From Sulfurimonas hongkongensis (GTDB lineage: Bacteria; Campylobacterota; Campylobacteria; Campylobacterales; Sulfurimonadaceae), in contig NZ_AUPZ01000007.1 in NCBI RefSeq assembly GCF_000445475.1, positions 124,001-188,000 of the forward strand: a DNA stretch of 64,000 nt, in the 5' to 3' direction. The notes under the pieces are model-generated. The model made no database searches and had not been told where the DNA came from. It was given only the letters and a program-made list of their open reading frames with translations. Of this stretch, positions 1 through 64,000 are shown in pieces (position 1 is the first letter of the stretch; the number at the start of each line of letters is the position of its first letter). The position numbers and the translations under genes are program-made.

Positions 1-38
1 TGTCAAAAGAGGATTTCTCTCCTTATGATGGAGACTAA
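1..38 (+). CDS. 3' end of an unidentified gene (partial)
   Basis: The reading frame open from the left edge ends at TAA (36-38) and gives an acidic tail, SKEDFSPYDGD, which looks like a genuine C-terminus. A second frame ends at TGA (40-42) with a less natural tail, CQKRISLLMMETN. Either would abut or overlap the LysE gene that follows, so they are probably co-transcribed. Too little is present to name the product. Confidence 0.35.
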   Translation, partial: SKEDFSPYDGD

Positions 39-650
39 CTGATACTATCTTTCTTTGAAGGATTTTTACTCGGACTTGGTGCTGCAGTTCCACTAGGTCC
101 GATCAACATTCTTATAATGAATGAAGCTATAAAAGAGTACAAGAGTGCTGTAATGATAGGTCTTGGAGCTATGAGTTCTGATGTTATATATCTCTTTTTA
201 ATCATGCTTGGACTCGTGGCTTTTTTCAATCAGTATTATGTACTAAACTCTCTCTCTTTTTTTGGAGCTATTTTTCTAATCTATCTAGCTTATGCTATTT
301 TTAAAAGTAGAAATGAGAGGCAAAAAACTAGTAGTATTTATAAAAAAAGCAGTTACTCAAAACTCTATATAAAAGGGTTGACTCTAACCTTTGTAAACCC
401 ATACAGCATAGGTTTTTGGTTAAGTGTTTCAGGTTTTGTAGCATCAAAAGAGCTAGAGATGTTTGTCACTCTCTTTGGAATGCTTAGTGCAATAGCACTT
501 TGGATAATCATCATGCCATATCTGGTTCACAAGAGTAAACATAGGATATCATCAAGAGTCTCTTACTGGATTAACATTGTCTCAGCAGTGATTTTGTTGG
601 GTTTTGGACTGACAATGTTTCTTAATCTTTTCTCGCAAATGGAGTTTTAA
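39..650 (+). CDS. LysE/RhtB family amino-acid exporter, probable CTG start
   Basis: Inner-membrane exporter of the LysE/RhtB family, whose members export amino acids or related small molecules; the substrate here is unknown. The family N-terminal signature GLGAAVPLGPINILIMNEA lies mostly upstream of the first ATG (position 117), so starting there would delete half of the first membrane helix. The frame is closed by TAA at 36-38. The only codons that give a full first helix are CTG (39) or ATA (42). GGAG at 30-33 is spaced five bases from the CTG, so I start there (203 residues, normal for the family). Several hydrophobic segments follow, and the conserved FVNPYSIGFW motif sits mid-protein. 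The start is inferred; the family call is firm. Confidence 0.8.
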   Translation: MILSFFEGFLLGLGAAVPLGPINILIMNEAIKEYKSAVMIGLGAMSSDVIYLFLIMLGLVAFFNQYYVLNSLSFFGAIFLIYLAYAIFKSRNERQKTSSIYKKSSYSKLYIKGLTLTFVNPYSIGFWLSVSGFVASKELEMFVTLFGMLSAIALWIIIMPYLVHKSKHRISSRVSYWINIVSAVILLGFGLTMFLNLFSQMEF

Positions 651-660
651 CCTTTCTCTG

Positions 661-684
661 GCTCCTACGCTCTGCGTGGGAACT
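661..684. repeat. Palindromic dispersed repeat, cctacgc/gcgtggg family
   Basis: The sequence gctcctacgctctgcgtggg can fold into an 8-bp stem with one G-T pair and a 3-base loop. Near-identical palindromes occur at 23264-23290, 24978-25005 and 27914-27938, always between genes. Its place just after the LysE stop could also let it act as a weak terminator, but no T-run follows. Confidence 0.65.
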
Positions 685-767
685 AGGGAAAGCTTTACCC
701 ACTTTAAAGTCACACTTTTAGAAGCTTAAAATAACCATAAATTAAGTAATCTTTAAGTTTATATGGT

Positions 768-773
768 TATACT
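768..773 (+). promoter_or_regulatory. Putative -10 box for rplM-rpsI
   Basis: TATACT lies 33 bases before the L13 start codon, after an AT-rich stretch. Campylobacterota housekeeping promoters typically lack a strong -35 box, and none is seen here. It is the best candidate for the ribosomal protein operon promoter. Confidence 0.4.
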
Positions 774-806
774 TCCGCATTAAAATAAACGAAAGGTTCT
801 AAGGTC

Positions 807-1229
807 ATGAAATTTACAAAAATTGCAACTCCTGAACAAATCGATCAAAAATGGATTTTGATTGATGCAGATGGTAAAACTTTCGGTCGTATGATTACAG
901 AAGTAGCTACTATACTTCGCGGTAAAAATAAACCTTGTTATACTCCAAATATTGATTGTGGTGACTTCGTAGTTATCATTAACGCTTCTAAAGCTAAGTT
1001 TAATGGACTTGGTAAAGTGGCAAACAAAGAGTACTTTTCACATTCTGGTTACTTCGGTAGCACAAAGAGCGTTAAAATGACTGAGCTTTTAGAAAAAAAT
1101 CCAGAGAAACTATACAAACTAGCTACTCGCGGTATGCTTCCTAAAACTAAGCTTGGTGCTAAAATGCTTAAAAAATTAAAAATTTATGCAGGTGATACTC
1201 ATCCACACACTGCACAAATAGCAAAGTAA
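807..1229 (+). CDS. rplM: 50S ribosomal protein L13
   Basis: Large-subunit ribosomal protein L13 (uL13), which binds 23S rRNA early in 50S assembly. The 140-residue product has the family hallmarks: KWILIDADGKTFGRM near the N-terminus, ILRGKNKPCYTPNIDCGDFVVIINA, and the C-terminal ATRGMLPKTKLGAKMLKKLKIYAGDTHPH region. Length is normal for bacterial L13. It lies ten bases upstream of rpsI, the usual bacterial L13-S9 pair, so the two are co-transcribed. Start ATG follows a weak purine-rich ribosome-binding site (ctaagg). Confidence 0.97.
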   Translation: MKFTKIATPEQIDQKWILIDADGKTFGRMITEVATILRGKNKPCYTPNIDCGDFVVIINASKAKFNGLGKVANKEYFSHSGYFGSTKSVKMTELLEKNPEKLYKLATRGMLPKTKLGAKMLKKLKIYAGDTHPHTAQIAK

Positions 1230-1239
1230 GGACAAGTAG

Positions 1240-1629
1240 ATGGCAAAAATTTATGCAACAGGACGCCGTAAAGCGTCAATCGCAAAAGTATGGTTAACTC
1301 CAGGAACAGGCAACATCACTATCAATGGCCTTTCACTAGATGCATGGCTTGGTGGACTTGAAGCTAAGAAACTTCGTGTTAAACAACCACTTGCTCTATC
1401 AAAGCAAGAGAGTTCAGTTGATATCACTGCTACTACTTTAGGTGGTGGTTTTGGTGGTCAAGCAGATGCACTTCGTCACGCTATATCTCGTGCCTTGGTC
1501 TCTTTTGATCCAGCGATAAAAGCTATATTAAAACCAGCTGGCATGATGACTCGTGATGCAAGAGTTGTTGAGCGTAAGAAACCAGGTAAGCGTAAAGCTC
1601 GTCGTTCTCGCCAATTCTCTAAGCGTTAA
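1240..1629 (+). CDS. rpsI: 30S ribosomal protein S9
   Basis: Small-subunit ribosomal protein S9 (uS9), whose C-terminal tail reaches the P-site tRNA. The 129-residue product begins [15 protein letters not shown], has the central [19 protein letters not shown] motif, and ends in the lysine- and arginine-rich tail [17 protein letters not shown]. All are diagnostic and the length is normal. It is preceded by a ribosome-binding site (aagga) and follows rplM directly. The stem-loop at 1641-1665 probably ends the operon. Confidence 0.97.
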
Positions 1630-1640
1630 TCACTTTTTGC

Positions 1641-1665
1641 AAAGCAGAGGCAATTGCCTCGCTTT
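1641..1665 (+). terminator. Putative terminator after rpsI
   Basis: A stem-loop with arms aaagc-gaggc and gcctc-gcttt around an AATT loop, with one bulged base, starts 11 bases after the rpsI stop. Only a short T-run follows, so termination is likely but not strong. Confidence 0.5.
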
Positions 1666-1714
1666 CTCACAATCTACAAACTTACTACTCACTAACAATT
1701 AATCATAGTTTATA

Positions 1715-1720
1715 TATAAT
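1715..1720 (+). promoter_or_regulatory. Putative -10 box (TATAAT)
   Basis: A perfect TATAAT lies 25 bases before the start codon of the gene at 1746, within an AT-rich run. It is placed as expected for a sigma-70 promoter of the 1746-5267 gene group. Confidence 0.5.
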
Positions 1721-1745
1721 ACACCAACGTTTAAAAAGGTAAATT

Positions 1746-3134
1746 ATGAAAAAGTTTCTTATCATATTATTTATAATTGTTGGGGTGGTAGCTCTTCTTC
1801 CCATCATCGGCAACAGCGTGGCACAAAAAGCGCTAAAAGAAAACGTCGATCTTTTTTGTGCAAATGGAGTCGAGATACAAAATGAAACTTCGTACTCTAC
1901 TTATCTTAAAACAAAAAATCATTATGAATTCATACTAAGAGATGCGCCAAAGTTTGTAAAGTTTATAAACCAATATTCAGATGCACAGCTACCTCCTTAT
2001 GTTGAAGCGGCTATTGGTGGTGTAACTATTGGCGTAGATATAGAGTATAGCAACTTTCCCATAAGCTCCAAAATAGTTCTTGATATCTACCCTATAACAC
2101 TTCCAAAAGAGTTAGAGCAAGAGTTAAAACAACAGAGCTTAAACTTTTATAACTATGTAGATAAACTTCTTCAAGCAAAAGGTGTGCTCTATCATATGAA
2201 CTACTATACTTCTGAGGATATTTTTGATGGCTTTATTAAAGATATAGATGAAAAGTATGTTTTTGACAATGGCAATGAGATGATATTTAAACTGCTACAT
2301 GCCACCTACTATGGAGAGGGTCCCATCATTGCTCCAAAGAATCTTCATACCAATATTGCAGAGATTGCTATAAATGTTATCGAGAAAGAGAGTGATGAGA
2401 CAATTATCTTTAGAGCAAAAGATTTAAAATCAGCGTCAACATTTGAGTCACAAAGCACATATGCATCTAGCGCATCTCTAAAGAGTTTTTCATTTCTTTT
2501 AAAAGAGCAGCAAAAGAAAAAATTAGGTGCATCTCTAGACGATTTCAAAGTAAATATTTCATCAAATGTTCAAGCAAGTGCTGGAGAATTTTACACAAAG
2601 ATGTCACTCAAAGAGATGGAGATAAATACTAAAGATATACACAGCATCAAAGTGAGCGATATTAACTATGATATCTCCTTAGATGGTGTTGATAAAGACT
2701 CATTTGAAGAGTTTAGAGTTTTAACTTCACATGCAAATGTTACAAACTCACCAGATTATGAGCAAAAACTCCAAAAAATTGTTGTGAAACTGCTTTCAAA
2801 GGGTTTATCTTTGAGTATCCCTGACATGTCTATAAAAAAAGTTTTACTAGATAATAAAGAGTCTATAGATGGTTTTAATTTTATGGCGAGGATGACACTA
2901 AATGAGAACCCAAATCTGGAGCAAGACTTAAAGATGTCACCCAACAAGATACTTGAGAGTATAAATCTAGCATCAACCCTATCTCTCTCAAAAGTTCTTT
3001 TTACCTTTATAAACGAAAACGTACTATTGATGGGCTTAATAAGCCCATTTGCAAAAGAGGAAGAGGATAAGATGATTTTCAAAATCAAACTAAATGCTGG
3101 AGCCCTTAGCATTAACGACAGAGTGATAAACTAA
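1746..3134 (+). CDS. Membrane-anchored protein of unknown function
   Basis: A 462-residue protein I do not recognise with confidence. Residues about 4-26 form an uncleaved-looking signal anchor (FLIILFIIVGVVALLPIIGNSVA), and the rest is hydrophilic, so it is probably a periplasmic protein tethered to the inner membrane. The layout of an N-terminal anchor followed by a long beta-rich periplasmic part resembles DUF945/YdgA-type proteins, but I see no decisive motif. The start is supported by TATAAT at 1715 and a ribosome-binding site (aaaaggt) before ATG. The next gene, a solute-binding protein, starts four bases after its stop, so they are co-transcribed. Confidence 0.7.
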   Translation: MKKFLIILFIIVGVVALLPIIGNSVAQKALKENVDLFCANGVEIQNETSYSTYLKTKNHYEFILRDAPKFVKFINQYSDAQLPPYVEAAIGGVTIGVDIEYSNFPISSKIVLDIYPITLPKELEQELKQQSLNFYNYVDKLLQAKGVLYHMNYYTSEDIFDGFIKDIDEKYVFDNGNEMIFKLLHATYYGEGPIIAPKNLHTNIAEIAINVIEKESDETIIFRAKDLKSASTFESQSTYASSASLKSFSFLLKEQQKKKLGASLDDFKVNISSNVQASAGEFYTKMSLKEMEINTKDIHSIKVSDINYDISLDGVDKDSFEEFRVLTSHANVTNSPDYEQKLQKIVVKLLSKGLSLSIPDMSIKKVLLDNKESIDGFNFMARMTLNENPNLEQDLKMSPNKILESINLASTLSLSKVLFTFINENVLLMGLISPFAKEEEDKMIFKIKLNAGALSINDRVIN

Positions 3135-3138
3135 AGAT

Positions 3139-4638
3139 ATGAAATTTTTACTATTTATTTTTTTATATATAAACATCTTAGCATCAACTTTGCAATTAGC
3201 AACATCAACAAATCCATCAAGACTAAACCCACTCCTTGCAACGGATTCTAGTTCATCAGAGATAGCATCTTTTTTGTTTAATGGGCTTGTAAAGTTTGAT
3301 AAAGATGCCACGGCTATAGTTGGGGATTTAGCCGAAGAGTTTTATTTTATTGATGACACTACGCTTATCTTTAAACTAAGAAAAAATGTAAAGTGGCACG
3401 ATGGAGAGAGCTTTAGTGCAAAAGATGTTATCTTTACCTATGAAATCCTTATATCTCCACAAGTAGTATCTCCTTATAGCTCAGATTTTAGATTTGTAAA
3501 GAGTGTTGAGATGCTGGATGACTTTACGATTAGGGTAACTTATCATGAGCCCTACTTTAAAGCGTTGGAAGTGTGGATGATGGGGATACTTCCAGAACAC
3601 ATTTTAAGTGGTGAAGAAAACCTTATGAACTCAAAGTTCAACACCAATCCAATAGGCACAGGAGCATACAAGCTCCATCAACTAGAACACTCAAAAAACA
3701 TTATACTTGTAGCCTTTGATGACTACTTTGAAGGAAGAGCGAAGATAGATAAGATCTCATTTAGCATTATAGGAGACCCAATGACACGCTTTTTGATGCT
3801 AAAGTCATCAGCTTTAGATGTGGGAAGTATAGAGCCTATGCAATTTGAGAGACAACTAAGCGAGGATTTTTTTGATAAGTTTAACATCTATGAAAATATT
3901 TCACGCTCCTATACTTATCTAGGGTTTAACTTAAGATTAGAGAAGTTTCAAGATGCAAGAGTTAGAGAGGCTCTCTCACTTGCCATCGATAGACAAGAGA
4001 TAGTAGATATCTTGTTTTTTAGTCACGCTAAGGTTTGCACAGGTCCATTTTTGCCAAAGACCAAAGCTTTTAATCCAGATGTAAAAGCACCAAAGCCAGA
4101 TATACAAAAAGCAAAAAAATTACTAAATGAAGCTGGATATGATGAAAATAATCCTTTTACATTTGAAATAGTCACATCAAATGCAAGTGCTATCAGACCA
4201 TACGCAGCACAGATAATTCAACACCAACTAAAAAGAGCTGGAGTAGTAGTAAAACTTAGAGTGATGGAGTGGCAAGCCTTTTTAAACATGGTAGTATTTC
4301 CAAATAAATTTGATAGTGTCCTTTTAGGTTGGGGTTTATCTCCTACTCCTGATCCATATGTTTTTTGGCATAGTGATAATGATAGAAAAAGTGGCTTCAA
4401 TCTAGCAGGATATAAAAATGAAAAACTTGATAAAATGATAGAAGCTTCACAAAGCATGGTAGATAGAGACAAATTAGCGAAGCTTTGGCAGGAGATGTTT
4501 GCCATAATAGTAAAAGACAATCCTTACCTGTTTTTGTACATACCAAATACTATAACCACAGTAAACAAAAATATAAAAAATATTGAGCCTGCTCCAAGTG
4601 GCATTTGGCACAACTATATAGAATGGGAGAAAAATTGA
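3139..4638 (+). CDS. ABC transporter substrate-binding protein, family 5
   Basis: Periplasmic binding protein of the SBP_bac_5 family, which brings peptides, nickel or similar solutes to an ABC importer. A short signal peptide (about residues 1-16, FLLFIFLYINILAS) is followed by family features: LNPLLATDSSSSEIASFLFNGLVKFD near the start, LRKNVKWHDGESFSAKDVIFTYE around residue 80, VREALSLAIDRQEIVD near 280, and a C-terminal GWGLSPTPDPYVFWHSD segment. Length (499 residues) is normal. No permease or ATPase gene is adjacent; a solitary peptide-type ATPase lies at 46392. Its stop overlaps the start of the next gene. Confidence 0.88.
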   Translation: MKFLLFIFLYINILASTLQLATSTNPSRLNPLLATDSSSSEIASFLFNGLVKFDKDATAIVGDLAEEFYFIDDTTLIFKLRKNVKWHDGESFSAKDVIFTYEILISPQVVSPYSSDFRFVKSVEMLDDFTIRVTYHEPYFKALEVWMMGILPEHILSGEENLMNSKFNTNPIGTGAYKLHQLEHSKNIILVAFDDYFEGRAKIDKISFSIIGDPMTRFLMLKSSALDVGSIEPMQFERQLSEDFFDKFNIYENISRSYTYLGFNLRLEKFQDARVREALSLAIDRQEIVDILFFSHAKVCTGPFLPKTKAFNPDVKAPKPDIQKAKKLLNEAGYDENNPFTFEIVTSNASAIRPYAAQIIQHQLKRAGVVVKLRVMEWQAFLNMVVFPNKFDSVLLGWGLSPTPDPYVFWHSDNDRKSGFNLAGYKNEKLDKMIEASQSMVDRDKLAKLWQEMFAIIVKDNPYLFLYIPNTITTVNKNIKNIEPAPSGIWHNYIEWEKN

Positions 4639-5267
4639 TAATATTATTTGATCTTGATGGAACGCTTATAGACTCAACCGAAGCTATAGTAGAGAGTTTT
4701 CATCACTCTTTTAAAACGCACAATCATCCACATCCAAAAGATGAGCAAATTACAGCACTTATAGGTTATCCGCTAGATATAATGTTTGCTAAATTAGAAG
4801 TACAGCAGAACCGCATTTGGGACTTTGTGGATACTTATAGAGAGAATTATAGAAAGATATCTACTCAAAAAACCATACTTTTGCATAACGCTAGAGAAGC
4901 AGTGCTTCAAGCAAGAGAGTTTGCAACTCTAGGTATAGTTACAACTAAAACAGGAAGATACTCTAAGGTTCTGATGGAGCATTTTGAGCTGATGCACCAC
5001 TTTGAAGTACTCATAGGTCGTGAAGATGTAGAACGTCCAAAACCAGATGCCCAGCCTATCTTAAAAGCACTTGAAGCACTTGCGAAAAATGATGAAGATG
5101 TTTGGATGATAGGCGATACAAAGTTAGACCTCATAAGTGCAAAATCTGCAAAAGTAAACTCCATCGGCGTTTTGAGTGGCTATGATGCTTTTGACGCCCT
5201 AAAAGAGCATACAAATGTGATATTTAGTGATGTTTTAGAAGCAGTTGGGTATCTTAAAAATAAGTAA
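4635..5267 (+). CDS. HAD-superfamily phosphatase, phosphoglycolate phosphatase-like
   Basis: Cytosolic HAD hydrolase of the Gph/PpaX-like subfamily. Motif I is FDLDGTLIDS at the N-terminus with both catalytic aspartates, motif II is the threonine in IVTTKTGR, the motif III lysine is in RPKPDAQPI, and motif IV is MIGDTKLDL. A helical cap occupies about residues 15-80. Family members usually start MIILFDLDGT, which matches TTG at 4635 rather than ATG at 4623. The TTG overlaps the TGA of the preceding gene (TTGA) and sits five bases after GGGAG. The substrate cannot be told from sequence: phosphoglycolate or pyrophosphate are possible. Confidence 0.85.
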   Translation: MIILFDLDGTLIDSTEAIVESFHHSFKTHNHPHPKDEQITALIGYPLDIMFAKLEVQQNRIWDFVDTYRENYRKISTQKTILLHNAREAVLQAREFATLGIVTTKTGRYSKVLMEHFELMHHFEVLIGREDVERPKPDAQPILKALEALAKNDEDVWMIGDTKLDLISAKSAKVNSIGVLSGYDAFDALKEHTNVIFSDVLEAVGYLKNK

Positions 5268-5393
5268 AATAGAGATATTTGTGCTAGTTATTAAAAAAGT
5301 AGATAGACTCAAGCTGTATTTAAGAGCAACTTCTCTAAAATACATACCAATAGAACTAAAAAATTCTTACTGCAATAAAAAGAAGGAGAACTT

Positions 5394-5951
5394 ATGCTAG
5401 AAATTAGATGGCATAGTCGTGCTGGACAAGGCGCTGTAACGGGGGCAAAAGGTTTAGCAGATGTTATATCTACAACTGGTAAACATGTACAAGCTTTTGC
5501 ATTTTATGGATCTGCAAAGCGTGGGGCAGCGATGACAGCTTATAATCGTGTTGATGATAAGATGATTATGAATCATGAAAAGTACATGAAACCAGACTTT
5601 GTATTTGTTATTGATCCCGCACTGACATTTACAACTGATGTTACTATAAATCATAAAGATAATACAAAATACATAATAACTACCCATCTAAGTAAAGAGG
5701 AGCTCGTAGCAGCTCAGCCTAAGTTGGAAGGTAAGGAAGTTTATACTGTTGATTGTATAACTATTGCAAATGAAACTATTGGTCGTCCTATCCCAAATAC
5801 GCCAATGTTAGGTGCATTTATGAAAGTATCAGAGATGTATGAAATAGAATTTTTTAAAGATAGCATGAAAAGAATTCTTGACAAACTACCACAAAAGATC
5901 GTTGATGCAAATATGGTTGCAATTCAGCGTGCTTATGATGAAGTGAAATAA
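5394..5951 (+). CDS. porC: Pyruvate:acceptor oxidoreductase, gamma subunit
   Basis: Gamma subunit of the four-subunit pyruvate:ferredoxin/flavodoxin oxidoreductase, which interconverts pyruvate plus CoA and acetyl-CoA plus CO2. The family signature RWHSRAGQGAVTGAKGLADV opens the protein, followed by the conserved FYGSAKRGAAMTAYNRV region. Length (185 residues) is normal for the separate gamma subunit. A strong ribosome-binding site (aaggaga) precedes ATG. It heads the porCDAB operon in the same order as in Helicobacter and Campylobacter. In autotrophs using the reductive TCA cycle this enzyme runs in the carboxylating direction, which is plausible but not shown here. Confidence 0.93.
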   Translation: MLEIRWHSRAGQGAVTGAKGLADVISTTGKHVQAFAFYGSAKRGAAMTAYNRVDDKMIMNHEKYMKPDFVFVIDPALTFTTDVTINHKDNTKYIITTHLSKEELVAAQPKLEGKEVYTVDCITIANETIGRPIPNTPMLGAFMKVSEMYEIEFFKDSMKRILDKLPQKIVDANMVAIQRAYDEVK

Positions 5952-5961
5952 GGAGCTTATG

Positions 5962-6354
5962 ATGGCAAAAAAAGGATGGGATGAATTTGAAATAGGGGCT
6001 ATGCTTCGCTCATTTGATGGCAAGATTGACGATATTGCTGGAACAAGACAAGAAGATCGTGACTATTCAGAAAATAGCTCTTATACTGCTAGTGTTGCTG
6101 ATTGGAGACTTATTAAGCCAATATTTAACAAAGATTACTGTATCGATTGTCAATTTTGCTGGGTTTACTGTCCAGATGTCTCAATAATTTCAAGAGATAA
6201 AAAAATGATAGGAATAGATATGGATCACTGTAAGGGCTGTGGAATCTGTGTTGAGGTTTGTCCGACAAACCCTAAATCACTACTAATGTTCCCAGAACAA
6301 GCAGATGAAGAGGCAGAGATAGCATCATGGCCTACAAAAGATGAGGAGAAATAG
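5962..6354 (+). CDS. porD: Pyruvate:acceptor oxidoreductase, delta (ferredoxin) subunit
   Basis: Electron-transfer subunit of the por complex, carrying two [4Fe-4S] clusters. Two ferredoxin motifs are visible in the second half: CIDCQFCWVYCP and CKGCGICVEVCP. The N-terminal 50 residues (WDEFEIGAMLRSFDGK) are typical of the delta subunit and dock it to the complex. Two consecutive ATG codons occur; the second (5962) has the better six-base spacing to AGGAG and is used here, giving 130 residues. It lies between porC and porA with gaps of only a few bases. Confidence 0.93.
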   Translation: MAKKGWDEFEIGAMLRSFDGKIDDIAGTRQEDRDYSENSSYTASVADWRLIKPIFNKDYCIDCQFCWVYCPDVSIISRDKKMIGIDMDHCKGCGICVEVCPTNPKSLLMFPEQADEEAEIASWPTKDEEK

Positions 6355-6356
6355 TA

Positions 6357-7580
6357 ATGGCATTTGATAAAATGGAATTAAGAGATATCGAAGTATGGGA
6401 TGGTAACTTTGCTGCTGCTCAAGCTTTAAGACAGTGTCAAATCGATGTGGTTGCAGCTTATCCAATTACTCCATCGACTCCAATCGTTGAAGGTTATGCA
6501 AAGTTTCTAGCAGACAACTATATAGAGGGTGAGTTTGTTATGGTTGAGTCTGAACATGCCGCAATGTCTGGCTGTATTGGCGCTGCTGCTGCTGGTGGTC
6601 GTGTGGCAACTGCTACATCTTCACAGGGTTTTGCTCTGATGGTTGAGACACTTTACCAAGCATCTGGCATGCGTCTTCCAATAGTTCTAAATGTAGTAAA
6701 CCGTGCACTGGCTTCTCCGCTAAATGTAAATGGTGATCACTCTGATATGTACCTAGGTCGTGATAGCGGTTGGATTCAAATTGATGCTTATTGTCCTCAA
6801 GACGCTTATGACTTAAATTTTATAGCGTTTAGGGTTAGTGAAGACCACGATATAAGACTTCCTGCTATGGTTCATCAAGATGGATTTATGACTTCTCACA
6901 CTGCTCAAGGCGTTACAACAATAAGTGATGACGCTGCTTACAACTTTGTTGGTGATTATAAACCAATGAATGATATGCTTGACTTTGAGCATCCTGTAAC
7001 TCATGGCGTTCAAACAGAAGAAGACTGGCATTTTGAGCATAAAGCTCGCCAACATAACGACCTTATGACAAAAGTTTTACCAAAAATTGAAGAAGTATTT
7101 AAAGACTTTGAAAAACTATCAGGTCGCAGATACAACATCGTAGAAGAGTACGAAACAAAAGATGCAGATGTATGTGTAGTATGTCTTGGCTCTTCAGTTG
7201 AGACTGCTCGTGAAGTTGCAGGTGAAATGAGAGAAAAAGGCATAAAAGCTGGTGTTGTTGGCATCCGCGTTATAAGACCATTTCCTTTTGCACAAATAAG
7301 AGATGCACTAAAAGATATAAAAGCTATAGCTGCACTTGATAGATCATCTCCAAACGGTGCACCTGGAATGCTATTTAATGAAATTGCAGGCTCACTATTT
7401 AATACTGACACAAAAGCACTCCTCTCAGGATATGTTTATGGTTTAGGTGGTCGTGATTTAACTAAGGCACAATTAGTAGATCTCTTCACAGAGCTTCAGG
7501 CAAATGTTGATGCTGGTAAAGTAACAACTCCATTACAACAGTTTATCGGTGTTCGTGGACCGAAACTATCATATTTATAG
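6357..7580 (+). CDS. porA: Pyruvate:acceptor oxidoreductase, alpha subunit
   Basis: Alpha subunit of pyruvate:acceptor oxidoreductase, contributing the pyrimidine-binding part of the thiamine diphosphate site and the CoA-facing domain. Family features include AAAQALRQCQIDVVAAYPITPSTPIVE at residues about 18-45, the glutamate in VESEHAAMSGCIGAAAAGGR, and the TATSSQGFALM loop. The C-terminal third (GIRVIRPFPFAQI, AALDRSSPNGAPG) matches the transketolase C-domain type. Length (407 residues) is normal. It starts after gaggag, two bases beyond porD. Confidence 0.94.
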   Translation: MAFDKMELRDIEVWDGNFAAAQALRQCQIDVVAAYPITPSTPIVEGYAKFLADNYIEGEFVMVESEHAAMSGCIGAAAAGGRVATATSSQGFALMVETLYQASGMRLPIVLNVVNRALASPLNVNGDHSDMYLGRDSGWIQIDAYCPQDAYDLNFIAFRVSEDHDIRLPAMVHQDGFMTSHTAQGVTTISDDAAYNFVGDYKPMNDMLDFEHPVTHGVQTEEDWHFEHKARQHNDLMTKVLPKIEEVFKDFEKLSGRRYNIVEEYETKDADVCVVCLGSSVETAREVAGEMREKGIKAGVVGIRVIRPFPFAQIRDALKDIKAIAALDRSSPNGAPGMLFNEIAGSLFNTDTKALLSGYVYGLGGRDLTKAQLVDLFTELQANVDAGKVTTPLQQFIGVRGPKLSYL

Positions 7581-7589
7581 GAGAATACT

Positions 7590-8546
7590 ATGAGTGAAAT
7601 GAAAAAAATAAAAAACTTAAAAGAGTTCTCAACATCAGCAGATCGCTTTGAGGGTGCTAACCTTTTATGCCCTGGTTGTGCACACTCTATTATCGTTCGT
7701 GAAGTTTTAAATGCAACGAATGATGACTTAGTTCTTTCAGCTTCAACAGGCTGTTTAGAAGTTTGTACGGCAGTTTATCCATATACATCTTGGGATGCTT
7801 CATGGATTCATATTGGTTTTGAAAATGGCTCTACAGCGGTAGCTGGAGCTGAGGCTATGTACAAGGCTCTTAAGAGAAAAGGCCGTCTAAAGCAACCAGA
7901 ACGTAACCCTAAATTTGTATCTTTTGCAGGTGATGGTGCATCTTATGATATTGGTTTTCAGTGGATCTCTGGATGTATGGAGAGAGGTCACAATATGATG
8001 CATATCGTACTTGACAATGAAGTCTATGCAAACACAGGTGGACAAAGATCATCTTCAACTCCAATAGGTGCTAGTGCTACTACTTCACCTGCTGGTCGTG
8101 TAAGTTATGGTGAGAAAAGAAACAAAAAAGATATGGTCTCTATCATGGCATCACACCATATCCCATACTCTGCACAAGTCTCTCCAAACAAATGGAAAGA
8201 TATGGTTAAAAAAATCCAACACGGTTTTGCAGTTGATGGTCCAGTATTTATAAATGCTGCATCACCATGTACGACAGAGTGGAAGTTTGATCCTAAAGAT
8301 ACTATGACTATAGCTGACTTAGCAACTGACTCACTAGTTTTCCCTCTATATGAGATCATAGATGGTAAAGAGTTAAACATCACATACAGACCTAAAAACA
8401 TAGTTCCAGTAGAGGATTATCTAGCTGCACAAGGTCGTTTTAAGCACCTTTTTAAAGATGAGTATAAGTACTTAATCAAAGAGTGGCAAGAGCGTATCGA
8501 CGATAACTGGGCTTATCTACAACGTCGCGAAGAAGCTAGAGTTTAA
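7590..8546 (+). CDS. porB: Pyruvate:acceptor oxidoreductase, beta subunit
   Basis: Beta subunit, which binds the diphosphate of thiamine diphosphate and the proximal [4Fe-4S] cluster. The ThDP motif runs from FAGDGASYDIGFQWISG to LDNEVYANTGGQ, with the metal-binding aspartate and asparagine present. Conserved cysteines occur in LLCPGCAHS, CLEVC and SPCTTEW. Length (318 residues) is normal. Last gene of porCDAB; a 9-bp inverted repeat spans its stop codon. Confidence 0.94.
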   Translation: MSEMKKIKNLKEFSTSADRFEGANLLCPGCAHSIIVREVLNATNDDLVLSASTGCLEVCTAVYPYTSWDASWIHIGFENGSTAVAGAEAMYKALKRKGRLKQPERNPKFVSFAGDGASYDIGFQWISGCMERGHNMMHIVLDNEVYANTGGQRSSSTPIGASATTSPAGRVSYGEKRNKKDMVSIMASHHIPYSAQVSPNKWKDMVKKIQHGFAVDGPVFINAASPCTTEWKFDPKDTMTIADLATDSLVFPLYEIIDGKELNITYRPKNIVPVEDYLAAQGRFKHLFKDEYKYLIKEWQERIDDNWAYLQRREEARV

Positions 8547-8560
8547 AAGATTCTAGCTTC
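8532..8560. repeat. Inverted repeat across the porB stop codon
   Basis: Perfect 9-bp arms gaagctaga and tctagcttc flank an 11-base spacer that contains the porB TAA. No T-run follows, so it is not a standard intrinsic terminator; it could stabilise the 3' end of the por mRNA. Confidence 0.55.
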
Positions 8561-8573
8561 ACAGCATCTTGCA

Positions 8574-8623
8574 CCCAACTCAGACACTCGGCGTACTAAA
8601 GTACGCATTCGGTCTGAGTTGGG
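8574..8623. repeat. Large interrupted palindrome downstream of porB
   Basis: Outer 12-bp arms cccaactcagac and gtctgagttggg are perfect complements. Inside them lies a second perfect hairpin, gcgtac-taaa-gtacgc. The whole 50-base element would fold into one long two-part stem. It may be a transcription terminator or a mobile palindromic repeat; there is no T-run. Confidence 0.7.
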
Positions 8624-8654
8624 CACAAGCTACAGTAAATCTAAAACTTTTATT

Positions 8655-8738
8655 TTAAAAATTTAGTAAAAAGAAAAATTCTATAAAATAGATAGAAGTA
8701 AGTACCGGAATACCAATAATAAAATCTTCAGTTTTCAT
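8655..8738 (-). CDS. Putative 27-residue membrane peptide
   Basis: A short ORF with ATG at 8738 (minus strand) and TAA at 8657-8655. The product has a charged start (MKTED) and then an almost wholly hydrophobic stretch (FIIGIPVLTSIYFIEFFFLL) of one membrane span. AAAGGA sits seven bases before the ATG, as good a ribosome-binding site as the annotated genes have. It stands alone between porB and luxS. I do not recognise the peptide. Small one-helix proteins often assist larger membrane complexes, but no partner is adjacent. It could still be chance in AT-rich DNA. Confidence 0.45.
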   Translation of the reverse strand: MKTEDFIIGIPVLTSIYFIEFFFLLNF

Positions 8739-8814
8739 CTGTTTTTCCTTTCAAATAAATTATCAATATTATGCATAATACATCTTTAATTTTCTATAAA
8801 AAATTGATTACTTT

Positions 8815-8848
8815 TCTCGTTTCATCCTCTCCTGAGGTGGAATGCATA
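8815..8848. repeat. Dispersed repeat, gaggtggaatgcata family
   Basis: ctcgtttcatcctctcctga followed by ggtggaatgcata closely matches a copy at 54887-54918. Each can form a short stem between ttcca/ttcat and tggaa. Both copies are intergenic. Confidence 0.6.
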
Positions 8849-8901
8849 ACAACCACTCAAACCTATTCTACAACTTAATTAAGCAACTTCAATTCTATCT
8901 C

Positions 8902-8970
8902 GGAACCGCGAACTTGTTCGGGGCTAGATAAGCTTTGATGTAACAAAGCCCGAAACAAGTTCGCGGTTCC
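8902..8970. repeat. Long inverted repeat with 24-bp arms
   Basis: Arm one (8902-8925, starting ggaaccgcgaacttgtt) and arm two (8947-8970, ending aacaagttcgcggttcc) are complementary apart from a small shift near the inner end, around a 21-base spacer. A degraded single arm (ctccgaacttgttctggg) occurs at 27962-27990. The arms are far richer in G and C than the surroundings, suggesting a mobile palindromic element. Confidence 0.75.
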
Positions 8971-9036
8971 AAAACTATAACTTCACATATTTAAAATTTA
9001 ATCTTACAACTTCAATGTTAATAAATCAAAATTTGA

Positions 9037-9042
9037 TACAAT
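9037..9042 (+). promoter_or_regulatory. Putative -10 box for luxS
   Basis: TACAAT lies 72 bases upstream of the luxS start, leaving a leader of about 65 bases that contains a small possible hairpin (aatgaag/cttcatt). Confidence 0.35.
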
Positions 9043-9113
9043 TACTTCAACAATGCAACAAAATAAATGAAGCAACCCTTCATTTTATGAAATAAAATTA
9101 AGGATTATTAACT

Positions 9114-9620
9114 ATGCCATTACTAGATTCATTTACAGTAGACCACACCATTATGCCAGCTCCAGCAGTTCGTAAGGCTAAAGGAATGAAAACTCCATCA
9201 GGGGATGATATTACAGTTTTTGACTTGCGTTTTGTAAAGCCAAATGAAGAGACACTCTCATCAGAGGGTATACATACATTAGAGCATCTTTTTGCAGGTT
9301 TTATGAGAGAGCATTTAAACTCAGATAAAACAGAGATTATAGATATATCTCCGATGGGATGCAGAACAGGTTTTTATATGAGCGTTATAGGACAGCCAGA
9401 TGAGGAGATAGTTGTAAAAGCTTGGGAAGATTCTATGAGAGATGTTTTAGAAGTAAAAGAGCAAAAAGATATCCCAGAGTTAAATATTTATCAGTGCGGA
9501 ACCTACAAGATGCACTCACTTAGTGATGCTAAAGATATAGCAAAAGCAGTTTTACGCAAAGATATAGATATCATGGACAATGATGCACTTGCACTTGACC
9601 TATCAAAGGTAGAGGGATAG
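9114..9620 (+). CDS. luxS: S-ribosylhomocysteine lyase
   Basis: LuxS cleaves S-ribosylhomocysteine to homocysteine and DPD, the autoinducer-2 precursor, in the activated methyl cycle. The Fe/Zn-binding HTLEH motif is at about residues 53-57 and the catalytic cysteine lies in [10 protein letters not shown] near residue 84. The N-terminus ([20 protein letters not shown]) and length (168 residues) are typical. ATG follows aagga by eight bases. The next gene starts immediately after its TAG stop, so they share a transcript. Whether AI-2 acts as a signal here cannot be told; no receptor gene is seen. Confidence 0.95.
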
Positions 9621-9923
9621 ATGTATATTCTCTTACCTATGAGTAGTGATGATGTAAGCACATCTTCACTAAGTAAGATTGATGATGCTAAAATTTGGAC
9701 TCAGGTTTTAGTGGAAAATGGCCAGCTTTTAGAAGCAAATCACTCTAGCGATAGAGATGGCTTTTCAAGCCTTAGCGAGTGCGCAGTCGTCATAGATGAC
9801 AATGAATACGTTTGGCCTTTTATGGAGCAAAATATGATGGTTTTAGTAGCTCATACTCAAAGAAATTTAGAAGAGATCATAGAAGCATATCTCTTTAAAG
9901 AACTTCATGAGCTAGCTTACTAA
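9621..9923 (+). CDS. Conserved-looking protein of unknown function downstream of luxS
   Basis: A 100-residue acidic, soluble protein I do not recognise. It begins directly after the luxS stop (no spacer) and is followed 14 bases later by an MnmC-type gene, so all three are probably one operon. The sequence MYILLPMSSDD...WTQVLVENGQ, then CAVVIDDNEYVWPFMEQ and a C-terminal helix RNLEEIIEAYLFKEL, suggests a compact alpha/beta domain. No signal peptide, membrane segment or metal motif is visible. Confidence 0.7.
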   Translation: MYILLPMSSDDVSTSSLSKIDDAKIWTQVLVENGQLLEANHSSDRDGFSSLSECAVVIDDNEYVWPFMEQNMMVLVAHTQRNLEEIIEAYLFKELHELAY

Positions 9924-9937
9924 AAGAGCATGTCACT

Positions 9938-10693
9938 TTGATACACAATTTCAATAGCCCTCTCCACGATATCATTTTAAGTGATGATGGCACATTTACA
10001 GCTTACTCAAAAGAGTACGATGAACATTATCACTCTACTAAAGATGGAGCTTTAAATGAGTCTCTTTTAAAGCATGTTATTCCAACTATGAATATGATGC
10101 AAAATAGAGATGAAGTAAATATCTTAGATATCTGTTTTGGACTTGGTTTTAATACTCTTGCTTCGCTCTACTATCATAAGAAGCACTCTTTAAAGCAACG
10201 GTTAAATATCTACTCCCCAGAGCTAGATACAGGGCTAGTTGAGTCACTAAAAGATTTTGCCTACCCAGAGATTTTTGATGAGTTTAAACACATCATAGAT
10301 GAACTTTTGGCAAATAAAATATATAGCGATAAGAATTTTCATATAGAGATATTTTTAGGAGATGCAAGAGAGTATATTAAGAGTTTTCAAAACAAGTTTG
10401 ACATAGTCTATCAAGACGCTTTTTCACCAAAAGCCAATTATGCACTATGGACTGGGGAGTATTTTAGAGATATCTCATCTTCCATGAAAGCTGATGGCAT
10501 CTTAAGCACATACTCAACAGCACTAGCAACAAGATTGGCACTATATGAAAATGGCTTTAATGTATATGTAAATAGACAAGAGAGCATAAGAAATTCAACG
10601 ATTGCCTCCAAAGAAAATCTTAAAGATTTAGAGCTAGTAGATATGAAGCATAAAATCAAATGTAATCCTGATGCAAGACCTTTGAGAGATTAA
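9938..10693 (+). CDS. MnmC-type tRNA-modifying methyltransferase (stand-alone MnmD domain)
   Basis: SAM-dependent methyltransferase of the DUF752/MnmC N-domain type, which performs the last methylation of 5-methylaminomethyl-2-thiouridine in the tRNA wobble position. The SAM loop ILDICFGLGFNTL is at about residues 66-78, the acidic FLGDAREYI near 145, and the catalytic-region motif VYQDAFSPKANYALWTGEYF at 155-175, followed by STYSTALATR. Only the methyltransferase half is present; the FAD oxidase half of enterobacterial MnmC is absent. The start is TTG. mnmG, the enzyme that makes the precursor modification, lies at 12976. Confidence 0.85.
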   Translation: MIHNFNSPLHDIILSDDGTFTAYSKEYDEHYHSTKDGALNESLLKHVIPTMNMMQNRDEVNILDICFGLGFNTLASLYYHKKHSLKQRLNIYSPELDTGLVESLKDFAYPEIFDEFKHIIDELLANKIYSDKNFHIEIFLGDAREYIKSFQNKFDIVYQDAFSPKANYALWTGEYFRDISSSMKADGILSTYSTALATRLALYENGFNVYVNRQESIRNSTIASKENLKDLELVDMKHKIKCNPDARPLRD

Positions 10694-10695
10694 CA

Positions 10696-11217
10696 TTATA
10701 AGTTTTCTTCTATTATATTAAAAGCTTTTTTTATATCATCTTCACTCATTTTCCCAGATTTGTAAAAGAGTAGTTTTGAATCTTTAGAAAAGATAAGTAT
10801 GTTTGAAGCATCATCTTTTAATCCCCACTCTTTTACAAGGATACTTTTTTTATCTTTTACGTATATGGTATCAGGAAACTCTTCTTGTTTGCTCTTTAAA
10901 AGAGTTTCTATAATGAGGTTTGGTTTCCACGTCGCTGCGAGATTGACGATAGCGATATTTCCATAGTTGGATTTGTTGTATTTTTTCTCGTTTAACTTAT
11001 TTGAAAAATGGACATTAGTATCTTTCTCATCAGGGTCTATGTAAAACATAACATATACTTTATTTTTAATTGTTGATGAGTCCCAGGCAGCACCACTACT
11101 GGCAAGACCTCCATTTTCTCCTTGAATAATTACATTTTTTGGAATTTCTTTTATAGTTACTGCCCATAAATTTATGGTAAAGATAGCTAAAAAGAGCAAT
11201 AGTGCTTTTGTTGTCAT
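10696..11217 (-). CDS. YtfJ-like thioredoxin-fold periplasmic protein
   Basis: A 173-residue exported protein of the YtfJ type: signal peptide (about residues 1-18, LLLFLAIFTINLWA), then a thioredoxin-like fold with VYVMFYIDPDEKDTN, IAIVNLAATWKPN and VKEWGLKDDASNILIFSKDSK. It lacks the CXXC of redox-active thioredoxins. An upstream GTG would add four residues, but GGAG lies inside that extension, six to seven bases before the ATG at 11217, so I start at the ATG. It converges with the MnmC-type gene with two bases between the stops. Function unknown. Confidence 0.75.
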   Translation of the reverse strand: MTTKALLLFLAIFTINLWAVTIKEIPKNVIIQGENGGLASSGAAWDSSTIKNKVYVMFYIDPDEKDTNVHFSNKLNEKKYNKSNYGNIAIVNLAATWKPNLIIETLLKSKQEEFPDTIYVKDKKSILVKEWGLKDDASNILIFSKDSKLLFYKSGKMSEDDIKKAFNIIEENL

Positions 11218-11350
11218 GTGTTGCTCCACAGTTTTGGTTTAATATTAACTTATACTGCAATGTTTAATGCATACTTTGACGCTATTTTACAACCTAGAAG
11301 TGAATGAAAGATAGATGACTAAAAAAATTTAAATTTATGTGATAGAAATA

Positions 11351-11971
11351 TTAATACATAGCAGATATAGAGTCTATATCGTTCCATGAAACGCTAGATT
11401 TAGTTTTTGTTTGATGTGAAATAATGTGTGAAACATATCTTGCAAACATATCGGTTTCAACATTTACTTTTGTTCCTCTATGATAGTTCTTAAAAAGGGT
11501 CTCTCTCATGGTTATGGGGATGATTGTGAGTCTAAAACTATTGGCTCCTACATCATTTACAGTCAAGCTCACTCCATCAATAGTTATAGAGCCTTTTGGC
11601 ACGATGAAGGGTATAAACTCTTTGTCTATCTCTATAAAAACATCATAAGAGTTACCATTTTGTTTTATCTCTTTTATCTCTCCTATAGCATCTATATGAC
11701 CCTGAACCACATGACCTTCAAATCTATCGCCCATCATCATAGCAGGCTCTATATGAACCTCATTTTTGTAATTTTCTGTAGCTAAAACTTTTTGTGACTC
11801 CTTTGAGAGTTCAACGCAAAAGCCATCAGGTAAAACTTCTACAACACTCAAGCAAGCTCCATTTATAGCGATGGAATCACCTAGTTTTGCTTTGTACTTT
11901 GAGGAGATACAAAGCTTCTCACCTGTAAAACTTTTAACTCTTGCTATCTCTCTTATGAGCCCTGTGAACAT
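11351..11971 (-). CDS. ribE: Riboflavin synthase, alpha subunit
   Basis: Dismutates two 6,7-dimethyl-8-ribityllumazines to riboflavin. The protein shows the two tandem lumazine-binding repeats: the first begins MFTGLIREIARV, the second HVVQGHIDAIGEI at about residue 90. GDSIAINGACLSVVEV and GSITIDGVSLTVNDV are the paired GxxxxxGxCLTV motifs, one per repeat. Length (206 residues) is normal. It is 19 bases downstream of the Sel1-repeat gene on the same strand. I saw no FMN riboswitch upstream. Confidence 0.95.
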   Translation of the reverse strand: MFTGLIREIARVKSFTGEKLCISSKYKAKLGDSIAINGACLSVVEVLPDGFCVELSKESQKVLATENYKNEVHIEPAMMMGDRFEGHVVQGHIDAIGEIKEIKQNGNSYDVFIEIDKEFIPFIVPKGSITIDGVSLTVNDVGANSFRLTIIPITMRETLFKNYHRGTKVNVETDMFARYVSHIISHQTKTKSSVSWNDIDSISAMY

Positions 11972-11990
11972 TTAGTTTTCCTTGTTTTTA

Positions 11991-12677
11991 TCAAAAGACA
12001 ATTTTGCCATCTTCTTGTAGGTTTTTTATAATCTCTTTAGCTTTTTCATGTCCCTTGTACGCCGCTTGTCTGCAAAGCTCTAATGCCTTATCGTGGTCTA
12101 TCTCACATCCTATACCCTGATCATGAAGTTGTCCTAAGTTATAAAGTCCCTCAGCCAAACCACCCTCAGCTGCACGAGAAAAGCAGATAAAGCATCTTGC
12201 TTCATCTTGCACGACACCGTGACCATCTTTATAGAGTACGCCTAGATTGTTAAAAGATTCTAAATGTCCTCTTTTTGCTCCCTCTTCATACCAAAAAGCA
12301 GCCTCAGAAAAATTTTGCAAACAGCCAAGCCCACGCTCTAGCATCAAAGCTACTTCATACATTGCAGGAACAACTTCTCTTATGGCAGCTTGCATATAAA
12401 GGTCATGCGCCTTAAACTGGTCATGCTCTACTCCGCCTAAACCATTCATATATAAAAGTGCAAGGTTAAAAAAAGCCAAAGGATACTCTAACTCACTTGC
12501 ACTCTCATAAAGCTCTAGCGCCTTTGCATCATCTTGTTCGCAGCCTTTTGCATTTTGGTACATATAACCTAAAGATGTTATCGCTTCAGCGTTGTTTTGC
12601 TGGGCTAATTCTTTGTATAGTTTTAGTGCTAAATCGTAGTTTTGAGTGTTGTAAGCTTCATGTGCTTTTTGTATCAT
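11991..12677 (-). CDS. Sel1-like repeat protein
   Basis: A 228-residue protein made almost entirely of Sel1-type (TPR-like) helical repeats of about 36 residues, for example AEAITSLGYMYQNAKGCEQD, PLAFFNLALLYMNGLGGVEHD, LESFNNLGVLYKDGHGVVQD and AEGLYNLGQLHDQGIGCEID. Such solenoids serve as protein-binding scaffolds; Helicobacter Hcp proteins are relatives but are secreted and disulphide-rich. Here there is no signal peptide, so it is probably cytosolic. The start overlaps the stop of the upstream 67-residue gene (ATGA). Confidence 0.88.
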   Translation of the reverse strand: MIQKAHEAYNTQNYDLALKLYKELAQQNNAEAITSLGYMYQNAKGCEQDDAKALELYESASELEYPLAFFNLALLYMNGLGGVEHDQFKAHDLYMQAAIREVVPAMYEVALMLERGLGCLQNFSEAAFWYEEGAKRGHLESFNNLGVLYKDGHGVVQDEARCFICFSRAAEGGLAEGLYNLGQLHDQGIGCEIDHDKALELCRQAAYKGHEKAKEIIKNLQEDGKIVF

Positions 12678-12877
12678 GTTTTCTCATTTTCAGTTCGGAT
12701 AGGATGTCTATAGACTCTTTTGTTGGCTTGTTTTTCTTTAAAATCTTTTAAAATTTTTTCTTTCGCACTTAGATGCTCATCTCTAATCTTATGCTCATCA
12801 CATCCATCAATCTCTTCATCAAACTCCAAAATCTCAGGAACATAATCTTCAAACGTCCCTTTTGCATCTTTGCTCAT
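12674..12877 (-). CDS. Small acidic/basic protein of unknown function
   Basis: A 67-residue hydrophilic protein, with an acidic first half (EILEFDEEIDGCDEHK) and a lysine/arginine-rich second half (ILKDFKEKQANKRVYRHP). It is unrecognised and probably partly disordered. It overlaps the following Sel1-repeat gene by four bases (ATGA), which argues that it is translated and coupled to it. Confidence 0.6.
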   Translation of the reverse strand: MSKDAKGTFEDYVPEILEFDEEIDGCDEHKIRDEHLSAKEKILKDFKEKQANKRVYRHPIRTENEKT

Positions 12878-12975
12878 TTTAAAATACCTTAAAGAATTCT
12901 ATATATTAGTATGCAAATAATACTCAAAAATGCTAAAATTGCGCTTACGATGCAAAAGTGATAGGAAAAATTTTG

Positions 12976-14889
12976 ATGAATTATGATGTAATAGTTATCG
13001 GCGGCGGACATGCTGGCATAGAAGCTGCACTAGTTAGTGCTAGAATGGGCAATAAAACTCTTATGATATCGATGTTAGCAGAAAATGTGGGAGCTACGAG
13101 CTGTAATCCTGCTATTGGTGGACTTGCAAAAGGGCACTTAGTTCGCGAGATAGATGCACTTGGTGGAGAGATGGGGCTCATCACAGATGAAGCGGGGATA
13201 CAGTTTCGCATCTTAAACCACACAAAAGGTCCAGCAGTTCGAGGAACCAGAGCTCAGATAGATATGGATAGATATAAAATTATCGCTAGAAATGTAGTGC
13301 TTAACACTCCAAACTTGCACTTAACGCAAGAGACAGCAGACTCTTTAATAATAGGAAGTGAGGCTTTAGCCTCGCCAAAAGTAGAAGGCGTAAGAACTGA
13401 TCTACTAAATGAGTATAGAGCTAAAAGAGTCATCGTAACCTCAGGAACATTTTTAAATGGAATTATTCACGTAGGTGAAATCCAAAAAAAAGGTGGGCGT
13501 TATGGAGAAGAGAGAAGTGAGAGTTTAAGTGCTTCTCTTAGAGATGATTGTGGCTTAAATATTTCACGTCTAAAAACAGGAACTTGCGCGAGAGTAGATA
13601 GCTCAACTATTGATTTTTCTGTTATGGAAGAACAAGGTGGTGACACTCTTCCAAGTCCTTTTAGTTTTCGTACTTCTAGAGATAAGTTTAGGGCCACAAA
13701 AAAACAACTTCCTTGCTTCATTGCTTATACAAATGAACAAACTCATGAAATAATCTCTTCAAATTTTTATAGAGCACCACTTTTTACCGGTCAAATAGCA
13801 GGAAAAAGTCCGAGATATTGCCCAAGCATAGAAGACAAAGTAAGTAAATTTGCAGATAAAGACAGGCATCATCTTTTTATAGAACCACAAACTATAGACA
13901 ATACAGAGTGTTATATAAACGGCTTGTCAACTTCTCTTCCACCAGAAGTGCAACGTGAAATGATAAAGTCAGTAAAAGGACTTGAGAATGCAAAGATAGT
14001 TCGTTATGGATACGCTATAGAGTATGACTTTGTAGATCCAAGAGAACTAAAGCATTCGCTTGAGACTAAAAAAATATCAGGGCTCTATCTAGCTGGCCAG
14101 ATTAACGGAACTACAGGTTATGAAGAAGCAGCAGCACAGGGCATTATGGCTGGCATCAACGCGTCCCTTTCATTGCAAGACAAAGAGGCACTTATTTTAA
14201 GACGAGATGAGGCTTATATTGGTGTTTTGATCGATGATTTAGTTACAAAAGGAACAAATGAGCCTTACCGTATGTTTACATCTCGTGCGGAGTATAGACT
14301 TCTACTGCGCGAGGAGTCAGCAGATACAAGACTTAGCCACTATGGACACGCTCTAGGGCTTTTAAGCGATGAGTTTTATGAGAGCGTTAAACTTAAAGAT
14401 AAGCAGATAAAAGAGGGTGCTTTATTTTTAGAAAATACAAAATTTACTCCAAACAAAGAGTTTATAGCCTTTTTAGAGTCAATGGATGAAGCACCCATCA
14501 AAGACATAGCAACTGCTGCTCAACTCGTTGCAAGAAAGAGTTTTAATGTAGAGAAGATGCTAAAAATAGCTCCAGAGCTAGAAAAATATGATGACTACAT
14601 AAAAGAAGAGATCTTTGTAGAAGCAAAATACGCAAGATATGTAGAAAAACAATCGCTTGAGATACAAAGAATGAAAAAGTATCTTAAAGTTGCTATCCCA
14701 GAGAGCTTTGACTTTAAGCGAGTAAGCGGACTCTCAAGCGAAATAATAGAAAAACTAGAAACTTACAATCCGCCAACCTTGCAAGCTGCGATGAACATAA
14801 GCGGAATAACTCCGGCAGCTATAGAGATACTGCATATCTATATAAGAATAGCAGCGAAAAATGAAAAAATGGTGTCTGAAAAAGTTTAA
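12976..14889 (+). CDS. mnmG: tRNA uridine 5-carboxymethylaminomethyl modification enzyme MnmG
   Basis: FAD- and NADH-dependent partner of MnmE, installing the (carboxymethyl)aminomethyl group at wobble uridine 34. The FAD dinucleotide loop is [14 protein letters not shown] at the N-terminus, followed by [21 protein letters not shown] and [12 protein letters not shown]. Family motifs [12 protein letters not shown] and [21 protein letters not shown] are present, as is the helical C-terminal tRNA/MnmE-binding region. A GTG 18 bases upstream is possible, but ATG at 12976 has an AGGA nine bases before it and yields the usual N-terminus (637 residues). Confidence 0.96.
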
Positions 14890-15125
14890 AGTCTTATGAG
14901 ATTGCGGGTCAAGCCCGCAATGACAAAAATGTTTGGCTTTCAATGACAAAAATGTTTGGCTTTCAATGATGAAGAGGCGAGTCCACAATGACAGAAGTGT
15001 TGTTATTCTTAACTCCCACAACCTGTCATCCTGAACTTGATTCAGGATCTCTTGAGGGTTTAAAAAGTCACATAAACATTAAATCTCTGATGAGATCGCA
15101 GGTCAAGCCCGCAATGACGAAAAAA
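14889..15125. repeat. Cluster of short palindromic dispersed repeats after mnmG
   Basis: The gap after mnmG is built mostly from repeats: the palindrome gcgggtcaagcccgc (14904-14918, with a related copy near 15099), a perfect 23-base tandem direct repeat (14918-14940 and 14941-14963, beginning caatgacaaaaatg), and the palindrome tcctgaacttgattcagga (15029-15047) followed by tctcttgagggttt. The last block recurs almost unchanged at 23511-23560. No gene or RNA is evident. Confidence 0.85.
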
Positions 15126-15153
15126 AGCACTAATACCAAAAAGAAGGAAAAAA

Positions 15154-16029
15154 ATGCTAAACCCTAAAACTTACTACTATGTTCATACAGGTCATCGTAT
15201 TGGTTTGGATAGATTTAGAAGAGCTTGTACGATTATGCGACTTCTAAAAGATGTTGATATCACACTTTTGTGTTCTGACTATCGCATTGCACAGATTGCA
15301 TCTGAATTTGGTGTAAAAAAGAGTGTAGGTGTTGATGTTGTAAGGAACATTCCTCAGATTGCAAATCATGGTGACAGACTTATCTTTGACTCCTCAGAAG
15401 CAAATCCTAATATGTTACAAGACATGCGAGCTTACTTCTCAAGATTTGTTCGTATTAGTGATGATGCTAATGACAAAAAAGAAGAAGATGAATTTTTAAT
15501 ATCTCCTTATTTAGAAGGAGAAGGTATTTTAAACACTTTAGTCATTGATGAGAAGTATTTTATAAATGAAGAAAAAATTATAGATATCTCATTTTTCTTT
15601 GGAGATGATGATTATGATAAACAGCTAGAAAAAAATCTCTCTTTACTTGATGGTGTAGATGTTGATTTACTTTTAGGCTTTTACTACTTTTTTGATTATG
15701 AGGATATGTTAAAAGAGAAGTTTGAGAGACATTATGAGTTTGAGGAGTATGATGATGTCATTAAAAAGTCAAAAATTCTTATCACTTCATCACATCAAGC
15801 AGTTTTAGAAAATCTTGCATCTGGGGGAAAACCCATCTTTGTTCAAAGAGAAGATTATCCCGAAGATTTTTTAGAAATTTTTAAGAAACTAAACATTCCT
15901 ATCGTCCAAAACTACCAAAATAGTCAACTCTTGACAATATTAAAAGCTCGCAAAATACACGAGTATTACAAAGTGGAACATAATAATAAAAAATTGGTTG
16001 ATTTTCTGAAAGTTAGCTTAAATTTATAA
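15154..16029 (+). CDS. Glycosyltransferase-like protein (GT-B / MurG-type fold)
   Basis: A 291-residue cytosolic protein. The N-terminal part (YYVHTGHRIGLDRFRRACTIMRLL, then a Rossmann-like VDITLLCSDYRIAQIASEFG) and the C-terminal donor-site-like segment (ILITSSHQAVLENLASGGKPIFVQREDYPEDF) resemble GT-B enzymes such as MurG and related nucleotide-sugar transferases. The middle is unusually acidic. It is short for a full GT-B enzyme (about 350 residues), so it may be a divergent or single-purpose relative. ATG follows aaggaaaaa. It precedes petA by 58 bases; function unknown. Confidence 0.6.
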   Translation: MLNPKTYYYVHTGHRIGLDRFRRACTIMRLLKDVDITLLCSDYRIAQIASEFGVKKSVGVDVVRNIPQIANHGDRLIFDSSEANPNMLQDMRAYFSRFVRISDDANDKKEEDEFLISPYLEGEGILNTLVIDEKYFINEEKIIDISFFFGDDDYDKQLEKNLSLLDGVDVDLLLGFYYFFDYEDMLKEKFERHYEFEEYDDVIKKSKILITSSHQAVLENLASGGKPIFVQREDYPEDFLEIFKKLNIPIVQNYQNSQLLTILKARKIHEYYKVEHNNKKLVDFLKVSLNL

Positions 16030-16050
16030 ATAATTAAAACTAATTTAGTG

Positions 16051-16056
16051 TATAAT
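16051..16056 (+). promoter_or_regulatory. Putative -10 box for petABC
   Basis: TATAAT sits 31 bases before the Rieske start codon in the short gap after the preceding gene, the expected position for a sigma-70 promoter of the cytochrome bc1 operon. Confidence 0.5.
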
Positions 16057-16087
16057 CAGGGTTAAAATTCACACTAAAGTAGCAAAT

Positions 16088-16618
16088 ATGGAAAATAATA
16101 GCCGTAGAGGTTTTATGGGCAAAGCGTTTGGTGCTGTAGCAGCAGTTGGTGCTGTAGGTTCATTAGTCGCAATGAAGAAAACTTGGGACCCACTCCCAAG
16201 TGTAAAAGCAGCAGGATTTACAACTCTTGATATGACAACATACCAAGAGGGTGTTATGGTTACAGAAAAATGGAGGGGGAAACCTATCTTTGTTTTGAAA
16301 AAATCAGCAGAAGTTATGGAGAATGAAAAGGGAAATCCAGAAGCTGAAGCTAGAAATATCAAGATTGGCAATGATAACTTTATGGTTGCTATTGGTCTAT
16401 GTACTCATCTTGGCTGTATTCCAGCATTTAGACCAGATGAAAATGATTTTTTATGTGCTTGTCATGGTGGGATGTTTGATGCATCTGGCTTAGTCAAAAA
16501 AGTACCACCTCCACGAGGTTTTGATATTCCTCCATTTAAAATTGATGGTACAAATTTGATTTTAGGTGAAGTAGGTCCTGAGTGGCAATCGATGAAAGAT
16601 AATGGCGTTACGCTGTAA
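16088..16618 (+). CDS. petA: Cytochrome bc1 complex, Rieske iron-sulfur subunit
   Basis: Rieske [2Fe-2S] subunit of quinol:cytochrome c oxidoreductase. The N-terminus has a twin-arginine signal (NNSRRGFMGK) followed by an alanine/valine-rich helix that anchors it in the membrane. The cluster ligands are in CTHLGC and CACHGG, with the disulphide cysteines present. PPPRGFDIPPF after the second motif is the usual proline loop. Length (176 residues) is normal. First gene of petABC. Confidence 0.95.
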   Translation: MENNSRRGFMGKAFGAVAAVGAVGSLVAMKKTWDPLPSVKAAGFTTLDMTTYQEGVMVTEKWRGKPIFVLKKSAEVMENEKGNPEAEARNIKIGNDNFMVAIGLCTHLGCIPAFRPDENDFLCACHGGMFDASGLVKKVPPPRGFDIPPFKIDGTNLILGEVGPEWQSMKDNGVTL

Positions 16619-16634
16619 ATTAGGGGGAAAATAA

Positions 16635-17852
16635 ATGGCACATTTTACGAAGGCAACAAGTGTTAAAGATTGGTTAAACCAAAGATTAGCAATTGACAAG
16701 GTAGAAAAGGTGATGGCATCGGAGTATTGGATTCCGAAAAACATCAACTTTCTATGGGCGATGGGGATGGTTTTAGTAGTTACATTTGTACTACTATTGG
16801 TTTCAGGTATATTTTTGTTAATGTACTATGTACCAACTGTTGATGAAGCATTTTATAGTGTTAACTATACGATAATGAGAGAAGTTGATTTTGGGTGGTT
16901 ATGGAGACATATTCATGGTGTAGCTGCATCTGTTGTCTTTTTAGTTATCTACATTCACATGTTTACGGGTATCTATTATGGTTCTTATAAAAAGGGCCGT
17001 GAGATGATTTGGATATCTGGCATGTTACTTTTTGTTACTTTTTCAGCAGAAGCATTTTCAGGCTATATGTTACCATGGGGACAAATGAGTTATTGGGCTG
17101 GTATGGTTATTACTAATCTATTTGCTGGTGGTTCACTTCATGCAGATGGTTTGGTTGAATGGATTCGTGGAGACTATGTTCCTGCTCAAGCATTCTTGGG
17201 TCGTTTCTTTATGTTGCATGTACTTCTTTTACCACTTGCTATTGTAGGACTTATAGGTCTTCACTTTGCGGCACTTCGTATCCCGCATGTAAACAATCAA
17301 GATGGCGAAGAGATAGATTTTGACGCTGAGTCTAAAAAATATCTTGATGGCGATAAAGCTGGAAGTAAAGTAATTAGATTTGCAAATGATTTTATGTCTA
17401 AAGATATAATGGTCGTAGGAATTTTCTTAATCTTTTTCTTCTATCTAGTATTTTGGAACTATAGCTTTGCACTTGATCCTGTAAACTTTGATCCAGCAGA
17501 TGGACTAAAAACACCTGCACATATCTACCCAGAGTGGTATTTCTTGTGGTCTTATGAGATTCTTCGTCCATTTAATATTGACTTAGGTCTAATCCTATTT
17601 GGTTTTGCTCAAGTTATATTTGTTTTCTTACCGTTTCTAGATAGAAGTCCAAACACATGTCCTGCAAATCGTCGCGGAACTATGTTTAAAGTTTGGTTTT
17701 GGCTGATGCTCTCAAACATGATAATACTGACCGCTATGGGTAAACTACCTCCAGAGGGTGTGTTTAGTACTATCGGACTTGTTGCGGCTATAGTTTTTGT
17801 TGTACAGTGGCTAGCGCTTCCATTTATAACATCTAGGGAAAAAAAGGTATAA
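16635..17852 (+). CDS. petB: Cytochrome bc1 complex, cytochrome b
   Basis: Membrane subunit with two b haems and both quinone sites. Transmembrane helices start at about residue 37 (FLWAMGMVLVVTFVLLLVSGIFLLMYYVP). Haem-ligand histidines are in RHIHGVAAS and in the FFMLHVLLLPLAIVGLIGLHF helix. The Qo-site PEWY motif occurs as IYPEWYFLWSYEILR. Length (405 residues) is that of a full-length cytochrome b rather than a split b6/IV pair. It starts 16 bases after petA with a ggggga ribosome-binding site. Confidence 0.96.
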   Translation: MAHFTKATSVKDWLNQRLAIDKVEKVMASEYWIPKNINFLWAMGMVLVVTFVLLLVSGIFLLMYYVPTVDEAFYSVNYTIMREVDFGWLWRHIHGVAASVVFLVIYIHMFTGIYYGSYKKGREMIWISGMLLFVTFSAEAFSGYMLPWGQMSYWAGMVITNLFAGGSLHADGLVEWIRGDYVPAQAFLGRFFMLHVLLLPLAIVGLIGLHFAALRIPHVNNQDGEEIDFDAESKKYLDGDKAGSKVIRFANDFMSKDIMVVGIFLIFFFYLVFWNYSFALDPVNFDPADGLKTPAHIYPEWYFLWSYEILRPFNIDLGLILFGFAQVIFVFLPFLDRSPNTCPANRRGTMFKVWFWLMLSNMIILTAMGKLPPEGVFSTIGLVAAIVFVVQWLALPFITSREKKV

Positions 17853-17862
17853 GGATAAAGAT

Positions 17863-18807
17863 ATGAAAAATAAAGAACCAATAATTTTAATAGTCGTCAT
17901 CTTCTTTTCGCTTGTAACTTACTACCTAGTTGAGCCTTTTGCTCATGGTGTAATGCACAAGCATGTAGAGAGTGAAAATTTTGAGTACAAAGACTTACCA
18001 GCTCTTACTAAGAGTGGTAATGTTGCAAACGGACAAGAGTTGATAGTAAACGCAGGTTGTGTTGGCTGTCACTCTATAGAAAAAGCGGGCATGCCAGCTC
18101 CTATGGACCCAGTTATGGCAGCCCAAAGCTATGGTGTAAACCCACCAGACATAAGTGAAGCAGGTGCTATTTATGATGCTAGATTCTTAGCTGAACTTAT
18201 CAAAAATCCTGCACATGCACTAAAAGTTGAGCATAAATTTGATGAGTCAAAAGGGCAGATGCATCCGATGGTTCCATTTTATGGAATGGGCGGAGATATA
18301 GATCAAGAGGTAGCCGATATGGTTGCTTACTTACAAGATTTAGCTGTTAGCCCATCTGAGGTTACACCTAAGATGGCATTTGAAAATGCTTGTGGTAGAT
18401 GTCATGCAGTTGGTTATGAAAACTGGACTCAGATAGGAACTAAACCTGAATTTAAGCATGAAAAAGATGCTCTTGCATTTGATATAAAAGTTTTAGAGTA
18501 TGAAGAGTCACTTACTAAGTATATGGGTAAATTACCTCCAGACTTAAGTATGTATACTCGCTCTCGTAGTGAAGATTTTTTAAGAACTTTTATAGAAAAT
18601 CCTCAAAATCACTTAGCTGGAACTGCTATGCCTCGTGTTGGAGTAACTGCTGACGCTGCTGAGAAGGTTTTAGAGTATATGAAAGATTCAGGCGACACTA
18701 AGAGACACGAGAGAGAATCTATAGGTAAAAATGTAATGATATATCTTGTAATCTTTGCTTTCTTCGCATTTCTATGGAAAAAACAAGTTTGGAGAGACTT
18801 ACATTAA
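17863..18807 (+). CDS. petC: Cytochrome bc1 complex, dihaem cytochrome c subunit
   Basis: Membrane-anchored cytochrome c subunit taking the role of cytochrome c1. Two haem c motifs are present: CVGCH near residue 66 and CGRCH near 178, so it is the dihaem type known in Campylobacterota rather than classical mono-haem c1. A hydrophobic helix at the N-terminus (IILIVVIFFSLVTYYLV) and another near the C-terminus (NVMIYLVIFAFFAFLW) flank the periplasmic part. It ends petABC, ten bases after petB, and is followed by a strong terminator. Confidence 0.95.
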   Translation: MKNKEPIILIVVIFFSLVTYYLVEPFAHGVMHKHVESENFEYKDLPALTKSGNVANGQELIVNAGCVGCHSIEKAGMPAPMDPVMAAQSYGVNPPDISEAGAIYDARFLAELIKNPAHALKVEHKFDESKGQMHPMVPFYGMGGDIDQEVADMVAYLQDLAVSPSEVTPKMAFENACGRCHAVGYENWTQIGTKPEFKHEKDALAFDIKVLEYEESLTKYMGKLPPDLSMYTRSRSEDFLRTFIENPQNHLAGTAMPRVGVTADAAEKVLEYMKDSGDTKRHERESIGKNVMIYLVIFAFFAFLWKKQVWRDLH

Positions 18808-18861
18808 TATAAAAGCTTGACTCCTTTGGAGTCGGTGTTAATTGTGTATTTAATTCTTCTT

Positions 18862-18896
18862 AAGGCTAAGACATTTTGTCTTAGCCTTTTTTTTTG
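18862..18896 (+). terminator. Rho-independent terminator after petABC
   Basis: aaggctaagac and gtcttagcctt form a perfect 11-bp stem around a short loop, followed by an unbroken T-run. It is the clearest intrinsic terminator in the window. A smaller hairpin (gactcc/ggagtc) at 18819-18833 precedes it. Confidence 0.9.
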
Positions 18897-18955
18897 CTTT
18901 TTTTTCTCCCTCTCCCATGTTTTGACGTGGCAGAGAAGTCGTTTTTTAACTATTG

Positions 18956-19381
18956 TTATTTATATTCATCTCGTACTATGTTGTGACAGCGAAAGCAAGC
19001 ATGCTCTATGTAAGTATAGGCTCTTTGAGCTTCTTCTCGACGAACTATGCCAGATTGATTATGCTTATTTTCAATAGCATTGAGAATTATCTCAACATTA
19101 TGATTAATGATTTGTGCACTCATAACAGCCTCATTGGCTTTATGTTTTTTATCCGGAGGAAGCATAGCAGAGAAGTTGTCTCTATCTCCTAGAAGTGCTT
19201 GTGAGTGTTCTGCAAAGCGTTTTATTGAGACTTCGACGCCTTTTTGATCACTAGCAATAAAAGCTTTTTGAACTTCAGCAAGCTCTGCTCCAAGTTGCAA
19301 CATATTTGATCTAAGATCGTATGCACTAAGCGGTGTATAGAGTAGAAATACCAAACTTCCTACGAGTGTTTTTTTTAACAT
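18956..19381 (-). CDS. Class II (c'-like) periplasmic cytochrome c
   Basis: A 141-residue exported protein with a signal peptide ending at about SAYD and a single haem motif, CFRCH, only nine residues from the C-terminus. That placement, with a predominantly helical body (LGAELAEVQKAFIASD, VEVSIKRFAEHSQALLG), is characteristic of class II cytochromes c (cytochrome c' / c-556 type four-helix bundles). It converges on petABC, so a link to bc1 electron flow is tempting but unproven. GGAG precedes the ATG. The methionine or other distal ligand cannot be assigned by eye. Confidence 0.8.
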   Translation of the reverse strand: MLKKTLVGSLVFLLYTPLSAYDLRSNMLQLGAELAEVQKAFIASDQKGVEVSIKRFAEHSQALLGDRDNFSAMLPPDKKHKANEAVMSAQIINHNVEIILNAIENKHNQSGIVRREEAQRAYTYIEHACFRCHNIVRDEYK

Positions 19382-19449
19382 AGCAAAACTCCTTTTTTTA
19401 TTGTGATTTATTGTAGCATAATAATTTTTAGCTATGTATAAAGTATTTT

Positions 19450-19520
19450 CTCGCTCCCAAGTTATGGGAACGAGATTGTAGATTTGTACGTGTTCTAATG
19501 TCCGAACATGGGGACGAGAT
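19450..19520. repeat. Imperfect dispersed repeats, ctcg(t/c)tccca...gggaacgag
   Basis: ctcgctcccaagttatggg followed by aacgag (19450-19475) is a variant of the cctacgc/gcgtggg family with the same outer arms but a different centre. A second, looser unit, gttctaatgtccgaac followed by atggggacgag, follows. Both lie between the cytochrome c and RDD genes. Confidence 0.5.
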
Positions 19521-19533
19521 TGAGGAGAGGGTT

Positions 19534-19992
19534 TTACTTTTTTTCTACAACCACAAGTGTGTTGGCTAAAATATCGTGCAAAGCTTTTCTATCTTTTCTG
19601 TATAGCGGTAGAAAAAGTCCTAGAAGCGTTGCCGCCGTAAATAAAAAGGCGACAAATCTTAAAATGGCTCTGAAAAATCCGATATGCTCACCATTTTTAC
19701 TATCTACTACTTCCATCTCATAAGCTTTTTTACCGGGGGTTTGTCCAAACTTGCTCAGAAGTATGGCGTAGATAAATCCATAGAGAGCTGTGCTTAAAAG
19801 CGGAGCTAGTTGTGATGCCTGAAAGTCATCTTTGCCGTCCATGATGACATAAGCACATATATATAGTATGGGAGCATATATCATAAACAGATCTGTTATA
19901 AAAGCTTTTATCCTGTTTGTGAAGGAAGCATAAAAATATTTAGGCTTTTGTGATGTTTTTTTTTGATGTTTTTTTAGGTTTCTGAATCTCAT
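19534..19992 (-). CDS. RDD-family membrane protein
   Basis: Small integral membrane protein of the RDD family, named for conserved Arg-Asp-Asp residues. Features visible are YASFTNRIKAFITDLFMIYAPILYICAYVI (first helix with the R and D), a second helix (LLSTALYGFIYAILL), the conserved GQTPGKKAYEMEVVD loop, and a third helix (ILRFVAFLFTAATLLGLFLPL). Function of stand-alone RDD proteins is largely unknown, though some act in ion transport. An ATG at 20016 would add eight residues; I prefer 19992 because a TATAAT lies between the two. Confidence 0.8.
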   Translation of the reverse strand: MRFRNLKKHQKKTSQKPKYFYASFTNRIKAFITDLFMIYAPILYICAYVIMDGKDDFQASQLAPLLSTALYGFIYAILLSKFGQTPGKKAYEMEVVDSKNGEHIGFFRAILRFVAFLFTAATLLGLFLPLYRKDRKALHDILANTLVVVEKK

Positions 19993-20131
19993 AGAGAGAA
20001 TTATAGCAAAAATCATGAAACTTTAAACAAAAAAATTAGTTAAAAGTACCAAAAAATGGCTATTTCTGCTAAAAAGTAAACTAATAACTAATAAAACCTA
20101 TGATTTAAACTTAATTTAAAAATTACCCTTG

Positions 20132-20137
20132 TACAAT
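20132..20137 (+). promoter_or_regulatory. Putative -10 box for the porin gene
   Basis: TACAAT lies 66 bases before the porin ATG in an AT-rich stretch, leaving a leader of about 60 bases before a strong ribosome-binding site. Confidence 0.4.
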
Positions 20138-20203
20138 ATGTAGTCTCAAAATGTATCACACCTCAAAAATGTGGTAACTTTTAAAAAAAACAGGAGAATT
20201 AGA

Positions 20204-21475
20204 ATGAAAAAAACAATGGTTTCTTTAGCGGCAGCGTCGCTAATCGCAACAACTGCAATGGCAGCTGACAAGGGTATAGATATCGTAACAACTGGTCAAG
20301 CAGTTCTTTACTATGAAACAGGTACTAACAATGGAGATGGTACAGAAGATGTTTTTCATAAAGATAACTCACAAGCGAACGTTGGTCTTCAACTAAACCT
20401 AGATGCTGACCTTAAAAATAACTTCACTTTTGGTTCACAACTATCTTACTTAGGTACAGCTGGTTTAGAGAAAAATCTTGTTACTGCAGAAAAACAGCCA
20501 GGTATAAACAACACAGATACTAGAAATCAAGTAGCTCTAACTCAGATCTTTGTAGCTAAAAAAATTGCTAATACTACAGTTAAAATTGGTCGCCAAGAGC
20601 TTCCAAAATCACTTTCTCCTTTTGCTTATTCAGAGGGTTGGAGTGTATTTAAGAACACTTTTGATGCAATTTTGGCAGTAAACACTGATATCCCAGATAC
20701 TACTTTAGTTGGTGCATATGTTTCAGGTGGAACTGGTATGGATTTAAGTTCAACTGGTGACTTAACTCCAGTTGCTAGCTATGCTGGTAAAGCTGCTGTT
20801 GATGGCACGGCTTATATGCTAACAGTACAAAATAAGTCTATCCCTATGACTACAGTAACTGCTTCATACTATGGTGTGTCACAGATAAAAGATTCTGCAT
20901 ATACAACAAACTTAGAAGGCGCAGATGCTCTATGGGCTGACGTAGCTATTGCTGGAAAAGATCTACCAATGGGACTTAAGCTTGGTCTTCAAGGTGGAAC
21001 TATTATGACTGATAGCTCACTTTTAGAAGACACTACTGCATTTGGTGTTAAAGTTGGCATAGCTCCAGTAGAGGCTCTTACTCTATGTGCAGCATTTACA
21101 ACAGTAGATGGTGATGACAGCAAGCCTGCTGTAGCTATCAAAAACTTTGGTACTGGTATCAAATCTCCACTATATACTCAAATGACATATAACCAAGATG
21201 CTATCTCTCTTGATGCAGATACTTTCTTGCTTAAAGCTGCTTATAATACAGGTGATTATGGTACAGTAATCGCACAAGGCACTATGACTTCAGCTGGTAA
21301 AGCTAACCTAATGGGTGCTGATAACGATTATAATGAATTTGACCTGATCTATAAAGTTAAAGCTGCTGGCGTTCAATATTTCGCTGGATATATCTATAGA
21401 GATTTTGATAAAAAGAATGCTATTAATATGGACACTGAACACAGAGTTCGTCTTTGGGGTCGTTACAACTTCTAA
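20204..21475 (+). CDS. Outer-membrane porin
   Basis: A 423-residue beta-barrel outer-membrane protein. The signal peptide is MKKTMVSLAAASLIATTAMA with an AMAAD cleavage region. The mature part alternates short amphipathic strands with loops rich in G, N, D and T, and the last residue is phenylalanine (RVRLWGRYNF), the usual signal for outer-membrane insertion. It contains VKIGRQELPKSLSPFAYSEGW, like OprD-type and epsilonproteobacterial porins. The start is the ATG after caggaga; an upstream in-frame ATG at 20171 lacks one. Probably a general or anion-selective diffusion channel; the substrate is unknown. Confidence 0.85.
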   Translation: MKKTMVSLAAASLIATTAMAADKGIDIVTTGQAVLYYETGTNNGDGTEDVFHKDNSQANVGLQLNLDADLKNNFTFGSQLSYLGTAGLEKNLVTAEKQPGINNTDTRNQVALTQIFVAKKIANTTVKIGRQELPKSLSPFAYSEGWSVFKNTFDAILAVNTDIPDTTLVGAYVSGGTGMDLSSTGDLTPVASYAGKAAVDGTAYMLTVQNKSIPMTTVTASYYGVSQIKDSAYTTNLEGADALWADVAIAGKDLPMGLKLGLQGGTIMTDSSLLEDTTAFGVKVGIAPVEALTLCAAFTTVDGDDSKPAVAIKNFGTGIKSPLYTQMTYNQDAISLDADTFLLKAAYNTGDYGTVIAQGTMTSAGKANLMGADNDYNEFDLIYKVKAAGVQYFAGYIYRDFDKKNAINMDTEHRVRLWGRYNF

Positions 21476-21514
21476 TAAGCACATAGCTTAAAAGATAACA
21501 GCTCTAACAAAATT

Positions 21515-21539
21515 TTCCTACGCCTTTAAAGCGTAGGAA
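21515..21539 (+). terminator. Putative terminator after the porin gene
   Basis: ttcctacgc and gcgtaggaa are perfect 9-bp arms around ctttaaa, 40 bases after the porin stop. Only a short, broken T-run follows, so it is a moderate candidate. Its core (cctacgc) resembles the dispersed repeat family. Confidence 0.5.
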
Positions 21540-21611
21540 TTCTTCAAAATCAATCCCCAATCAAAAACTTTATGATATAATCTCTTGACTTTAAACTAAG
21601 AGAGAAATCAA

Positions 21612-22286
21612 ATGAAAATACTAAAAACACTCCTACTAACAGCCACTTTACTACTCTTTAGTGCATGTGGAAACAAAACAGCTTTTAAACTCCAAGAACC
21701 ACTTGACAGTGCAGCTCTAGTCTATGTATATGCAAAGGTACATTTAGGCTCAAGTGATAGCGTAAATCGTGGTGAGTACTCACTTCGCATCAATAACAAA
21801 CCAGTTATGCAAAGAATAAAAGACGGCGAATATATGGTTTTAAACTTAAAACCACAAGCTATGACACTCTCAGCTACAAAGAACCAGATACAAGAGGTAG
21901 TTCTTGACCTTGACTTAAAAGAGGGTGAGACTTACTACTTAAAGATAGTAGATAGCCAAGATGGGAGTGCATTTGACTTTGTAAAAGTAAAAAGTTCTGA
22001 GGCAAAAGCAGAGATAGCTTCAACTGGACTAGCAGGCTCATCAGAAGAGTCACCTGAGAACATTATAACAGAGTTTGTAAACCCTAAAAAGAGTGAGTCT
22101 ATGGAGGTAAAAGCAGTAGCACCAGCTCCAGTATCTGCTCAAGCTCCAGCAACCTCAAAAACACACATGCAAACAGCACCGATGTCAAAAACAGATGAAA
22201 TTATGAAAGCCTATGGACTAAAAGAAAAAGGCATCATAAACGAAGAAGAGTTTAAAACTCTAAAAACAAACATACTAAATAAGTAA
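21612..22286 (+). CDS. Lipoprotein with DUF2846-like and C-terminal SHOCT-like segments
   Basis: A 224-residue lipoprotein: the signal peptide ends in the lipobox LFSACG, so Cys at about position 19 is lipidated. Residues about 25-130 ([39 protein letters not shown]) resemble DUF2846-type domains. A low-complexity Ala/Pro linker follows, and the last 30 residues ([29 protein letters not shown]) look like a SHOCT oligomerisation motif. It is eight bases upstream of moaA, so possibly co-transcribed, with no functional link evident. Confidence 0.7.
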
Positions 22287-22294
22287 GATATACA

Positions 22295-23260
22295 ATGCTA
22301 ATAGATAGTTATGATAGAGTTGTTGACTACTTAAGAGTCTCTGTGACAGAGAGATGTAACTTTAGATGTCAGTACTGTATGCCAGAGAAGCCTTTTTCGT
22401 GGGTACCAAAAGAGAACTTGCTTAGCTTTGAAGAGCTATTTTTATTTATGAAGATAGCTATAGATGAGGGTGTAAAAAAGATTCGCATAACAGGTGGAGA
22501 GCCACTTCTGCGAGAAGATTTAGATAAGTTTATAAAGATGATCTATGACTATGAGCCAAATATTGACCTAGCGATGACAACAAATGCCTTTTTGCTTAAA
22601 GGCACAGCACAAAGGTTAAAAGATGCAGGACTAAAGCGCATAAATGTTAGCATCGACACATTAAAGCCTAAAATTGCCCAAAAGATAGCTCAAAAAGATG
22701 TACTAAAAAATGTCCTTGAGGGAGTTGATGAAGCACTTCGAGTTGGACTAAAAGTAAAAGCCAACATGGTTCCGATGAAGAGCCTTAATGCCGATGAGAT
22801 TATAGATGTGTTGAGGTATTGTAAAGAGCGTGACATTAGCGTTAGATTTATCGAGTATATGCAAAACTCTTTTGCATCTAAAGAGATAGAGGGGCTAAAA
22901 TCAGCTGAACTTTTGGATATTTTAAGAGCTAAGTATGAGTTTAGCGATGATGGTTTTGATGGCTCCTCCCCATCTCACTACTACACTATGAGTGATGGTT
23001 ATAGATTTGGCATTATAGAGCCTTATGAAGATGACTTTTGTAAGCAGTGCAATCGCATCAGGCTAACAGCAGAGGGGAATCTTATCCCATGTCTCTATTT
23101 TGATGAGGCTATGAGCATATCAAAAGCTATCAAAGCTGGAGATATAAAAGCTGCTGGGGAAGTTTTAAGAGAAGTTGTGAGAACTAAGCCAGAGAAAAAT
23201 CGTTGGGGTGGAGATGAGGGCGAAATCTCATCAAGAGCTTTTTATGAGACTGGTGGGTGA
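22295..23260 (+). CDS. moaA: GTP 3',8-cyclase
   Basis: Radical-SAM enzyme for the first step of molybdenum cofactor synthesis. The N-terminal cluster motif is CNFRCQYC (Cys 21, 25, 28), followed by [12 protein letters not shown]. The C-terminal second cluster is bound by [20 protein letters not shown]. Length (321 residues) is normal. The C-terminal GG dipeptide required for activity is present as the last residues (ETGG). moeA lies nearby at 25454, and a molybdenum enzyme (formate dehydrogenase) at 34137 would use the product. Confidence 0.95.
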
Positions 23261-23263
23261 GTC

Positions 23264-23290
23264 TCGTTCCCACGCAGAGCGTGGGAGTTA
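23264..23290. repeat. Palindromic dispersed repeat, cccacgc/gcgtggg family
   Basis: tcgttcccacgcagagcgtg followed by ggagtta, immediately after the moaA stop, is the reverse-complement orientation of the copies at 661 and 27914. The stem is cccacgc/gcgtggg. Confidence 0.7.
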
Positions 23291-23306
23291 GAGAGGCTTT
23301 GAAGCC

Positions 23307-23459
23307 TGATGAGATTGCGGGTCAAGCCAACAATGACGGTTTTTTGGAGTGGCAATGACGGAAGTTGGGTTGATGAGATTGCGGGTCAAGCCAACAATGA
23401 CGGTTTTTTGGAGTGGCAATGACGGAAGTTGGGTTGATGAGATTGCGGGTCAAGCCCGC
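23307..23459. repeat. 64-base tandem repeat with palindromic core
   Basis: Two identical 64-base units start at 23307 and 23371 with tgatgagattgcgggtcaag, and a third partial unit starts at 23435. In the two full units the right arm of the gcgggtc palindrome is altered to gccaac; the partial unit keeps the complete palindrome gcgggtcaagcccgc. The identity of the units points to a recent duplication. Confidence 0.9.
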
Positions 23460-23510
23460 AGTAACGGAAGTGCTAGCTCGCAATGACGTTACTTCGTCAT
23501 CATGAATTCC

Positions 23511-23560
23511 CACAACCCGTCATCCTGAACTTGATTCAGGATCTCTTGAGGGTTTCAAAA
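23511..23560. repeat. tcctgaacttgattcagga palindrome block, second copy
   Basis: The palindrome (23523-23541) with its flanks cccacaacc and tctcttgagggttt matches 15014-15065 nearly base for base, showing that a block of at least 50 bases is dispersed as a unit. Confidence 0.8.
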
Positions 23561-23588
23561 ATTACATAAGTTTTAAAATTGGAAATAG

Positions 23589-24350
23589 ATGATATACCTC
23601 GTTGAACATTTTTATAGTATCCAAGGAGAAGGGCGTTATATTGGGACTCCATCACTCTTTTTTCGCTTTGGTGCTTGTAACTTAAAATGCGAGGGTTTTG
23701 CTTGTAGCGAAGTTGCTCCTGATGGCACTGTAGTTGTGGGTTGCGATACTGTTTATGCGGTAAACAAAGAACACTTCTCCTCACAATGGGGCAAGATAAC
23801 AAAAGCCAGAGAACTTTTAAATATCCTAGAACTTTATGAGCTTCCAGAAAAAAGTGTGGACATAGTACTCACTGGTGGTGAGCCTCTTTTATATGCACAA
23901 GATGAAATTTTTGTTGAGTTTTTACAAGTTCTTCATCAAAGAGGTCATAGGATTTGTTTTGAGACAAATGCGACTATTGCGGTTAATTTTTTTAAATATG
24001 AGATTTATAAAGAGTGCATTTTTGCTCTCTCGGTGAAACTCTCAAACTCAAATGAGCCATATAAAAAAAGGGTAAGAGGCGAGGTTATAAACTCCATAGC
24101 AACTAACGCAAAAGATGCTTACTTTAAGTTTAGCGTAGATGCTGAGTCTATAAACTTAGGTTTAGAAGATGAGATATTTGATATAACTTCACATGCACCT
24201 AGTGCTGATGTTTTTTGTATGCCAGTAGGTGGAGATAAAAAAACCGTTGAGGCAAATACCCCGATGCTAGTAGAGTTTTGTAAAGCTAAAGGTTACAACT
24301 TCTCAGATAGACTTCATATAAGAATCTGGGATGCAAACAAGGGAGTCTAA
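23589..24350 (+). CDS. queE: 7-carboxy-7-deazaguanine synthase, variant cysteine spacing
   Basis: Radical-SAM enzyme making the 7-deazaguanine core of queuosine from carboxy-tetrahydropterin. Evidence: VEHFYSIQGEGRYIGTPSLFFRFGACNLKC at the N-terminus, VLTGGEPLL around residue 100, and queD directly downstream. The usual CxxxCxxC motif is interrupted: CNLKC is followed by an insertion of about 17 residues containing another Cys, then GCDT. Insertions here are known in some QueE subfamilies. The C-terminal FCMPVGGDKKTVEANTPMLVEFCKAKGYNFSDRLHIRIW matches QueE. 253 residues. Confidence 0.9.
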   Translation: MIYLVEHFYSIQGEGRYIGTPSLFFRFGACNLKCEGFACSEVAPDGTVVVGCDTVYAVNKEHFSSQWGKITKARELLNILELYELPEKSVDIVLTGGEPLLYAQDEIFVEFLQVLHQRGHRICFETNATIAVNFFKYEIYKECIFALSVKLSNSNEPYKKRVRGEVINSIATNAKDAYFKFSVDAESINLGLEDEIFDITSHAPSADVFCMPVGGDKKTVEANTPMLVEFCKAKGYNFSDRLHIRIWDANKGV

Positions 24351-24353
24351 GTT

Positions 24354-24935
24354 ATGATTATAAGAAAAATGTTTAAGTTTGAAAATGCTCATATAGTAAG
24401 AGGGTGTTCAACACAAAAGTGTAGAAGTTCTTTGCATGGTCACTCTTACAAAGTAGAGCTTCTTTTTGAGTCAAACTTTTTAGATAATGCTCAGATGGTT
24501 TATGACTTTGGGCTTATGAAGCAAAATATGAAAGAGCTAATAGACGCTTTTGATCATGGAGTTAGTATCTGGAGTAGTGATAAAGTAGAGTATATAAAAG
24601 ATATGAAAAAACACTCACAGAGATGGATAGAGCTTCCAGTTTCGCCCTCATGCGAGCAGTTTAGCCGTGTCTTTTTTGTGATGATAGATAGACTCTTGCA
24701 ACTCACAAACACAGTAAACGGTGAGAGAGAAGTAAAACTCCATAGCGTTATAGTCCACGAGACTGCAACAGGTTATGCACAAGCTTTTAGTTATGATGCT
24801 TACTCAAAAGATATGGGTGTTATCGAGCTTGATAGTATTGTTTTTTCTCAGGCTGTGCTAGATGATTTTAGCGATAGAGAGCTGTGGGAGAGAGTAAAAA
24901 GGGGCGAAAGCTTTACAAATCCAACAACGGTTTAA
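24354..24935 (+). CDS. queD: 6-carboxy-5,6,7,8-tetrahydropterin synthase
   Basis: Zinc enzyme of the PTPS/QueD family, converting 7,8-dihydroneopterin triphosphate to the QueE substrate. Zinc ligands are His in FENAHIV and the two in SLHGHSYKVE; the catalytic Cys region is CSTQKC. VYDFGLMKQNMKELIDAFDHG and IVHETATGYAQAF are further family motifs. At 193 residues it is longer than minimal QueD (about 120), owing to an insertion in the middle and a C-terminal helix ending ERVKRGESFTNPTTV. It starts three bases after queE. Confidence 0.9.
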   Translation: MIIRKMFKFENAHIVRGCSTQKCRSSLHGHSYKVELLFESNFLDNAQMVYDFGLMKQNMKELIDAFDHGVSIWSSDKVEYIKDMKKHSQRWIELPVSPSCEQFSRVFFVMIDRLLQLTNTVNGEREVKLHSVIVHETATGYAQAFSYDAYSKDMGVIELDSIVFSQAVLDDFSDRELWERVKRGESFTNPTTV

Positions 24936-24977
24936 TGGGGTTGTCTTTTTTGGTTTGGTGTGATGTATATATATATG

Positions 24978-25005
24978 CATTCCCACGCTGGAGCGTGGGA
25001 ACGAG
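24978..25005. repeat. Palindromic dispersed repeat, cccacgc/gcgtggg family
   Basis: cattcccacgctggagcgtg followed by ggaacgag: the most symmetric copy of the family, with 8-bp arms extended by tc/ga. It lies between queD and the thioesterase gene. Confidence 0.75.
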
Positions 25006-25035
25006 AAAGAAAGAATTATCAGACGAAGGAGTAAC

Positions 25036-25434
25036 ATGAATAAGATAAGAGAATTTTTTGAAAAACAAGATAGATTTGCAAAACTTTTAGGCTTTCATAT
25101 AGAGAGTATAGAAGAAGGAAGTGCTACAGTAAGTACTACTATAAAAGAAGAACACCTCAATGGGGCAGATGTAGTCCATGGTGGATTTTTATTTTCTTTA
25201 GCTGATTTTGCTTTTGCTATTGCTTCAAACTCAAAAAACAACCTCTCTTTGGGTATCAATGCAAATATAAACTTTCAAAAAGCAAAATCTTGCGGTAAAC
25301 TCTTTGCCAAAGCAAAAGAACTAAGCGATGGCAAAAAAATCGCAACTTATGAAGTACGCATAAGCGATGAAGGAGATAACACTATTGCCACTTTTACAGG
25401 AACTGTATATAGAAAAGGGATCAGTGTTGTCTGA
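25036..25434 (+). CDS. PaaI-type hotdog-fold thioesterase
   Basis: A 132-residue cytosolic thioesterase of the PaaI/4HBT type, hydrolysing acyl-CoA or aryl-CoA thioesters. Diagnostic features are the ending of the first strand region VSTTIKEEHLNGADVVHGGFLFSLADFAFAIASN, with the conserved HGG and catalytic Asp, then LSLGINANINFQKAKSCGKLFAKAKEL and a final antiparallel strand. The exact substrate is unknown. ATG follows aaggag. It converges with moeA. Confidence 0.88.
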   Translation: MNKIREFFEKQDRFAKLLGFHIESIEEGSATVSTTIKEEHLNGADVVHGGFLFSLADFAFAIASNSKNNLSLGINANINFQKAKSCGKLFAKAKELSDGKKIATYEVRISDEGDNTIATFTGTVYRKGISVV

Positions 25435-25453
25435 TCTCTCTCTTGCTTGTTAA

Positions 25454-26665
25454 TTATAGCAGGCTCTCTTGCTTATCTGTTGTAAAGCTAAATCTTAGAG
25501 GTATAACTTTTACTTTTTCATCTTTTTTTAACACTTCAATTCCTGCGTCTATCATGATATAAGAGTTTGAGTTAGCAAGGGGTGAGACCATGCCCGGAGC
25601 AAATTTTTTGCAAGGCTCAAAACTACTTCCATTAAATGTTCCAGGCACTAAAGAGATGCGACCTTTTTTTAGTCTGTACTCACTCTGCATCTTTGCATCT
25701 ATACCTTTTAGGTATTTTTCACGTGCTCCGCTTAGTGCCAAGATGATGCTTCCTCCAAAGAGTTCAAAATTTAGTGTGGCAGCTAGTGGATTTCCTGGTA
25801 AGTTTAAGATAAATGTATTGCCTATCTTACCAAATGCTGTTGGTTTTCCTGGCTTTATCTCTACCTTGTCAAAAAAAGTCTCCATGCCAAAGAAGCTAAA
25901 GGCCTCTTTTGTAAAATCTGCATCTCCTACACTAGCTCCACCTGAAGTTACAATAAGATCGGAATTGAGGGCACTTTTTATATGCTCTTTTAGATCGTCT
26001 AAGGTATCCTCTGCCGTACCGATAAACTCAACTTCGCAGCCTAGTTCTTTCGCACGAGCTAAAAGAGTAGGTGTGTTTGTGTTGTAGAGCTGATGAGACT
26101 CTACTTGTTCAAAGTGCATCTTAAGTTCATTTCCTGATGCAAAGAGGGCAAGGCGTGGTTTTTTGTGAACTTTTATATGGCTTATACCTTGAGATGCTAA
26201 GAGTGTTATCTGATGGGCTTGAAGCCTCTGCCCCTTTTGTAAAAGTAAATTTTCTTTTTTGATATCTTCTCCGCAAAGCCTGATATGTTTGCCCTTTGAG
26301 AGGTTTTGTGGAAGTATAACTCCATCTTGACACTCTTTTGTGTCTTCTTTAGGAACTATGCACTCACAACCCTCAGGAATCCTAGCTCCTGTCATAATTT
26401 TTATAGCATAACCTGATGTTAAAACCTCACTAGAGTCATCACCAGCAAAGATAGTATGCTCTACTTTAACACATTTTCCTGCATCTAAAATTTTTACCGC
26501 GTAACCATCCATCGCCGAGTTATTGTATGGTGGAAGGTTGTGAGTTGCGTAAATATCTTCTGCTAAGATGAAGTCGAGTGCCTGCTCTAGGGGTAAAATT
26601 TTAAGTGCTTTTGTTTTTGTATTTTTATAGATAAAATCCAATGCTTGAAGTATAGTAACGCTCAT
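25454..26665 (-). CDS. moeA: Molybdopterin molybdenumtransferase
   Basis: Inserts molybdate into adenylated molybdopterin to finish the molybdenum cofactor. Motifs seen are NLPPYNNSAMDGYAVK near residue 45, IMTGARIPEGC, the molybdenum-site loop TSGGASVGDADFTKEAF and KPGKPTAFGKI followed by NLPGNPLAA. Length (403 residues) is normal, with the C-terminal domain IV present (GRISLVPGTFNGSSFEPCKKFAPGMVSPLANSN). A TACAAT at 26702-26707 on the minus strand is the likely -10 box. Confidence 0.95.
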   Translation of the reverse strand: MSVTILQALDFIYKNTKTKALKILPLEQALDFILAEDIYATHNLPPYNNSAMDGYAVKILDAGKCVKVEHTIFAGDDSSEVLTSGYAIKIMTGARIPEGCECIVPKEDTKECQDGVILPQNLSKGKHIRLCGEDIKKENLLLQKGQRLQAHQITLLASQGISHIKVHKKPRLALFASGNELKMHFEQVESHQLYNTNTPTLLARAKELGCEVEFIGTAEDTLDDLKEHIKSALNSDLIVTSGGASVGDADFTKEAFSFFGMETFFDKVEIKPGKPTAFGKIGNTFILNLPGNPLAATLNFELFGGSIILALSGAREKYLKGIDAKMQSEYRLKKGRISLVPGTFNGSSFEPCKKFAPGMVSPLANSNSYIMIDAGIEVLKKDEKVKVIPLRFSFTTDKQESLL

Positions 26666-26782
26666 AAATGCCTCTTTTTAAATGGTTTAAAATGTTTTAG
26701 TATTGTAGCATAGTATGGACTTTCAAACTTCTAATATGTAAACTCATAGCTATTTACGTAGAATTTATAGTAGAATTGCACC

Positions 26783-27190
26783 ATGAATGAAATGTATGAG
26801 ATGAGTATAGTTATACATAACTATAGTGTTTATGGGATTTTAGCGGTGATTTTGTTTAACTTTTTGATGCTTGTGCGAGCTGATAATACAAGAGCTTATA
26901 TGAGATTTGTGACCCTTTTTATGCCTATAGGAATGACAGTTATTGGTGCGGTTATCTTTACTGGTGTGGTTATGATGGCTGCTAAACATCTTGATTTTAG
27001 TGTAGAAAATATTTTGATGATACTATTTGCCATTGTGCTGATAGTTTTAGAAAATAAAAGATCAAAAAAGCTACAAAGGCTAAATAAAGAGCACCCAGAT
27101 GCGTTGGAGGGTCATAAACAAGAGGCATATAAAATTTTTGCTATAGAGATATTTGTAGTTCTTAGCATCTCTGTTTGGATGTGGTTTTGA
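26783..27190 (+). CDS. Small integral membrane protein of unknown function
   Basis: A 135-residue protein with about four predicted membrane helices: VIHNYSVYGILAVILFNFLML, FVTLFMPIGMTVIGAVIFTGVVMMA, VENILMILFAIVLIVL and IFAIEIFVVLSISVWMWF, with a basic loop (NKRSKKLQRLNKEH) before the last. I do not recognise a family. Its TGA overlaps the TTG start of rsmE, so translation is probably coupled, though no functional link is obvious. Confidence 0.75.
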   Translation: MNEMYEMSIVIHNYSVYGILAVILFNFLMLVRADNTRAYMRFVTLFMPIGMTVIGAVIFTGVVMMAAKHLDFSVENILMILFAIVLIVLENKRSKKLQRLNKEHPDALEGHKQEAYKIFAIEIFVVLSISVWMWF

Positions 27191-27858
27191 AGTTTGTACT
27201 TTGTGATGAGGCGTCAAAAGATATTATTACTATAAAAGGAGAGCTTTATAAGTATCTTATAAAAGTTCGTAGACATAAGCTTGATGATGAGGTAGACTTA
27301 AGAGCAAAAGATAACCTTTCTATGCTTTATAAGTATAAAATCTCAAGTCTAGATGCCAAGAGTTTAGAGCTTACTTTAGTCTCATCCCAGATGCTTGAAG
27401 TTAAAAGCAAAAACTATCTTCATGTGGCATGGTGTGTTATAGATGTAAAATCAATAGAAAAAGTACTTCCCATGTTAAATGAGCTTGGGGTTAGCAGAGT
27501 CTCGTTTGTTTATTGTGATAGAAGTCAGAGAAATATCAAACTTGATTTTGTAAGGTTTGAGAGGATCTTGATAGCTTCTATGCAACAGTGTGGGAGAAGC
27601 GATATGATGGAGCTTGATGAGTATAAAAATATTAAAGAGTTTTTGCATGAATTTAGCGATGTGGTAGTTTTTGACTTTTGCAAAAATCCCCTAGCATTTG
27701 ATGCAGATTTTAAGAGAGTGCTTATTGGCTGTGAAGGTGGATTTTCTCAAAATGAGAGAGAGATGCTGCTATCTCAAAAGAGTTTTATGCTAGATACTCC
27801 AATGGTACTTCGTTCCGAAAGTGCAGTAGTTGCTATCTCTTCTAAAATGCTGTTGTAA
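27187..27858 (+). CDS. rsmE: 16S rRNA m3U1498 methyltransferase
   Basis: SPOUT-class methyltransferase for 16S rRNA U1498. An N-terminal PUA-like part (LYKYLIKVRRHKLDDEVDL) is followed by the SPOUT domain: KSIEKVLPMLNELGVSRVSFVYCDRSQR, MQQCGRSDM, IGCEGGFSQNEREML and a C-terminal LRSESAVVAISSKML knot region. ATG at 27175 is possible, but TTG at 27187 overlaps the preceding TGA (TTGA) and gives the normal start MKFVLCDEAS. 223 residues. Confidence 0.9.
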   Translation: MKFVLCDEASKDIITIKGELYKYLIKVRRHKLDDEVDLRAKDNLSMLYKYKISSLDAKSLELTLVSSQMLEVKSKNYLHVAWCVIDVKSIEKVLPMLNELGVSRVSFVYCDRSQRNIKLDFVRFERILIASMQQCGRSDMMELDEYKNIKEFLHEFSDVVVFDFCKNPLAFDADFKRVLIGCEGGFSQNEREMLLSQKSFMLDTPMVLRSESAVVAISSKMLL

Positions 27859-27913
27859 AGATCTTTTTTGAAAGATGTGATAGGTTTTAAAGTAGCACAG
27901 GGCAGGGCTCTCT

Positions 27914-27938
27914 GACTCCTACGCTCTGCGTGGGAACT
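27914..27938. repeat. Palindromic dispersed repeat, cctacgc/gcgtggg family
   Basis: gactcctacgctctgcgtgg followed by gaact is almost identical to the copy at 661-684, in the same orientation, 55 bases after rsmE. Confidence 0.7.
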
Positions 27939-27961
27939 AGTTTGGGAGGTGTGACAAGATT

Positions 27962-27990
27962 GGAGCTCCGAACTTGTTCTGGGCTCCGGG
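27962..27990. repeat. Degraded arm of the ggaaccgcgaacttgttc repeat
   Basis: ggagctccgaacttgttctg followed by ggctccggg resembles the left arm of the long inverted repeat at 8902-8925 but has no partner arm. It is probably a decayed copy. Confidence 0.5.
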
Positions 27991-28017
27991 CAAAAACTAA
28001 ATTAAGATAAGTTTGGG

Positions 28018-28023
28018 TATAAT
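28018..28023 (+). promoter_or_regulatory. Putative -10 box for rpmE
   Basis: TATAAT is followed by a leader of about 75 bases before the L31 start codon, longer than most leaders in this window. Confidence 0.55.
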
Positions 28024-28034
28024 TGCAACTCTAA

Positions 28035-28092
28035 AAATCCGCCCCCATACGGATTTAAAAAATATATAGATATTCGCACATTAACGAGTATC
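28035..28092 (+). promoter_or_regulatory. Structured 5' leader of rpmE with two hairpins
   Basis: Hairpin one pairs aaatccg (28035-28041) with cggattt (28050-28056) around a C-rich loop. Hairpin two pairs gatattcg (28069-28076) with cgagtatc (28085-28092), with one wobble, and ends just before the ribosome-binding site aaaagg. The layout fits an autoregulatory ribosomal protein leader, as known for L31 in other phyla. That role is inferred. Confidence 0.45.
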
Positions 28093-28104
28093 AAAAGGCA
28101 AAAC

Positions 28105-28305
28105 ATGAAAAAAGATCTTCACCCTAAACTAGTAACATGTACAGTAACTTGTGCTTGTGGAAACAGCTTTGAGACTAAAAGCGTAGATAGTGAGCTTCGT
28201 ATAGACATTTGTAATGAGTGTCATCCATTTTTTACAGGCTCTGAGAGAATGGTAGATACAGCTGGAAGAATTGAGAAGTTTAAAAAGCGCTACGCAAAAA
28301 ACTAG
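28105..28305 (+). CDS. rpmE: 50S ribosomal protein L31
   Basis: Ribosomal protein L31 (bL31) of the zinc-binding type: cysteines at 16, 18, 36 and 39 (CACGN and [10 protein letters not shown]). L31 joins the subunits at the central protuberance. 66 residues, normal length, beginning MKKDLHP. The zinc-free paralogue used under zinc limitation is not seen in the window. It is followed 58 bases later by rsmI. Confidence 0.97.
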
Positions 28306-28363
28306 AAACTTCAATGTTTTTTCTCGCTAAAGGCGTAACTACAAATTTGAGTGAGATTTAACA

Positions 28364-29179
28364 GTGCTTAGTCTTGTTCCAACTCCCATTGGAAACATAA
28401 GCGACATCTCTCTTAGAGCCATTGAGGCACTAAGAGAAGCTGATATCCTACTTTGTGAAGATACAAGAGTCACAAAAAAGCTTATCCATATACTAAAAGA
28501 GCGTTACAACACTTCTTTTAAAGAAGACCAACGCTTCATCTCACTTCACTCACACAATGAAAAAAGCTTTATAGAAAAACTAGATATCTCTTTTTTTGAC
28601 AAAGAAGTAGTCTATGTTAGTGATGCTGGAATGCCTGGCATCAGTGACCCTGGTCAAGCTCTTGTAAAATATGCACAAGAAAACGGCATTGAGTATGATG
28701 TTTTGCCGGGTGCAAGTGCCTTGCTTACTGCTTTTGTGGCAAGTGGCTTTGTAGAGACAAGGCTACTATTTTGGGGATTTTTACCTCATAAGGGAAGTGA
28801 TAGAGTGGCCTCGCTTAATGCTGCTCTATTTAGTGGTTTTACAACCGTTCTTTATGAGTCACCACACAGGCTTAAAAAACTTCTCTTAGAAGTGGCAAAA
28901 GAGCAACCTAAAAGAGAACTATTTTTAGCTAAAGAGATAAGCAAAAAATATCAAACATATTTTAGTGGAACTGCTTTAGAATTATTAGATGAGATAAATG
29001 ACAATTTTCGGGGCGAATGGGTGGTTGTGATAAGCCAGAGCGAGAGACAAAATTATAGTGCTATTAGTGAAAATGACATTTTAGAACTAGATTTACCAAA
29101 AAAAGTACAAGCAAAACTCATCTGCAAAATAACACAAGAAAACACTAAATCTTGTTATGAAAGACTACTTAAGCTATAA
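28364..29179 (+). CDS. rsmI: 16S rRNA 2'-O-ribose C1402 methyltransferase
   Basis: RsmI of the tetrapyrrole-methylase fold, methylating the ribose of C1402. Signatures are LVPTPIGNISDISLRAIEAL at the N-terminus, ILLCEDTRVT, the SHNE loop, VYVSDAGMPGISDPG near residue 85, GASALLTAFVASG and FWGFLPHKG followed by YESPHRL. Length (271 residues) is normal. The start is GTG; no ATG lies close upstream in frame. Confidence 0.95.
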   Translation: MLSLVPTPIGNISDISLRAIEALREADILLCEDTRVTKKLIHILKERYNTSFKEDQRFISLHSHNEKSFIEKLDISFFDKEVVYVSDAGMPGISDPGQALVKYAQENGIEYDVLPGASALLTAFVASGFVETRLLFWGFLPHKGSDRVASLNAALFSGFTTVLYESPHRLKKLLLEVAKEQPKRELFLAKEISKKYQTYFSGTALELLDEINDNFRGEWVVVISQSERQNYSAISENDILELDLPKKVQAKLICKITQENTKSCYERLLKL

Positions 29180-29229
29180 ATATATAACAAAATGACTGCA
29201 TTATCACTTTTTTTTGCTAGAATGTCCAT

Positions 29230-29910
29230 ATGTTAATTTATGCCAAACAACCAATCCAATATCTTATACAGAATTATCCAAACAAGATAAAGACTCTCTA
29301 CCTGGCAAAAGAAGTAGATAAAAAAGAGTATGCTCGCTTGATGAAGATGAACTTTGAAGTAAAACGCATTCCATCAGATGCAGCTGGAGCGATGTGTAAA
29401 AATGCAAATCATCAAGGTATCTTAGCTGAGATCGATGAGTATGAACTGCACCATTTTAAATCTTTTTTAGATAAAGAGTTTGTCTTAGTCTTATCTGGAC
29501 TGACTGATGTCGGAAATATTGGAGCCATTGTAAGAACTGCTTATGCAATGGGAGTCCAAGGTATAGTGGCATGTGGAGTTAAAAATCTTAACCTCGCGCC
29601 AATAGTAAGAACAAGTACTGGCGCTCTGTTTGATATGCCCTTCGCGCTAGAACACAATATCTTTGATGTAATAAATGACTTAAAAACATCTGGGTTTTGT
29701 TTATATGGTGCTGATATGGGCGGAGTTGACATAAGAGATGTCAAGTTAAAGCAAAAAAGAGTTTTAGTCCTTGGTAACGAGGGAGAGGGTTTAAGCAAAA
29801 GAATAGTATCAAAGTTAGATGAGGTTGTAAGTATAAAAATGTCGCATAAATTTGACTCTTTAAATGTTAGTGTGGCAGGAGCTATTTTGATGGATAGGAT
29901 GAGAATATGA
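29230..29910 (+). CDS. rlmB: TrmH-family rRNA 2'-O-methyltransferase (RlmB type)
   Basis: SPOUT methyltransferase, probably for 23S rRNA G2251. A short substrate-binding N-domain (MLIYAKQPIQYLIQNYPNKIKTLYLAK) leads to the SPOUT motifs: VLSGLTDVGNIGAIVRTAYAMG, VRTSTGALFDMPFA, LVLGNEGEGLSKRI and MSHKFDSLNVSVAGAILMDRM. These match RlmB/TrmH motifs 1-3. 226 residues. Its stop overlaps the start of the next gene (ATGA). RlmB versus another TrmH-family target cannot be settled by eye. Confidence 0.88.
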   Translation: MLIYAKQPIQYLIQNYPNKIKTLYLAKEVDKKEYARLMKMNFEVKRIPSDAAGAMCKNANHQGILAEIDEYELHHFKSFLDKEFVLVLSGLTDVGNIGAIVRTAYAMGVQGIVACGVKNLNLAPIVRTSTGALFDMPFALEHNIFDVINDLKTSGFCLYGADMGGVDIRDVKLKQKRVLVLGNEGEGLSKRIVSKLDEVVSIKMSHKFDSLNVSVAGAILMDRMRI

Positions 29911-30722
29911 GTGATGGGCTTAAGAGATTAAGAGAGATAGGTGCACAAAAAATACATGAACAAACACATATAGCAAGACATCATGTTCAAGCTCTTTTGC
30001 ATGAAGCTTTTGAGGATATGACAAAGATTCAAATGCAAGGTTTTATATCTATCTTACAAAGAGAGTATGATGTAGATTTGAGTGAGTTTAAAGCTAAGGT
30101 TGATGAGTATTATTTTCTTAATGCTCCAGAAGAAGATGATAGTGAGACTAGATTTTTTGTCTCCCCTACAAGAAAGAAAAAGTACACCTTTGTTTATGTT
30201 TTAATAGCTATAGCGATATTTGCAGTAGCTATATTTTTTACCCTAGATAAAATAGCCCAGAGTAGTGAGAAAACTGATAACCACAGCATTGATAATAGTG
30301 CTATTAAAAATGCTCAACAAAGTATGCTTAAAAGTGATAAGTTAGAAACCCTAAGCGAAGAAGAGATAGAAGATGAAAATGCAACAATAACAGAGATAGA
30401 GGAAGAAGAAAAGATAGCAGAGGCTGAGGTTACCGAAGTTATAAAATCTTTTAAAATTTTACCAAAAGTTGAGTTATGGATAGGATATATTGACCTTTCA
30501 AACCATAAAAAGTATCAAAAATTATTTAAAGGTGAGTTAGAGTTAAATCCAAATAAAGATTGGTTACTCTCCCTTGGTCACGGAAATGTAAATATAGAGA
30601 TAGACGGAGTTGTAAAAGAGTTTAATGATAGATCAAATCTTAGACTTTTATATAAAGATTCTAAGCTCTCAAAGATAAGTTTTACAGAGTTTAAAGAGCT
30701 AAATAGAGGACAAAAATGGTAA
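29907..30722 (+). CDS. RodZ-like single-pass membrane protein
   Basis: A 271-residue protein with the layout of the cell-shape protein RodZ: an N-terminal helix-turn-helix-like part (LREIGAQKIHEQTHIARHHVQALLHEAFEDM, residues 8-38), a basic stop (RKKKY), one membrane helix at about 94-112, an acidic low-complexity periplasmic linker, and a C-terminal beta domain (VELWIGYIDLSNHKKYQKLFKGELEL...LSLGHGNVNIEIDG) like the RodZ DUF4115 domain. The HTH is divergent, so this is a probable analogue rather than a secure orthologue. It overlaps rlmB (ATGA) and the next gene. Confidence 0.55.
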   Translation: MSDGLKRLREIGAQKIHEQTHIARHHVQALLHEAFEDMTKIQMQGFISILQREYDVDLSEFKAKVDEYYFLNAPEEDDSETRFFVSPTRKKKYTFVYVLIAIAIFAVAIFFTLDKIAQSSEKTDNHSIDNSAIKNAQQSMLKSDKLETLSEEEIEDENATITEIEEEEKIAEAEVTEVIKSFKILPKVELWIGYIDLSNHKKYQKLFKGELELNPNKDWLLSLGHGNVNIEIDGVVKEFNDRSNLRLLYKDSKLSKISFTEFKELNRGQKW

Positions 30723-31552
30723 AAGTATTTTTTGCTCTTTTACTTTTTAGCTCACTCTTTTTTGCAGATGCCCTGCAAGATAGTGAGCTTTTAGCACAAA
30801 AGATAAAAACTCTCATAAATCCTAATACATACGAGCAAAATAGAGCATATATAGATATACTTTTTTCTCCAAAATCTGATTATTTTGTAAACAATAGAGT
30901 TGATGCTGTAAAAGTTATACAGACCCTAAAGGAGAGTGGACTTTTAAATCTCTTTTTTAAGAAACCAAGTGAGCTTACCTTACGATTTAAAACTAGTGGT
31001 TCACCTCTGTTTTTTGTTAAAATCATGGGTGATACCCTTAGAAATATTGGCTACTACAGATATGTAACACAAGAATCAAACCTAAATAATTCAGAATTTA
31101 CTTGGACTATAAACTTAACATCAGAGTATGCAACAGACCCGCTTATTTTGCAACAAGAGCTTAACAAAAGTAGCTCCTCTATAGTTGATATCAAAAGAAA
31201 TTCAGCTACTGACTGGACTTATGTTGTAGATATGAGGGATGGAAGGCTAAATGTTGAATCACTACAAGAGGGAGTAGAACTGAGTTTAAGGCGATCACTG
31301 TACTCTAAGTGGATAGATGTCTCACAAATCAAGCAACTAAAAATCTTATCATCAAGAAGAAATAGTTGGTACCCTTACATTGCTCACTATGATGCTTCTT
31401 TGCATCTGCTAAAGGTTGAAAAACACGATAGCAAAAAAAGAAATCTCACGCTTGAGCTTAGCGATAATACTCACTACATAAAGATTTCAGACATCTACTC
31501 TCTAAAAAATATAAGAGATGATTTGACTTTAAAGCCTATAGGTGCAAGATAG
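30716..31552 (+). CDS. Exported protein of unknown function
   Basis: A 278-residue protein with a signal peptide (VKVFFALLLFSSLFFADA) and a mature beta-rich domain: LTLRFKTSGSPLFFVKIMGDTLRNIGYYRYV, then WTINLTSEYATDPLILQQEL and LRRSLYSKWIDVSQIKQLKILSSRRNSWYPYIAHYD. I do not recognise a named family, but its look and placement suggest a lineage-conserved periplasmic protein. The ATG overlaps the last codons of the RodZ-like gene (ATGGTAA), so the two are translationally coupled and may act together. Confidence 0.75.
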   Translation: MVKVFFALLLFSSLFFADALQDSELLAQKIKTLINPNTYEQNRAYIDILFSPKSDYFVNNRVDAVKVIQTLKESGLLNLFFKKPSELTLRFKTSGSPLFFVKIMGDTLRNIGYYRYVTQESNLNNSEFTWTINLTSEYATDPLILQQELNKSSSSIVDIKRNSATDWTYVVDMRDGRLNVESLQEGVELSLRRSLYSKWIDVSQIKQLKILSSRRNSWYPYIAHYDASLHLLKVEKHDSKKRNLTLELSDNTHYIKISDIYSLKNIRDDLTLKPIGAR

Positions 31553-31621
31553 ATAAAGATTGTTAGCAAAGTAGAGATAATTTTGCTAGAATTACGATAA
31601 TAATTAGCTTAGGAATATTTG

Positions 31622-32842
31622 ATGTTTGACGAAATAGAATTTGACAGGATGAAGAGACTACCGAAGTATGTATTTGCTGAGGTTAATGAGCTTAAGATGG
31701 CCCAAAGGCGAGCTGGTTCTGATGTTATCGACTTCTCTATGGGGAACCCTGATGGGGACACTCCAGAGCACATAAGAGAAAAGCTTGTAGAGTCAGCCAA
31801 TAAGACTAAAACTCACGGTTATTCAACTTCAAAAGGTATTCCAAAACTACTTTTGGCAATATCTGACTGGTACAAAAGAAGATACGATTGTGACCTAGAC
31901 CCAATGACAGAGTGTGTAGCTACTATGGGTTCAAAAGAGGGTTATGCACATCTAACTTATGCTATAACTAACCCTGGTGATGTAGCAGTAATCCCAGATC
32001 CAACTTACCCGATACATGAGTACTCTTTTATCTTAGCAGGTGGAAATGTAGTTAAGTTTGGTATAGAGTTTGATGAGGATTACAAGCTAGATGAGGATAA
32101 GTTTTTTAATGATCTAGATCGTGTCTTTAAAGAGAGCTCTCCAAAGCCAAAATATGTTTTAGTAAACTTCCCTCATAACCCTACAACTGCTACAGTGACT
32201 GAGGAGTTTTATGTACGTCTTGTAAAGATGGCAAAAGAGAGAAGGTTTTATGTTATCTCAGATATCGCTTATGGAGATATAACTTTTTGCGGGTACAAAA
32301 CTCCATCTATTATGAGTGTCCCAGGTGCAAAAGATGTAGCAGTAGAGAGTTTTACACTCTCGAAATCATACAATATGGCTGGCTGGAGAGTTGGTTTTTT
32401 TGTAGGAAATAAAAAACTCATAGGAGCATTGCAAAAAATAAAATCGTGGCTTGATTATGGAATGTTTACACCTATACAAGTTGCAGCTACGGTAGCTCTT
32501 AATGGTGATCAGCAGTGTGTACAAGATATAACAGATAAGTATAACCATCGCCAAGATGTTTTACTTCGTGCGTTTGAGAGAGCTGGTTGGAAGATTCGTA
32601 AAAATCGTGCTAGTATGTTTGTTTGGGCTGAGATCCCTGAGTGTGCAAGACATTTGGGTAGTTTGGAATTTTCAAAAAGGCTCCTTAAAGAGGCTGCAGT
32701 TGCAGTAGCCCCTGGTATAGGTTTTGGTGCTTATGGCGAGAACTATGTTCGCATAGCACTTATTGAAAATGACAACAGAATCCGTCAAGCAGCAAGAAAT
32801 ATAAAAGAGTTTTTAAAACAGTTTCAAGAAGAGAAAAAGTAA
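31622..32842 (+). CDS. alaC: Alanine/glutamate-pyruvate aminotransferase, AlaC type
   Basis: PLP-dependent class I aminotransferase close to E. coli AlaC: FDRMKRLPKYVFAEVNELKMAQRR, IDFSMGNPDGDTPEHI, HGYSTSKGIPKL and the PLP lysine in TLSKSYNMAGWRVGF. IPDPTYPIHEY and FPHNPTTATV carry further cofactor-binding residues. Length (406 residues) is normal. ATG at 31622 follows AGGA by seven bases. hom lies 21 bases downstream, a pairing that suggests amino-acid synthesis. A related role as diaminopimelate aminotransferase cannot be excluded. Confidence 0.9.
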   Translation: MFDEIEFDRMKRLPKYVFAEVNELKMAQRRAGSDVIDFSMGNPDGDTPEHIREKLVESANKTKTHGYSTSKGIPKLLLAISDWYKRRYDCDLDPMTECVATMGSKEGYAHLTYAITNPGDVAVIPDPTYPIHEYSFILAGGNVVKFGIEFDEDYKLDEDKFFNDLDRVFKESSPKPKYVLVNFPHNPTTATVTEEFYVRLVKMAKERRFYVISDIAYGDITFCGYKTPSIMSVPGAKDVAVESFTLSKSYNMAGWRVGFFVGNKKLIGALQKIKSWLDYGMFTPIQVAATVALNGDQQCVQDITDKYNHRQDVLLRAFERAGWKIRKNRASMFVWAEIPECARHLGSLEFSKRLLKEAAVAVAPGIGFGAYGENYVRIALIENDNRIRQAARNIKEFLKQFQEEKK

Positions 32843-32863
32843 TAAATTAAAGGAAATATATCT

Positions 32864-34123
32864 ATGGTAAAAGTAGGGATAATAGGCGTTGGAACAGTTG
32901 GAACAAGCGTAGCTCAAATCTTAAAAGATAATGCTGATGTTATTTCTGCAAGAGCAGGTGTTGAAATAGTTGTAAAGTGTGGGGTTGTAAAAGATCTAGG
33001 TAAAGATAGAGGTTTAGATATAAACTTAAGTGACAATATTAATGATGTCTTAGATGATGATGAGATTGATATCGTCGTTGAGCTTATGGGTGGGGTTGAA
33101 GAGGCTTTTGAAGTAGTTAAGCGCGCACTAAGTAGTGGCAAGGCGGTTGTTACAGCAAACAAAGCTCTTTTAGCTTATCATCGCTACGAGCTTCAAGATA
33201 TGGCAAAAGATATCGCTTTTGAGTATGAAGCATCTGTAGCTGGTGGGATTCCTATCATAAATGCTTTGCGTGATGGCTTGTCTGCAAATCATATAGAGTC
33301 CATCATGGGCATAATGAATGGCACTTCAAACTATATGCTTACAGAGATGCGAGATGAGGGAGTCTCTTATGATGCAATCTTAAAAGAGGCACAAGATTTA
33401 GGTTATGCTGAGGCTGATCCTACTTTTGATATAGGTGGCTATGATGCTGCTCATAAGCTACTTATCTTAGCATCTATCGCTTATGGTATTGATGCTAAAC
33501 CTGAAGATATACTAATCGAGGGAATCGAAAATATCTCTCAAGAAGATATAGCTTTTGCTAAAGAGTTTGGATATGTCATCAAGTTACTAGGCATCGCAAA
33601 AAAAGATGCAAATGAAGTAGAGCTTAGAGTTCACGCTTGTTTGATAAATGAAGAAGAGATGATAGCTAAGATAGATGGTGTTATGAACGCTATCTCTGTT
33701 GTTGGTGACAAAGTAGGCGAGACACTTTATTATGGTCCGGGAGCTGGTGGAGATGCAACTGCTAGTGCTGTTATTGCAAATATCATAGATATTGCAAGAA
33801 GTGGAAAATCTGCACCGATGTTAGGTTTTGATAAACCACTAGAGGGAAGGCTAACACTAAAAGCGACTGCTGATATAAACTCAAAATACTATCTTCGCAT
33901 AAATGTCTCAGATCGAACAGGAGTTTTAGCAAAACTTGCTAAAATATTTGAAAAGCACAATATCTCAATAGAGACTATGCTCCAACGTCCATCACAAGCA
34001 AACTCTGCAAACCTACTAATATCTACTCATATAGCCTTAGAGAGAGATATACAAAACATGATAGAAGAGATACAAGAGTTAGACTTTGTAAATGCGGCTC
34101 CTGTAATGATTAGGATAGTTTAA
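32864..34123 (+). CDS. hom: Homoserine dehydrogenase
   Basis: NAD(P)-dependent reduction of aspartate semialdehyde to homoserine, for threonine and methionine synthesis. The nucleotide loop is VGIIGVGTVGTSVAQIL; the catalytic region has VTANKALLAYH, FEYEASVAGGIPIINALRDGL, and IMGIMNGTSNYMLTEM. ADPTFDIGGYDAAHKL and YYGPGAGGDATASAV follow. A C-terminal ACT domain (YLRINVSDRTGVLAKLAKIFEKHNISIETM) suggests threonine feedback. 419 residues, normal for the monofunctional enzyme. A ribosome-binding site (aaagga) precedes ATG. Confidence 0.96.
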   Translation: MVKVGIIGVGTVGTSVAQILKDNADVISARAGVEIVVKCGVVKDLGKDRGLDINLSDNINDVLDDDEIDIVVELMGGVEEAFEVVKRALSSGKAVVTANKALLAYHRYELQDMAKDIAFEYEASVAGGIPIINALRDGLSANHIESIMGIMNGTSNYMLTEMRDEGVSYDAILKEAQDLGYAEADPTFDIGGYDAAHKLLILASIAYGIDAKPEDILIEGIENISQEDIAFAKEFGYVIKLLGIAKKDANEVELRVHACLINEEEMIAKIDGVMNAISVVGDKVGETLYYGPGAGGDATASAVIANIIDIARSGKSAPMLGFDKPLEGRLTLKATADINSKYYLRINVSDRTGVLAKLAKIFEKHNISIETMLQRPSQANSANLLISTHIALERDIQNMIEEIQELDFVNAAPVMIRIV

Positions 34124-34136
34124 AACTGGAAGATAT

Positions 34137-36206
34137 ATGGAAAATATAGAGACAATAGATAGCGTCTGCACCTATTGTGGTGTTGGCTGCGATATCGCTG
34201 CCAACGTAGATGTAAAAGCAAACAAGATAAAAAAAATCTTTGCTCATCCTGATGGAGTTGTCTCACAAGGAAAACTTTGCATTAAAGGAAAATATGGTTT
34301 TGACTTTGTGGATGCTGAGGATAGAGTAAGAGTCCCTTGCATAAAAAAATCCTTTCTTGAATTAAATCCAAATATTAAAAACACCATCCTCTCATCTCTA
34401 AACTCTCTTGATGATGTTTGGTATGAAACTGACTTAGATAGCGTTACTACAGCTATTGCAATGAAGTTAAAAGAGATTCAAAGTAAGCATGGACAAAAGA
34501 GTGTCTGCTCTATAGGCGGTGCTAGAACTTCATGTGAGAGTTCATACTTTTTTCAAAAATTTACCCGCAAAACGCTAAAATCCCCTCATGTTGATAACTG
34601 TGCTAGAGTTTGTCACTCTCCATCTCTAAAAGGGATGAGAACAACTATAGGCGAGGGTGCTGCTACAAATCCCTACAACGATATATATAACACGGAGTTT
34701 ATGATAGTCATCGGCTCAAATACAACTGAGGCGCATCCCATCATCTCAAATCGCATCCTCGATGTAGCACGCGAGCATGATAATCTAACGGTTTTTGATG
34801 TAAGAGAGATAAAACTCCACAGATTTGCAAAGTATAAAGCAATTATGCCTCATGAAGCAAACTTGCTCGTACTAAATATGCTAGCCTTTGTTATTATAGA
34901 TGAAGAGATCTACTGTGAGGAGTTTATAGCCCATAGAACTGAGGGATTTGATGAGTTTAAGCAGATGATTTTAAATGATCCTTTTGCAAATCCAAATTAT
35001 TTTAAAAGTGTTGAGGGTTATGAGAATTTAGCAAAGCTGATACCAAAAGTGGCTCGCGAGTACGCTCTAAAGCGCTCTATGATATTTTGGGGACTTGGCA
35101 TCACTGAGCATATAGATGGCTCTAATGCTGTTATGGCAATAACGCACTTAGCGCTTATGACTGGAAATATTGGAGGAAGTGGGGTTGGACTTATGCCACT
35201 TCGCGGACAAAACAATGTTCAAGGGGCCTGTGATATGGGGATGCTTCCATACTACGAGCCAGACTATCAAGATGCAAAAGAAGTGGGGCTTATGACTCCA
35301 CAACTCGTAGATGCGATGCTCTGTGGAGAGATAAAGGCGCTACTAAATATGGGCGAAGATTTAACTCATATACATCCAAATATAAACAAGATAGATAGTG
35401 CTTTAGAGAGGTTAGAACTTATAGTAGTTCAAGAGCTTTTTATGACAGATATAGCACAAAAAGCTGACATTGTTATAGGTGTAAAATCAGCTTATGAAAA
35501 AACAGGTGTCTATATAAATGCTATGAGAAGACTACATCTCTCCCAACCTCTTGTAAAGAGCGACTTGCCAGATGATTGGGAAGTTTTGCAGTTACTAGAT
35601 AATAAAATGGGCGGAAGTGCTAACTATAAGAGCTCAAAAGATGTTTGGGATGAAGTTCGTGAGGTCGCATATAGAAGATTTAGCGGAGCTGACTATACAC
35701 GCTTAGAGAGACATAGAAAGAGGGGACTCCAGTGGCCAGTCCATACAGAAGATACTCCGATACTCCATCAGCTAGACTTTAGAACTGATAATGGGCTAGG
35801 GCGATTTTGCTACCATCAGTACAAGCTTCGTGGAATGGTGGAGGAGATAGTTGGTAAAAATCTTACGGGCTATCATCTTACAACAGGAAGAACACTAGCT
35901 CAATACAACAATGCTTCACAAACAAAAAGGAGTGAATCATTAAATAAGAGATATAGTGAGGATATTTTGCTAGTAAATGATGGAGATGCAGATGACTTTA
36001 AGAGCGAGAGAGTTATCTTAAAATCAAGGTATGGACAGACTTCGCCGCTAAGTGTAAAGTTTACAGATAAAGTCCAACCAAAAACACTCTTTACAACCTT
36101 CCATCACGCGGAGTCTAAAATCAACGCTCTTTTTGGAGATGAGTGTGATGAACTCATCCTTACCGCTGCATTTAAGAGTGTAAAAGTTGAGGTTGTAAAT
36201 CTTTGA
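34137..36206 (+). CDS. Formate dehydrogenase, catalytic molybdopterin subunit (cysteine type)
   Basis: Molybdopterin oxidoreductase of the FdhF class. The [4Fe-4S] cysteines are 11, 14, 18 and 48 (CTYCGVGC, GKLCIKG). The active-site segment NCARVCHSPSLKGM carries Cys-His where E. coli FdhF has selenocysteine-His, so no SECIS is needed. GLGITEHIDGSNAVMAITHLALMTGNIG and PLRGQNNVQGACDMGMLP match formate dehydrogenases. It has no Tat signal, so it is cytosolic. 689 residues, close to FdhF. No electron-transfer subunit lies next to it, so its redox partner is unknown. yraN overlaps its stop. Confidence 0.88.
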   Translation: MENIETIDSVCTYCGVGCDIAANVDVKANKIKKIFAHPDGVVSQGKLCIKGKYGFDFVDAEDRVRVPCIKKSFLELNPNIKNTILSSLNSLDDVWYETDLDSVTTAIAMKLKEIQSKHGQKSVCSIGGARTSCESSYFFQKFTRKTLKSPHVDNCARVCHSPSLKGMRTTIGEGAATNPYNDIYNTEFMIVIGSNTTEAHPIISNRILDVAREHDNLTVFDVREIKLHRFAKYKAIMPHEANLLVLNMLAFVIIDEEIYCEEFIAHRTEGFDEFKQMILNDPFANPNYFKSVEGYENLAKLIPKVAREYALKRSMIFWGLGITEHIDGSNAVMAITHLALMTGNIGGSGVGLMPLRGQNNVQGACDMGMLPYYEPDYQDAKEVGLMTPQLVDAMLCGEIKALLNMGEDLTHIHPNINKIDSALERLELIVVQELFMTDIAQKADIVIGVKSAYEKTGVYINAMRRLHLSQPLVKSDLPDDWEVLQLLDNKMGGSANYKSSKDVWDEVREVAYRRFSGADYTRLERHRKRGLQWPVHTEDTPILHQLDFRTDNGLGRFCYHQYKLRGMVEEIVGKNLTGYHLTTGRTLAQYNNASQTKRSESLNKRYSEDILLVNDGDADDFKSERVILKSRYGQTSPLSVKFTDKVQPKTLFTTFHHAESKINALFGDECDELILTAAFKSVKVEVVNL

Positions 36207-36532
36207 GCAGAGCCAAAGGTAATATAGCAGAAGATAGAGCTTGTGCATATCTTGATGAGAATGGTTTTATGATTATAGAGAGAAACTTCTACTCAAGATT
36301 TGGCGAGATAGATATCATAGCTACAAAAGAGAGCGTTTTACACTTCATCGAGGTAAAGAGCGGACTTGATTATGAGTTAGCCATACAAAACATAACTAGA
36401 AGTAAACTAAGAAAACTCATAAGAACAGGCAACACATTTTTGAAAAAGAATAAGCTCGACGTGAACTTTACCTATGATGCTATCGTAGTTACTCCACAAA
36501 GAGTGGAGCTGGTAGAAAATATAACTATTTAA
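36203..36532 (+). CDS. yraN: YraN family (UPF0102) endonuclease-like protein
   Basis: A 109-residue protein of UPF0102, a nuclease-like fold with unproven function, sometimes linked to DNA processing. The conserved features are AEDRACAYLDENGFMIIERNFYSRFGEIDIIA, VLHFIEVKSG with the E-x-K catalytic-like pair, and the closing DAIVV strand. The start is TTG overlapping the formate dehydrogenase TGA (TTGA). Its end overlaps the convergent DUF3108 gene by eight bases. Confidence 0.88.
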   Translation: MSRAKGNIAEDRACAYLDENGFMIIERNFYSRFGEIDIIATKESVLHFIEVKSGLDYELAIQNITRSKLRKLIRTGNTFLKKNKLDVNFTYDAIVVTPQRVELVENITI

Positions 36533-37274
36533 CCCTTCTAACTACTGCATTTCCAAAAAAGAGTATGCCATCAATCCTACTCTCATATAAGATATTTTCA
36601 TCATCTAGAGTGAAGATAGCATCTTTAGAGCCACCGCTTAAGTAGTCCTTTTCAACTGTTACACTAAAGATAGACTTGTCACCCTCATGTTTTATATGTT
36701 TAACTACCACACCCTCTTGTGTGTCTTCGCTTCCAAGAGCAGTCATACGCTTTACCTCATTATCTTTCATAGCAAGGAGATTGTTACTTTTGTTAAAAAA
36801 CATACTAATCATATCATCCTTGTAGATAGTGTCTAAAACCTCCTCCTTGGTTGTCTCGACATCCTTGTGCGTTACGTTGTATTTGACGCTAATAATGTCA
36901 AAAGTCGACTCCTCAACCCTCTCTTTTTTATACTCATTGATAAAAGTCTTACCGTTTTCATAGTCTATCGTGTATGTCTTTACTTTTTTAAAGTCTTGTG
37001 TAAACTCAGACTTTATGTACTTTTGAGGGATAAGTACGCCATCTTCTACTACCCCAATACTTTGTAAAACATACTGCTTATCATTGGTTAGTCTTCCAAG
37101 AATACCAGATCCACTAGCAGTAATCTTGATACTATACTCCTTACCATCATTGTCGTAAATAACCTTTGCACTAGCAACTTTGCCAAACAAAGACAACTCA
37201 CCTATATAATCCATCTTCATGGTATTAGCATTTAAAGCCAAAGAGATAATCACTAATATTATTAACTGTTTCAT
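36525..37274 (-). CDS. Exported DUF3108-type protein
   Basis: A 249-residue protein with a signal peptide (LIILVIISLALNANT) and a beta-rich body of the DUF3108 type: MKMDYIGELSLFGKVASAKVIYDNDGKEYSI, then YVLQSIGVVEDGVLIPQKYIKSEF and the long C-terminal repeat of strands. These proteins are probably periplasmic or outer-membrane associated with unknown function. The minus-strand upstream gap of about 180 bases is shared with the divergent aldehyde dehydrogenase gene. Confidence 0.7.
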   Translation of the reverse strand: MKQLIILVIISLALNANTMKMDYIGELSLFGKVASAKVIYDNDGKEYSIKITASGSGILGRLTNDKQYVLQSIGVVEDGVLIPQKYIKSEFTQDFKKVKTYTIDYENGKTFINEYKKERVEESTFDIISVKYNVTHKDVETTKEEVLDTIYKDDMISMFFNKSNNLLAMKDNEVKRMTALGSEDTQEGVVVKHIKHEGDKSIFSVTVEKDYLSGGSKDAIFTLDDENILYESRIDGILFFGNAVVRRVK

Positions 37275-37422
37275 ATATGCCTCCCTTTATATTAGGGTAG
37301 CGAGAAATTATGTAGAAAAAGTGTAAATAGCTTAAGATGCCTACTTTAGCTACTTTAAACGATTCTCTTATTTTGATTTGGTATCCAATTTTATGATTGT
37401 TCACAACATCCATTTAAAATGG

Positions 37423-37428
37423 TATAAT
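37423..37428 (+). promoter_or_regulatory. -10 box for the aldehyde dehydrogenase gene
   Basis: TATAAT 24 bases before the ATG at 37453. A transcription start about seven bases downstream would exclude the in-frame start at 37378, which helps decide the gene start. Confidence 0.6.
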
Positions 37429-37452
37429 CACTCTATAAAGATGGAGATTTTT

Positions 37453-38868
37453 ATGGATGCAAATATATTTTTTGGCTCAACACAGGGCTTAAGTAAAAAT
37501 TTTACCCAAAGAAAAAGTCCTTATAGTGGAGGTGTAGTATCACGTGCTTGTAAATGCACTAAAGAGGATGCTCAAAAGGCTCTAAAAATTGCACAAGATG
37601 CAGCAAAAGAGGCTAAAAAAACAACCCTAGCACAAAGATGCAATTGGATTTTAGATGTTGCAAACAAGCTAGAGGCTTCAAAAGAGGATATGGCAAAAAC
37701 CATAACTGATGAAGTTTCAAAGCCAATATTTTTTTCCCGTATTGAAGTAGATAGATGCGTTGAGACTCTAAGGCTGAGTGCTGAGACTATGAGAACTATG
37801 CATGGAGAGACTATAAATACAGATGCTATGAGTAGTGGCAAAAAAACTATCTCTTACTTTACACGCATACCAGTTGGTGTTGTAGTTGCCATCACTCCTT
37901 TTAACTTCCCACTAAATTTAGCCGCACATAAATTGGCTCCTGCTCTTGTTGCAGGAAATGCAGTAGTACTAAAACCAACTCCAGAAGCACCACTTACAGC
38001 TTTCAAGTTTGCAAAGCTCTTTATAGAGAGTGAGTACGCCATTAAGGATGCGTTAAGTGTGGTTTATGGAGATGCTGAGGTTGGAGGCGCACTAGTAAGT
38101 AGTGATATACCTCGTGTGATAAGCTTTACTGGCTCAGTTCCTGTTGGAGAGATTATCACAAAAAGTGCTGGGATTAAAAAAATCTCACTTGAACTCGGCG
38201 GAAATGCAGCTACATATATAGATGCAAGTGCTGACTTAGACTTAGCAGCACAGCGTTGTGCTTATGGCGCTTTTGTAAACTCTGGACAAGTCTGCATCTC
38301 ACTTCAAAGAATCTATGTAGATGCTAAGATTTACGATGAGTTTGCATCTAAGATGGCAAGAGAGACGAGCAAACTAAAAGTAGGCTCACCCTATGAAGAT
38401 GATACTTTTTTAGGTCCACTCATAGATGATGACTCGGCTAAAAGAGCATATGAGTGGGTGCAAAGCGCCATAAAAGAGGGAGCTAAACCTCTGCTTGAAG
38501 TAAAGTGCGAGGGAAGAGTTTTCTATCCTTGTGTTATGGCTGATGTAAGAGATGATATGGCTATAGTTTGTGAGGAAGTCTTTGCACCTATTGTCTCGCT
38601 TGTTAAAGTTGAGAGTTTTGAGGATGCCTTGCCTCGCATGAACAACTCGCCTTATGGCTTACAATTTTCAGTCTTTACAAATAGTTTAGACATAACAAAA
38701 AGAGCAATAGACGAACTTGACGCTGGTGGGGTTGTGATAAATGACATTCCTACTTTAAGATTTGACATTCAGCCATATGGCGGTGTCAAACTTAGCGGAG
38801 TAGGACGTGAAGGTCCTAGATTTGCCATCGAAGAGATGAGTGAGATTAAGAGTGTGATTATCTGCTAA
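37453..38868 (+). CDS. NAD(P)-dependent aldehyde dehydrogenase
   Basis: Aldehyde dehydrogenase superfamily member, closest by eye to lactaldehyde/succinate-semialdehyde or non-phosphorylating glyceraldehyde-3-phosphate types. Motifs are GVVVAITPFNFPLNLAAHKLAPALVAGN, SFTGSVPVGEIITKSAG, the catalytic glutamate in LELGGNAATY and the catalytic Cys in NSGQVCISLQR. EEVFAPIVSL and the C-terminal GVGREGPRFAIEEM complete the pattern. The start at 37453 has GGAG six bases upstream and lies after TATAAT at 37423; this gives 471 residues. The next gene begins on its stop codon. Confidence 0.9.
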   Translation: MDANIFFGSTQGLSKNFTQRKSPYSGGVVSRACKCTKEDAQKALKIAQDAAKEAKKTTLAQRCNWILDVANKLEASKEDMAKTITDEVSKPIFFSRIEVDRCVETLRLSAETMRTMHGETINTDAMSSGKKTISYFTRIPVGVVVAITPFNFPLNLAAHKLAPALVAGNAVVLKPTPEAPLTAFKFAKLFIESEYAIKDALSVVYGDAEVGGALVSSDIPRVISFTGSVPVGEIITKSAGIKKISLELGGNAATYIDASADLDLAAQRCAYGAFVNSGQVCISLQRIYVDAKIYDEFASKMARETSKLKVGSPYEDDTFLGPLIDDDSAKRAYEWVQSAIKEGAKPLLEVKCEGRVFYPCVMADVRDDMAIVCEEVFAPIVSLVKVESFEDALPRMNNSPYGLQFSVFTNSLDITKRAIDELDAGGVVINDIPTLRFDIQPYGGVKLSGVGREGPRFAIEEMSEIKSVIIC

Positions 38869-39308
38869 TGTGTAAAAAAGTAATCATTTCAGCTTGTTTA
38901 CTTGGGCATCTTTGCCGTTATGATGGAAAGACTAAAAAAACTACAGAAATAGTTGAAGCCTTTAAAGATTTTGAGATTATCCCTTTTTGTCCTGAAGCAC
39001 CTATCTTTGGAACACCAAGAGAGAGGATAAGTGTTATAAATATTGATGGGAAAAACAGAATAATTACTGATGAGACAAACAAAGATGTTACAAAACTCTT
39101 AGAAGATGAGATATACTCATTTATAAAAAAATATCCAAATACAGATCTGATAGTTTTAAAGGCAAGAAGTCCTAGTTGTGGATTTAAAACTACGCCAATT
39201 TTAAATGAAAATAGAGAAAAACTTTACGACGGAGATGGAATTGCCGCAGAAATATTTATAAAAAAGTATCCCGACATTGAGATAAAGAGTGAACTAAATC
39301 TATTTTAA
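38868..39308 (+). CDS. DUF523 family protein
   Basis: A 146-residue cytosolic protein of DUF523 with the conserved cysteine motifs ISACLLGHLCRYDG, IPFCPEAPIFGTPRE and LKARSPSCGFKTTPI. The invariant cysteines suggest a metal or iron-sulfur site. Function unknown. Its ATG uses the last base of the preceding TAA, so it is coupled to the aldehyde dehydrogenase. Its 3' end overlaps the convergent flagellin-like gene by nine bases. Confidence 0.88.
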   Translation: MCKKVIISACLLGHLCRYDGKTKKTTEIVEAFKDFEIIPFCPEAPIFGTPRERISVINIDGKNRIITDETNKDVTKLLEDEIYSFIKKYPNTDLIVLKARSPSCGFKTTPILNENREKLYDGDGIAAEIFIKKYPDIEIKSELNLF

Positions 39309-40079
39309 AAGATTTAAAACATTTGCTTGTACAATATTTTTTTGTGTCAATGCAAATATACCAGCTTGGTCTAAGATACTATTTTTATTAAAGTCTGCAC
39401 TCTCTTTTGCAAAATCCAAATCTCTGATTTGTGACTCTGCTGAAGCAACATTGATTTGAGATACAGAGATATTTCTTACATTGGATTCTAGGGCATTTTG
39501 TCCAGCACCTAAGTTTGTCATAATATCCCCAGCAGATTCTAAAGCAGAGTCTATACTTTTCAAACTATCTTCTATACTAGCTGAGTTTGAGACATCTACT
39601 GATGGCAAGATTGAGCCAGCATTTCCGAAATCAACATTGATGTTTTCACCACCATTTGCTCCAGTATGAAAAGAAAACTCATTATCACCTCTTAGCAAGT
39701 TAATACCATTGTAAGAAGTAGTATTTATGATGTTGTTTGCTGAGGAGAGAAGTCCATCTATCTCATTTTGTATAATGGCCCTGTTGCTGTTGTTCATAAT
39801 ACCGCTTGAAGCTTTTAGCGTAAGTCCTCTTACATCATTTAAGATATTACTATACTCTTGCATCGCTCCATCAGCTACTTGAATCATACCTATGGCATTG
39901 TTTGAATTTTGTATCGCTTGACCTAATCCACGAACTTGAGCAGACATCCCATCTGCGATACTCATACCAGATGCATCATCAGCCGCACTGTTAATCTTTG
40001 ATCCAGACGACAACTTAGTCATGTTTGAATTTAAGTTTATGCTATTATTATTTAAATGCGTTGTACTTGAGACATTCAT
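39300..40079 (-). CDS. Short flagellin-family protein
   Basis: A 259-residue flagellin: conserved D0/D1 N-terminus (LNSNMTKLSSGSKINSAADDASGMSIADGM) and C-terminus (ASAESQIRDLDFAKESADFNKNSILDQAGIFALTQKNIVQANVLNLL), joined by a short middle. The variable D2/D3 surface domains are almost absent, so it is near the minimal polymerising unit and may be a minor filament protein. AAGGA lies six bases before the ATG at 40079. The upstream -10 is TATAAT, not an obvious sigma-28 or sigma-54 site. No other flagellin gene is in the window. Confidence 0.9.
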   Translation of the reverse strand: MNVSSTTHLNNNSINLNSNMTKLSSGSKINSAADDASGMSIADGMSAQVRGLGQAIQNSNNAIGMIQVADGAMQEYSNILNDVRGLTLKASSGIMNNSNRAIIQNEIDGLLSSANNIINTTSYNGINLLRGDNEFSFHTGANGGENINVDFGNAGSILPSVDVSNSASIEDSLKSIDSALESAGDIMTNLGAGQNALESNVRNISVSQINVASAESQIRDLDFAKESADFNKNSILDQAGIFALTQKNIVQANVLNLLK

Positions 40080-40111
40080 AATCAATCCTTTTATCGTGGT
40101 TAATTGTAACT

Positions 40112-40117
40112 ATTATA
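40112..40117 (-). promoter_or_regulatory. Putative sigma-70 -10 box for the flagellin-like gene
   Basis: On the minus strand TATAAT lies 32 bases upstream of the flagellin ATG. I searched the same gap for a sigma-54 GG-N10-GC element and found none. Confidence 0.45.
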
Positions 40118-40201
40118 CATTACTTATGCTTATTAAGTATAAAAAAATAAAACTACTTTTACTAAGGGAGACAATTAAACTTCAACAATGATATTTTTAG
40201 A

Positions 40202-40207
40202 TATAAT
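40202..40207 (+). promoter_or_regulatory. Putative -10 box for alaS
   Basis: TATAAT 28 bases before the alaS ATG, in the divergent gap shared with the flagellin-like gene. Confidence 0.5.
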
Positions 40208-40235
40208 CGCGCAATTTTATAAAAGAGAATAACAG

Positions 40236-42785
40236 ATGGACATTAGAGAAGAGTACTTAAGATTTTTTGAATCAAAAAACCATGAGAGAGTTGCATCCGC
40301 ACCTTTAGTCCCAGAAGATGCCACGCTTCTTTTTAACAACGCTGGTATGGTTCCATTCAAATCAATCTTCACAGGCGAAATCCCACGACCTACAAATCCT
40401 CGTGTTACTTCATGTCAAACCTGTTTAAGAGCTGGCGGAAAGCATAATGACTTAGAAAATGTAGGGCACACGAGCCGCCATCATACATTTTTTGAGATGT
40501 TGGGAAACTTTAGCTTTGGAGACTACTTTAAAAAAGAAGCTATTGCCTACTCATGGGAGTTTATAACTGAGGTTTTAAAACTTCCTGTTGAGAAACTTTG
40601 GGTTACAGTTCATGATAGCGATGATGAGGCTGAACTTCTTTGGCAAAAATATGTAGCAAAGGATAGAGTTCTCCGCTTAGGTGATGAAGATAACTTTTGG
40701 CAAATGGGAGATACTGGACCTTGTGGGCCTTGTAGTGAGATATTTTATGACCAAGGTGCTGAGAATTTTAACTCTAAAGAGGATTATCTAGGTGGTGATG
40801 GCGATAGGTTTTTAGAGATTTGGAACCTTGTTTTTATGCAATATGAAAGAAGTGCTGATGGCAAAATGACTCCACTTCCAAAACCATCCATCGATACTGG
40901 TATGGGTTTAGAGAGAGTTACTGCTGTTTGTGAGGGAGTTGAGAGTAACTATGAATCATCTCTTTTTATGCCAATCATCAAAGAGGTTGAAAAGCTTATA
41001 GGCAAAGAGTATGTCTATAAAAGTGGAGCATCTTATAGAGTTATAGCTGACCATATAAGAACGGCTCTGTTTTTATTAGCACAAGGCATAAACTTCTCAA
41101 ATGAGGGTCGTGGATATGTGCTTCGCCGAATTTTACGAAGAGCTGTAAGACATGGCTATCTTTTGGGTTTTAGAGAAGCTTTTATGTATAAACTTGTTGA
41201 TGTTGTAGTTGGCATTATGGGCGGGGAATATGAGTACTTAAGCCAAAGAGCAGCAGCTGTAAAAGAGCAAATAGAGCTTGAAGAAGAGAGATTTTTCAAG
41301 ACTATAGAGTCTGGCATAGCTCTTTTTGAAGAAGAACTAAGAAGCACTAAAGATACTTTTAGTGGAGATGTGGCTTTTAAACTCTACGACACTTTTGGTT
41401 TTCCACTTGACTTGACAGAGGATATGCTAAAAGGCAAAAACATTAAACTTGACTTTGTTAGATTTGAAGAGCTTATGCAGGAGCAAAGATCTCGCGCAAA
41501 AGCGGCGTGGAGGGGAAGTGGAGATATTGCAACTCAGGGAGACTTTAAAGAGCTTTTAGAAGAGTTTGGTGCAAATAAATTTGTAGGTTATGAGCAGATG
41601 AGCCATAACTCAAAAGTTTTAGCTCTGCTTGATGCGGACTTTAAAAGAGTTAACTCTTTGGATAAAGATGAGAGTGGCTGGGTTATGCTAGATACTACTC
41701 CATTTTACGCTGAAAGTGGCGGACAGTGTGGAGATATAGGAGAACTTGAGGGTTTTGCTAGTGTTAAGGATACAAGAGGCTTTTTTGGACTTAACCTCTC
41801 AGAGATAAAAGTTATCTCTAAGATAGAAGTAGGGCAAATGGTAGATGCAAAGGTTGATAACTCAAGAAATGAGATCATCAAACATCACTCGGCAACTCAT
41901 CTCTTACATGCGGTACTTTTTGATGTCCTAGGTGAGCATATCTCACAGGCCGGTTCACTAGTAGAAGCCACAAGATTAAGATTTGACTTCTCGCATCCAA
42001 AAGCTTTAAGTAGTGATGAGTTAAGAGAGATAGAACTTCGTGTAAACAATGAAATATTAAGAGGCATAGAGGCTAAAACAGAACTTTTAAACATAGAAGA
42101 TGCTAAGAAAAGCGGTGCAAAAGCACAGTTTGGCGAAAAGTATGGCGATGAAGTTAGAGTTGTTAGTTTTGGGGATGCTTCTATAGAGTTTTGTGGTGGT
42201 GTTCATGTTAAAAATAGTGCAAATATAGGCTCATTTATCATCACAAAAGAGAGTGGTGTAAGTGCAGGAGTGAGACGGATTGAAGCACAATGCGGTGAAG
42301 CTGCTTATAGATACTTTTGCCAGCAAAGAGAGTTGCTAAAGCAAGTTGAAGCTGAGGTTAAAAATCTTGACGTATTGGCTGGTATCTCAAGACTAAAGTC
42401 AAATATAAACGAGTTAAAAACGGAACTTAAAACTGCACAAGAGAGTTCTAGCGTTGAGATAAAAGCAGACACTATTAATGGTGTAAGCGTAGTGGTTGAA
42501 GAGTTAATGTCTGGCGATATAAAAGAGAAAATCGATGAACTTAAAGTGCAAAACGATAGACTTTGTGCAATGCTTTTTCAGGTAAAAGGTGACAAGGTTC
42601 TGATCGCAGCTGGTGTAAAAGATGCTAATGCAAAAGCAGGCGAGTGGATAAAAAAAATAGCTCCAATACTTGGCGGTGGCGGTGGTGGAAGACCTGACTT
42701 TGCGCAAGCTGGAGGAAAAGATAAAACAAAACTTCCCGAGGCAAAGCAAGAAGCATTAAAATATATAAAAGAGATACTAAGCTGA
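40236..42785 (+). CDS. alaS: Alanyl-tRNA synthetase
   Basis: Class II aminoacyl-tRNA synthetase charging tRNA-Ala. The aminoacylation domain has [71 protein letters not shown] and [10 protein letters not shown]. The editing domain has [12 protein letters not shown] and the CGGVH zinc-binding motif, and the C-terminal end has [15 protein letters not shown]. Length (849 residues) is full. Its TGA overlaps a CTG that probably starts maf. Confidence 0.97.
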
Positions 42786-43327
42786 TACGTTTAGCATCCA
42801 ACTCCTCTACTCGTGCTAAACTTTTGCATGAGGCTGGCATAGAGTTTATCCAAGAGACATACGATTTTAATGAAGATTTTATAGTTGCAAAAACTCCTAA
42901 GGAGTTTGTTTATCTTGCTACTTTGGGAAAGTATGAGACAAACCTAAGAGCCTTTGGTTATGATGAACTTTCTCTCTTAGTCGCCGATACTGTAGTAACA
43001 GCAAATGGTAAAATCTTACGAAAAGCTAAAGATGAGGCTGAGGCAAGAGAAATTTTACTATCTCAAAGCGGCAATCTTACCTCTATTATCACCTGCATGA
43101 TATACCAAAGCAAATATAAAAAAATCATAGATATTTCACAAACAACTTACAGTTTTAGAGAATTTGATAGAGATGATTTAGAAAAGTATCTAAAAAGTGG
43201 TGAGTGGATGGGTAAAGCAGGGGCTTGTATGGTTGAGGGATTTTGCAAAGCTTATATAGAAGAAGTAAGAGGCTTTGAGAGTACCGCTATGGGCTTAAAT
43301 ATAGAGGTGTTAAAAGCATTTTTATAA
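42782..43327 (+). CDS. maf: Maf-like nucleotide pyrophosphatase, probable CTG start
   Basis: Maf/HAM1-type nucleoside triphosphate pyrophosphatase, which removes modified nucleotides or restrains septation. The family N-terminal motif (I/L)[13 protein letters not shown] is encoded upstream of the first conventional start (TTG at 42824) and continues in frame back to CTG at 42782, which overlaps the alaS TGA (CTGA). Starting at TTG would delete the S-x-x-R motif that forms the active site, so I start at CTG (181 residues, normal). Further motifs are the catalytic Asp in [25 protein letters not shown] and a C-terminal MGLNIE. Confidence 0.82.
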
Positions 43328-43433
43328 GATAAATAATTAAAAAAGTGATTAAATATCTATTTTTAGAAGTTTTAATAAGATATAGTGATAAAATGGAAGA
43401 ATAGGAAATAGAAAAGGAGAGGGGAGAGCTGTT

Positions 43434-45242
43434 TTGAGACAATATAGGTTATATATACTTATATCAGCATTAGTGTTAATTGTCTTATGTGCATCATGGT
43501 TGTATATGGATTTTTTAAATTTTAAAAAAGACTCTTTGACTATGTCTAAGCATCAAGCAGAATCTTCGTTTATGCGTGAGCAAGTAGGTAGTCTCATTTT
43601 GCTTAAACAAAAAGCTACAGTTGCCATGGCTCTAAGTCTTGCCAATGATAAAAACCTAGCTCTAAAAGTAAAAAACAAAAAAATCGAACAAGACTACTAC
43701 AAACAACTCATAGAAAAGCTCACACGAGAAACACTCTATAAAAACATCTGGATACAGCTCTTTGATAAAGATATAAACACACTTTATAGAAGTTGGTCGC
43801 ATAAGCGTGGTGACAATCTCTCAAATATAAGAGCAGACTTGATAAGAGCGGTAGAGGATAAAAAAGTTATCTACTCTATAAGTGCGGCAAAGTTTAATCT
43901 CTCCTTAAAAGCCATAGTTCCACTCTTTATAAAAGATGAATTTGTTGGTATTATTGAAGTGATTTCTCACTTTAACTCCATCTCTAAAGAGCTCAAAAAG
44001 TCAGATATAGACTCAGTTGTAGTTCTGGGTAAAGAGTATAAAGAGCAACTAGAAGAGCCATTTACTAAAATCTTTATGGGTGATTATTATGTTGCAAACT
44101 TTGATGCTCCAAAAGAGCTTATGAAGAGGATGCAAAGAGATGGAGTTGAGAGTTATTTTATCAAAGGCTGTAAAATAGTTGATGATAGGATAGTAACCTC
44201 TTACGAACTAAAGGATCCTGATGGCACTTTGTTTGGTCACTATGTGATGTTTAAAAAGATAAATAGCCTCTCAAATTTAGATTTGGATTACTTTATGTTT
44301 AAGTGGCTTACTTTTGGTTTGGTTTTTGTAATGAGTGTAGCTATAATTGTAAGCATGATGCTTTTTTTCGCAAACAGAAGGCAGAAGGAGTATTTTCATA
44401 ATATTATAGACTCATCAACTAACATAGTAATGGTAAATGATACCAAAAACATTATAGACGTCAATAAGATATTTTTTAAATACTTTAGCAGATACAAAAC
44501 ATTACAAGAGTTCAAAAAAAATCATAGAAGCATAAGTGATTTTTTTGTTGCAGAAGATGGATATCTACAAGAAGATATAGGTGGAGTAAACTGGATTAAG
44601 TATGTAGTTAAAAACCCAAAAGAGACTCATAAAATTAAACTTGATATATTTGGCAAAGTATATTGCTTTAGCGTTGGAGCAGCTAAACTTTTAAGTACAA
44701 GCGAGCACTACTCTGTAATTTTAAGTGATATTACTGAACAAGAGATATACAAAAAAGAGCTAGAGCTTTTAAGCATTACTGATGAGTTAACTAATACTGG
44801 AAATCGTAGATATTTTGAGAGAAAACTAAAAGAAGAGATAAGCCGTGCTAGTAGATATAATTATCCGTTTTCTCTTGTAATGTTTGATATAGACCACTTT
44901 AAAGTAGTAAATGATAAGTATGGTCACGCTATAGGCGATGAGGTTTTAAAGGAGTACTCAAAACTTGTTAATTCTAACTTGCGTGAAGCAGATGTGTTGT
45001 GTAGAGTTGGCGGGGAAGAGTTTATGATTATACTTCCATATACCTCAAAAGATGCGGCTAAAGAGATAGCACAAAAATTAAGAGTAGCTATAGAGTCACA
45101 TAAAAAAGTCATCTCTATTACAATGAGCTTTGGAGTAGTTGAGTTTGAAGAGGGTGATGATTTTGAGTCCATCTATAAGAGAGTTGATGATGCTCTTTAT
45201 AGTGCAAAGCGAAATGGTAGAAATATGGTTGTAGTTCAGTGA
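43434..45242 (+). CDS. Membrane sensor diguanylate cyclase (GGDEF)
   Basis: A 602-residue signalling protein. TM1 (residues about 5-25) and TM2 (about 285-310) bracket a periplasmic sensor domain. A PAS-like region follows (TNIVMVNDTKNIIDVNKIFFKYF), then a C-terminal GGDEF domain from about 440. The active site is GGEEF with the FDIDHFKVVNDKYGH signature, and the inhibitory RxxD (READ) sits five residues before it, so product inhibition by c-di-GMP is likely. TTG start with a strong aggggag ribosome-binding site. Its TGA overlaps the next GTG start. The signal sensed is unknown. Confidence 0.92.
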   Translation: MRQYRLYILISALVLIVLCASWLYMDFLNFKKDSLTMSKHQAESSFMREQVGSLILLKQKATVAMALSLANDKNLALKVKNKKIEQDYYKQLIEKLTRETLYKNIWIQLFDKDINTLYRSWSHKRGDNLSNIRADLIRAVEDKKVIYSISAAKFNLSLKAIVPLFIKDEFVGIIEVISHFNSISKELKKSDIDSVVVLGKEYKEQLEEPFTKIFMGDYYVANFDAPKELMKRMQRDGVESYFIKGCKIVDDRIVTSYELKDPDGTLFGHYVMFKKINSLSNLDLDYFMFKWLTFGLVFVMSVAIIVSMMLFFANRRQKEYFHNIIDSSTNIVMVNDTKNIIDVNKIFFKYFSRYKTLQEFKKNHRSISDFFVAEDGYLQEDIGGVNWIKYVVKNPKETHKIKLDIFGKVYCFSVGAAKLLSTSEHYSVILSDITEQEIYKKELELLSITDELTNTGNRRYFERKLKEEISRASRYNYPFSLVMFDIDHFKVVNDKYGHAIGDEVLKEYSKLVNSNLREADVLCRVGGEEFMIILPYTSKDAAKEIAQKLRVAIESHKKVISITMSFGVVEFEEGDDFESIYKRVDDALYSAKRNGRNMVVVQ

Positions 45243-46342
45243 GTTTATACTACGAAAATGAGATAAAAGCTCTGAAGAAGAGTTCAAGATATAGGCAAAG
45301 AGAGCTAGTAGATAACTCTCTTGCAGATTTTGCGTCTAACGACTATTTAGGGCTCTCTTGCAACAAAGTCTTGCATGAAAAAACCTGTAAAGAGATTTCA
45401 AAACTTCCACAAAACAGCTCAAAAGCCTCACTTTTGGTAAATGGTTATCATAAGATCCACAAAAATTTTGAAGATATATTAAAAGAGCTAAATGGCTTTG
45501 AAGATGCGGTAGTTTTAGGGAGTGGTTTTAGCGCAAATATTGCACTTATAGATGCTCTTGTGAGAAAAGGCGATGAACTTTTTATGGACGAACTCTATCA
45601 CGCTTCTGGGGTCTTGGCATCTCAGATAGGCAACAAAAGAGTGAAATTTTTTAAGCATAATGATATAGAAGAGTTAGAAGAGATGCTACTTGCATCTAAT
45701 GCTAAGAGGAAAATAGTAGCAGTTGAGGGCATCTACTCTATGGATGGCGATTTGGTAAAAAAAGAGATTTTTACAATTTGCGATAAACATGATGCTATTG
45801 TTATTGTTGATGAGGCTCATAGTAGTGGAGTAGTTGGCGAAAATCTTATGGGTGTTTATGATTTGTATGATATTAAAATCAGACCAAACCACATAAAGAT
45901 GGGAACTTTGGGTAAAGCATATGGAAGTTTTGGTGCTTATATTTTATCTTCAATACACATTATAGACTATCTTATAAATCGTGCAAGACCAATCATCTAT
46001 GCCACTTCACTCTCTCTCTACGACACACTTTTAGCCCACAACGCTCTAAGATATATAAGAGATAACAAAGAGAGTTTAAAAGAGAAAATAGAGCTTAACA
46101 AAAGCATAATAGAGCAAGATTTAGGCATAAAAACAGAGAGCTTGATAGTTCCAATAACTATAGGTGATAATGCAGAGGTTATAAAGATAAAAGAGGAGCT
46201 AAAAAGGAGCGGATATGCAGTAGGTGCCATCAGACAACCAACTGTAAAGAGTGCTATTATAAGGCTAATAGCGAGACTTGGCGGTAGTGAAGGTGAGCTA
46301 AGAGAGTTATGCAGACTAATAGCCTTAAAGAGAGAGGTTTAG
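45239..46342 (+). CDS. bioF: 8-amino-7-oxononanoate synthase
   Basis: PLP-dependent alpha-oxoamine synthase condensing pimeloyl-thioester with alanine in biotin synthesis. Features are LADFASNDYLGLS, GYHKIHKNFEDIL, VLGSGFSANIALIDALV, DELYHASG, AVEGIYSMDGD, the VDEAHSSGVVGE segment, and the PLP lysine in MGTLGKAYGSFGAY. 367 residues, slightly short but complete. GTG start overlapping the upstream TGA. A related 2-amino-3-ketobutyrate CoA ligase is the main alternative. Confidence 0.85.
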   Translation: MSLYYENEIKALKKSSRYRQRELVDNSLADFASNDYLGLSCNKVLHEKTCKEISKLPQNSSKASLLVNGYHKIHKNFEDILKELNGFEDAVVLGSGFSANIALIDALVRKGDELFMDELYHASGVLASQIGNKRVKFFKHNDIEELEEMLLASNAKRKIVAVEGIYSMDGDLVKKEIFTICDKHDAIVIVDEAHSSGVVGENLMGVYDLYDIKIRPNHIKMGTLGKAYGSFGAYILSSIHIIDYLINRARPIIYATSLSLYDTLLAHNALRYIRDNKESLKEKIELNKSIIEQDLGIKTESLIVPITIGDNAEVIKIKEELKRSGYAVGAIRQPTVKSAIIRLIARLGGSEGELRELCRLIALKREV

Positions 46343-46391
46343 TCTTTTGAGAGTAAGTGAAGTGTTACTAGAAATTAGATAGAATAGCACA

Positions 46392-47081
46392 ATGAAAATA
46401 TCCAAGTTGCAGATTAGCCTCAAAGAGAAAATTTTAGTAGATATAAACTTTAGCATCTCATCATCTTTAGCACTTGTTGGACAGAGTGGTAGCGGAAAGA
46501 GTTTGACACTTAAAGCACTTCTGGGGATGCTCCCATCTTCAATGGAATCCATCATAGAGTCAGATGCTGCATTTGAACTAAAAGGTGGCAGAGATATCTC
46601 TTTTGTTCCTCAAAATCCTTTTACAGCCCTCTCTCCACTGACAAAGATAAAAAAACAGTTTTTTGTGGATGATGGCAGGATAAAAGAGCTTTTTTCTCAG
46701 GTTGATTTAGATGAGAGTTTGCTTGAGAGATTTGCACCTGAACTCTCTGGTGGGCAGCTTCAAAGAGTAGTAATCGCTATGGCATTAGAGAGAGAGCCAA
46801 AGCTTATACTCTTAGATGAACCAACGACGGCACTCGACCCAAAAACCAGAGTTTTGATACTTGACTTGCTAAGGGATTTGCAAAAGGAGCATGGATTTAA
46901 GATGCTCTTTGTAACACACGATATGAACTCGGCTAAAGTGATTTGTGATGAGATCTGCGTTATAAAAGATGGAAGAGTCGTAGAGAGTAGTGATATGAAG
47001 ACTCTTTTAGCCTCGCCACAACAAAAGTACACAAAAACACTCATAGATGCAAACTTTGCAAATAGGGATTTTAGAAGATGA
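46392..47081 (+). CDS. ABC transporter ATP-binding protein, peptide/nickel type
   Basis: Cytosolic ATPase with Walker A GQSGSGKSLTLKALLG, Q-loop FVPQNPFTALSPLTKI, signature LSGGQLQRVVIAMAL, Walker B LILLDEPTTALDP and the H-switch FVTHD. The pattern, including PLTKIKKQF and the C-terminal QKYTKTLIDAN, is of the DppD/OppD type. At 229 residues it is shorter than OppD (about 330) and lacks the usual C-terminal oligopeptide-transporter extension. No permease lies near; the binding protein at 3139 could be a distant partner. It overlaps PBP1A (ATGA). Confidence 0.85.
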   Translation: MKISKLQISLKEKILVDINFSISSSLALVGQSGSGKSLTLKALLGMLPSSMESIIESDAAFELKGGRDISFVPQNPFTALSPLTKIKKQFFVDDGRIKELFSQVDLDESLLERFAPELSGGQLQRVVIAMALEREPKLILLDEPTTALDPKTRVLILDLLRDLQKEHGFKMLFVTHDMNSAKVICDEICVIKDGRVVESSDMKTLLASPQQKYTKTLIDANFANRDFRR

Positions 47082-49078
47082 GAATTGCTAAAAATATTTT
47101 TTTGAGTATCTTGCTTGTGGGGTTATTATCTCCATTTATAGTTTTAGGATATTTTTTAACCTCACATAGTTATGACATAACTGAGCTAGTTGAGTACAAA
47201 CCAAATGTTACTACTAGAATCTATGATAAAAATGGCGAAAAAATAGCAAATATTTTTGATAAAAAACATAGATACTATGCAACTTTTGCAGAGATCCCAC
47301 CGCGAGTCATAGAAGCACTAGTAGCTATAGAAGATACTACTTTTTTTGAACATCCTGGTATAAATATAGATGCCATTTTTCGAGCAGCCATTAAGGTTAT
47401 AAAGGCTGGGAAAGCGGTGGAGGGTGCAAGTACCATCACCCAACAACTTGTAAAAAATGTGCTTTTAACAAGAGAGAAAAAACTCTCACGAAAGATAAAA
47501 GAGGCGATATTCGCACTCAAAGTAGAGAGAGTTTTAACTAAAGAAGAGATACTTGAGAGATACTTAAATGAGATCTATTATGGGCATGGATATTATGGTA
47601 TAAAAACAGCAGCTGATGGATACTTCAACAAGAAACTAAGTGACTTGACACTAAAAGAGATGGCGATTTTGGTAGGGCTTCCAAAAGCGCCTAGTATTTA
47701 TGCACCTACAAAAAATTATGAGATATCTATGGGCAGAGCAAATCGTGTCATATCTAGGATGCACACTCTAGGTTGGATAGATGAAGAGACTTATAAAGCT
47801 GCAATGGATGAAAATCCAAAAGTTTATGATGATACTCTAACTCAAAATAGAGCACCTTTTATAGTTGATGAAGTTGCTAGAAGACTTCCTGACCTTGGTA
47901 TTTATGATATGAAAAGCGGTGGTTATGAGATATACACAACCATAGACTTAAGACTTCAAGATGCTGCAAAAGAGGCACTAAAGAGCGCTTACGATAAGTC
48001 TTTAGAGAGAATAGAAGGATATAAAGAGAGGGAGGCTAAGATCCTTGAGACTAATCCATCATACGAAGCATCTGAAGATGTAAACACCTCTTTACTTAAT
48101 GGTGCTATAGTCTCTCTTGATTCTGCAAGTGGTGATATAGTTGCTCTTGTTGGAAGTGTTGACTATAAGACTTCATCCTATAACCGTGCTACTCAAGGAA
48201 AGAGACTTCCTGGTTCTGCTTTTAAACCTTTTATATATCAAGTAGCCATAGACCTTGGTTACTCAGGGGCTACTGAACTTGTAGACATATCAAGAACATA
48301 TAAGTATGAAAAAGATGGGCAAGAGCTAACTTGGAGTCCAAGAAATTATGGAAAAAATTATAAAGGGCTTGTCTCTTTAAGAGATGCACTTGTTCACTCA
48401 AATAATCTCGCGACTATAAATCTTGTAAATGATATAGGGCTAACTCAGCTTTTAGACGAGTTAGACAAATTTGGCATTGAGAATCTTCCAAGGAACCTAT
48501 CTATCTCATTAGGAACAATCTCCCTCTCACCACTTGAACTTGCAAAATATTTATCATCTTTTGCAAACAGTGGTATGCAAATGGAGCCTCATCTTATAAA
48601 TTTTATAGAGCAAAAATCAAACACCATATATGAAAAAAAGCAAAAAAGTAAGTTCATAACAGAACCCACGCAAGCCTTTATCATGACTACTATTTTAAGA
48701 GATGTAGTGCAGAGGGGAACTGGTAGAAGAGCAAAAGTAAAAGGTATAGAGCTCGCTGGAAAAACAGGGACTACTAACAATAATGTAGATGGTTGGTTTG
48801 CAGGTTATTCGCCAACCATAGAGACTGTTGTATGGTTTGGAAATGATGATAACTCTGCTATGCATAGATGGGAGACAGGTGGAAAAATTGCAGGACCTGC
48901 ATTTGCCCAGTTTTACAGAAGTGTGCTAGAGCTATATCCACAAATCCAAAGAGAGTTTATAACTCCAGAGGGGATTGTAGAGGTTAATATTGGTGGTAAA
49001 AAAGAGTATTTTAGTGATATCTCTAGACCACCACGAGCAAATAACGAAGCAGATGCTAATGAAGAACTTATCTTCTAA
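47078..49078 (+). CDS. Penicillin-binding protein 1A, bifunctional
   Basis: Class A PBP that polymerises and cross-links peptidoglycan. N-terminal membrane anchor (NIFLSILLVGLLSPFIVLGYFL), then a GT51 transglycosylase domain with the catalytic Glu in EDTTFFEHPG and GASTITQQLVKN. The transpeptidase domain has the serine motif in PGSAFKPFIY, then SNNLA and KTGTT. Length (666 residues) is normal for this lineage. It overlaps the ABC ATPase gene by four bases and the convergent helicase-like gene by four. Confidence 0.95.
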   Translation: MRIAKNIFLSILLVGLLSPFIVLGYFLTSHSYDITELVEYKPNVTTRIYDKNGEKIANIFDKKHRYYATFAEIPPRVIEALVAIEDTTFFEHPGINIDAIFRAAIKVIKAGKAVEGASTITQQLVKNVLLTREKKLSRKIKEAIFALKVERVLTKEEILERYLNEIYYGHGYYGIKTAADGYFNKKLSDLTLKEMAILVGLPKAPSIYAPTKNYEISMGRANRVISRMHTLGWIDEETYKAAMDENPKVYDDTLTQNRAPFIVDEVARRLPDLGIYDMKSGGYEIYTTIDLRLQDAAKEALKSAYDKSLERIEGYKEREAKILETNPSYEASEDVNTSLLNGAIVSLDSASGDIVALVGSVDYKTSSYNRATQGKRLPGSAFKPFIYQVAIDLGYSGATELVDISRTYKYEKDGQELTWSPRNYGKNYKGLVSLRDALVHSNNLATINLVNDIGLTQLLDELDKFGIENLPRNLSISLGTISLSPLELAKYLSSFANSGMQMEPHLINFIEQKSNTIYEKKQKSKFITEPTQAFIMTTILRDVVQRGTGRRAKVKGIELAGKTGTTNNNVDGWFAGYSPTIETVVWFGNDDNSAMHRWETGGKIAGPAFAQFYRSVLELYPQIQREFITPEGIVEVNIGGKKEYFSDISRPPRANNEADANEELIF

Positions 49079-49824
49079 TCAGCCTTTTTATCTTTTGGCT
49101 TTTTGAGTGATTTGATGTTTATCTTTTTTCCTACTTTTTTAGGAGCATCGTAGCTCTCTTTTGGACTTCCATCATGGCGGTGATTTCTCTCTCCGCTCTT
49201 ACCTGAGAAGATAGCTTTTCCCTTTTCATCTTTACCTAAAAACTTGTTTGGTGCTTTTTTCTTTTTTTCCCACTCTTTAGCTTTACCATCATCTCTTTTT
49301 GGTTTTTTAAACTCTTTTTTTGGCTCATTTTGGTCTCTCGTACTCTCATCGTATCTTTTTTTAGCCACATCTTTTATATCTTGTTTTGACATCTGTTTTT
49401 GTTTTGGTTTTGTCTCTTTTTTTTCATACTCAAAACCTTCTACTATCTCTTGTTTTATAACACGACCCAAAAGAGTCTCTATTGGGTAGAGTAGTTTTTG
49501 CTCACTCTCATTTAAAAGAAGAAGTGCTTTTGAAGTTGTGTGAGAGAGTCTTTGGATATAGAGAATTGCCTTTTGAGGTAAATCTAGGCTTATAAGCAAG
49601 TCGCACTTTAGAGACTCATCTTTAAGAAGCTCATCATCACTTAGAACCTCTACACTAGTTATATCTACTAAAGACTCTTTTATGCTAGATATATCTTGCG
49701 AGCTTACGATTATGATTTTACTATCTATATTTTGAGAGATGATTTGGTTTAGAAGCAACAGTTTTTTATCATTGGGACAGGGATAAACACGGTGATTGGT
49801 GGGCTTGATACTACTTGATGGCAT
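49075..49824 (-). CDS. Protein with a degenerate helicase C-terminal-like lobe and basic tail
   Basis: A 249-residue protein. Residues about 20-125 resemble lobe 2 of DEAD-box RNA helicases: KIIIVSSQD in place of motif IV, CDLLISLDLPQKAILYIQRLSHTTSKALLLLNESEQKLL following the motif V-VI layout, and an IETLLGRVI end. The motif VI arginines (HRxGRxGR) are absent and there is no lobe 1, so it cannot be an active helicase. The rest is a lysine/arginine-rich low-complexity tail, probably RNA-binding and disordered. Function unknown. Confidence 0.65.
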   Translation of the reverse strand: MPSSSIKPTNHRVYPCPNDKKLLLLNQIISQNIDSKIIIVSSQDISSIKESLVDITSVEVLSDDELLKDESLKCDLLISLDLPQKAILYIQRLSHTTSKALLLLNESEQKLLYPIETLLGRVIKQEIVEGFEYEKKETKPKQKQMSKQDIKDVAKKRYDESTRDQNEPKKEFKKPKRDDGKAKEWEKKKKAPNKFLGKDEKGKAIFSGKSGERNHRHDGSPKESYDAPKKVGKKINIKSLKKPKDKKAD

Positions 49825-49976
49825 AAGAATTCCTAAAGGGCAATTTAATTGTGAGATTATATCTCATATGTGCATAAATAACAGCATAAATGCTAGAGAT
49901 AGATGATCTTACTCATTTATGTTTTTACTTAATATAGTCGATATATATATAGGTATCATAAACTAAAGGATGAGTT

Positions 49977-50993
49977 GTGAAAATATTAAATTCAGATGTA
50001 TCCCTTTCAAGCGAACATAAGAAGAGTCACGAAATATACGAGAGCAAAAGGCTTGAGATGTGGGATAAAAAAGAAGATGCTCCAGAGAGATTTAAGACAC
50101 AAGATAGATTGGAGCTAACGGGGGATTTTAAAAACTTAACACCAAAAGAGCTAAGTATCAGGGAAGAACCAGACGAGATTCAACTTCCTCCAAAACTTAT
50201 GACAATAGTGCGAGCTTTAGAGATTTTAACAGGGAGAGAGATTGATCTCTCTTTTGCAAAGAGTATAAAGCCACAAGAACCCTCATCAAACAAAGATGGT
50301 GTACAAGAAGGTGAGAGAGAGCTTTTAGGATGGGGCATAGATTATCAATACCAAAAAACAGAGATAAAAAAAGAGCAACTAGCCTTTAGTGTATCTGGGA
50401 GCGTAAAGAGTGCTGATGGAAAGAGTATAGACTTCTCACTTGCTTTTAACATTAAGAGTGAGATAAGTCTGCATGAGTCTCTAAGCTTTAAAGCAGGAGA
50501 TGCAGTTATCGACCCACTTGTTATAAACTTTGGTACAGATGTGGTAAGTATTAGCGATATTAAACATAATTTTGATTTAGACCTTGATGGCAAAAGCGAT
50601 GAGTTTTCTTTTGTGGGTTCTGGGAGTGGATTTTTAGCATTAGATAAAAATAGTGATGGCATTATAAATGATGGTAGTGAGCTTTTTGGTCCTAAGAGCG
50701 GAAATGGTTTTAATGAGCTAAGAGCATATGACAGTGATAGAAATGGTTGGATAGATGAAAGTGATGAAGCCTTCTCTAAACTCCTTATCTGGAGTAAAGA
50801 TGAAAATGGAGTTGAGTCACTTTACTCGTTAAAAGAAAAAAATATTGGAGCCTTATATCTTGGCAGTGTTAAAACAGATTTCGAATTCATAGGAGCAGAT
50901 GCAAAGACAACAGCTCACTTAAGAGAGAGTTCCATCTACCTAAGAGAAGATGGGGGGATTGGTATACTTCAAGAGTTAGATTTGGTGGTGTGA
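49977..50993 (+). CDS. EF-hand-containing protein of unknown function
   Basis: A 338-residue protein without a signal peptide. The central half is beta-rich (LLGWGIDYQYQKTEIKKEQLAFSVSGSVKSADGKSIDFSLAF). The C-terminal part carries EF-hand-like calcium loops: DLDGKSDEF, DKNSDGIINDGSELFGP and DSDRNGWIDESDEAF. The combination is known in many proteobacteria but its role is not. GTG start six bases after aagga. The upstream sequence gtcgatatata resembles a sigma-28 -10 box, which would link it to motility; the -35 part is not convincing. Confidence 0.7.
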   Translation: MKILNSDVSLSSEHKKSHEIYESKRLEMWDKKEDAPERFKTQDRLELTGDFKNLTPKELSIREEPDEIQLPPKLMTIVRALEILTGREIDLSFAKSIKPQEPSSNKDGVQEGERELLGWGIDYQYQKTEIKKEQLAFSVSGSVKSADGKSIDFSLAFNIKSEISLHESLSFKAGDAVIDPLVINFGTDVVSISDIKHNFDLDLDGKSDEFSFVGSGSGFLALDKNSDGIINDGSELFGPKSGNGFNELRAYDSDRNGWIDESDEAFSKLLIWSKDENGVESLYSLKEKNIGALYLGSVKTDFEFIGADAKTTAHLRESSIYLREDGGIGILQELDLVV

Positions 50994-51018
50994 TGATGGT
51001 AAAGATTTTATGAAAAAG

Positions 51019-52773
51019 TTAAAGAACTGGAGTTAGATAAGCCTCTTCGACCATTATATCTATGATGTCTTTAAAGACCAAAACAGCGGTTTGTGAGGCA
51101 AACTGGCTACTTTTTGGTTCTATGACTATAACGCCCATAGTGTATTTTTTTTCTCTATCATTTACAAATCCTAAAAAAGCGGTGTTGTATCTGTTAACAT
51201 ACTTGCCAGCCTCAACTATGTGGGCAGTTCCTGTTTTTCCACCAACAGTAAGTCCATCACTCTTTGTTTTCTTACCAGTTCCTTCATTTACGGTTTTTAT
51301 AAGGATTTTTTTGACTCTATCGGCGGTTGAGCTTTTTATAACTTGAATCTGCTCTTCATTTGGAATCTCTTTTATCTGACCTCTTGCATCTACAAAACTA
51401 TCTACTATTTTTGGAGTTACAATCCTTCCGTTGTTGTTAAAAGCACTATATGCACGGATGAGTTGCATCAAGTTTGCATTCATTCCATAACCATAAGAGC
51501 AGGTTGCTTTATAAATCTCGTTGTTTAGACGAGTCGCACTTGGTATAGAGCCTTGTCTTTCATAGACTAAATCAGGCGTAGATTTTTTAGAAAATCCAAA
51601 ATCAAGAAGCCCATCATAAAACTCGCCGCCACTTAGTTTTTGTGCAAGTTGAGCTATACCGATGTTTGATGAGTGAACTATAACATTCTCAGCACTAAGC
51701 CAGTCAAAGTCATGTTCATCAGTTATAACTTTTCTGCCCATTTTGAAGCGACCATTGTGACCATTTACTAGGTCATAAGGATTTACTAAGCCCTTATCAA
51801 GAAGTAGGGCAAAAGTTATGGGTTTTATAACACTTCCAGGCTCAAAACTATACTCAGTCATAGCGCTATTTAGAGATGGATAATCACTTCTTTTTATATT
51901 TTTAGGTAAGTACCTATTTGAACTCGCTAGTGTGATAACTTTTGCGCTCTTTGTATCCATCACCGCACAGATAATCTCTTTTGCTTCAAGCTCTTTTTTC
52001 ATGCTATCTAGCATCCTCTCAACTCTGATTTGAAGTCCTACAGGGATATTTAGCTTAATGTTAAGTCCATTGATATGTGGTTTTGAAAAGCTCTCTTTGT
52101 TTAAAATGATGTAGCCATTTACATCTCTTTTTCCTTGTCTTAGCTCATCTTGTCTTGGTGCAAGAGCTCTTTCAAATCTCTTCTCAAGACCTTTTACCCC
52201 TTTTATGTAAGTATATCCTTGCTCTTCTTGTTTGTGTGGATAGCCTATGATGGGAGTTAAAAGATCTCCATATGGATACTCTCTACTCTCCCCACTCTCG
52301 ATGATATTTAGCCCATGAAGTGTTGTATATCCAGTTTTTGGGTTTTTTCTCTCAACAAAAACATCATATCTTCTAAGCTCATAAGAGAGTCTTTTTAGAT
52401 ACTGAGCCATTTTTTCTGTGATGTTGTAGCTTAAAACCACTGAACCTTTTGCCTTTTTTAATTTTTTCTCAATCTCTTTAGAGTCTATACCTGAGTAGAT
52501 ACTAAAGAGTTGTATAAAAAGGTTCATCTTTTGCGGGTCGATATAAAGAGTGTTTACTACGGCTTTGTAGAGTTTTTGGGTAGTTGCTATGTGAAAACCA
52601 TCAGCACTGATGATGGAACCTCTTTGTGCTTTTGAGGTCTCTTTTGTATATAGAGATGGAAGGTGACGAGATTTTAAAACAGTAAGTAGCATCACGCTTA
52701 AAAAGATTAAAAAAGCCATGGCAATAAGTGTATAAAGAAGAAAGATTTTTTTACTTTTTGTTTTATAGTTCAT
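51019..52773 (-). CDS. ftsI: Penicillin-binding protein 2 / FtsI-type transpeptidase
   Basis: Class B penicillin-binding protein that cross-links septal peptidoglycan. TM anchor at residues about 9-30 (FLLYTLIAMAFLIFLSVMLLTVL), then the dimerisation domain (KRGxxI-like QRGSIISADG) and a transpeptidase domain with EPGSVIKPITFAL (Ser-x-x-Lys), HSSNIG (SxN) and GKTGTAHIV (KTG). 584 residues. It lies downstream of flgB-flgC-fliE, the usual Campylobacterota arrangement, where this gene is FtsI. A TATAAT 29 bases upstream may give it an independent promoter. Confidence 0.92.
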   Translation of the reverse strand: MNYKTKSKKIFLLYTLIAMAFLIFLSVMLLTVLKSRHLPSLYTKETSKAQRGSIISADGFHIATTQKLYKAVVNTLYIDPQKMNLFIQLFSIYSGIDSKEIEKKLKKAKGSVVLSYNITEKMAQYLKRLSYELRRYDVFVERKNPKTGYTTLHGLNIIESGESREYPYGDLLTPIIGYPHKQEEQGYTYIKGVKGLEKRFERALAPRQDELRQGKRDVNGYIILNKESFSKPHINGLNIKLNIPVGLQIRVERMLDSMKKELEAKEIICAVMDTKSAKVITLASSNRYLPKNIKRSDYPSLNSAMTEYSFEPGSVIKPITFALLLDKGLVNPYDLVNGHNGRFKMGRKVITDEHDFDWLSAENVIVHSSNIGIAQLAQKLSGGEFYDGLLDFGFSKKSTPDLVYERQGSIPSATRLNNEIYKATCSYGYGMNANLMQLIRAYSAFNNNGRIVTPKIVDSFVDARGQIKEIPNEEQIQVIKSSTADRVKKILIKTVNEGTGKKTKSDGLTVGGKTGTAHIVEAGKYVNRYNTAFLGFVNDREKKYTMGVIVIEPKSSQFASQTAVLVFKDIIDIMVEEAYLTPVL

Positions 52774-52801
52774 AAATTACACTTGAGTTTATTTTTAAGA
52801 G

Positions 52802-52807
52802 ATTATA
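52802..52807 (-). promoter_or_regulatory. Putative sigma-70 -10 box for ftsI
   Basis: TATAAT on the minus strand, 28 bases from the ftsI start, in the 68-base gap after fliE. Confidence 0.45.
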
Positions 52808-52841
52808 GCATTTTAGAGTAGAGAGTGGACGATTGGAGTGA

Positions 52842-53150
52842 TTATAGTTGCGTTCTACCTAACTCTTTGTAAGCGTTTAGAGCTTTGTTTCTAATCTCAA
52901 GCATAAGTTTCATACTAGTTTCAGCTTTTCCAATAGCAAGGGCCGCCTGATGTAGGTCTTTTACCTGACCTGTTGCCATCTCACTTAGAGCTACTTCACC
53001 TTTTTCTTGATACTCGTTTACTTCATTTAGAGCAGATTTTAAGTGAGATGCAAAGGCTTCACCATCAGCACCACCTACTTTACTTTTTTGTTTTAAAAGC
53101 TCAGCAGTAGATGTTCCTGATAGTCCTTCTATTTTGCCAAATTCACTCAT
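52842..53150 (-). CDS. fliE: Flagellar hook-basal body protein FliE
   Basis: FliE links the MS ring to the rod. The 102-residue helical protein has the family C-terminal half: FASHLKSALNEVNEYQEKGEVALSEMATGQVKDLHQAALAIGKAETSMKLMLEIRNKALNAYKEL. Normal length. It follows flgC by 34 bases in the flgBC-fliE order found across Campylobacterota. Confidence 0.95.
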   Translation of the reverse strand: MSEFGKIEGLSGTSTAELLKQKSKVGGADGEAFASHLKSALNEVNEYQEKGEVALSEMATGQVKDLHQAALAIGKAETSMKLMLEIRNKALNAYKELGRTQL

Positions 53151-53184
53151 TTTACATCCTTAATCACGCTATTCATCCAAAAGC

Positions 53185-53676
53185 CTACTGTAAAAGGGAT
53201 ATCGCAGAGTTTGCTATATCTTTTGAACTCTCAAATGCAGCTACATTTGCTTGGTAGCTTCTAGTCGCTTCTACTAAATCGGCCATTTCGATAACAGGAT
53301 TAATATTTGGGTACGCAACATAACCACTTGCATCTGCATCTGGATGTGCTGGGTCAAATTTCATCTTTGGATCTCTGTCATCTCTTGAGATTTTGTCAAC
53401 TACTACGCTCATTATAGCAGGATTTACTTTTTTGCCAAAATGCCCCTCATCTAAGGGGTCTTCATACTTTGCACTATTTGTTGACTCGCCTAAGGCTTTG
53501 TTAAACTGCTCATTAAAGTCTATAGCTTTAAAGACAACTTCCTTTCTTCTGTAAGGTCCACCCTCTTCGGTTCTTGTTGTTTGTGCATTTGCTATGTTTT
53601 GCGAGATAGTATTTACTCGGACTCTTTGAGCACTTAGTCCATAACCGCTTATATCAAAACTATTTAAAAATGACAT
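53185..53676 (-). CDS. flgC: Flagellar basal-body rod protein FlgC
   Basis: Rod protein FlgC. N-terminal FDISGYGLSAQRVRVNTISQNIANAQTTRTEEGGPYRRKEVVF and the C-terminal NPVIEMADLVEATRSYQANVAAFESSKDIANSAISLL are the characteristic flagellar rod ends. 163 residues. Second gene of the sigma-54-preceded flgBC-fliE operon. Confidence 0.96.
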   Translation of the reverse strand: MSFLNSFDISGYGLSAQRVRVNTISQNIANAQTTRTEEGGPYRRKEVVFKAIDFNEQFNKALGESTNSAKYEDPLDEGHFGKKVNPAIMSVVVDKISRDDRDPKMKFDPAHPDADASGYVAYPNINPVIEMADLVEATRSYQANVAAFESSKDIANSAISLLQ

Positions 53677-53734
53677 ATATTCTCCTTTTTCTCAACTAAC
53701 TTGAACAAGTCCAAGTTAGTTTTCAGTCACTAAA

Positions 53735-54166
53735 TTAACTTGTTTTACTTGATGCTTCTAGGACACTCTTAAAGATGCTAGAGCTCTTTTTTCTAGCCAT
53801 TACAAGAGCGTTAAACATGACTGAGTTTTTACTCATCTCAGTAGTCTCAACGTCCAAATCAACACTATTTCCATCGTTTCTAGCCATGTGACCATCTCTA
53901 TAAAATGTTGTAGCACGACTAGAATCTTTCTCATGCTGGAGTGGAATGTGTGAGCTGTCAGTTTGGGCTAACTCTAGTTTGTCTTTAGCATCGTTAAAAA
54001 TTTCTGCCTTTTTTGCCATCAGTGTCTCTTGAAAACTTATGTCTCTTGGTCTGTAAAAAGGAGTATCCGCATTTGCAATGTTTGAAGCTATCATATCTTG
54101 TCTAATGGCTCTGTAGTCAAGTGCTTTATCTACAATGTCGTGTGCGCGAGATACTTCGATACTCAT
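53735..54166 (-). CDS. flgB: Flagellar basal-body rod protein FlgB
   Basis: Proximal rod protein FlgB. N-terminal VDKALDYRAIRQDMIASNIANADTPFYRPRDISF is diagnostic, with the C-terminal NSVDLDVETTEMSKNSVMFNALVMARKKSSSIFKSVL helix. 143 residues. It leads the operon, with a sigma-54 promoter element at 54212-54227. Confidence 0.96.
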   Translation of the reverse strand: MSIEVSRAHDIVDKALDYRAIRQDMIASNIANADTPFYRPRDISFQETLMAKKAEIFNDAKDKLELAQTDSSHIPLQHEKDSSRATTFYRDGHMARNDGNSVDLDVETTEMSKNSVMFNALVMARKKSSSIFKSVLEASSKTS

Positions 54167-54211
54167 TTTTACTCCTTAGCTCTTTAGGGCTTTTAAATAT
54201 AGTCTAGACTA

Positions 54212-54227
54212 AGCAAAAAGAGTTCCA
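54212..54227 (-). promoter_or_regulatory. Sigma-54 promoter for flgBC-fliE
   Basis: On the minus strand TGGAACTCTTTTTGCT matches TGGCACN5TTGCW: the -24 GG and -12 GC have exact spacing (GG at 2-3, GC at 14-15), with one change in the -24 box. It is 46 bases upstream of the flgB start. Sigma-54 control of rod and hook genes is the known pattern in Campylobacter and Helicobacter; FlgR would be the activator. Confidence 0.75.
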
Positions 54228-54373
54228 AAAAAAGTCCCTTTAATGTGAATGCTAAATAACATAAAAATACACAGATTGTCACTGTTATTTTTAAGTACTA
54301 TTTAATACAAATTATAACATAATGTCCATCACGGTTACTAGAGTAGCCCATTTTTTACACTAAGGAGTTCTTT

Positions 54374-54829
54374 ATGAAAAGAGCTGGTTTTACAATGATA
54401 GAGTTGATTTTTGTTATAGTTATCTTAGGTATTTTAGCTGCAGTTGCACTTCCTAAGTTTATAGGTGTCTCAGAGCAAGCAAAAGTAGGAAAACTGCAAG
54501 GATATGTGGGTACATTAAATAGAACAGTTCTGCCGCCATACTGGAGTGATTCTATATTGAATGGAAATAATGGTTCTATTGATAGTACTGATTATGAAGA
54601 TAAAATTAAAAATGACTTAGCAGCACCAGATAATATTGTAATGACATTTACTAATATGAATGGACAAGCAGAAGATTTTGATAGTAATGCAACAGCAGGT
54701 ACTGCAATAGGTAGTAAAACATATAATGGTGTTACATATTCCATTTTTTGTAATGATGGAAATTCAACTTCAGCAGCAAGATGTGATATATGGAATGGAT
54801 CAAAATGGATGTTAAACGAAAACATTTGA
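54374..54829 (+). CDS. Type IV pilin/pseudopilin-like protein
   Basis: A 151-residue secreted pilin-like protein. The prepilin peptidase site is GFTMIELIFVIVILGILAAVALPKF with the conserved Glu five residues into the mature helix. The C-terminal globular part has a cysteine pair (FCNDGNSTSAARCDIW) that may form a disulphide. No pilus assembly gene is adjacent; the second pilin-like gene at 55023 has the same head. It could serve type II secretion, type IV pili or natural competence (comEC at 61566). Confidence 0.85.
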   Translation: MKRAGFTMIELIFVIVILGILAAVALPKFIGVSEQAKVGKLQGYVGTLNRTVLPPYWSDSILNGNNGSIDSTDYEDKIKNDLAAPDNIVMTFTNMNGQAEDFDSNATAGTAIGSKTYNGVTYSIFCNDGNSTSAARCDIWNGSKWMLNENI

Positions 54830-54846
54830 TTGTTGTCTCATTTAAT

Positions 54847-54918
54847 CACTTCCGAGATGAAATGTATATATAGAAAAAGACTTCCCTCGTTCCATCTCTC
54901 CCGAGGTGGAATGCATAT
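54847..54918. repeat. Dispersed repeat, gaggtggaatgcata family, plus a degraded copy
   Basis: ctcgttccatctctcccgag followed by gtggaatgcata (54887-54918) matches 8815-8848. Forty bases before it, tccgagatgaaatgtata (54851-54868) looks like a decayed right half of the same unit. Confidence 0.6.
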
Positions 54919-55022
54919 GTATATGATACTCATCTAACTCCAAGCCTCCACAAAACCAAATTTTAAACTAAAAAATGGTAATATTATCTGTTAACAATTA
55001 ATATTTTTTAAAGGATGTGTTT

Positions 55023-55469
55023 ATGCAAAGATCAAAAAATGCGTTTACTGTGATAGAGTTAATCTTTGTTATAGTAGTCTTAGGGATTTTAGCAGCTGTT
55101 GCACTTCCTAAGTTTGCAAGCACAAAAGAACAGGCTGATATTGCATCTGGTCGTGCAGATATTGCAACTATCCGCTCTGCTATTGTAAATGAGAGACAGA
55201 CTCAACTTGTAAAAGGCGAAAACAGTTGGATACCAACCCTAAGCGAAAATGATACAACACTTTTTACAGGTGATGGAGATAGAACACTTTTGATGTACGG
55301 CATAAAAGCTGGAACTAACTCTGGGGATTGGGCAGTAGTAGCTGACTCAGGTAGAAAAAGATATACTTACAAAGTTGGCGATACTACTACAACTTTTGAC
55401 TATAATTCCACTAGTGGGATTTTTAGTTGTGAAACAAATACAGGTAACTGTAACGCTTTAGTTGATTAG
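55023..55469 (+). CDS. Second type IV pilin/pseudopilin-like protein
   Basis: A 148-residue paralogue of the gene at 54374. The heads are nearly identical (AFTVIELIFVIVVLGILAAVALPKF), while the tails have diverged: this one has GRADIATIRSAIVNERQ and ends with a cysteine pair (SCETNTGNC). GTG at 55017 would add two residues, but ATG at 55023 is seven bases after aaagga. priA starts six bases after its stop. Confidence 0.85.
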   Translation: MQRSKNAFTVIELIFVIVVLGILAAVALPKFASTKEQADIASGRADIATIRSAIVNERQTQLVKGENSWIPTLSENDTTLFTGDGDRTLLMYGIKAGTNSGDWAVVADSGRKRYTYKVGDTTTTFDYNSTSGIFSCETNTGNCNALVD

Positions 55470-55475
55470 AAAATC

Positions 55476-57323
55476 TTGCACTACTATAATATCTCACTAC
55501 TTGGCTCTCCTCTTGAGCCATTTACATACCACTCATCTCAAACCATAAGCACAGGCACTAAAGTAAGTGTAAATGTAAGAAATAGAACTACTAATGGCGT
55601 AGTTATAGAAAAGGTGAAAAAACCAGAATTTAAAACAAATGAGGTTTTGAGTGTAAGTGAGTTTTTCTATTCAAAAAAACAGTTAGACCTTGCTCGGTTT
55701 ATCTCTACTTACTATGTCTGCTCTTTAGGTGAGGCTTTGGGGATTATGATACCATTTAGTTGCAACTCTCCAGAGTTAAAGCAAAATGGTGTTTTTAGCT
55801 CCACCTCTACAATAAAACTCTCGCAAAAACAAGAAGAAGCTCTAGAGTTTTTAAAAGAGCATCAAACTTCACTCCTCTTTGGAGATACAGGAAGTGGAAA
55901 AACTGAGATATATATGAAGTATTTTCAAAAGATGATAGCACAGAAGAAGCGTTCCATATTTTTGATGCCAGAGATCTCACTAACCCCTCAAATGAACAAA
56001 AGACTCCAAGCTCACTTTGGCGAAGAAGTAGTTATGTGGCACTCCAAACTTACACCACTTCAAAAGAAAAAAGCACTTGCAAAAATTTATGATGGAAGTG
56101 CTAAAATAGTTGCAGGTCCTCGCTCAGCTCTCTTTTTGCCCATAAAAGATTTAGGTCTTATTGTTGTAGATGAAGAGCATGATGATAGTTACAAGTCATC
56201 TTCAAGACCTCGCTATCATGCAAGAGACTTGAGCATCTATATGGGAAAACTATATGAGGCTGGTGTGGTTTTAGGAAGTGCTACTCCATCTCTAGGCTCT
56301 TATGTGAAATTTCCTCACACAAGACTCAGAGGTACTCACTTTAGTGCAAAAAAAGAGTTTATATATGAAAAATCAAAAGAGGAGTTATCGCCCCTAATCT
56401 TTGAACATATTAAAAAGACACTAGAAGCAAAAGAGCAGGTTATAGTTTTTCTGCCGACTAGAGCAAACTTTAAGTATTTGGTATGTGAGAGTTGTGGGGC
56501 TAGTGTGGAGTGTGCATATTGTAGTGTTGGGATGAGTATACATGAAAAATCAAACGCTCTAAGGTGTCACTATTGTAACTATGCGCAAGCCATCCCAAAA
56601 GTTTGTCAAAAGTGCGGAAGTGGCTCTCTGGTGAGCTCAAGACTAGGAACTGCAGAGGCACTAAAAGTGATACAAGAGAAGTTTAGTAACGCTGAGGTTG
56701 AGCTTTTTGATAGAGATGCAATAACAAGTGCTAAAAAACTAAGAGATGCATTAGAGAGGTTTAACACACAAGAGACTAGTATCCTTGTTGGAACTCAGAT
56801 GCTAAGTAAAGGACATGACTATCACGGAGTTACACTAGCTGTGGTTTTAGGGCTTGACAATATGTTAAATATGAGTGATTATAGAGCCAGACAAAATGCT
56901 CTTGCCTCACTTATACAAGTTTCAGGACGAAGTGGACGAGCTAAAGATGCTTTAGTTTTAGTTCAAACATTTAATGAAGAGTTTTTTAGTAAGTTTATAG
57001 ATGATTATGATGCATTTTTACAAGAGGAGATAGGCTTTAGAGAAGGGCTCTATCCGCCATATAAAAAACTTTGTCGCATCTTGTTCTCACATAAAAACTC
57101 AACTAGAGCACAAGATGAGATGCATAAAATGTTAGAGCCTCTCTCAAGGATAAGAGATATAGAGGTGGTAGGTTTTGGAGAGTGTGCTACTAAGAGAGTG
57201 GCGGATAAGTATAGGTTTGAGATACTTCTTCGTTCGGATAAAAGCACAAACATCATAAGAGCTATAAAGTCGTGCAGAGTAGCTTTAGCTGAGGTTGATA
57301 TGGATCCCATAGAGTTTTCTTAA
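55476..57323 (+). CDS. priA: Primosomal protein N' (replication restart helicase)
   Basis: PriA, the 3'-5' helicase that reloads DnaB at stalled forks. An N-terminal DNA-binding part is followed by Walker A GDTGSGKTEIYM, motif II VDEEHDDSYK, and motif Ia-like MPEISLTPQM. The two zinc sites are CESCGASVECAYC and CHYCNYAQAIPKVCQKCGS. GTQMLSKGHDYHGVTLAVVLGLD and a C-terminal domain complete it. 615 residues, compact but full. The start is TTG without a clear ribosome-binding site. dnaB is at the right edge. Confidence 0.94.
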   Translation: MHYYNISLLGSPLEPFTYHSSQTISTGTKVSVNVRNRTTNGVVIEKVKKPEFKTNEVLSVSEFFYSKKQLDLARFISTYYVCSLGEALGIMIPFSCNSPELKQNGVFSSTSTIKLSQKQEEALEFLKEHQTSLLFGDTGSGKTEIYMKYFQKMIAQKKRSIFLMPEISLTPQMNKRLQAHFGEEVVMWHSKLTPLQKKKALAKIYDGSAKIVAGPRSALFLPIKDLGLIVVDEEHDDSYKSSSRPRYHARDLSIYMGKLYEAGVVLGSATPSLGSYVKFPHTRLRGTHFSAKKEFIYEKSKEELSPLIFEHIKKTLEAKEQVIVFLPTRANFKYLVCESCGASVECAYCSVGMSIHEKSNALRCHYCNYAQAIPKVCQKCGSGSLVSSRLGTAEALKVIQEKFSNAEVELFDRDAITSAKKLRDALERFNTQETSILVGTQMLSKGHDYHGVTLAVVLGLDNMLNMSDYRARQNALASLIQVSGRSGRAKDALVLVQTFNEEFFSKFIDDYDAFLQEEIGFREGLYPPYKKLCRILFSHKNSTRAQDEMHKMLEPLSRIRDIEVVGFGECATKRVADKYRFEILLRSDKSTNIIRAIKSCRVALAEVDMDPIEFS

Positions 57324-57339
57324 GCTACTTTGGCATCTT

Positions 57340-58524
57340 TTAAACACAAGAGCCACCATTGTTAAAGTAGCAAACGCTCTCTTTTTTTGCAGGTTTTTCA
57401 TACTTAGTTCGGTTATTAAGGTGTAAATTTATACTTTGATCATAATTCTCTTTGAGCTTAACAAAAGCATTATACTCTTTGCCTTTTAGCTTTTTAGTTG
57501 TCACTTGAACTACATTTAGAGGGTTTATAGCACGACCATATTTTCTAAGTTCAAAGTGAAGATGAGGACCTGTTGAGCGACCAGTAGTTCCCACATATCC
57601 TATAGTATGTCCTTTTTTTACATACTTACCTCTATATATACCTCTGCGAAATGATTTTAGATGTGCATATCTAGTCTCATATCCATCGCTATGGCGGATT
57701 TTTATAAGATTTCCATAGCTTCCAAGTCTAGATGCATGGACTATAGTTCCACTTCCAGCAGCGATTATGGGAGTGCCACGCCTTGCCGCATAGTCTATTC
57801 CTAAATGAGCTTTCCACTTTTTTAAAATAGGATGAAATCTCCTCTTTGTAAAGTAAGAAGAGATTCGAGCACCTTTTACTGGACGAGCGAGTAAAAAGCC
57901 CTCAACCTCATGACCTTTTGCATCATAATATCTCTCATCGTCATTAAGATAGATAAAGTTCTTTTTTTTTCGCATCTCTATCATTGCAGACTTTAGTATT
58001 GGCATAGAAAAAGGGCGACCTAAGCGATATTTTTGATCATAAATCATTACTAAAGTATCACCTTTTCTTAGGTCTCGTTTAAAGTTTAGTGAGTTTTTGA
58101 AGTTTGATACAAAGATTTGAGCTAATTTTTTTGAGCCTGTTTCTTTGATGATATCATAGTATGGAGAGTTGTTTATAGTGAGTGTAAAAGACTCTGTTCT
58201 TGTCTGGCTTATAACAGGAATGGCTTCAAAATTGTACTCGCCATTGTGTCTATATATGTGGACTTGTAGCTCATCATTTAAAGGAAGCAGGACTTGTTCT
58301 ATTTCTCCTCTATCATCTCTTAGTATTTGGCAATGAACGCCCGCTCTCATCTCCTCTGTTAGCTCTTGATCGTCCTTGTCAAGTGCGTAATAGAGCTTAT
58401 AGGTTGGAAGGTTATGCTTTTGTAGAAAAATCAAGTAAGTTTCATCTTTTACCCACCTAAAGCGCTCTACTTGAGCACTAAAGAGTGTAGATGTTAGTAG
58501 GAGAAGTAAAAAAAATCGTATCAT
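57340..58524 (-). CDS. M23 peptidoglycan metallopeptidase (Csd3/HdpA-like)
   Basis: Periplasmic zinc endopeptidase of the LytM/M23 type. A signal peptide (FFLLLLLTSTLFSAQ) and an N-terminal region of about 200 residues precede the M23 domain: the zinc ligands are in HLGIDYAARRG and HLHFELRKYGRAINP, with GSGTIVHASRLGSYGN and YAHLKSF between. Size (394 residues) and layout are like Helicobacter Csd3/HdpA, which trims pentapeptides and shapes the cell, but other M23 enzymes remain possible. It converges with priA. Confidence 0.85.
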   Translation of the reverse strand: MIRFFLLLLLTSTLFSAQVERFRWVKDETYLIFLQKHNLPTYKLYYALDKDDQELTEEMRAGVHCQILRDDRGEIEQVLLPLNDELQVHIYRHNGEYNFEAIPVISQTRTESFTLTINNSPYYDIIKETGSKKLAQIFVSNFKNSLNFKRDLRKGDTLVMIYDQKYRLGRPFSMPILKSAMIEMRKKKNFIYLNDDERYYDAKGHEVEGFLLARPVKGARISSYFTKRRFHPILKKWKAHLGIDYAARRGTPIIAAGSGTIVHASRLGSYGNLIKIRHSDGYETRYAHLKSFRRGIYRGKYVKKGHTIGYVGTTGRSTGPHLHFELRKYGRAINPLNVVQVTTKKLKGKEYNAFVKLKENYDQSINLHLNNRTKYEKPAKKESVCYFNNGGSCV

Positions 58525-58582
58525 AAAGTTATAACCTATAAAAAATATTTTGTAACCTTATCAAAAATTGGCTTAGTTAAGA

Positions 58583-58588
58583 TATAAT
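58583..58588 (+). promoter_or_regulatory. Putative -10 box (TATAAT)
   Basis: TATAAT 32 bases before the ATG of the PgbA-N-like gene, in the divergent gap shared with the M23 peptidase gene. Confidence 0.45.
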
Positions 58589-58620
58589 CACTCTATTATT
58601 ATTTGAAAAAAAGAGAGTTT

Positions 58621-59394
58621 ATGAAGTATATATTTTTAGCTATGTTGTTAGTTTTACAAACTTTTGCGGGAGTTGTAAAGTCGCCGATAGTGAGTGTTGA
58701 TGAGAAAAATTCACAAGCAACAATAGAGATAGATAAGATAGATGTAGGGATAAGTGGATTTATATCTCACAAGCTTTCAGATGAGCAAGAGATTATACTC
58801 AAAAGTATTGTGGTTAGCTCCTATGATAAAGACTCAAAGATAGCTACTTTAGAGATGTCTCCTTTTGATGCTCTAAGAAACAATGCACTTCCAAATGGAA
58901 AGTGGAGTGTAAGTGTTGGAGATGAAGCTATTTTGGCCTTTGGTTATACAAGAGGACTTCTTATAGCACCTAATGAAGAGATATATCATAGGATAACTAG
59001 AAGTGTAAAAGATTTACAATGGGTTCATTCTGACCTTTTTGCAACTACTCTCTCTTTTATTGGGCATCCAACACCACTAAGAGAAGATTTTAAAAAATTC
59101 TCTATAGCAACTTCTGTAGGGTTGGTTTTTATATATTTAGATGAAAAACTCTTTACTGTAGATGCAAGGAGCTTTAAAATCCTAAACATTACAGATGCAG
59201 CTCTTAAGCAAGAAGAGACACAGCTTCCTTTTTATACAAGAATACAAGAGATAGATGCAGCATGGTGGGGAGAGGGGAGTAATAAACTAAACTCTTATGA
59301 ACCTCATTATTACGAGCTTTTAAACAAAGCAAACCCAGATAACAAAGAGCTAGCAAACTTGATAAAAAACTATAAAGCAAAGGTCTTAAAATGA
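58621..59394 (+). CDS. PgbA-N-like exported protein
   Basis: A 257-residue protein with a signal peptide (YIFLAMLLVLQTFAG) and a mature region KSPIVSVDEKNSQATIEIDKIDVGISGFISHKL, then a turn-rich IYHRITRSVKDLQWVHSDLFA. This resembles the PgbA N-terminal domain (PF15436), named from a Helicobacter plasminogen-binding protein but common in non-pathogenic Campylobacterota, so its basic role is probably envelope-related. TTG at 58603 would add six residues; ATG at 58621 is better. It overlaps glcD by four bases (ATGA). Confidence 0.7.
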   Translation: MKYIFLAMLLVLQTFAGVVKSPIVSVDEKNSQATIEIDKIDVGISGFISHKLSDEQEIILKSIVVSSYDKDSKIATLEMSPFDALRNNALPNGKWSVSVGDEAILAFGYTRGLLIAPNEEIYHRITRSVKDLQWVHSDLFATTLSFIGHPTPLREDFKKFSIATSVGLVFIYLDEKLFTVDARSFKILNITDAALKQEETQLPFYTRIQEIDAAWWGEGSNKLNSYEPHYYELLNKANPDNKELANLIKNYKAKVLK

Positions 59395-60776
59395 TTGATA
59401 AAAAACACTTAGAATACCTTACTGGTATTGTCACAGATGAAAATATCTATAGTGATAAAGCACACCTTATAGCATACTCTTATGATGCCACGAGAGAACA
59501 TTTTGAGCCTGATGCTGTTATATTTCCAAGAGATGAAAATGATATAAGTGCTATTTTAAAATACTGCAATGAGCATAAAATCATTATAGTTCCTCGTGGA
59601 GCGGGTAGTGGTTTTACTGGTGGAGCACTTCCAAGTAGTGGTGGTATCGTGTTGGCTATGGAAAAACATATGAATAAAATCTTAGAGATAGATATGAAAA
59701 ATATGGTTGCCATTGTTCAACCCGGCGTTATAAATATGGACTTGCAAAAAGCAGTGGAAGAGGTGGGTCTTTTTTATCCGCCAGATCCAGCAAGCCAAGA
59801 TTACTCTAGTATCGGAGGAAATGTAAGTGAAAATGCTGGTGGTATGAGAGCTGCAAAGTATGGTATTACAAAAGACTATGTGATGGCAACTCGTGCAGTT
59901 TTGCCAAATGGCGATATTATTAAAGCTGGAAAGAGGACCATCAAAGATGTAGCAGGTTACAACATAAGTGGGATTTTAATTGCATCTGAGGGAACACTTG
60001 CTGTGCTTAGTGAGATAACTCTTAGACTTATCCCAAAACCAAAGTTAACTAAGACTGCGATGGGAATATTTCCAACTGTAAGAGATGCAATGGAAGCTGT
60101 TTATAAAACAATGGCAAGTGGGATTACCCCTGTTGCGATGGAGTTTTTAGATAACTTAACTATTAGAGCTGTGGAGCAGACTTTTAAAAAAGGACTTCCT
60201 GTTGATGCTGGTGCACTCTTGGTGAGTGATGTTGATGGAAATTTAGAAGAGGATTTAAACTATCAACTTGCACAAGTTGAGAAAGTTTTTCGTGAAAATG
60301 GTTGTAGTGAGTTTAGAGTTGCAAAAGATAAGACAGAAGCTGCTGATATCTGGTTTGCACGAAGAAACGCCTCTCCATCACTTAGTGTCTATGGAAGTAA
60401 AAAACTAAACGAAGATGTGACTGTTCCTCGTTCAGCTCTGCCTGAACTTCTTGAGAGGTTTTATGCCATAGCTGACAAATACCAAGTAAATATACCTTGT
60501 TTTGGTCATACTGGAGATGGAAATGTACACACAAATGTAATGGTTGATGGAAGTGATCCTAAGCAAGTTGAAATTGCTTACAAAGCTATCGAAGAAGTCT
60601 TTGCTGCGACTATTGACTTAGGAGGAACTCTAAGTGGGGAGCATGGCATCGGACTTGCAAAAGCACCTTACATGAAGATGGCTTTTAGCGATGAGGAGAT
60701 GAATCTCTTTAAGTCTATAAAAAAGGCATTTGATCCTAACAATATTTTAAACCCTGCTAAGATGGGTCTAAATTAA
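59391..60776 (+). CDS. glcD: FAD-linked oxidase, glycolate/D-lactate dehydrogenase type (GlcD)
   Basis: FAD-dependent 2-hydroxyacid oxidase. FAD-binding motifs are PRGAGSGFTGGALPSSGGIVLAMEKHMN and DYSSIGGNVSENAGGMRAAKYG, then the C-terminal oxidase domain with NIPCFGHTGDGNVHTNV and GGTLSGEHGIGLAKAPYM. 461 residues. Substrate could be glycolate or D-lactate. The partner subunits GlcE/GlcF are not adjacent. The ATG overlaps the previous TGA (ATGA). Confidence 0.9.
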   Translation: MIDKKHLEYLTGIVTDENIYSDKAHLIAYSYDATREHFEPDAVIFPRDENDISAILKYCNEHKIIIVPRGAGSGFTGGALPSSGGIVLAMEKHMNKILEIDMKNMVAIVQPGVINMDLQKAVEEVGLFYPPDPASQDYSSIGGNVSENAGGMRAAKYGITKDYVMATRAVLPNGDIIKAGKRTIKDVAGYNISGILIASEGTLAVLSEITLRLIPKPKLTKTAMGIFPTVRDAMEAVYKTMASGITPVAMEFLDNLTIRAVEQTFKKGLPVDAGALLVSDVDGNLEEDLNYQLAQVEKVFRENGCSEFRVAKDKTEAADIWFARRNASPSLSVYGSKKLNEDVTVPRSALPELLERFYAIADKYQVNIPCFGHTGDGNVHTNVMVDGSDPKQVEIAYKAIEEVFAATIDLGGTLSGEHGIGLAKAPYMKMAFSDEEMNLFKSIKKAFDPNNILNPAKMGLN

Positions 60777-60785
60777 AGATCTTTG

Positions 60786-61679
60786 ATGTTTGATGGCAAA
60801 ATAACTCTTAAATATATCTACGTACATATAAAATTTTTTATAAGCACTTTTGTAGATAAGGAGTTAACTCTTTTTGCTGCATCTCTTAGCTACTATACTA
60901 TTTTTACTATTATCCCGCTTCTACTTATAATGCTCACTCTTTTGACATCATTGCCTAGTTTTGAGGAGTATTATGAGACTATAAAAGTTTTTATATTTTC
61001 AAACCTAATGCCAGTTAATTCTGAAGCTGTTATGGGGCATATCGATGGTTTTTTAAAAAATTCTGCAAAGATGGGAGTCATAGGGCTTATTATGGTTTTA
61101 GTTGCATCACTGCTTTTTTTTAAAAACTTTGAGTACATTGCAAACAAAATCTTTCATGCAAAACCTAGAACTCTTTGGGAGTCGGTCACGACCTACTGGA
61201 CAATGCTTACTCTCACACCCATAGCTCTAGGCGCATCTTTTTATATCACTGCACAACTTGCTATCATGATAGACTCAAACACTTATACTTCAGGCATAAA
61301 CATCTTACCCTTTATCCCATATATTATCATCTGGGCTCTGTTTTTTCTTATCTTTCAAATAGGTGCAAACACTAAGATAAACCCCAAGGCTTCACTTATT
61401 AGCTCTTTTATTATAGCTATGGTTTTTAACATCTCTAAAAATATCTTTATAGAGTATGTTTTTTATAACAAAGCCTACACTACGATGTATGGCTCTTTTG
61501 CTATTATGATGTTTCTGTTTTTATGGATCTATATCTCATGGATAATCTTTATCTACGGACTTAAACTATGTTATATGATAGATCGCGTATATAAAAAAAG
61601 AGAGGCTAACAAAGAGAGTAAGCCAAACAAATCTCTTACTATAGATGCTAACAAGAGAGATAAAAGCATAGATAATTAG
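60786..61679 (+). CDS. YihY/BrkB family membrane protein
   Basis: A 297-residue polytopic membrane protein of the YihY/BrkB family with about six helices. Family features are FVDKELTLFAASLSYYTIFTIIPLLLIMLTLL at the N-terminus, ASLLFFKNFEYIANKIFHAKPRTLWESVTTYWTMLTLTPI, and FIEYVFYNKAYTTMYGSFAIMMFLFLWIYISWIIFIYGL at the C-terminus. The earlier RNase BN label for this family was wrong; its role is uncertain. The charged C-terminal tail lies in the region overlapping comEC. ATG at 60786; the adjacent TTG at 60783 is less likely. Confidence 0.85.
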   Translation: MFDGKITLKYIYVHIKFFISTFVDKELTLFAASLSYYTIFTIIPLLLIMLTLLTSLPSFEEYYETIKVFIFSNLMPVNSEAVMGHIDGFLKNSAKMGVIGLIMVLVASLLFFKNFEYIANKIFHAKPRTLWESVTTYWTMLTLTPIALGASFYITAQLAIMIDSNTYTSGINILPFIPYIIIWALFFLIFQIGANTKINPKASLISSFIIAMVFNISKNIFIEYVFYNKAYTTMYGSFAIMMFLFLWIYISWIIFIYGLKLCYMIDRVYKKREANKESKPNKSLTIDANKRDKSIDN

Positions 61680-62828
61680 CCAAATATAGCCGATCTCTAC
61701 ACTTTGCCCATGCTCTCCTAGAGAGATTAAACTCTCTAAAACTGTATCAAAAAGACCCCCGAACCCCACAAGATGCAAAACAATACTAAGCGGATAGAAG
61801 ATAGTAAAGAGTGAAGTCCATACTATAGAGAGTGGATGGTAGATGCTAAAGTTTGAAAAGATGACTAAAGAGAGGGGTAGCATCGTGATATAGACAAAGA
61901 TAGGCACTAAGAGAAATTGCCAAACTTTGTGTATATGTTTAAAGTGGATAAGAAAGAGAAATATATAAAAAACTCCAGATATAGAGAGCCAAAACCCAAG
62001 CGAGAAAAAGAGTCTAGGAAATAGTGCCAATATAAGTATGATGGTAAGTAGAAGTGTCTGCATGGAGATGATTTTTATGCCTCTGTCATAAAGAACAAAA
62101 CCAACAACTAGCATAACAAAGGCGCGAAGCAGAGATGCTGGAGAGTCTAAAAAATTTAGATAAAGTAAAAGCACAAAAGCTACAAAGATAAAGATATCTG
62201 TCTTAGAGTTTCTATAAGGAAAGTATCTATTATGAGCAAAGTTATATATGGGTTTTACTAAAAAAAAGAGTATGGCACTAAGAACACCTAAGTGAAAACC
62301 ACTGATGGCCAAGAGATGCGAGACACCAAGGTTTGAAAAAATCTTTACTAGCGAGTAATTGAGTGGAGTTGCACTAAAGAGGGCTTGATAGATATTTGCA
62401 ATGTCAGGATTTTGATGCTCTGATGCAACACTAGTATTAAGTTTTTGCTTTTGTGTCTCTTCTTTGTAGATGGTTCTAACTTTTGAGTAGGCATAAAAAG
62501 TAGTAAGATAGTCATAAAAAGATACCTTTTTTGGATAAATCTCAAGTGTGAGCCTCTGGTGCAAAACATCCTCAAAACTCTTTTTTGCTCCTGTATAAAA
62601 AACAAGAGAGTCAGCTGTTTTAAGTTTGAGTACTTGATATGTTCTAGAATTTTTGGTCTTTTCATACTGTTTTAAAACGGTCGCATCTACGATAAAAGAG
62701 TCAAAGCGAGTAAGTTTTTTATAGTTTTGATACTCTATAAGAAGAGAGTAACTAAGAACAAATAGAGCCAAAGTTAAAAAAAAGAGAGGCTCTTTATGTT
62801 TAAAAAGCTCAACTCTCTCTAGTACCAT
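61566..62828 (-). CDS. comEC: ComEC/Rec2 family DNA-uptake channel protein
   Basis: Inner-membrane protein for DNA import in natural competence. The 420-residue product has the competence-domain motif SHLLAISGFHLGVLSAILFF and many helices (FVALLLYLNFLDSPASLLRAFVMLVVGFVLYDRG). The N-terminal OB-like region is short and the C-terminal metallo-beta-lactamase domain of full-length ComEC is absent, a short form known in Campylobacterota. Its 3' 114 bases overlap the convergent BrkB-family gene. It starts one base after the dnaB stop. Confidence 0.88.
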   Translation of the reverse strand: MVLERVELFKHKEPLFFLTLALFVLSYSLLIEYQNYKKLTRFDSFIVDATVLKQYEKTKNSRTYQVLKLKTADSLVFYTGAKKSFEDVLHQRLTLEIYPKKVSFYDYLTTFYAYSKVRTIYKEETQKQKLNTSVASEHQNPDIANIYQALFSATPLNYSLVKIFSNLGVSHLLAISGFHLGVLSAILFFLVKPIYNFAHNRYFPYRNSKTDIFIFVAFVLLLYLNFLDSPASLLRAFVMLVVGFVLYDRGIKIISMQTLLLTIILILALFPRLFFSLGFWLSISGVFYIFLFLIHFKHIHKVWQFLLVPIFVYITMLPLSLVIFSNFSIYHPLSIVWTSLFTIFYPLSIVLHLVGFGGLFDTVLESLISLGEHGQSVEIGYIWLIIYAFISLVSIYSKRFVWLTLFVSLSFFIYAIYHIT

Positions 62829-62829
62829 C

Positions 62830-64000
62830 TTAGAGTGTTGGCATCTCTATATTATCACCAACATTTATATTGGCAGACTTTGTATCTATATGTTCATAAG
62901 TCGTGATGATGGCTTTTGGTTGTGCATCTATAAAACGAGTGAGCTTTTTTTGAAAAACAAGCTTTACATGCCCAGTTGGACCATTTCTTTGTTTGCCGAT
63001 GATAATCTCGGCATCTTCTTCCTCTTTTTCAACGTACTGTGAAGTAAACTCTTTACCATCAGCCTTTGCGGCTTTTTCTCTCTCTTTTTCTTCTTTGTAG
63101 AGATAAACATCATCACGATAAACAAAGAGAATAATGTCAGCATCTTGCTCAATCGAACCAGACTCACGGATATCACTTAGCATCGGTCGCTTGTCATTTC
63201 TGGCTTCAAGTCCACGGTTTAGTTGTGAGAGTGCGACTATGGGCATATTTAACTCACGAGCTAGCATCTTTAGTCCACGAGAGATTTCGGAGACTTGTAG
63301 GTGTCTATCTTGATTGCCTACTCCTTGCATAATTTGAAGATAGTCAATAACAGCTATCTCAATCTCAGGATGTTGATTTTTGAGTTTTCTAAGCTTTGAG
63401 CGAAGTTGATTTATGTTGATACTGCCTTGATCATCAACAAAGAGTTTAGCCGAGTTCATTTTGTCAATGGCACTGAGCAAAGATCTGTTTTGATCATCAG
63501 TTACATCCCCAACGCGAAGCTTTTGAAGAGGAATAGAGGTCTGAATAGAGAGTAGTCTTAGCATCAACTGCTCAGCTGGCATCTCAAGCGAGAAAAAAGC
63601 TACACCTTTTGACTGTATGATAAGCGAATTTACTGTGTTTAGTATAAAAGAAGTTTTTCCCATCGCAGGTCTTGCTGCAATGATAACTAAGTCACCTTTT
63701 CCAAAACCTGTAGTCATTTTGTTAAGTTCATGAAAACCAGTATCAACGCCAACGAGTACATTGTCTCCGCGAGCTTTCATCTCGTTTATGTACTCCATGG
63801 TGTCATGTGTCATCTGTGGAGAGTCTTTAAAGTCACTTGTTTGGTTGTCTTGGGTTATATCATATAGCTTTTTCTCTACTATATCTACAACTTCAGCAGA
63901 CGGCAATTCCTCTTCTACTGTGACTCTTTTTATCTCAGTAGTAAGAGTTAATAGATGGCGTTTTAGCGATTTGTCCTTTATCTCATCTACATAGGCTTTT
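62830..64000 (-). CDS. dnaB: Replicative DNA helicase DnaB (5' end beyond the window)
   Basis: C-terminal part of the replicative helicase; the frame is open to the right edge with no start codon required. The RecA-like domain has GVDTGFHELNKMTTGFGKGDLVIIAARPAMGKTSFILN (Walker A), FSLEMPAEQLMLRLLS, VIDYLQIM (Walker B), and the LSQLNRGLEARNDKRPMLSDIRESGSIEQDADIILFVYRD arm. Residues upstream of the window's last in-frame TTG (63906) are clearly part of the same protein (KDKSLKRHLLTL), so the start lies outside. Confidence 0.96.
   Translation of the reverse strand, partial: KAYVDEIKDKSLKRHLLTLTTEIKRVTVEEELPSAEVVDIVEKKLYDITQDNQTSDFKDSPQMTHDTMEYINEMKARGDNVLVGVDTGFHELNKMTTGFGKGDLVIIAARPAMGKTSFILNTVNSLIIQSKGVAFFSLEMPAEQLMLRLLSIQTSIPLQKLRVGDVTDDQNRSLLSAIDKMNSAKLFVDDQGSININQLRSKLRKLKNQHPEIEIAVIDYLQIMQGVGNQDRHLQVSEISRGLKMLARELNMPIVALSQLNRGLEARNDKRPMLSDIRESGSIEQDADIILFVYRDDVYLYKEEKEREKAAKADGKEFTSQYVEKEEEDAEIIIGKQRNGPTGHVKLVFQKKLTRFIDAQPKAIITTYEHIDTKSANINVGDNIEMPTL

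Follow-up and report, generated by a model that had tools for sequence, protein, structure and literature searches.

The maf gene of Sulfurimonas hongkongensis very probably begins at a CTG codon that overlaps the stop codon of the alaS gene in front of it. Its translation would be started there with fMet-tRNA, by reinitiation after alaS, at a junction formed by the loss of a spacer; both the initiation and the coupling we infer from the sequence. The pair lies in the window analysed here, a 64,000-nucleotide stretch of the assembly GCF_000445475.1 (contig NZ_AUPZ01000007.1, positions 124,001-188,000, forward strand), in whose numbering the following features are given.

39..650, + strand: lysE, LysE-type translocator, with a CTG start at 39-41 directly after an in-frame TAA at 36-38 (PF01810, 2.1e-31; junction and orthologue starts)
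40236..42785, + strand: alaS, alanine--tRNA ligase, the 5' partner of maf (TIGR00344, 934 bits; PF01411, PF07973, PF02272)
42768..42774, + strand: weak Shine-Dalgarno-like AAGAGA upstream of the maf CTG (pairing energy with the 16S tail of genome G134)
42782..42784, + strand: CTG start of maf, CTGA forming a 4-nt overlap with the alaS stop (genus alignment of the first-residue column; CTG also in genome G037)
42783..42785, + strand: TGA stop of alaS (sequence)
42782..43327, + strand: maf, 181 aa Maf-family nucleotide pyrophosphatase, stop included (PF02545, NF003141, PDB Maf proteins)
42803..42814, + strand: S8-S-T-R11 (S-x-x-R), contributing to the active site of Maf, 5' of the first conventional start (YhdE alignment)
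42824..42826, + strand: TTG, where the maf frame has its first conventional start codon; improbable as the real start (CTT in G037; S8 and R11 lost)

The junction and the protein

A preliminary description of this DNA had placed the maf CTG inside the alaS stop, and its coordinates are exact. The alaS gene ends in AGC-TGA, and maf, on the same strand and in the -1 frame relative to alaS, reads CTG-ATA-CGT-TTA-GCA-TCC-AAC-TCC-TCT-ACT-CGT from 42782. The pair has the NTGA geometry, in which an NTG start overlaps the upstream TGA by 4 nt on the same strand. The ATGA, GTGA and TTGA junctions said to occur elsewhere in the window are found in the table of open reading frames, with starts at 29907, 47078 and 59391 (ATG), 45239 (GTG) and 36203 (TTG). 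From 19 codons above the CTG through codon 20 of maf the sole ATG, GTG or TTG is the TTG at 42824 (residue 15), and the S-x-x-R loop does lie upstream of this conventional start, as had been described, with S8 and R11 both preceding it. A synonymous change of the last alaS codon (42780-42782) from AGC to AGT would make TTGA with AlaS unchanged; the C is kept both here and in the sister genome G037.

The product matches PF02545 (E 3.5e-31; 108.8 bits against a cut-off of 27) and NF003141 (254 bits against 161), the latter match beginning at residue 2. S8 and R11 align with Ser10 and Arg13 of YhdE, both among the six residues of the Maf signature, once the chain numbering is shifted by one to fit that of PMC3899018. 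The whole S-R-E-K-D-K signature is present (S8, R11, E31, K50, D69, K81) and invariant in an alignment of 12 Sulfurimonas Maf sequences (A1) that includes both sisters; S8 and R11 were assigned through the YhdE alignment and that paper, and E31, K50, D69 and K81 by order and spacing only. According to the available part of the paper, Ala in place of the signature Arg (and of two Lys) inactivates YhdE, YceF, BSU28050, YOR111W and ASMTL-Maf, and S10A lowers the affinity and activity of YhdE (PMC3899018). A protein begun at TTG 42824 would be without both S8 and R11. The family match and all six signature residues are shared with the pyrophosphatases YhdE and YceF, but residue 10 is a Thr, neither the Arg of YhdE nor the aromatic residue of YceF described there as subfamily markers (PMC3899018), and because of this the substrate specificity may differ from that of either enzyme. 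Thr10 (42809-42811) is invariant across the 12 sequences.

The start column among relatives

Of 100 genus genomes sampled, 90 contained an NF003141 match at E <= 0.001 and 87 a match over the cut-off. From these 87 loci 86 were taken, that of S. hongkongensis included; the one left out was that of G049, whose maf is divided between two contigs. Sub-cut-off fragments in G070, G076 and G090 were also excluded. With the loci of G134 and G116 added, the genus census comprises 88 maf loci. A canonical start stands in the CTG column in 65 of them (58 ATG, 6 GTG, 1 TTG) and, as ATG, one codon above it in 21. The two loci with no canonical start at either place are those of S. hongkongensis and G037, and both have CTG. 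Among 80 named loci, whose species overlap with the genus census, 79 have a canonical start at the column or one codon above, the exception being the G037 record. A class-level search matched 243 of 298 genomes, from which 69 loci were taken (two of the same genus); the canonical start is at most three codons from the column in 68, the exception being L244 in genome G294. The comparison of orthologous alaS-maf junctions that had been proposed as a check therefore places the CTG in the start column, with overlapping or near ATG or TTG junctions in relatives, and maf has a CTG in a conserved start column and no usable ATG, GTG or TTG.

The closest comparison is with G037 (MAG STCSWMC_194), whose Maf is 89.5% identical and which keeps CTGA, in junction DNA that is 83% identical across 500 bases. 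Its maf has the first canonical codon, ATG, at residue 13, against AAA in S. hongkongensis, and the TTG of S. hongkongensis at residue 15 is CTT in G037; the earliest canonical start common to both is at open-frame index 66, or Maf residue 48. The preliminary description had named a sequencing error at 42782 and initiation at TTG 42824 as findings that would tell against it. With no canonical start common to the two sisters before residue 48, both are very unlikely: an error was rejected as the CTG recurs in an independent genome whose DNA is 83% identical here, and the TTG is not conserved in that genome.

Over maf residues 1-14 the sisters differ by four synonymous codon changes and one non-synonymous, five of the six base changes falling at third positions, and over residues 15-181 by 39 synonymous against 18 non-synonymous changes, with the frame intact in both. 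For residues 1-14 the corresponding counts are two and four against G134, and seven and four against G116, too few to add support.

Proposed initiation at the overlap

In the mechanism proposed here, a ribosome or 30S subunit terminating alaS at the UGA at 42783 would reinitiate on the overlapping CUG with initiator fMet-tRNA, and proximity would offset the poor start codon and the weak Shine-Dalgarno sequence. The 28-contig assembly (G000) yielded no match to 16S rRNA, so pairing energies were computed with the 16S tail of G134; this assembly lists a completeness of 100, and the rRNA operons are likely to have been left unassembled. The energy at maf is -2.9 kcal/mol. Among 49 starts picked by hand from the window the median is -4.4, with 15 of them as weak as maf or weaker, and among 1000 random sites it is -1.9. 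The protein output of CUG is given as about 0.86% of that of AUG, and the M1 change in initiator tRNA is reported to lose discrimination against CUG, in the part of PMC11497404 available. A relaxed initiator tRNA was rejected as an explanation: a pair of identical initiator tRNA genes was found, with the standard GGG/CCC anticodon stem and no M1-like change, and each has a 5' C opposite A when read by eye. Since the tRNA is standard, strong discrimination against CUG is to be expected, and together with the weak Shine-Dalgarno sequence this would make position the main asset of the maf start and favours reinitiation coupled to alaS.

Coupling is described as most efficient at spacings of -4 to +3 nt, with -4 (NTGA) the commonest (PMC12548453), and a Shine-Dalgarno motif before the downstream start as typical of NTGA pairs though not universal, while in Sulfolobus a gene pair whose stop and start adjoin proved not to be coupled (PMC6728339). 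In the sections available of these papers and of PMC10666635, the coupled NTGA pairs have the same geometry as alaS-maf, with two bases shared with TGA and co-directional genes. The difference is that N is C here, whereas the two research papers among them name ATGA or GTGA and the review writes NTGA with C not named in the text available; the term CTGA was not found in PMC10666635. RNA structure at the junction is nothing special (z = -0.32). A conserved ribosome-binding site within alaS was not seen: the 10 third positions before the stop are unchanged (P ~0.02), and a run of 14 elsewhere in the same 200 alaS codons makes this run unexceptional.

The CUG start itself is like that of the CUG-initiated bacterial genes covered in the portion of PMC11497404 available, from which maf differs in the overlap with alaS, the occurrence in two species and the plausible origin that outgroups provide. 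The GTC start of sigR in Streptomyces and the IF3-repressed ATT start of infC, as presented in the accessible part of PMC5472188, are likewise non-canonical and missed by annotation restricted to ATG, GTG and TTG; those starts are regulated and experimentally tested, whereas the maf CTG is a start predicted from sequence. The maf start is a rare but known kind of start codon at a common kind of junction.

Alternative readings

The main alternative to initiation at the CUG, and an unlikely one, is reinitiation after alaS at the next codon, AUA 42785, giving a protein one residue shorter, because the sequence separates adjacent near-cognate codons only through the column argument. ATA is itself a near-cognate start and directly follows the CTG in maf and lysE alike, and the alaS-maf junction of G294 may hold an ATAG overlap; the orthologues, however, keep ATG, GTG or TTG at the position of the CTG or immediately upstream, and in maf their codon 2 is usually ATA, ATT, TTA or CTT. 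It is more improbable again that Maf is made as an AlaS-Maf fusion or with an N-terminal extension, through a -1 frameshift from alaS or a near-cognate start inside it. The maf frame does have 19 open codons upstream of the CTG in both sisters, but the last 22 alaS codons, stop included, contain no X-XXY-YYZ heptamer, the outgroups have no overlap, six of the nine bases by which the sisters differ within the 60 nt preceding the CTG are at alaS third positions, and an ATT in the would-be extension is not conserved in G037. A slippery -1 heptamer was rejected for the alaS tails of both the window and G294.

Initiation at TTG 42824, which yields the 167 aa protein that open reading frame calling with ATG, GTG and TTG alone returns, is highly improbable. 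It is the first conventional start of the frame, but it was rejected since G037 reads CTT there and the active-site residues S8 and R11 would be lost, the equivalent Arg mutants being inactive in five Maf proteins in the data available from PMC3899018; its Shine-Dalgarno energy, -1.7 kcal/mol, is also weaker than that at the CTG. There is just as little reason to think that the start codon has decayed and maf is no longer effectively translated. Such decay would fit a weak start with a weak Shine-Dalgarno sequence, but the predominance of synonymous changes over residues 15-181, the frame intact in both sisters and the six signature residues kept in all 12 sequences of A1 speak against it.

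Origin of the CTGA overlap

For initiation at the CTG, the outgroups suggest how the overlap came about. When a 501-base junction query was compared with 135 genus genomes, it was matched in one piece, among the matches listed, only in S. hongkongensis, G037, G134 and G116; the other genomes among these matches contained parts of it, and 12 had no match. All four alaS genes end in EILS-stop. In G134 a TAG stop is followed by a 10-nt spacer and TTG-TTA-CGT, and in G116 by a 13-nt spacer and ATG-ATA-AGA, with the TTG and the ATG respectively in the CTG column. A small deletion, fusing a TGA stop with the (A)TGA of the start, probably gave rise to the CTGA; this path we infer, the ancestor not being observed, and both outgroups use TAG rather than TGA as the alaS stop. 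The spacer of 10-13 nt would have been lost in the common ancestor of S. hongkongensis and G037, and AGC-TGA-TA would be reached most simply by a deletion between the stop TGA and the TGA inside an ATG-ATA start. With AGC as the last codon of alaS, such a deletion would convert ATG to CTG.

Other alaS-maf junctions in the class sample include an independent TTGA with a TTG start (L284), TAATG (L264 and L278) and, in 13 loci, TAG-C-ATG. In many other Sulfurimonas alaS and maf are separated by a gene encoding a protein of about 160 aa, which in L009, L003, L005, L006 and L248 is of membrane type; the only family hint for this protein was a sub-cut-off match to DUF2269 (E 0.033). A search of the four genomes in which alaS adjoins maf, made with no positive control, did not find the gene. 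Its loss as the direct cause of the CTGA was rejected, as G134 and G116 are already without a gene there.

A second CTG start and the rarity of such starts

The preliminary description had also suggested, from lysE and maf together, that this organism tolerates CTG as a start codon where genes are coupled. The lysE CTG holds; the wider claim is unproven, with two cases in 102 genes. Because the TAA immediately precedes the CTG, no start further upstream is possible in the lysE frame, and the first ATG (117) would cost 26 residues, the beginning of the PF01810 match among them. The start column holds ATG, GTG or TTG in 16 of 18 other near-full-length orthologues, including TTG in G037, and the remaining two (L205, L213) have a canonical start one codon above it. 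This set excludes L216, a fragment at the edge of a contig (51 residues aligned at 69%, its ATG two codons above the column), together with L217 and L218, both below 30% identity, and L219 and L220, for which there was no match. The lysE junction is an adjacent TAA and CTG with a good Shine-Dalgarno sequence (-6.4 kcal/mol with the 16S tail of G134) and no overlap, in contrast to the CTGA overlap and weak Shine-Dalgarno sequence of maf. The frame upstream of lysE ends ...CPECGVSKEDFSPYDGD and is presumably that of a rubredoxin. Codon 2 is ATA in both genes, and the two CTG starts have a similar context, possibly by chance: ACTAA-CTGATAC (34-45) and ACTAAG-CTGATAC (42776-42788). CTG makes up 0.96% of window triplets, yet it occupies the start column of both genes that lack a canonical start there.

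How rare such genes are was screened by comparing 244 kb of the S. hongkongensis contig with 340 kb of G134 and about 60 kb of G037, in which 97 and 64 genes respectively had reciprocal best hits (union 102). In the first screen the canonical start of the reference lay above the first start in S. hongkongensis in seven pairings (five genes), three of these genes sharing a canonical start within nine codons, so that lysE and maf remain. This screen was blind to 23 of the 97 pairings and 6 of the 64, where the first canonical start in S. hongkongensis lay outside the alignment. The second screen covered those pairings over a span reaching 12 codons above and 15 below the point where the alignment starts, and found no canonical codon in it in 12 pairings (eight genes, lysE and maf included). 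Five of the eight (at window positions -10376, -8790, -2993, 28006 and 38850) share a canonical start further in or are not flagged against G134, and the eighth case is a 63-codon frame (-27245 to -27057) that may not be a gene. Nine genes have no canonical start column in common with a reference in their first half; those of the nine that the second screen did not flag carry their own canonical codon close to where the alignment begins, a candidate start in each case. By these screens, only maf and lysE among the 102 genes are shown to need a non-canonical start, and there may be others.

CUG is put at 0.024% of bacterial initiation codons in the part of PMC11497404 available, a rate at which about 0.02 such starts would be expected among 102 genes, against the two seen; if annotation-based, that figure would be expected to be an underestimate. 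A reconstruction of start-codon switches, as far as its text is available, derives CUG from 2 of 61,358 ancestral AUG, 1 of 5,080 GUG and 1 of 2,468 UUG codons (PMC5622118). A literature search for Sulfurimonas with a CTG start found no paper, which does not imply absence from print, and one on CUG initiation and CTGA junctions returned nothing relevant among the matches listed.

Wider meaning

At L244 in G294 (around position 1500) maf adjoins alaS, and an in-frame ATA shares bases with the TAG of alaS (ATAG), with the same 4-nt geometry. The maf frame there has no stop in the 12 codons above the column, and no ATG, GTG or TTG from that point to codon +20. This ATA is a candidate AUA start, seen in one genome, from the only species of its genus covered, and possibly an error. 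Maf has been implicated in division arrest. It is conceivable, if doubtful, that stop-codon-coupled junctions license starts that are otherwise largely rejected, something annotation would conceal, and that the weak CTG may fix Maf at a low level relative to AlaS; this reading draws on two or three cases, the CUG of maf, the CUG of lysE and possibly the AUA of G294.

What the junction offers is a probable natural CUG start at an overlap, present in two species, with a plausible origin and 42 kb from another CUG start. A gene finder that allows just ATG, GTG and TTG would return a Maf protein from which some of the active site is missing. Should starts of this kind concentrate at stop/start overlaps, then whether reinitiating ribosomes check the start codon more laxly than newly recruited ones would be directly testable.
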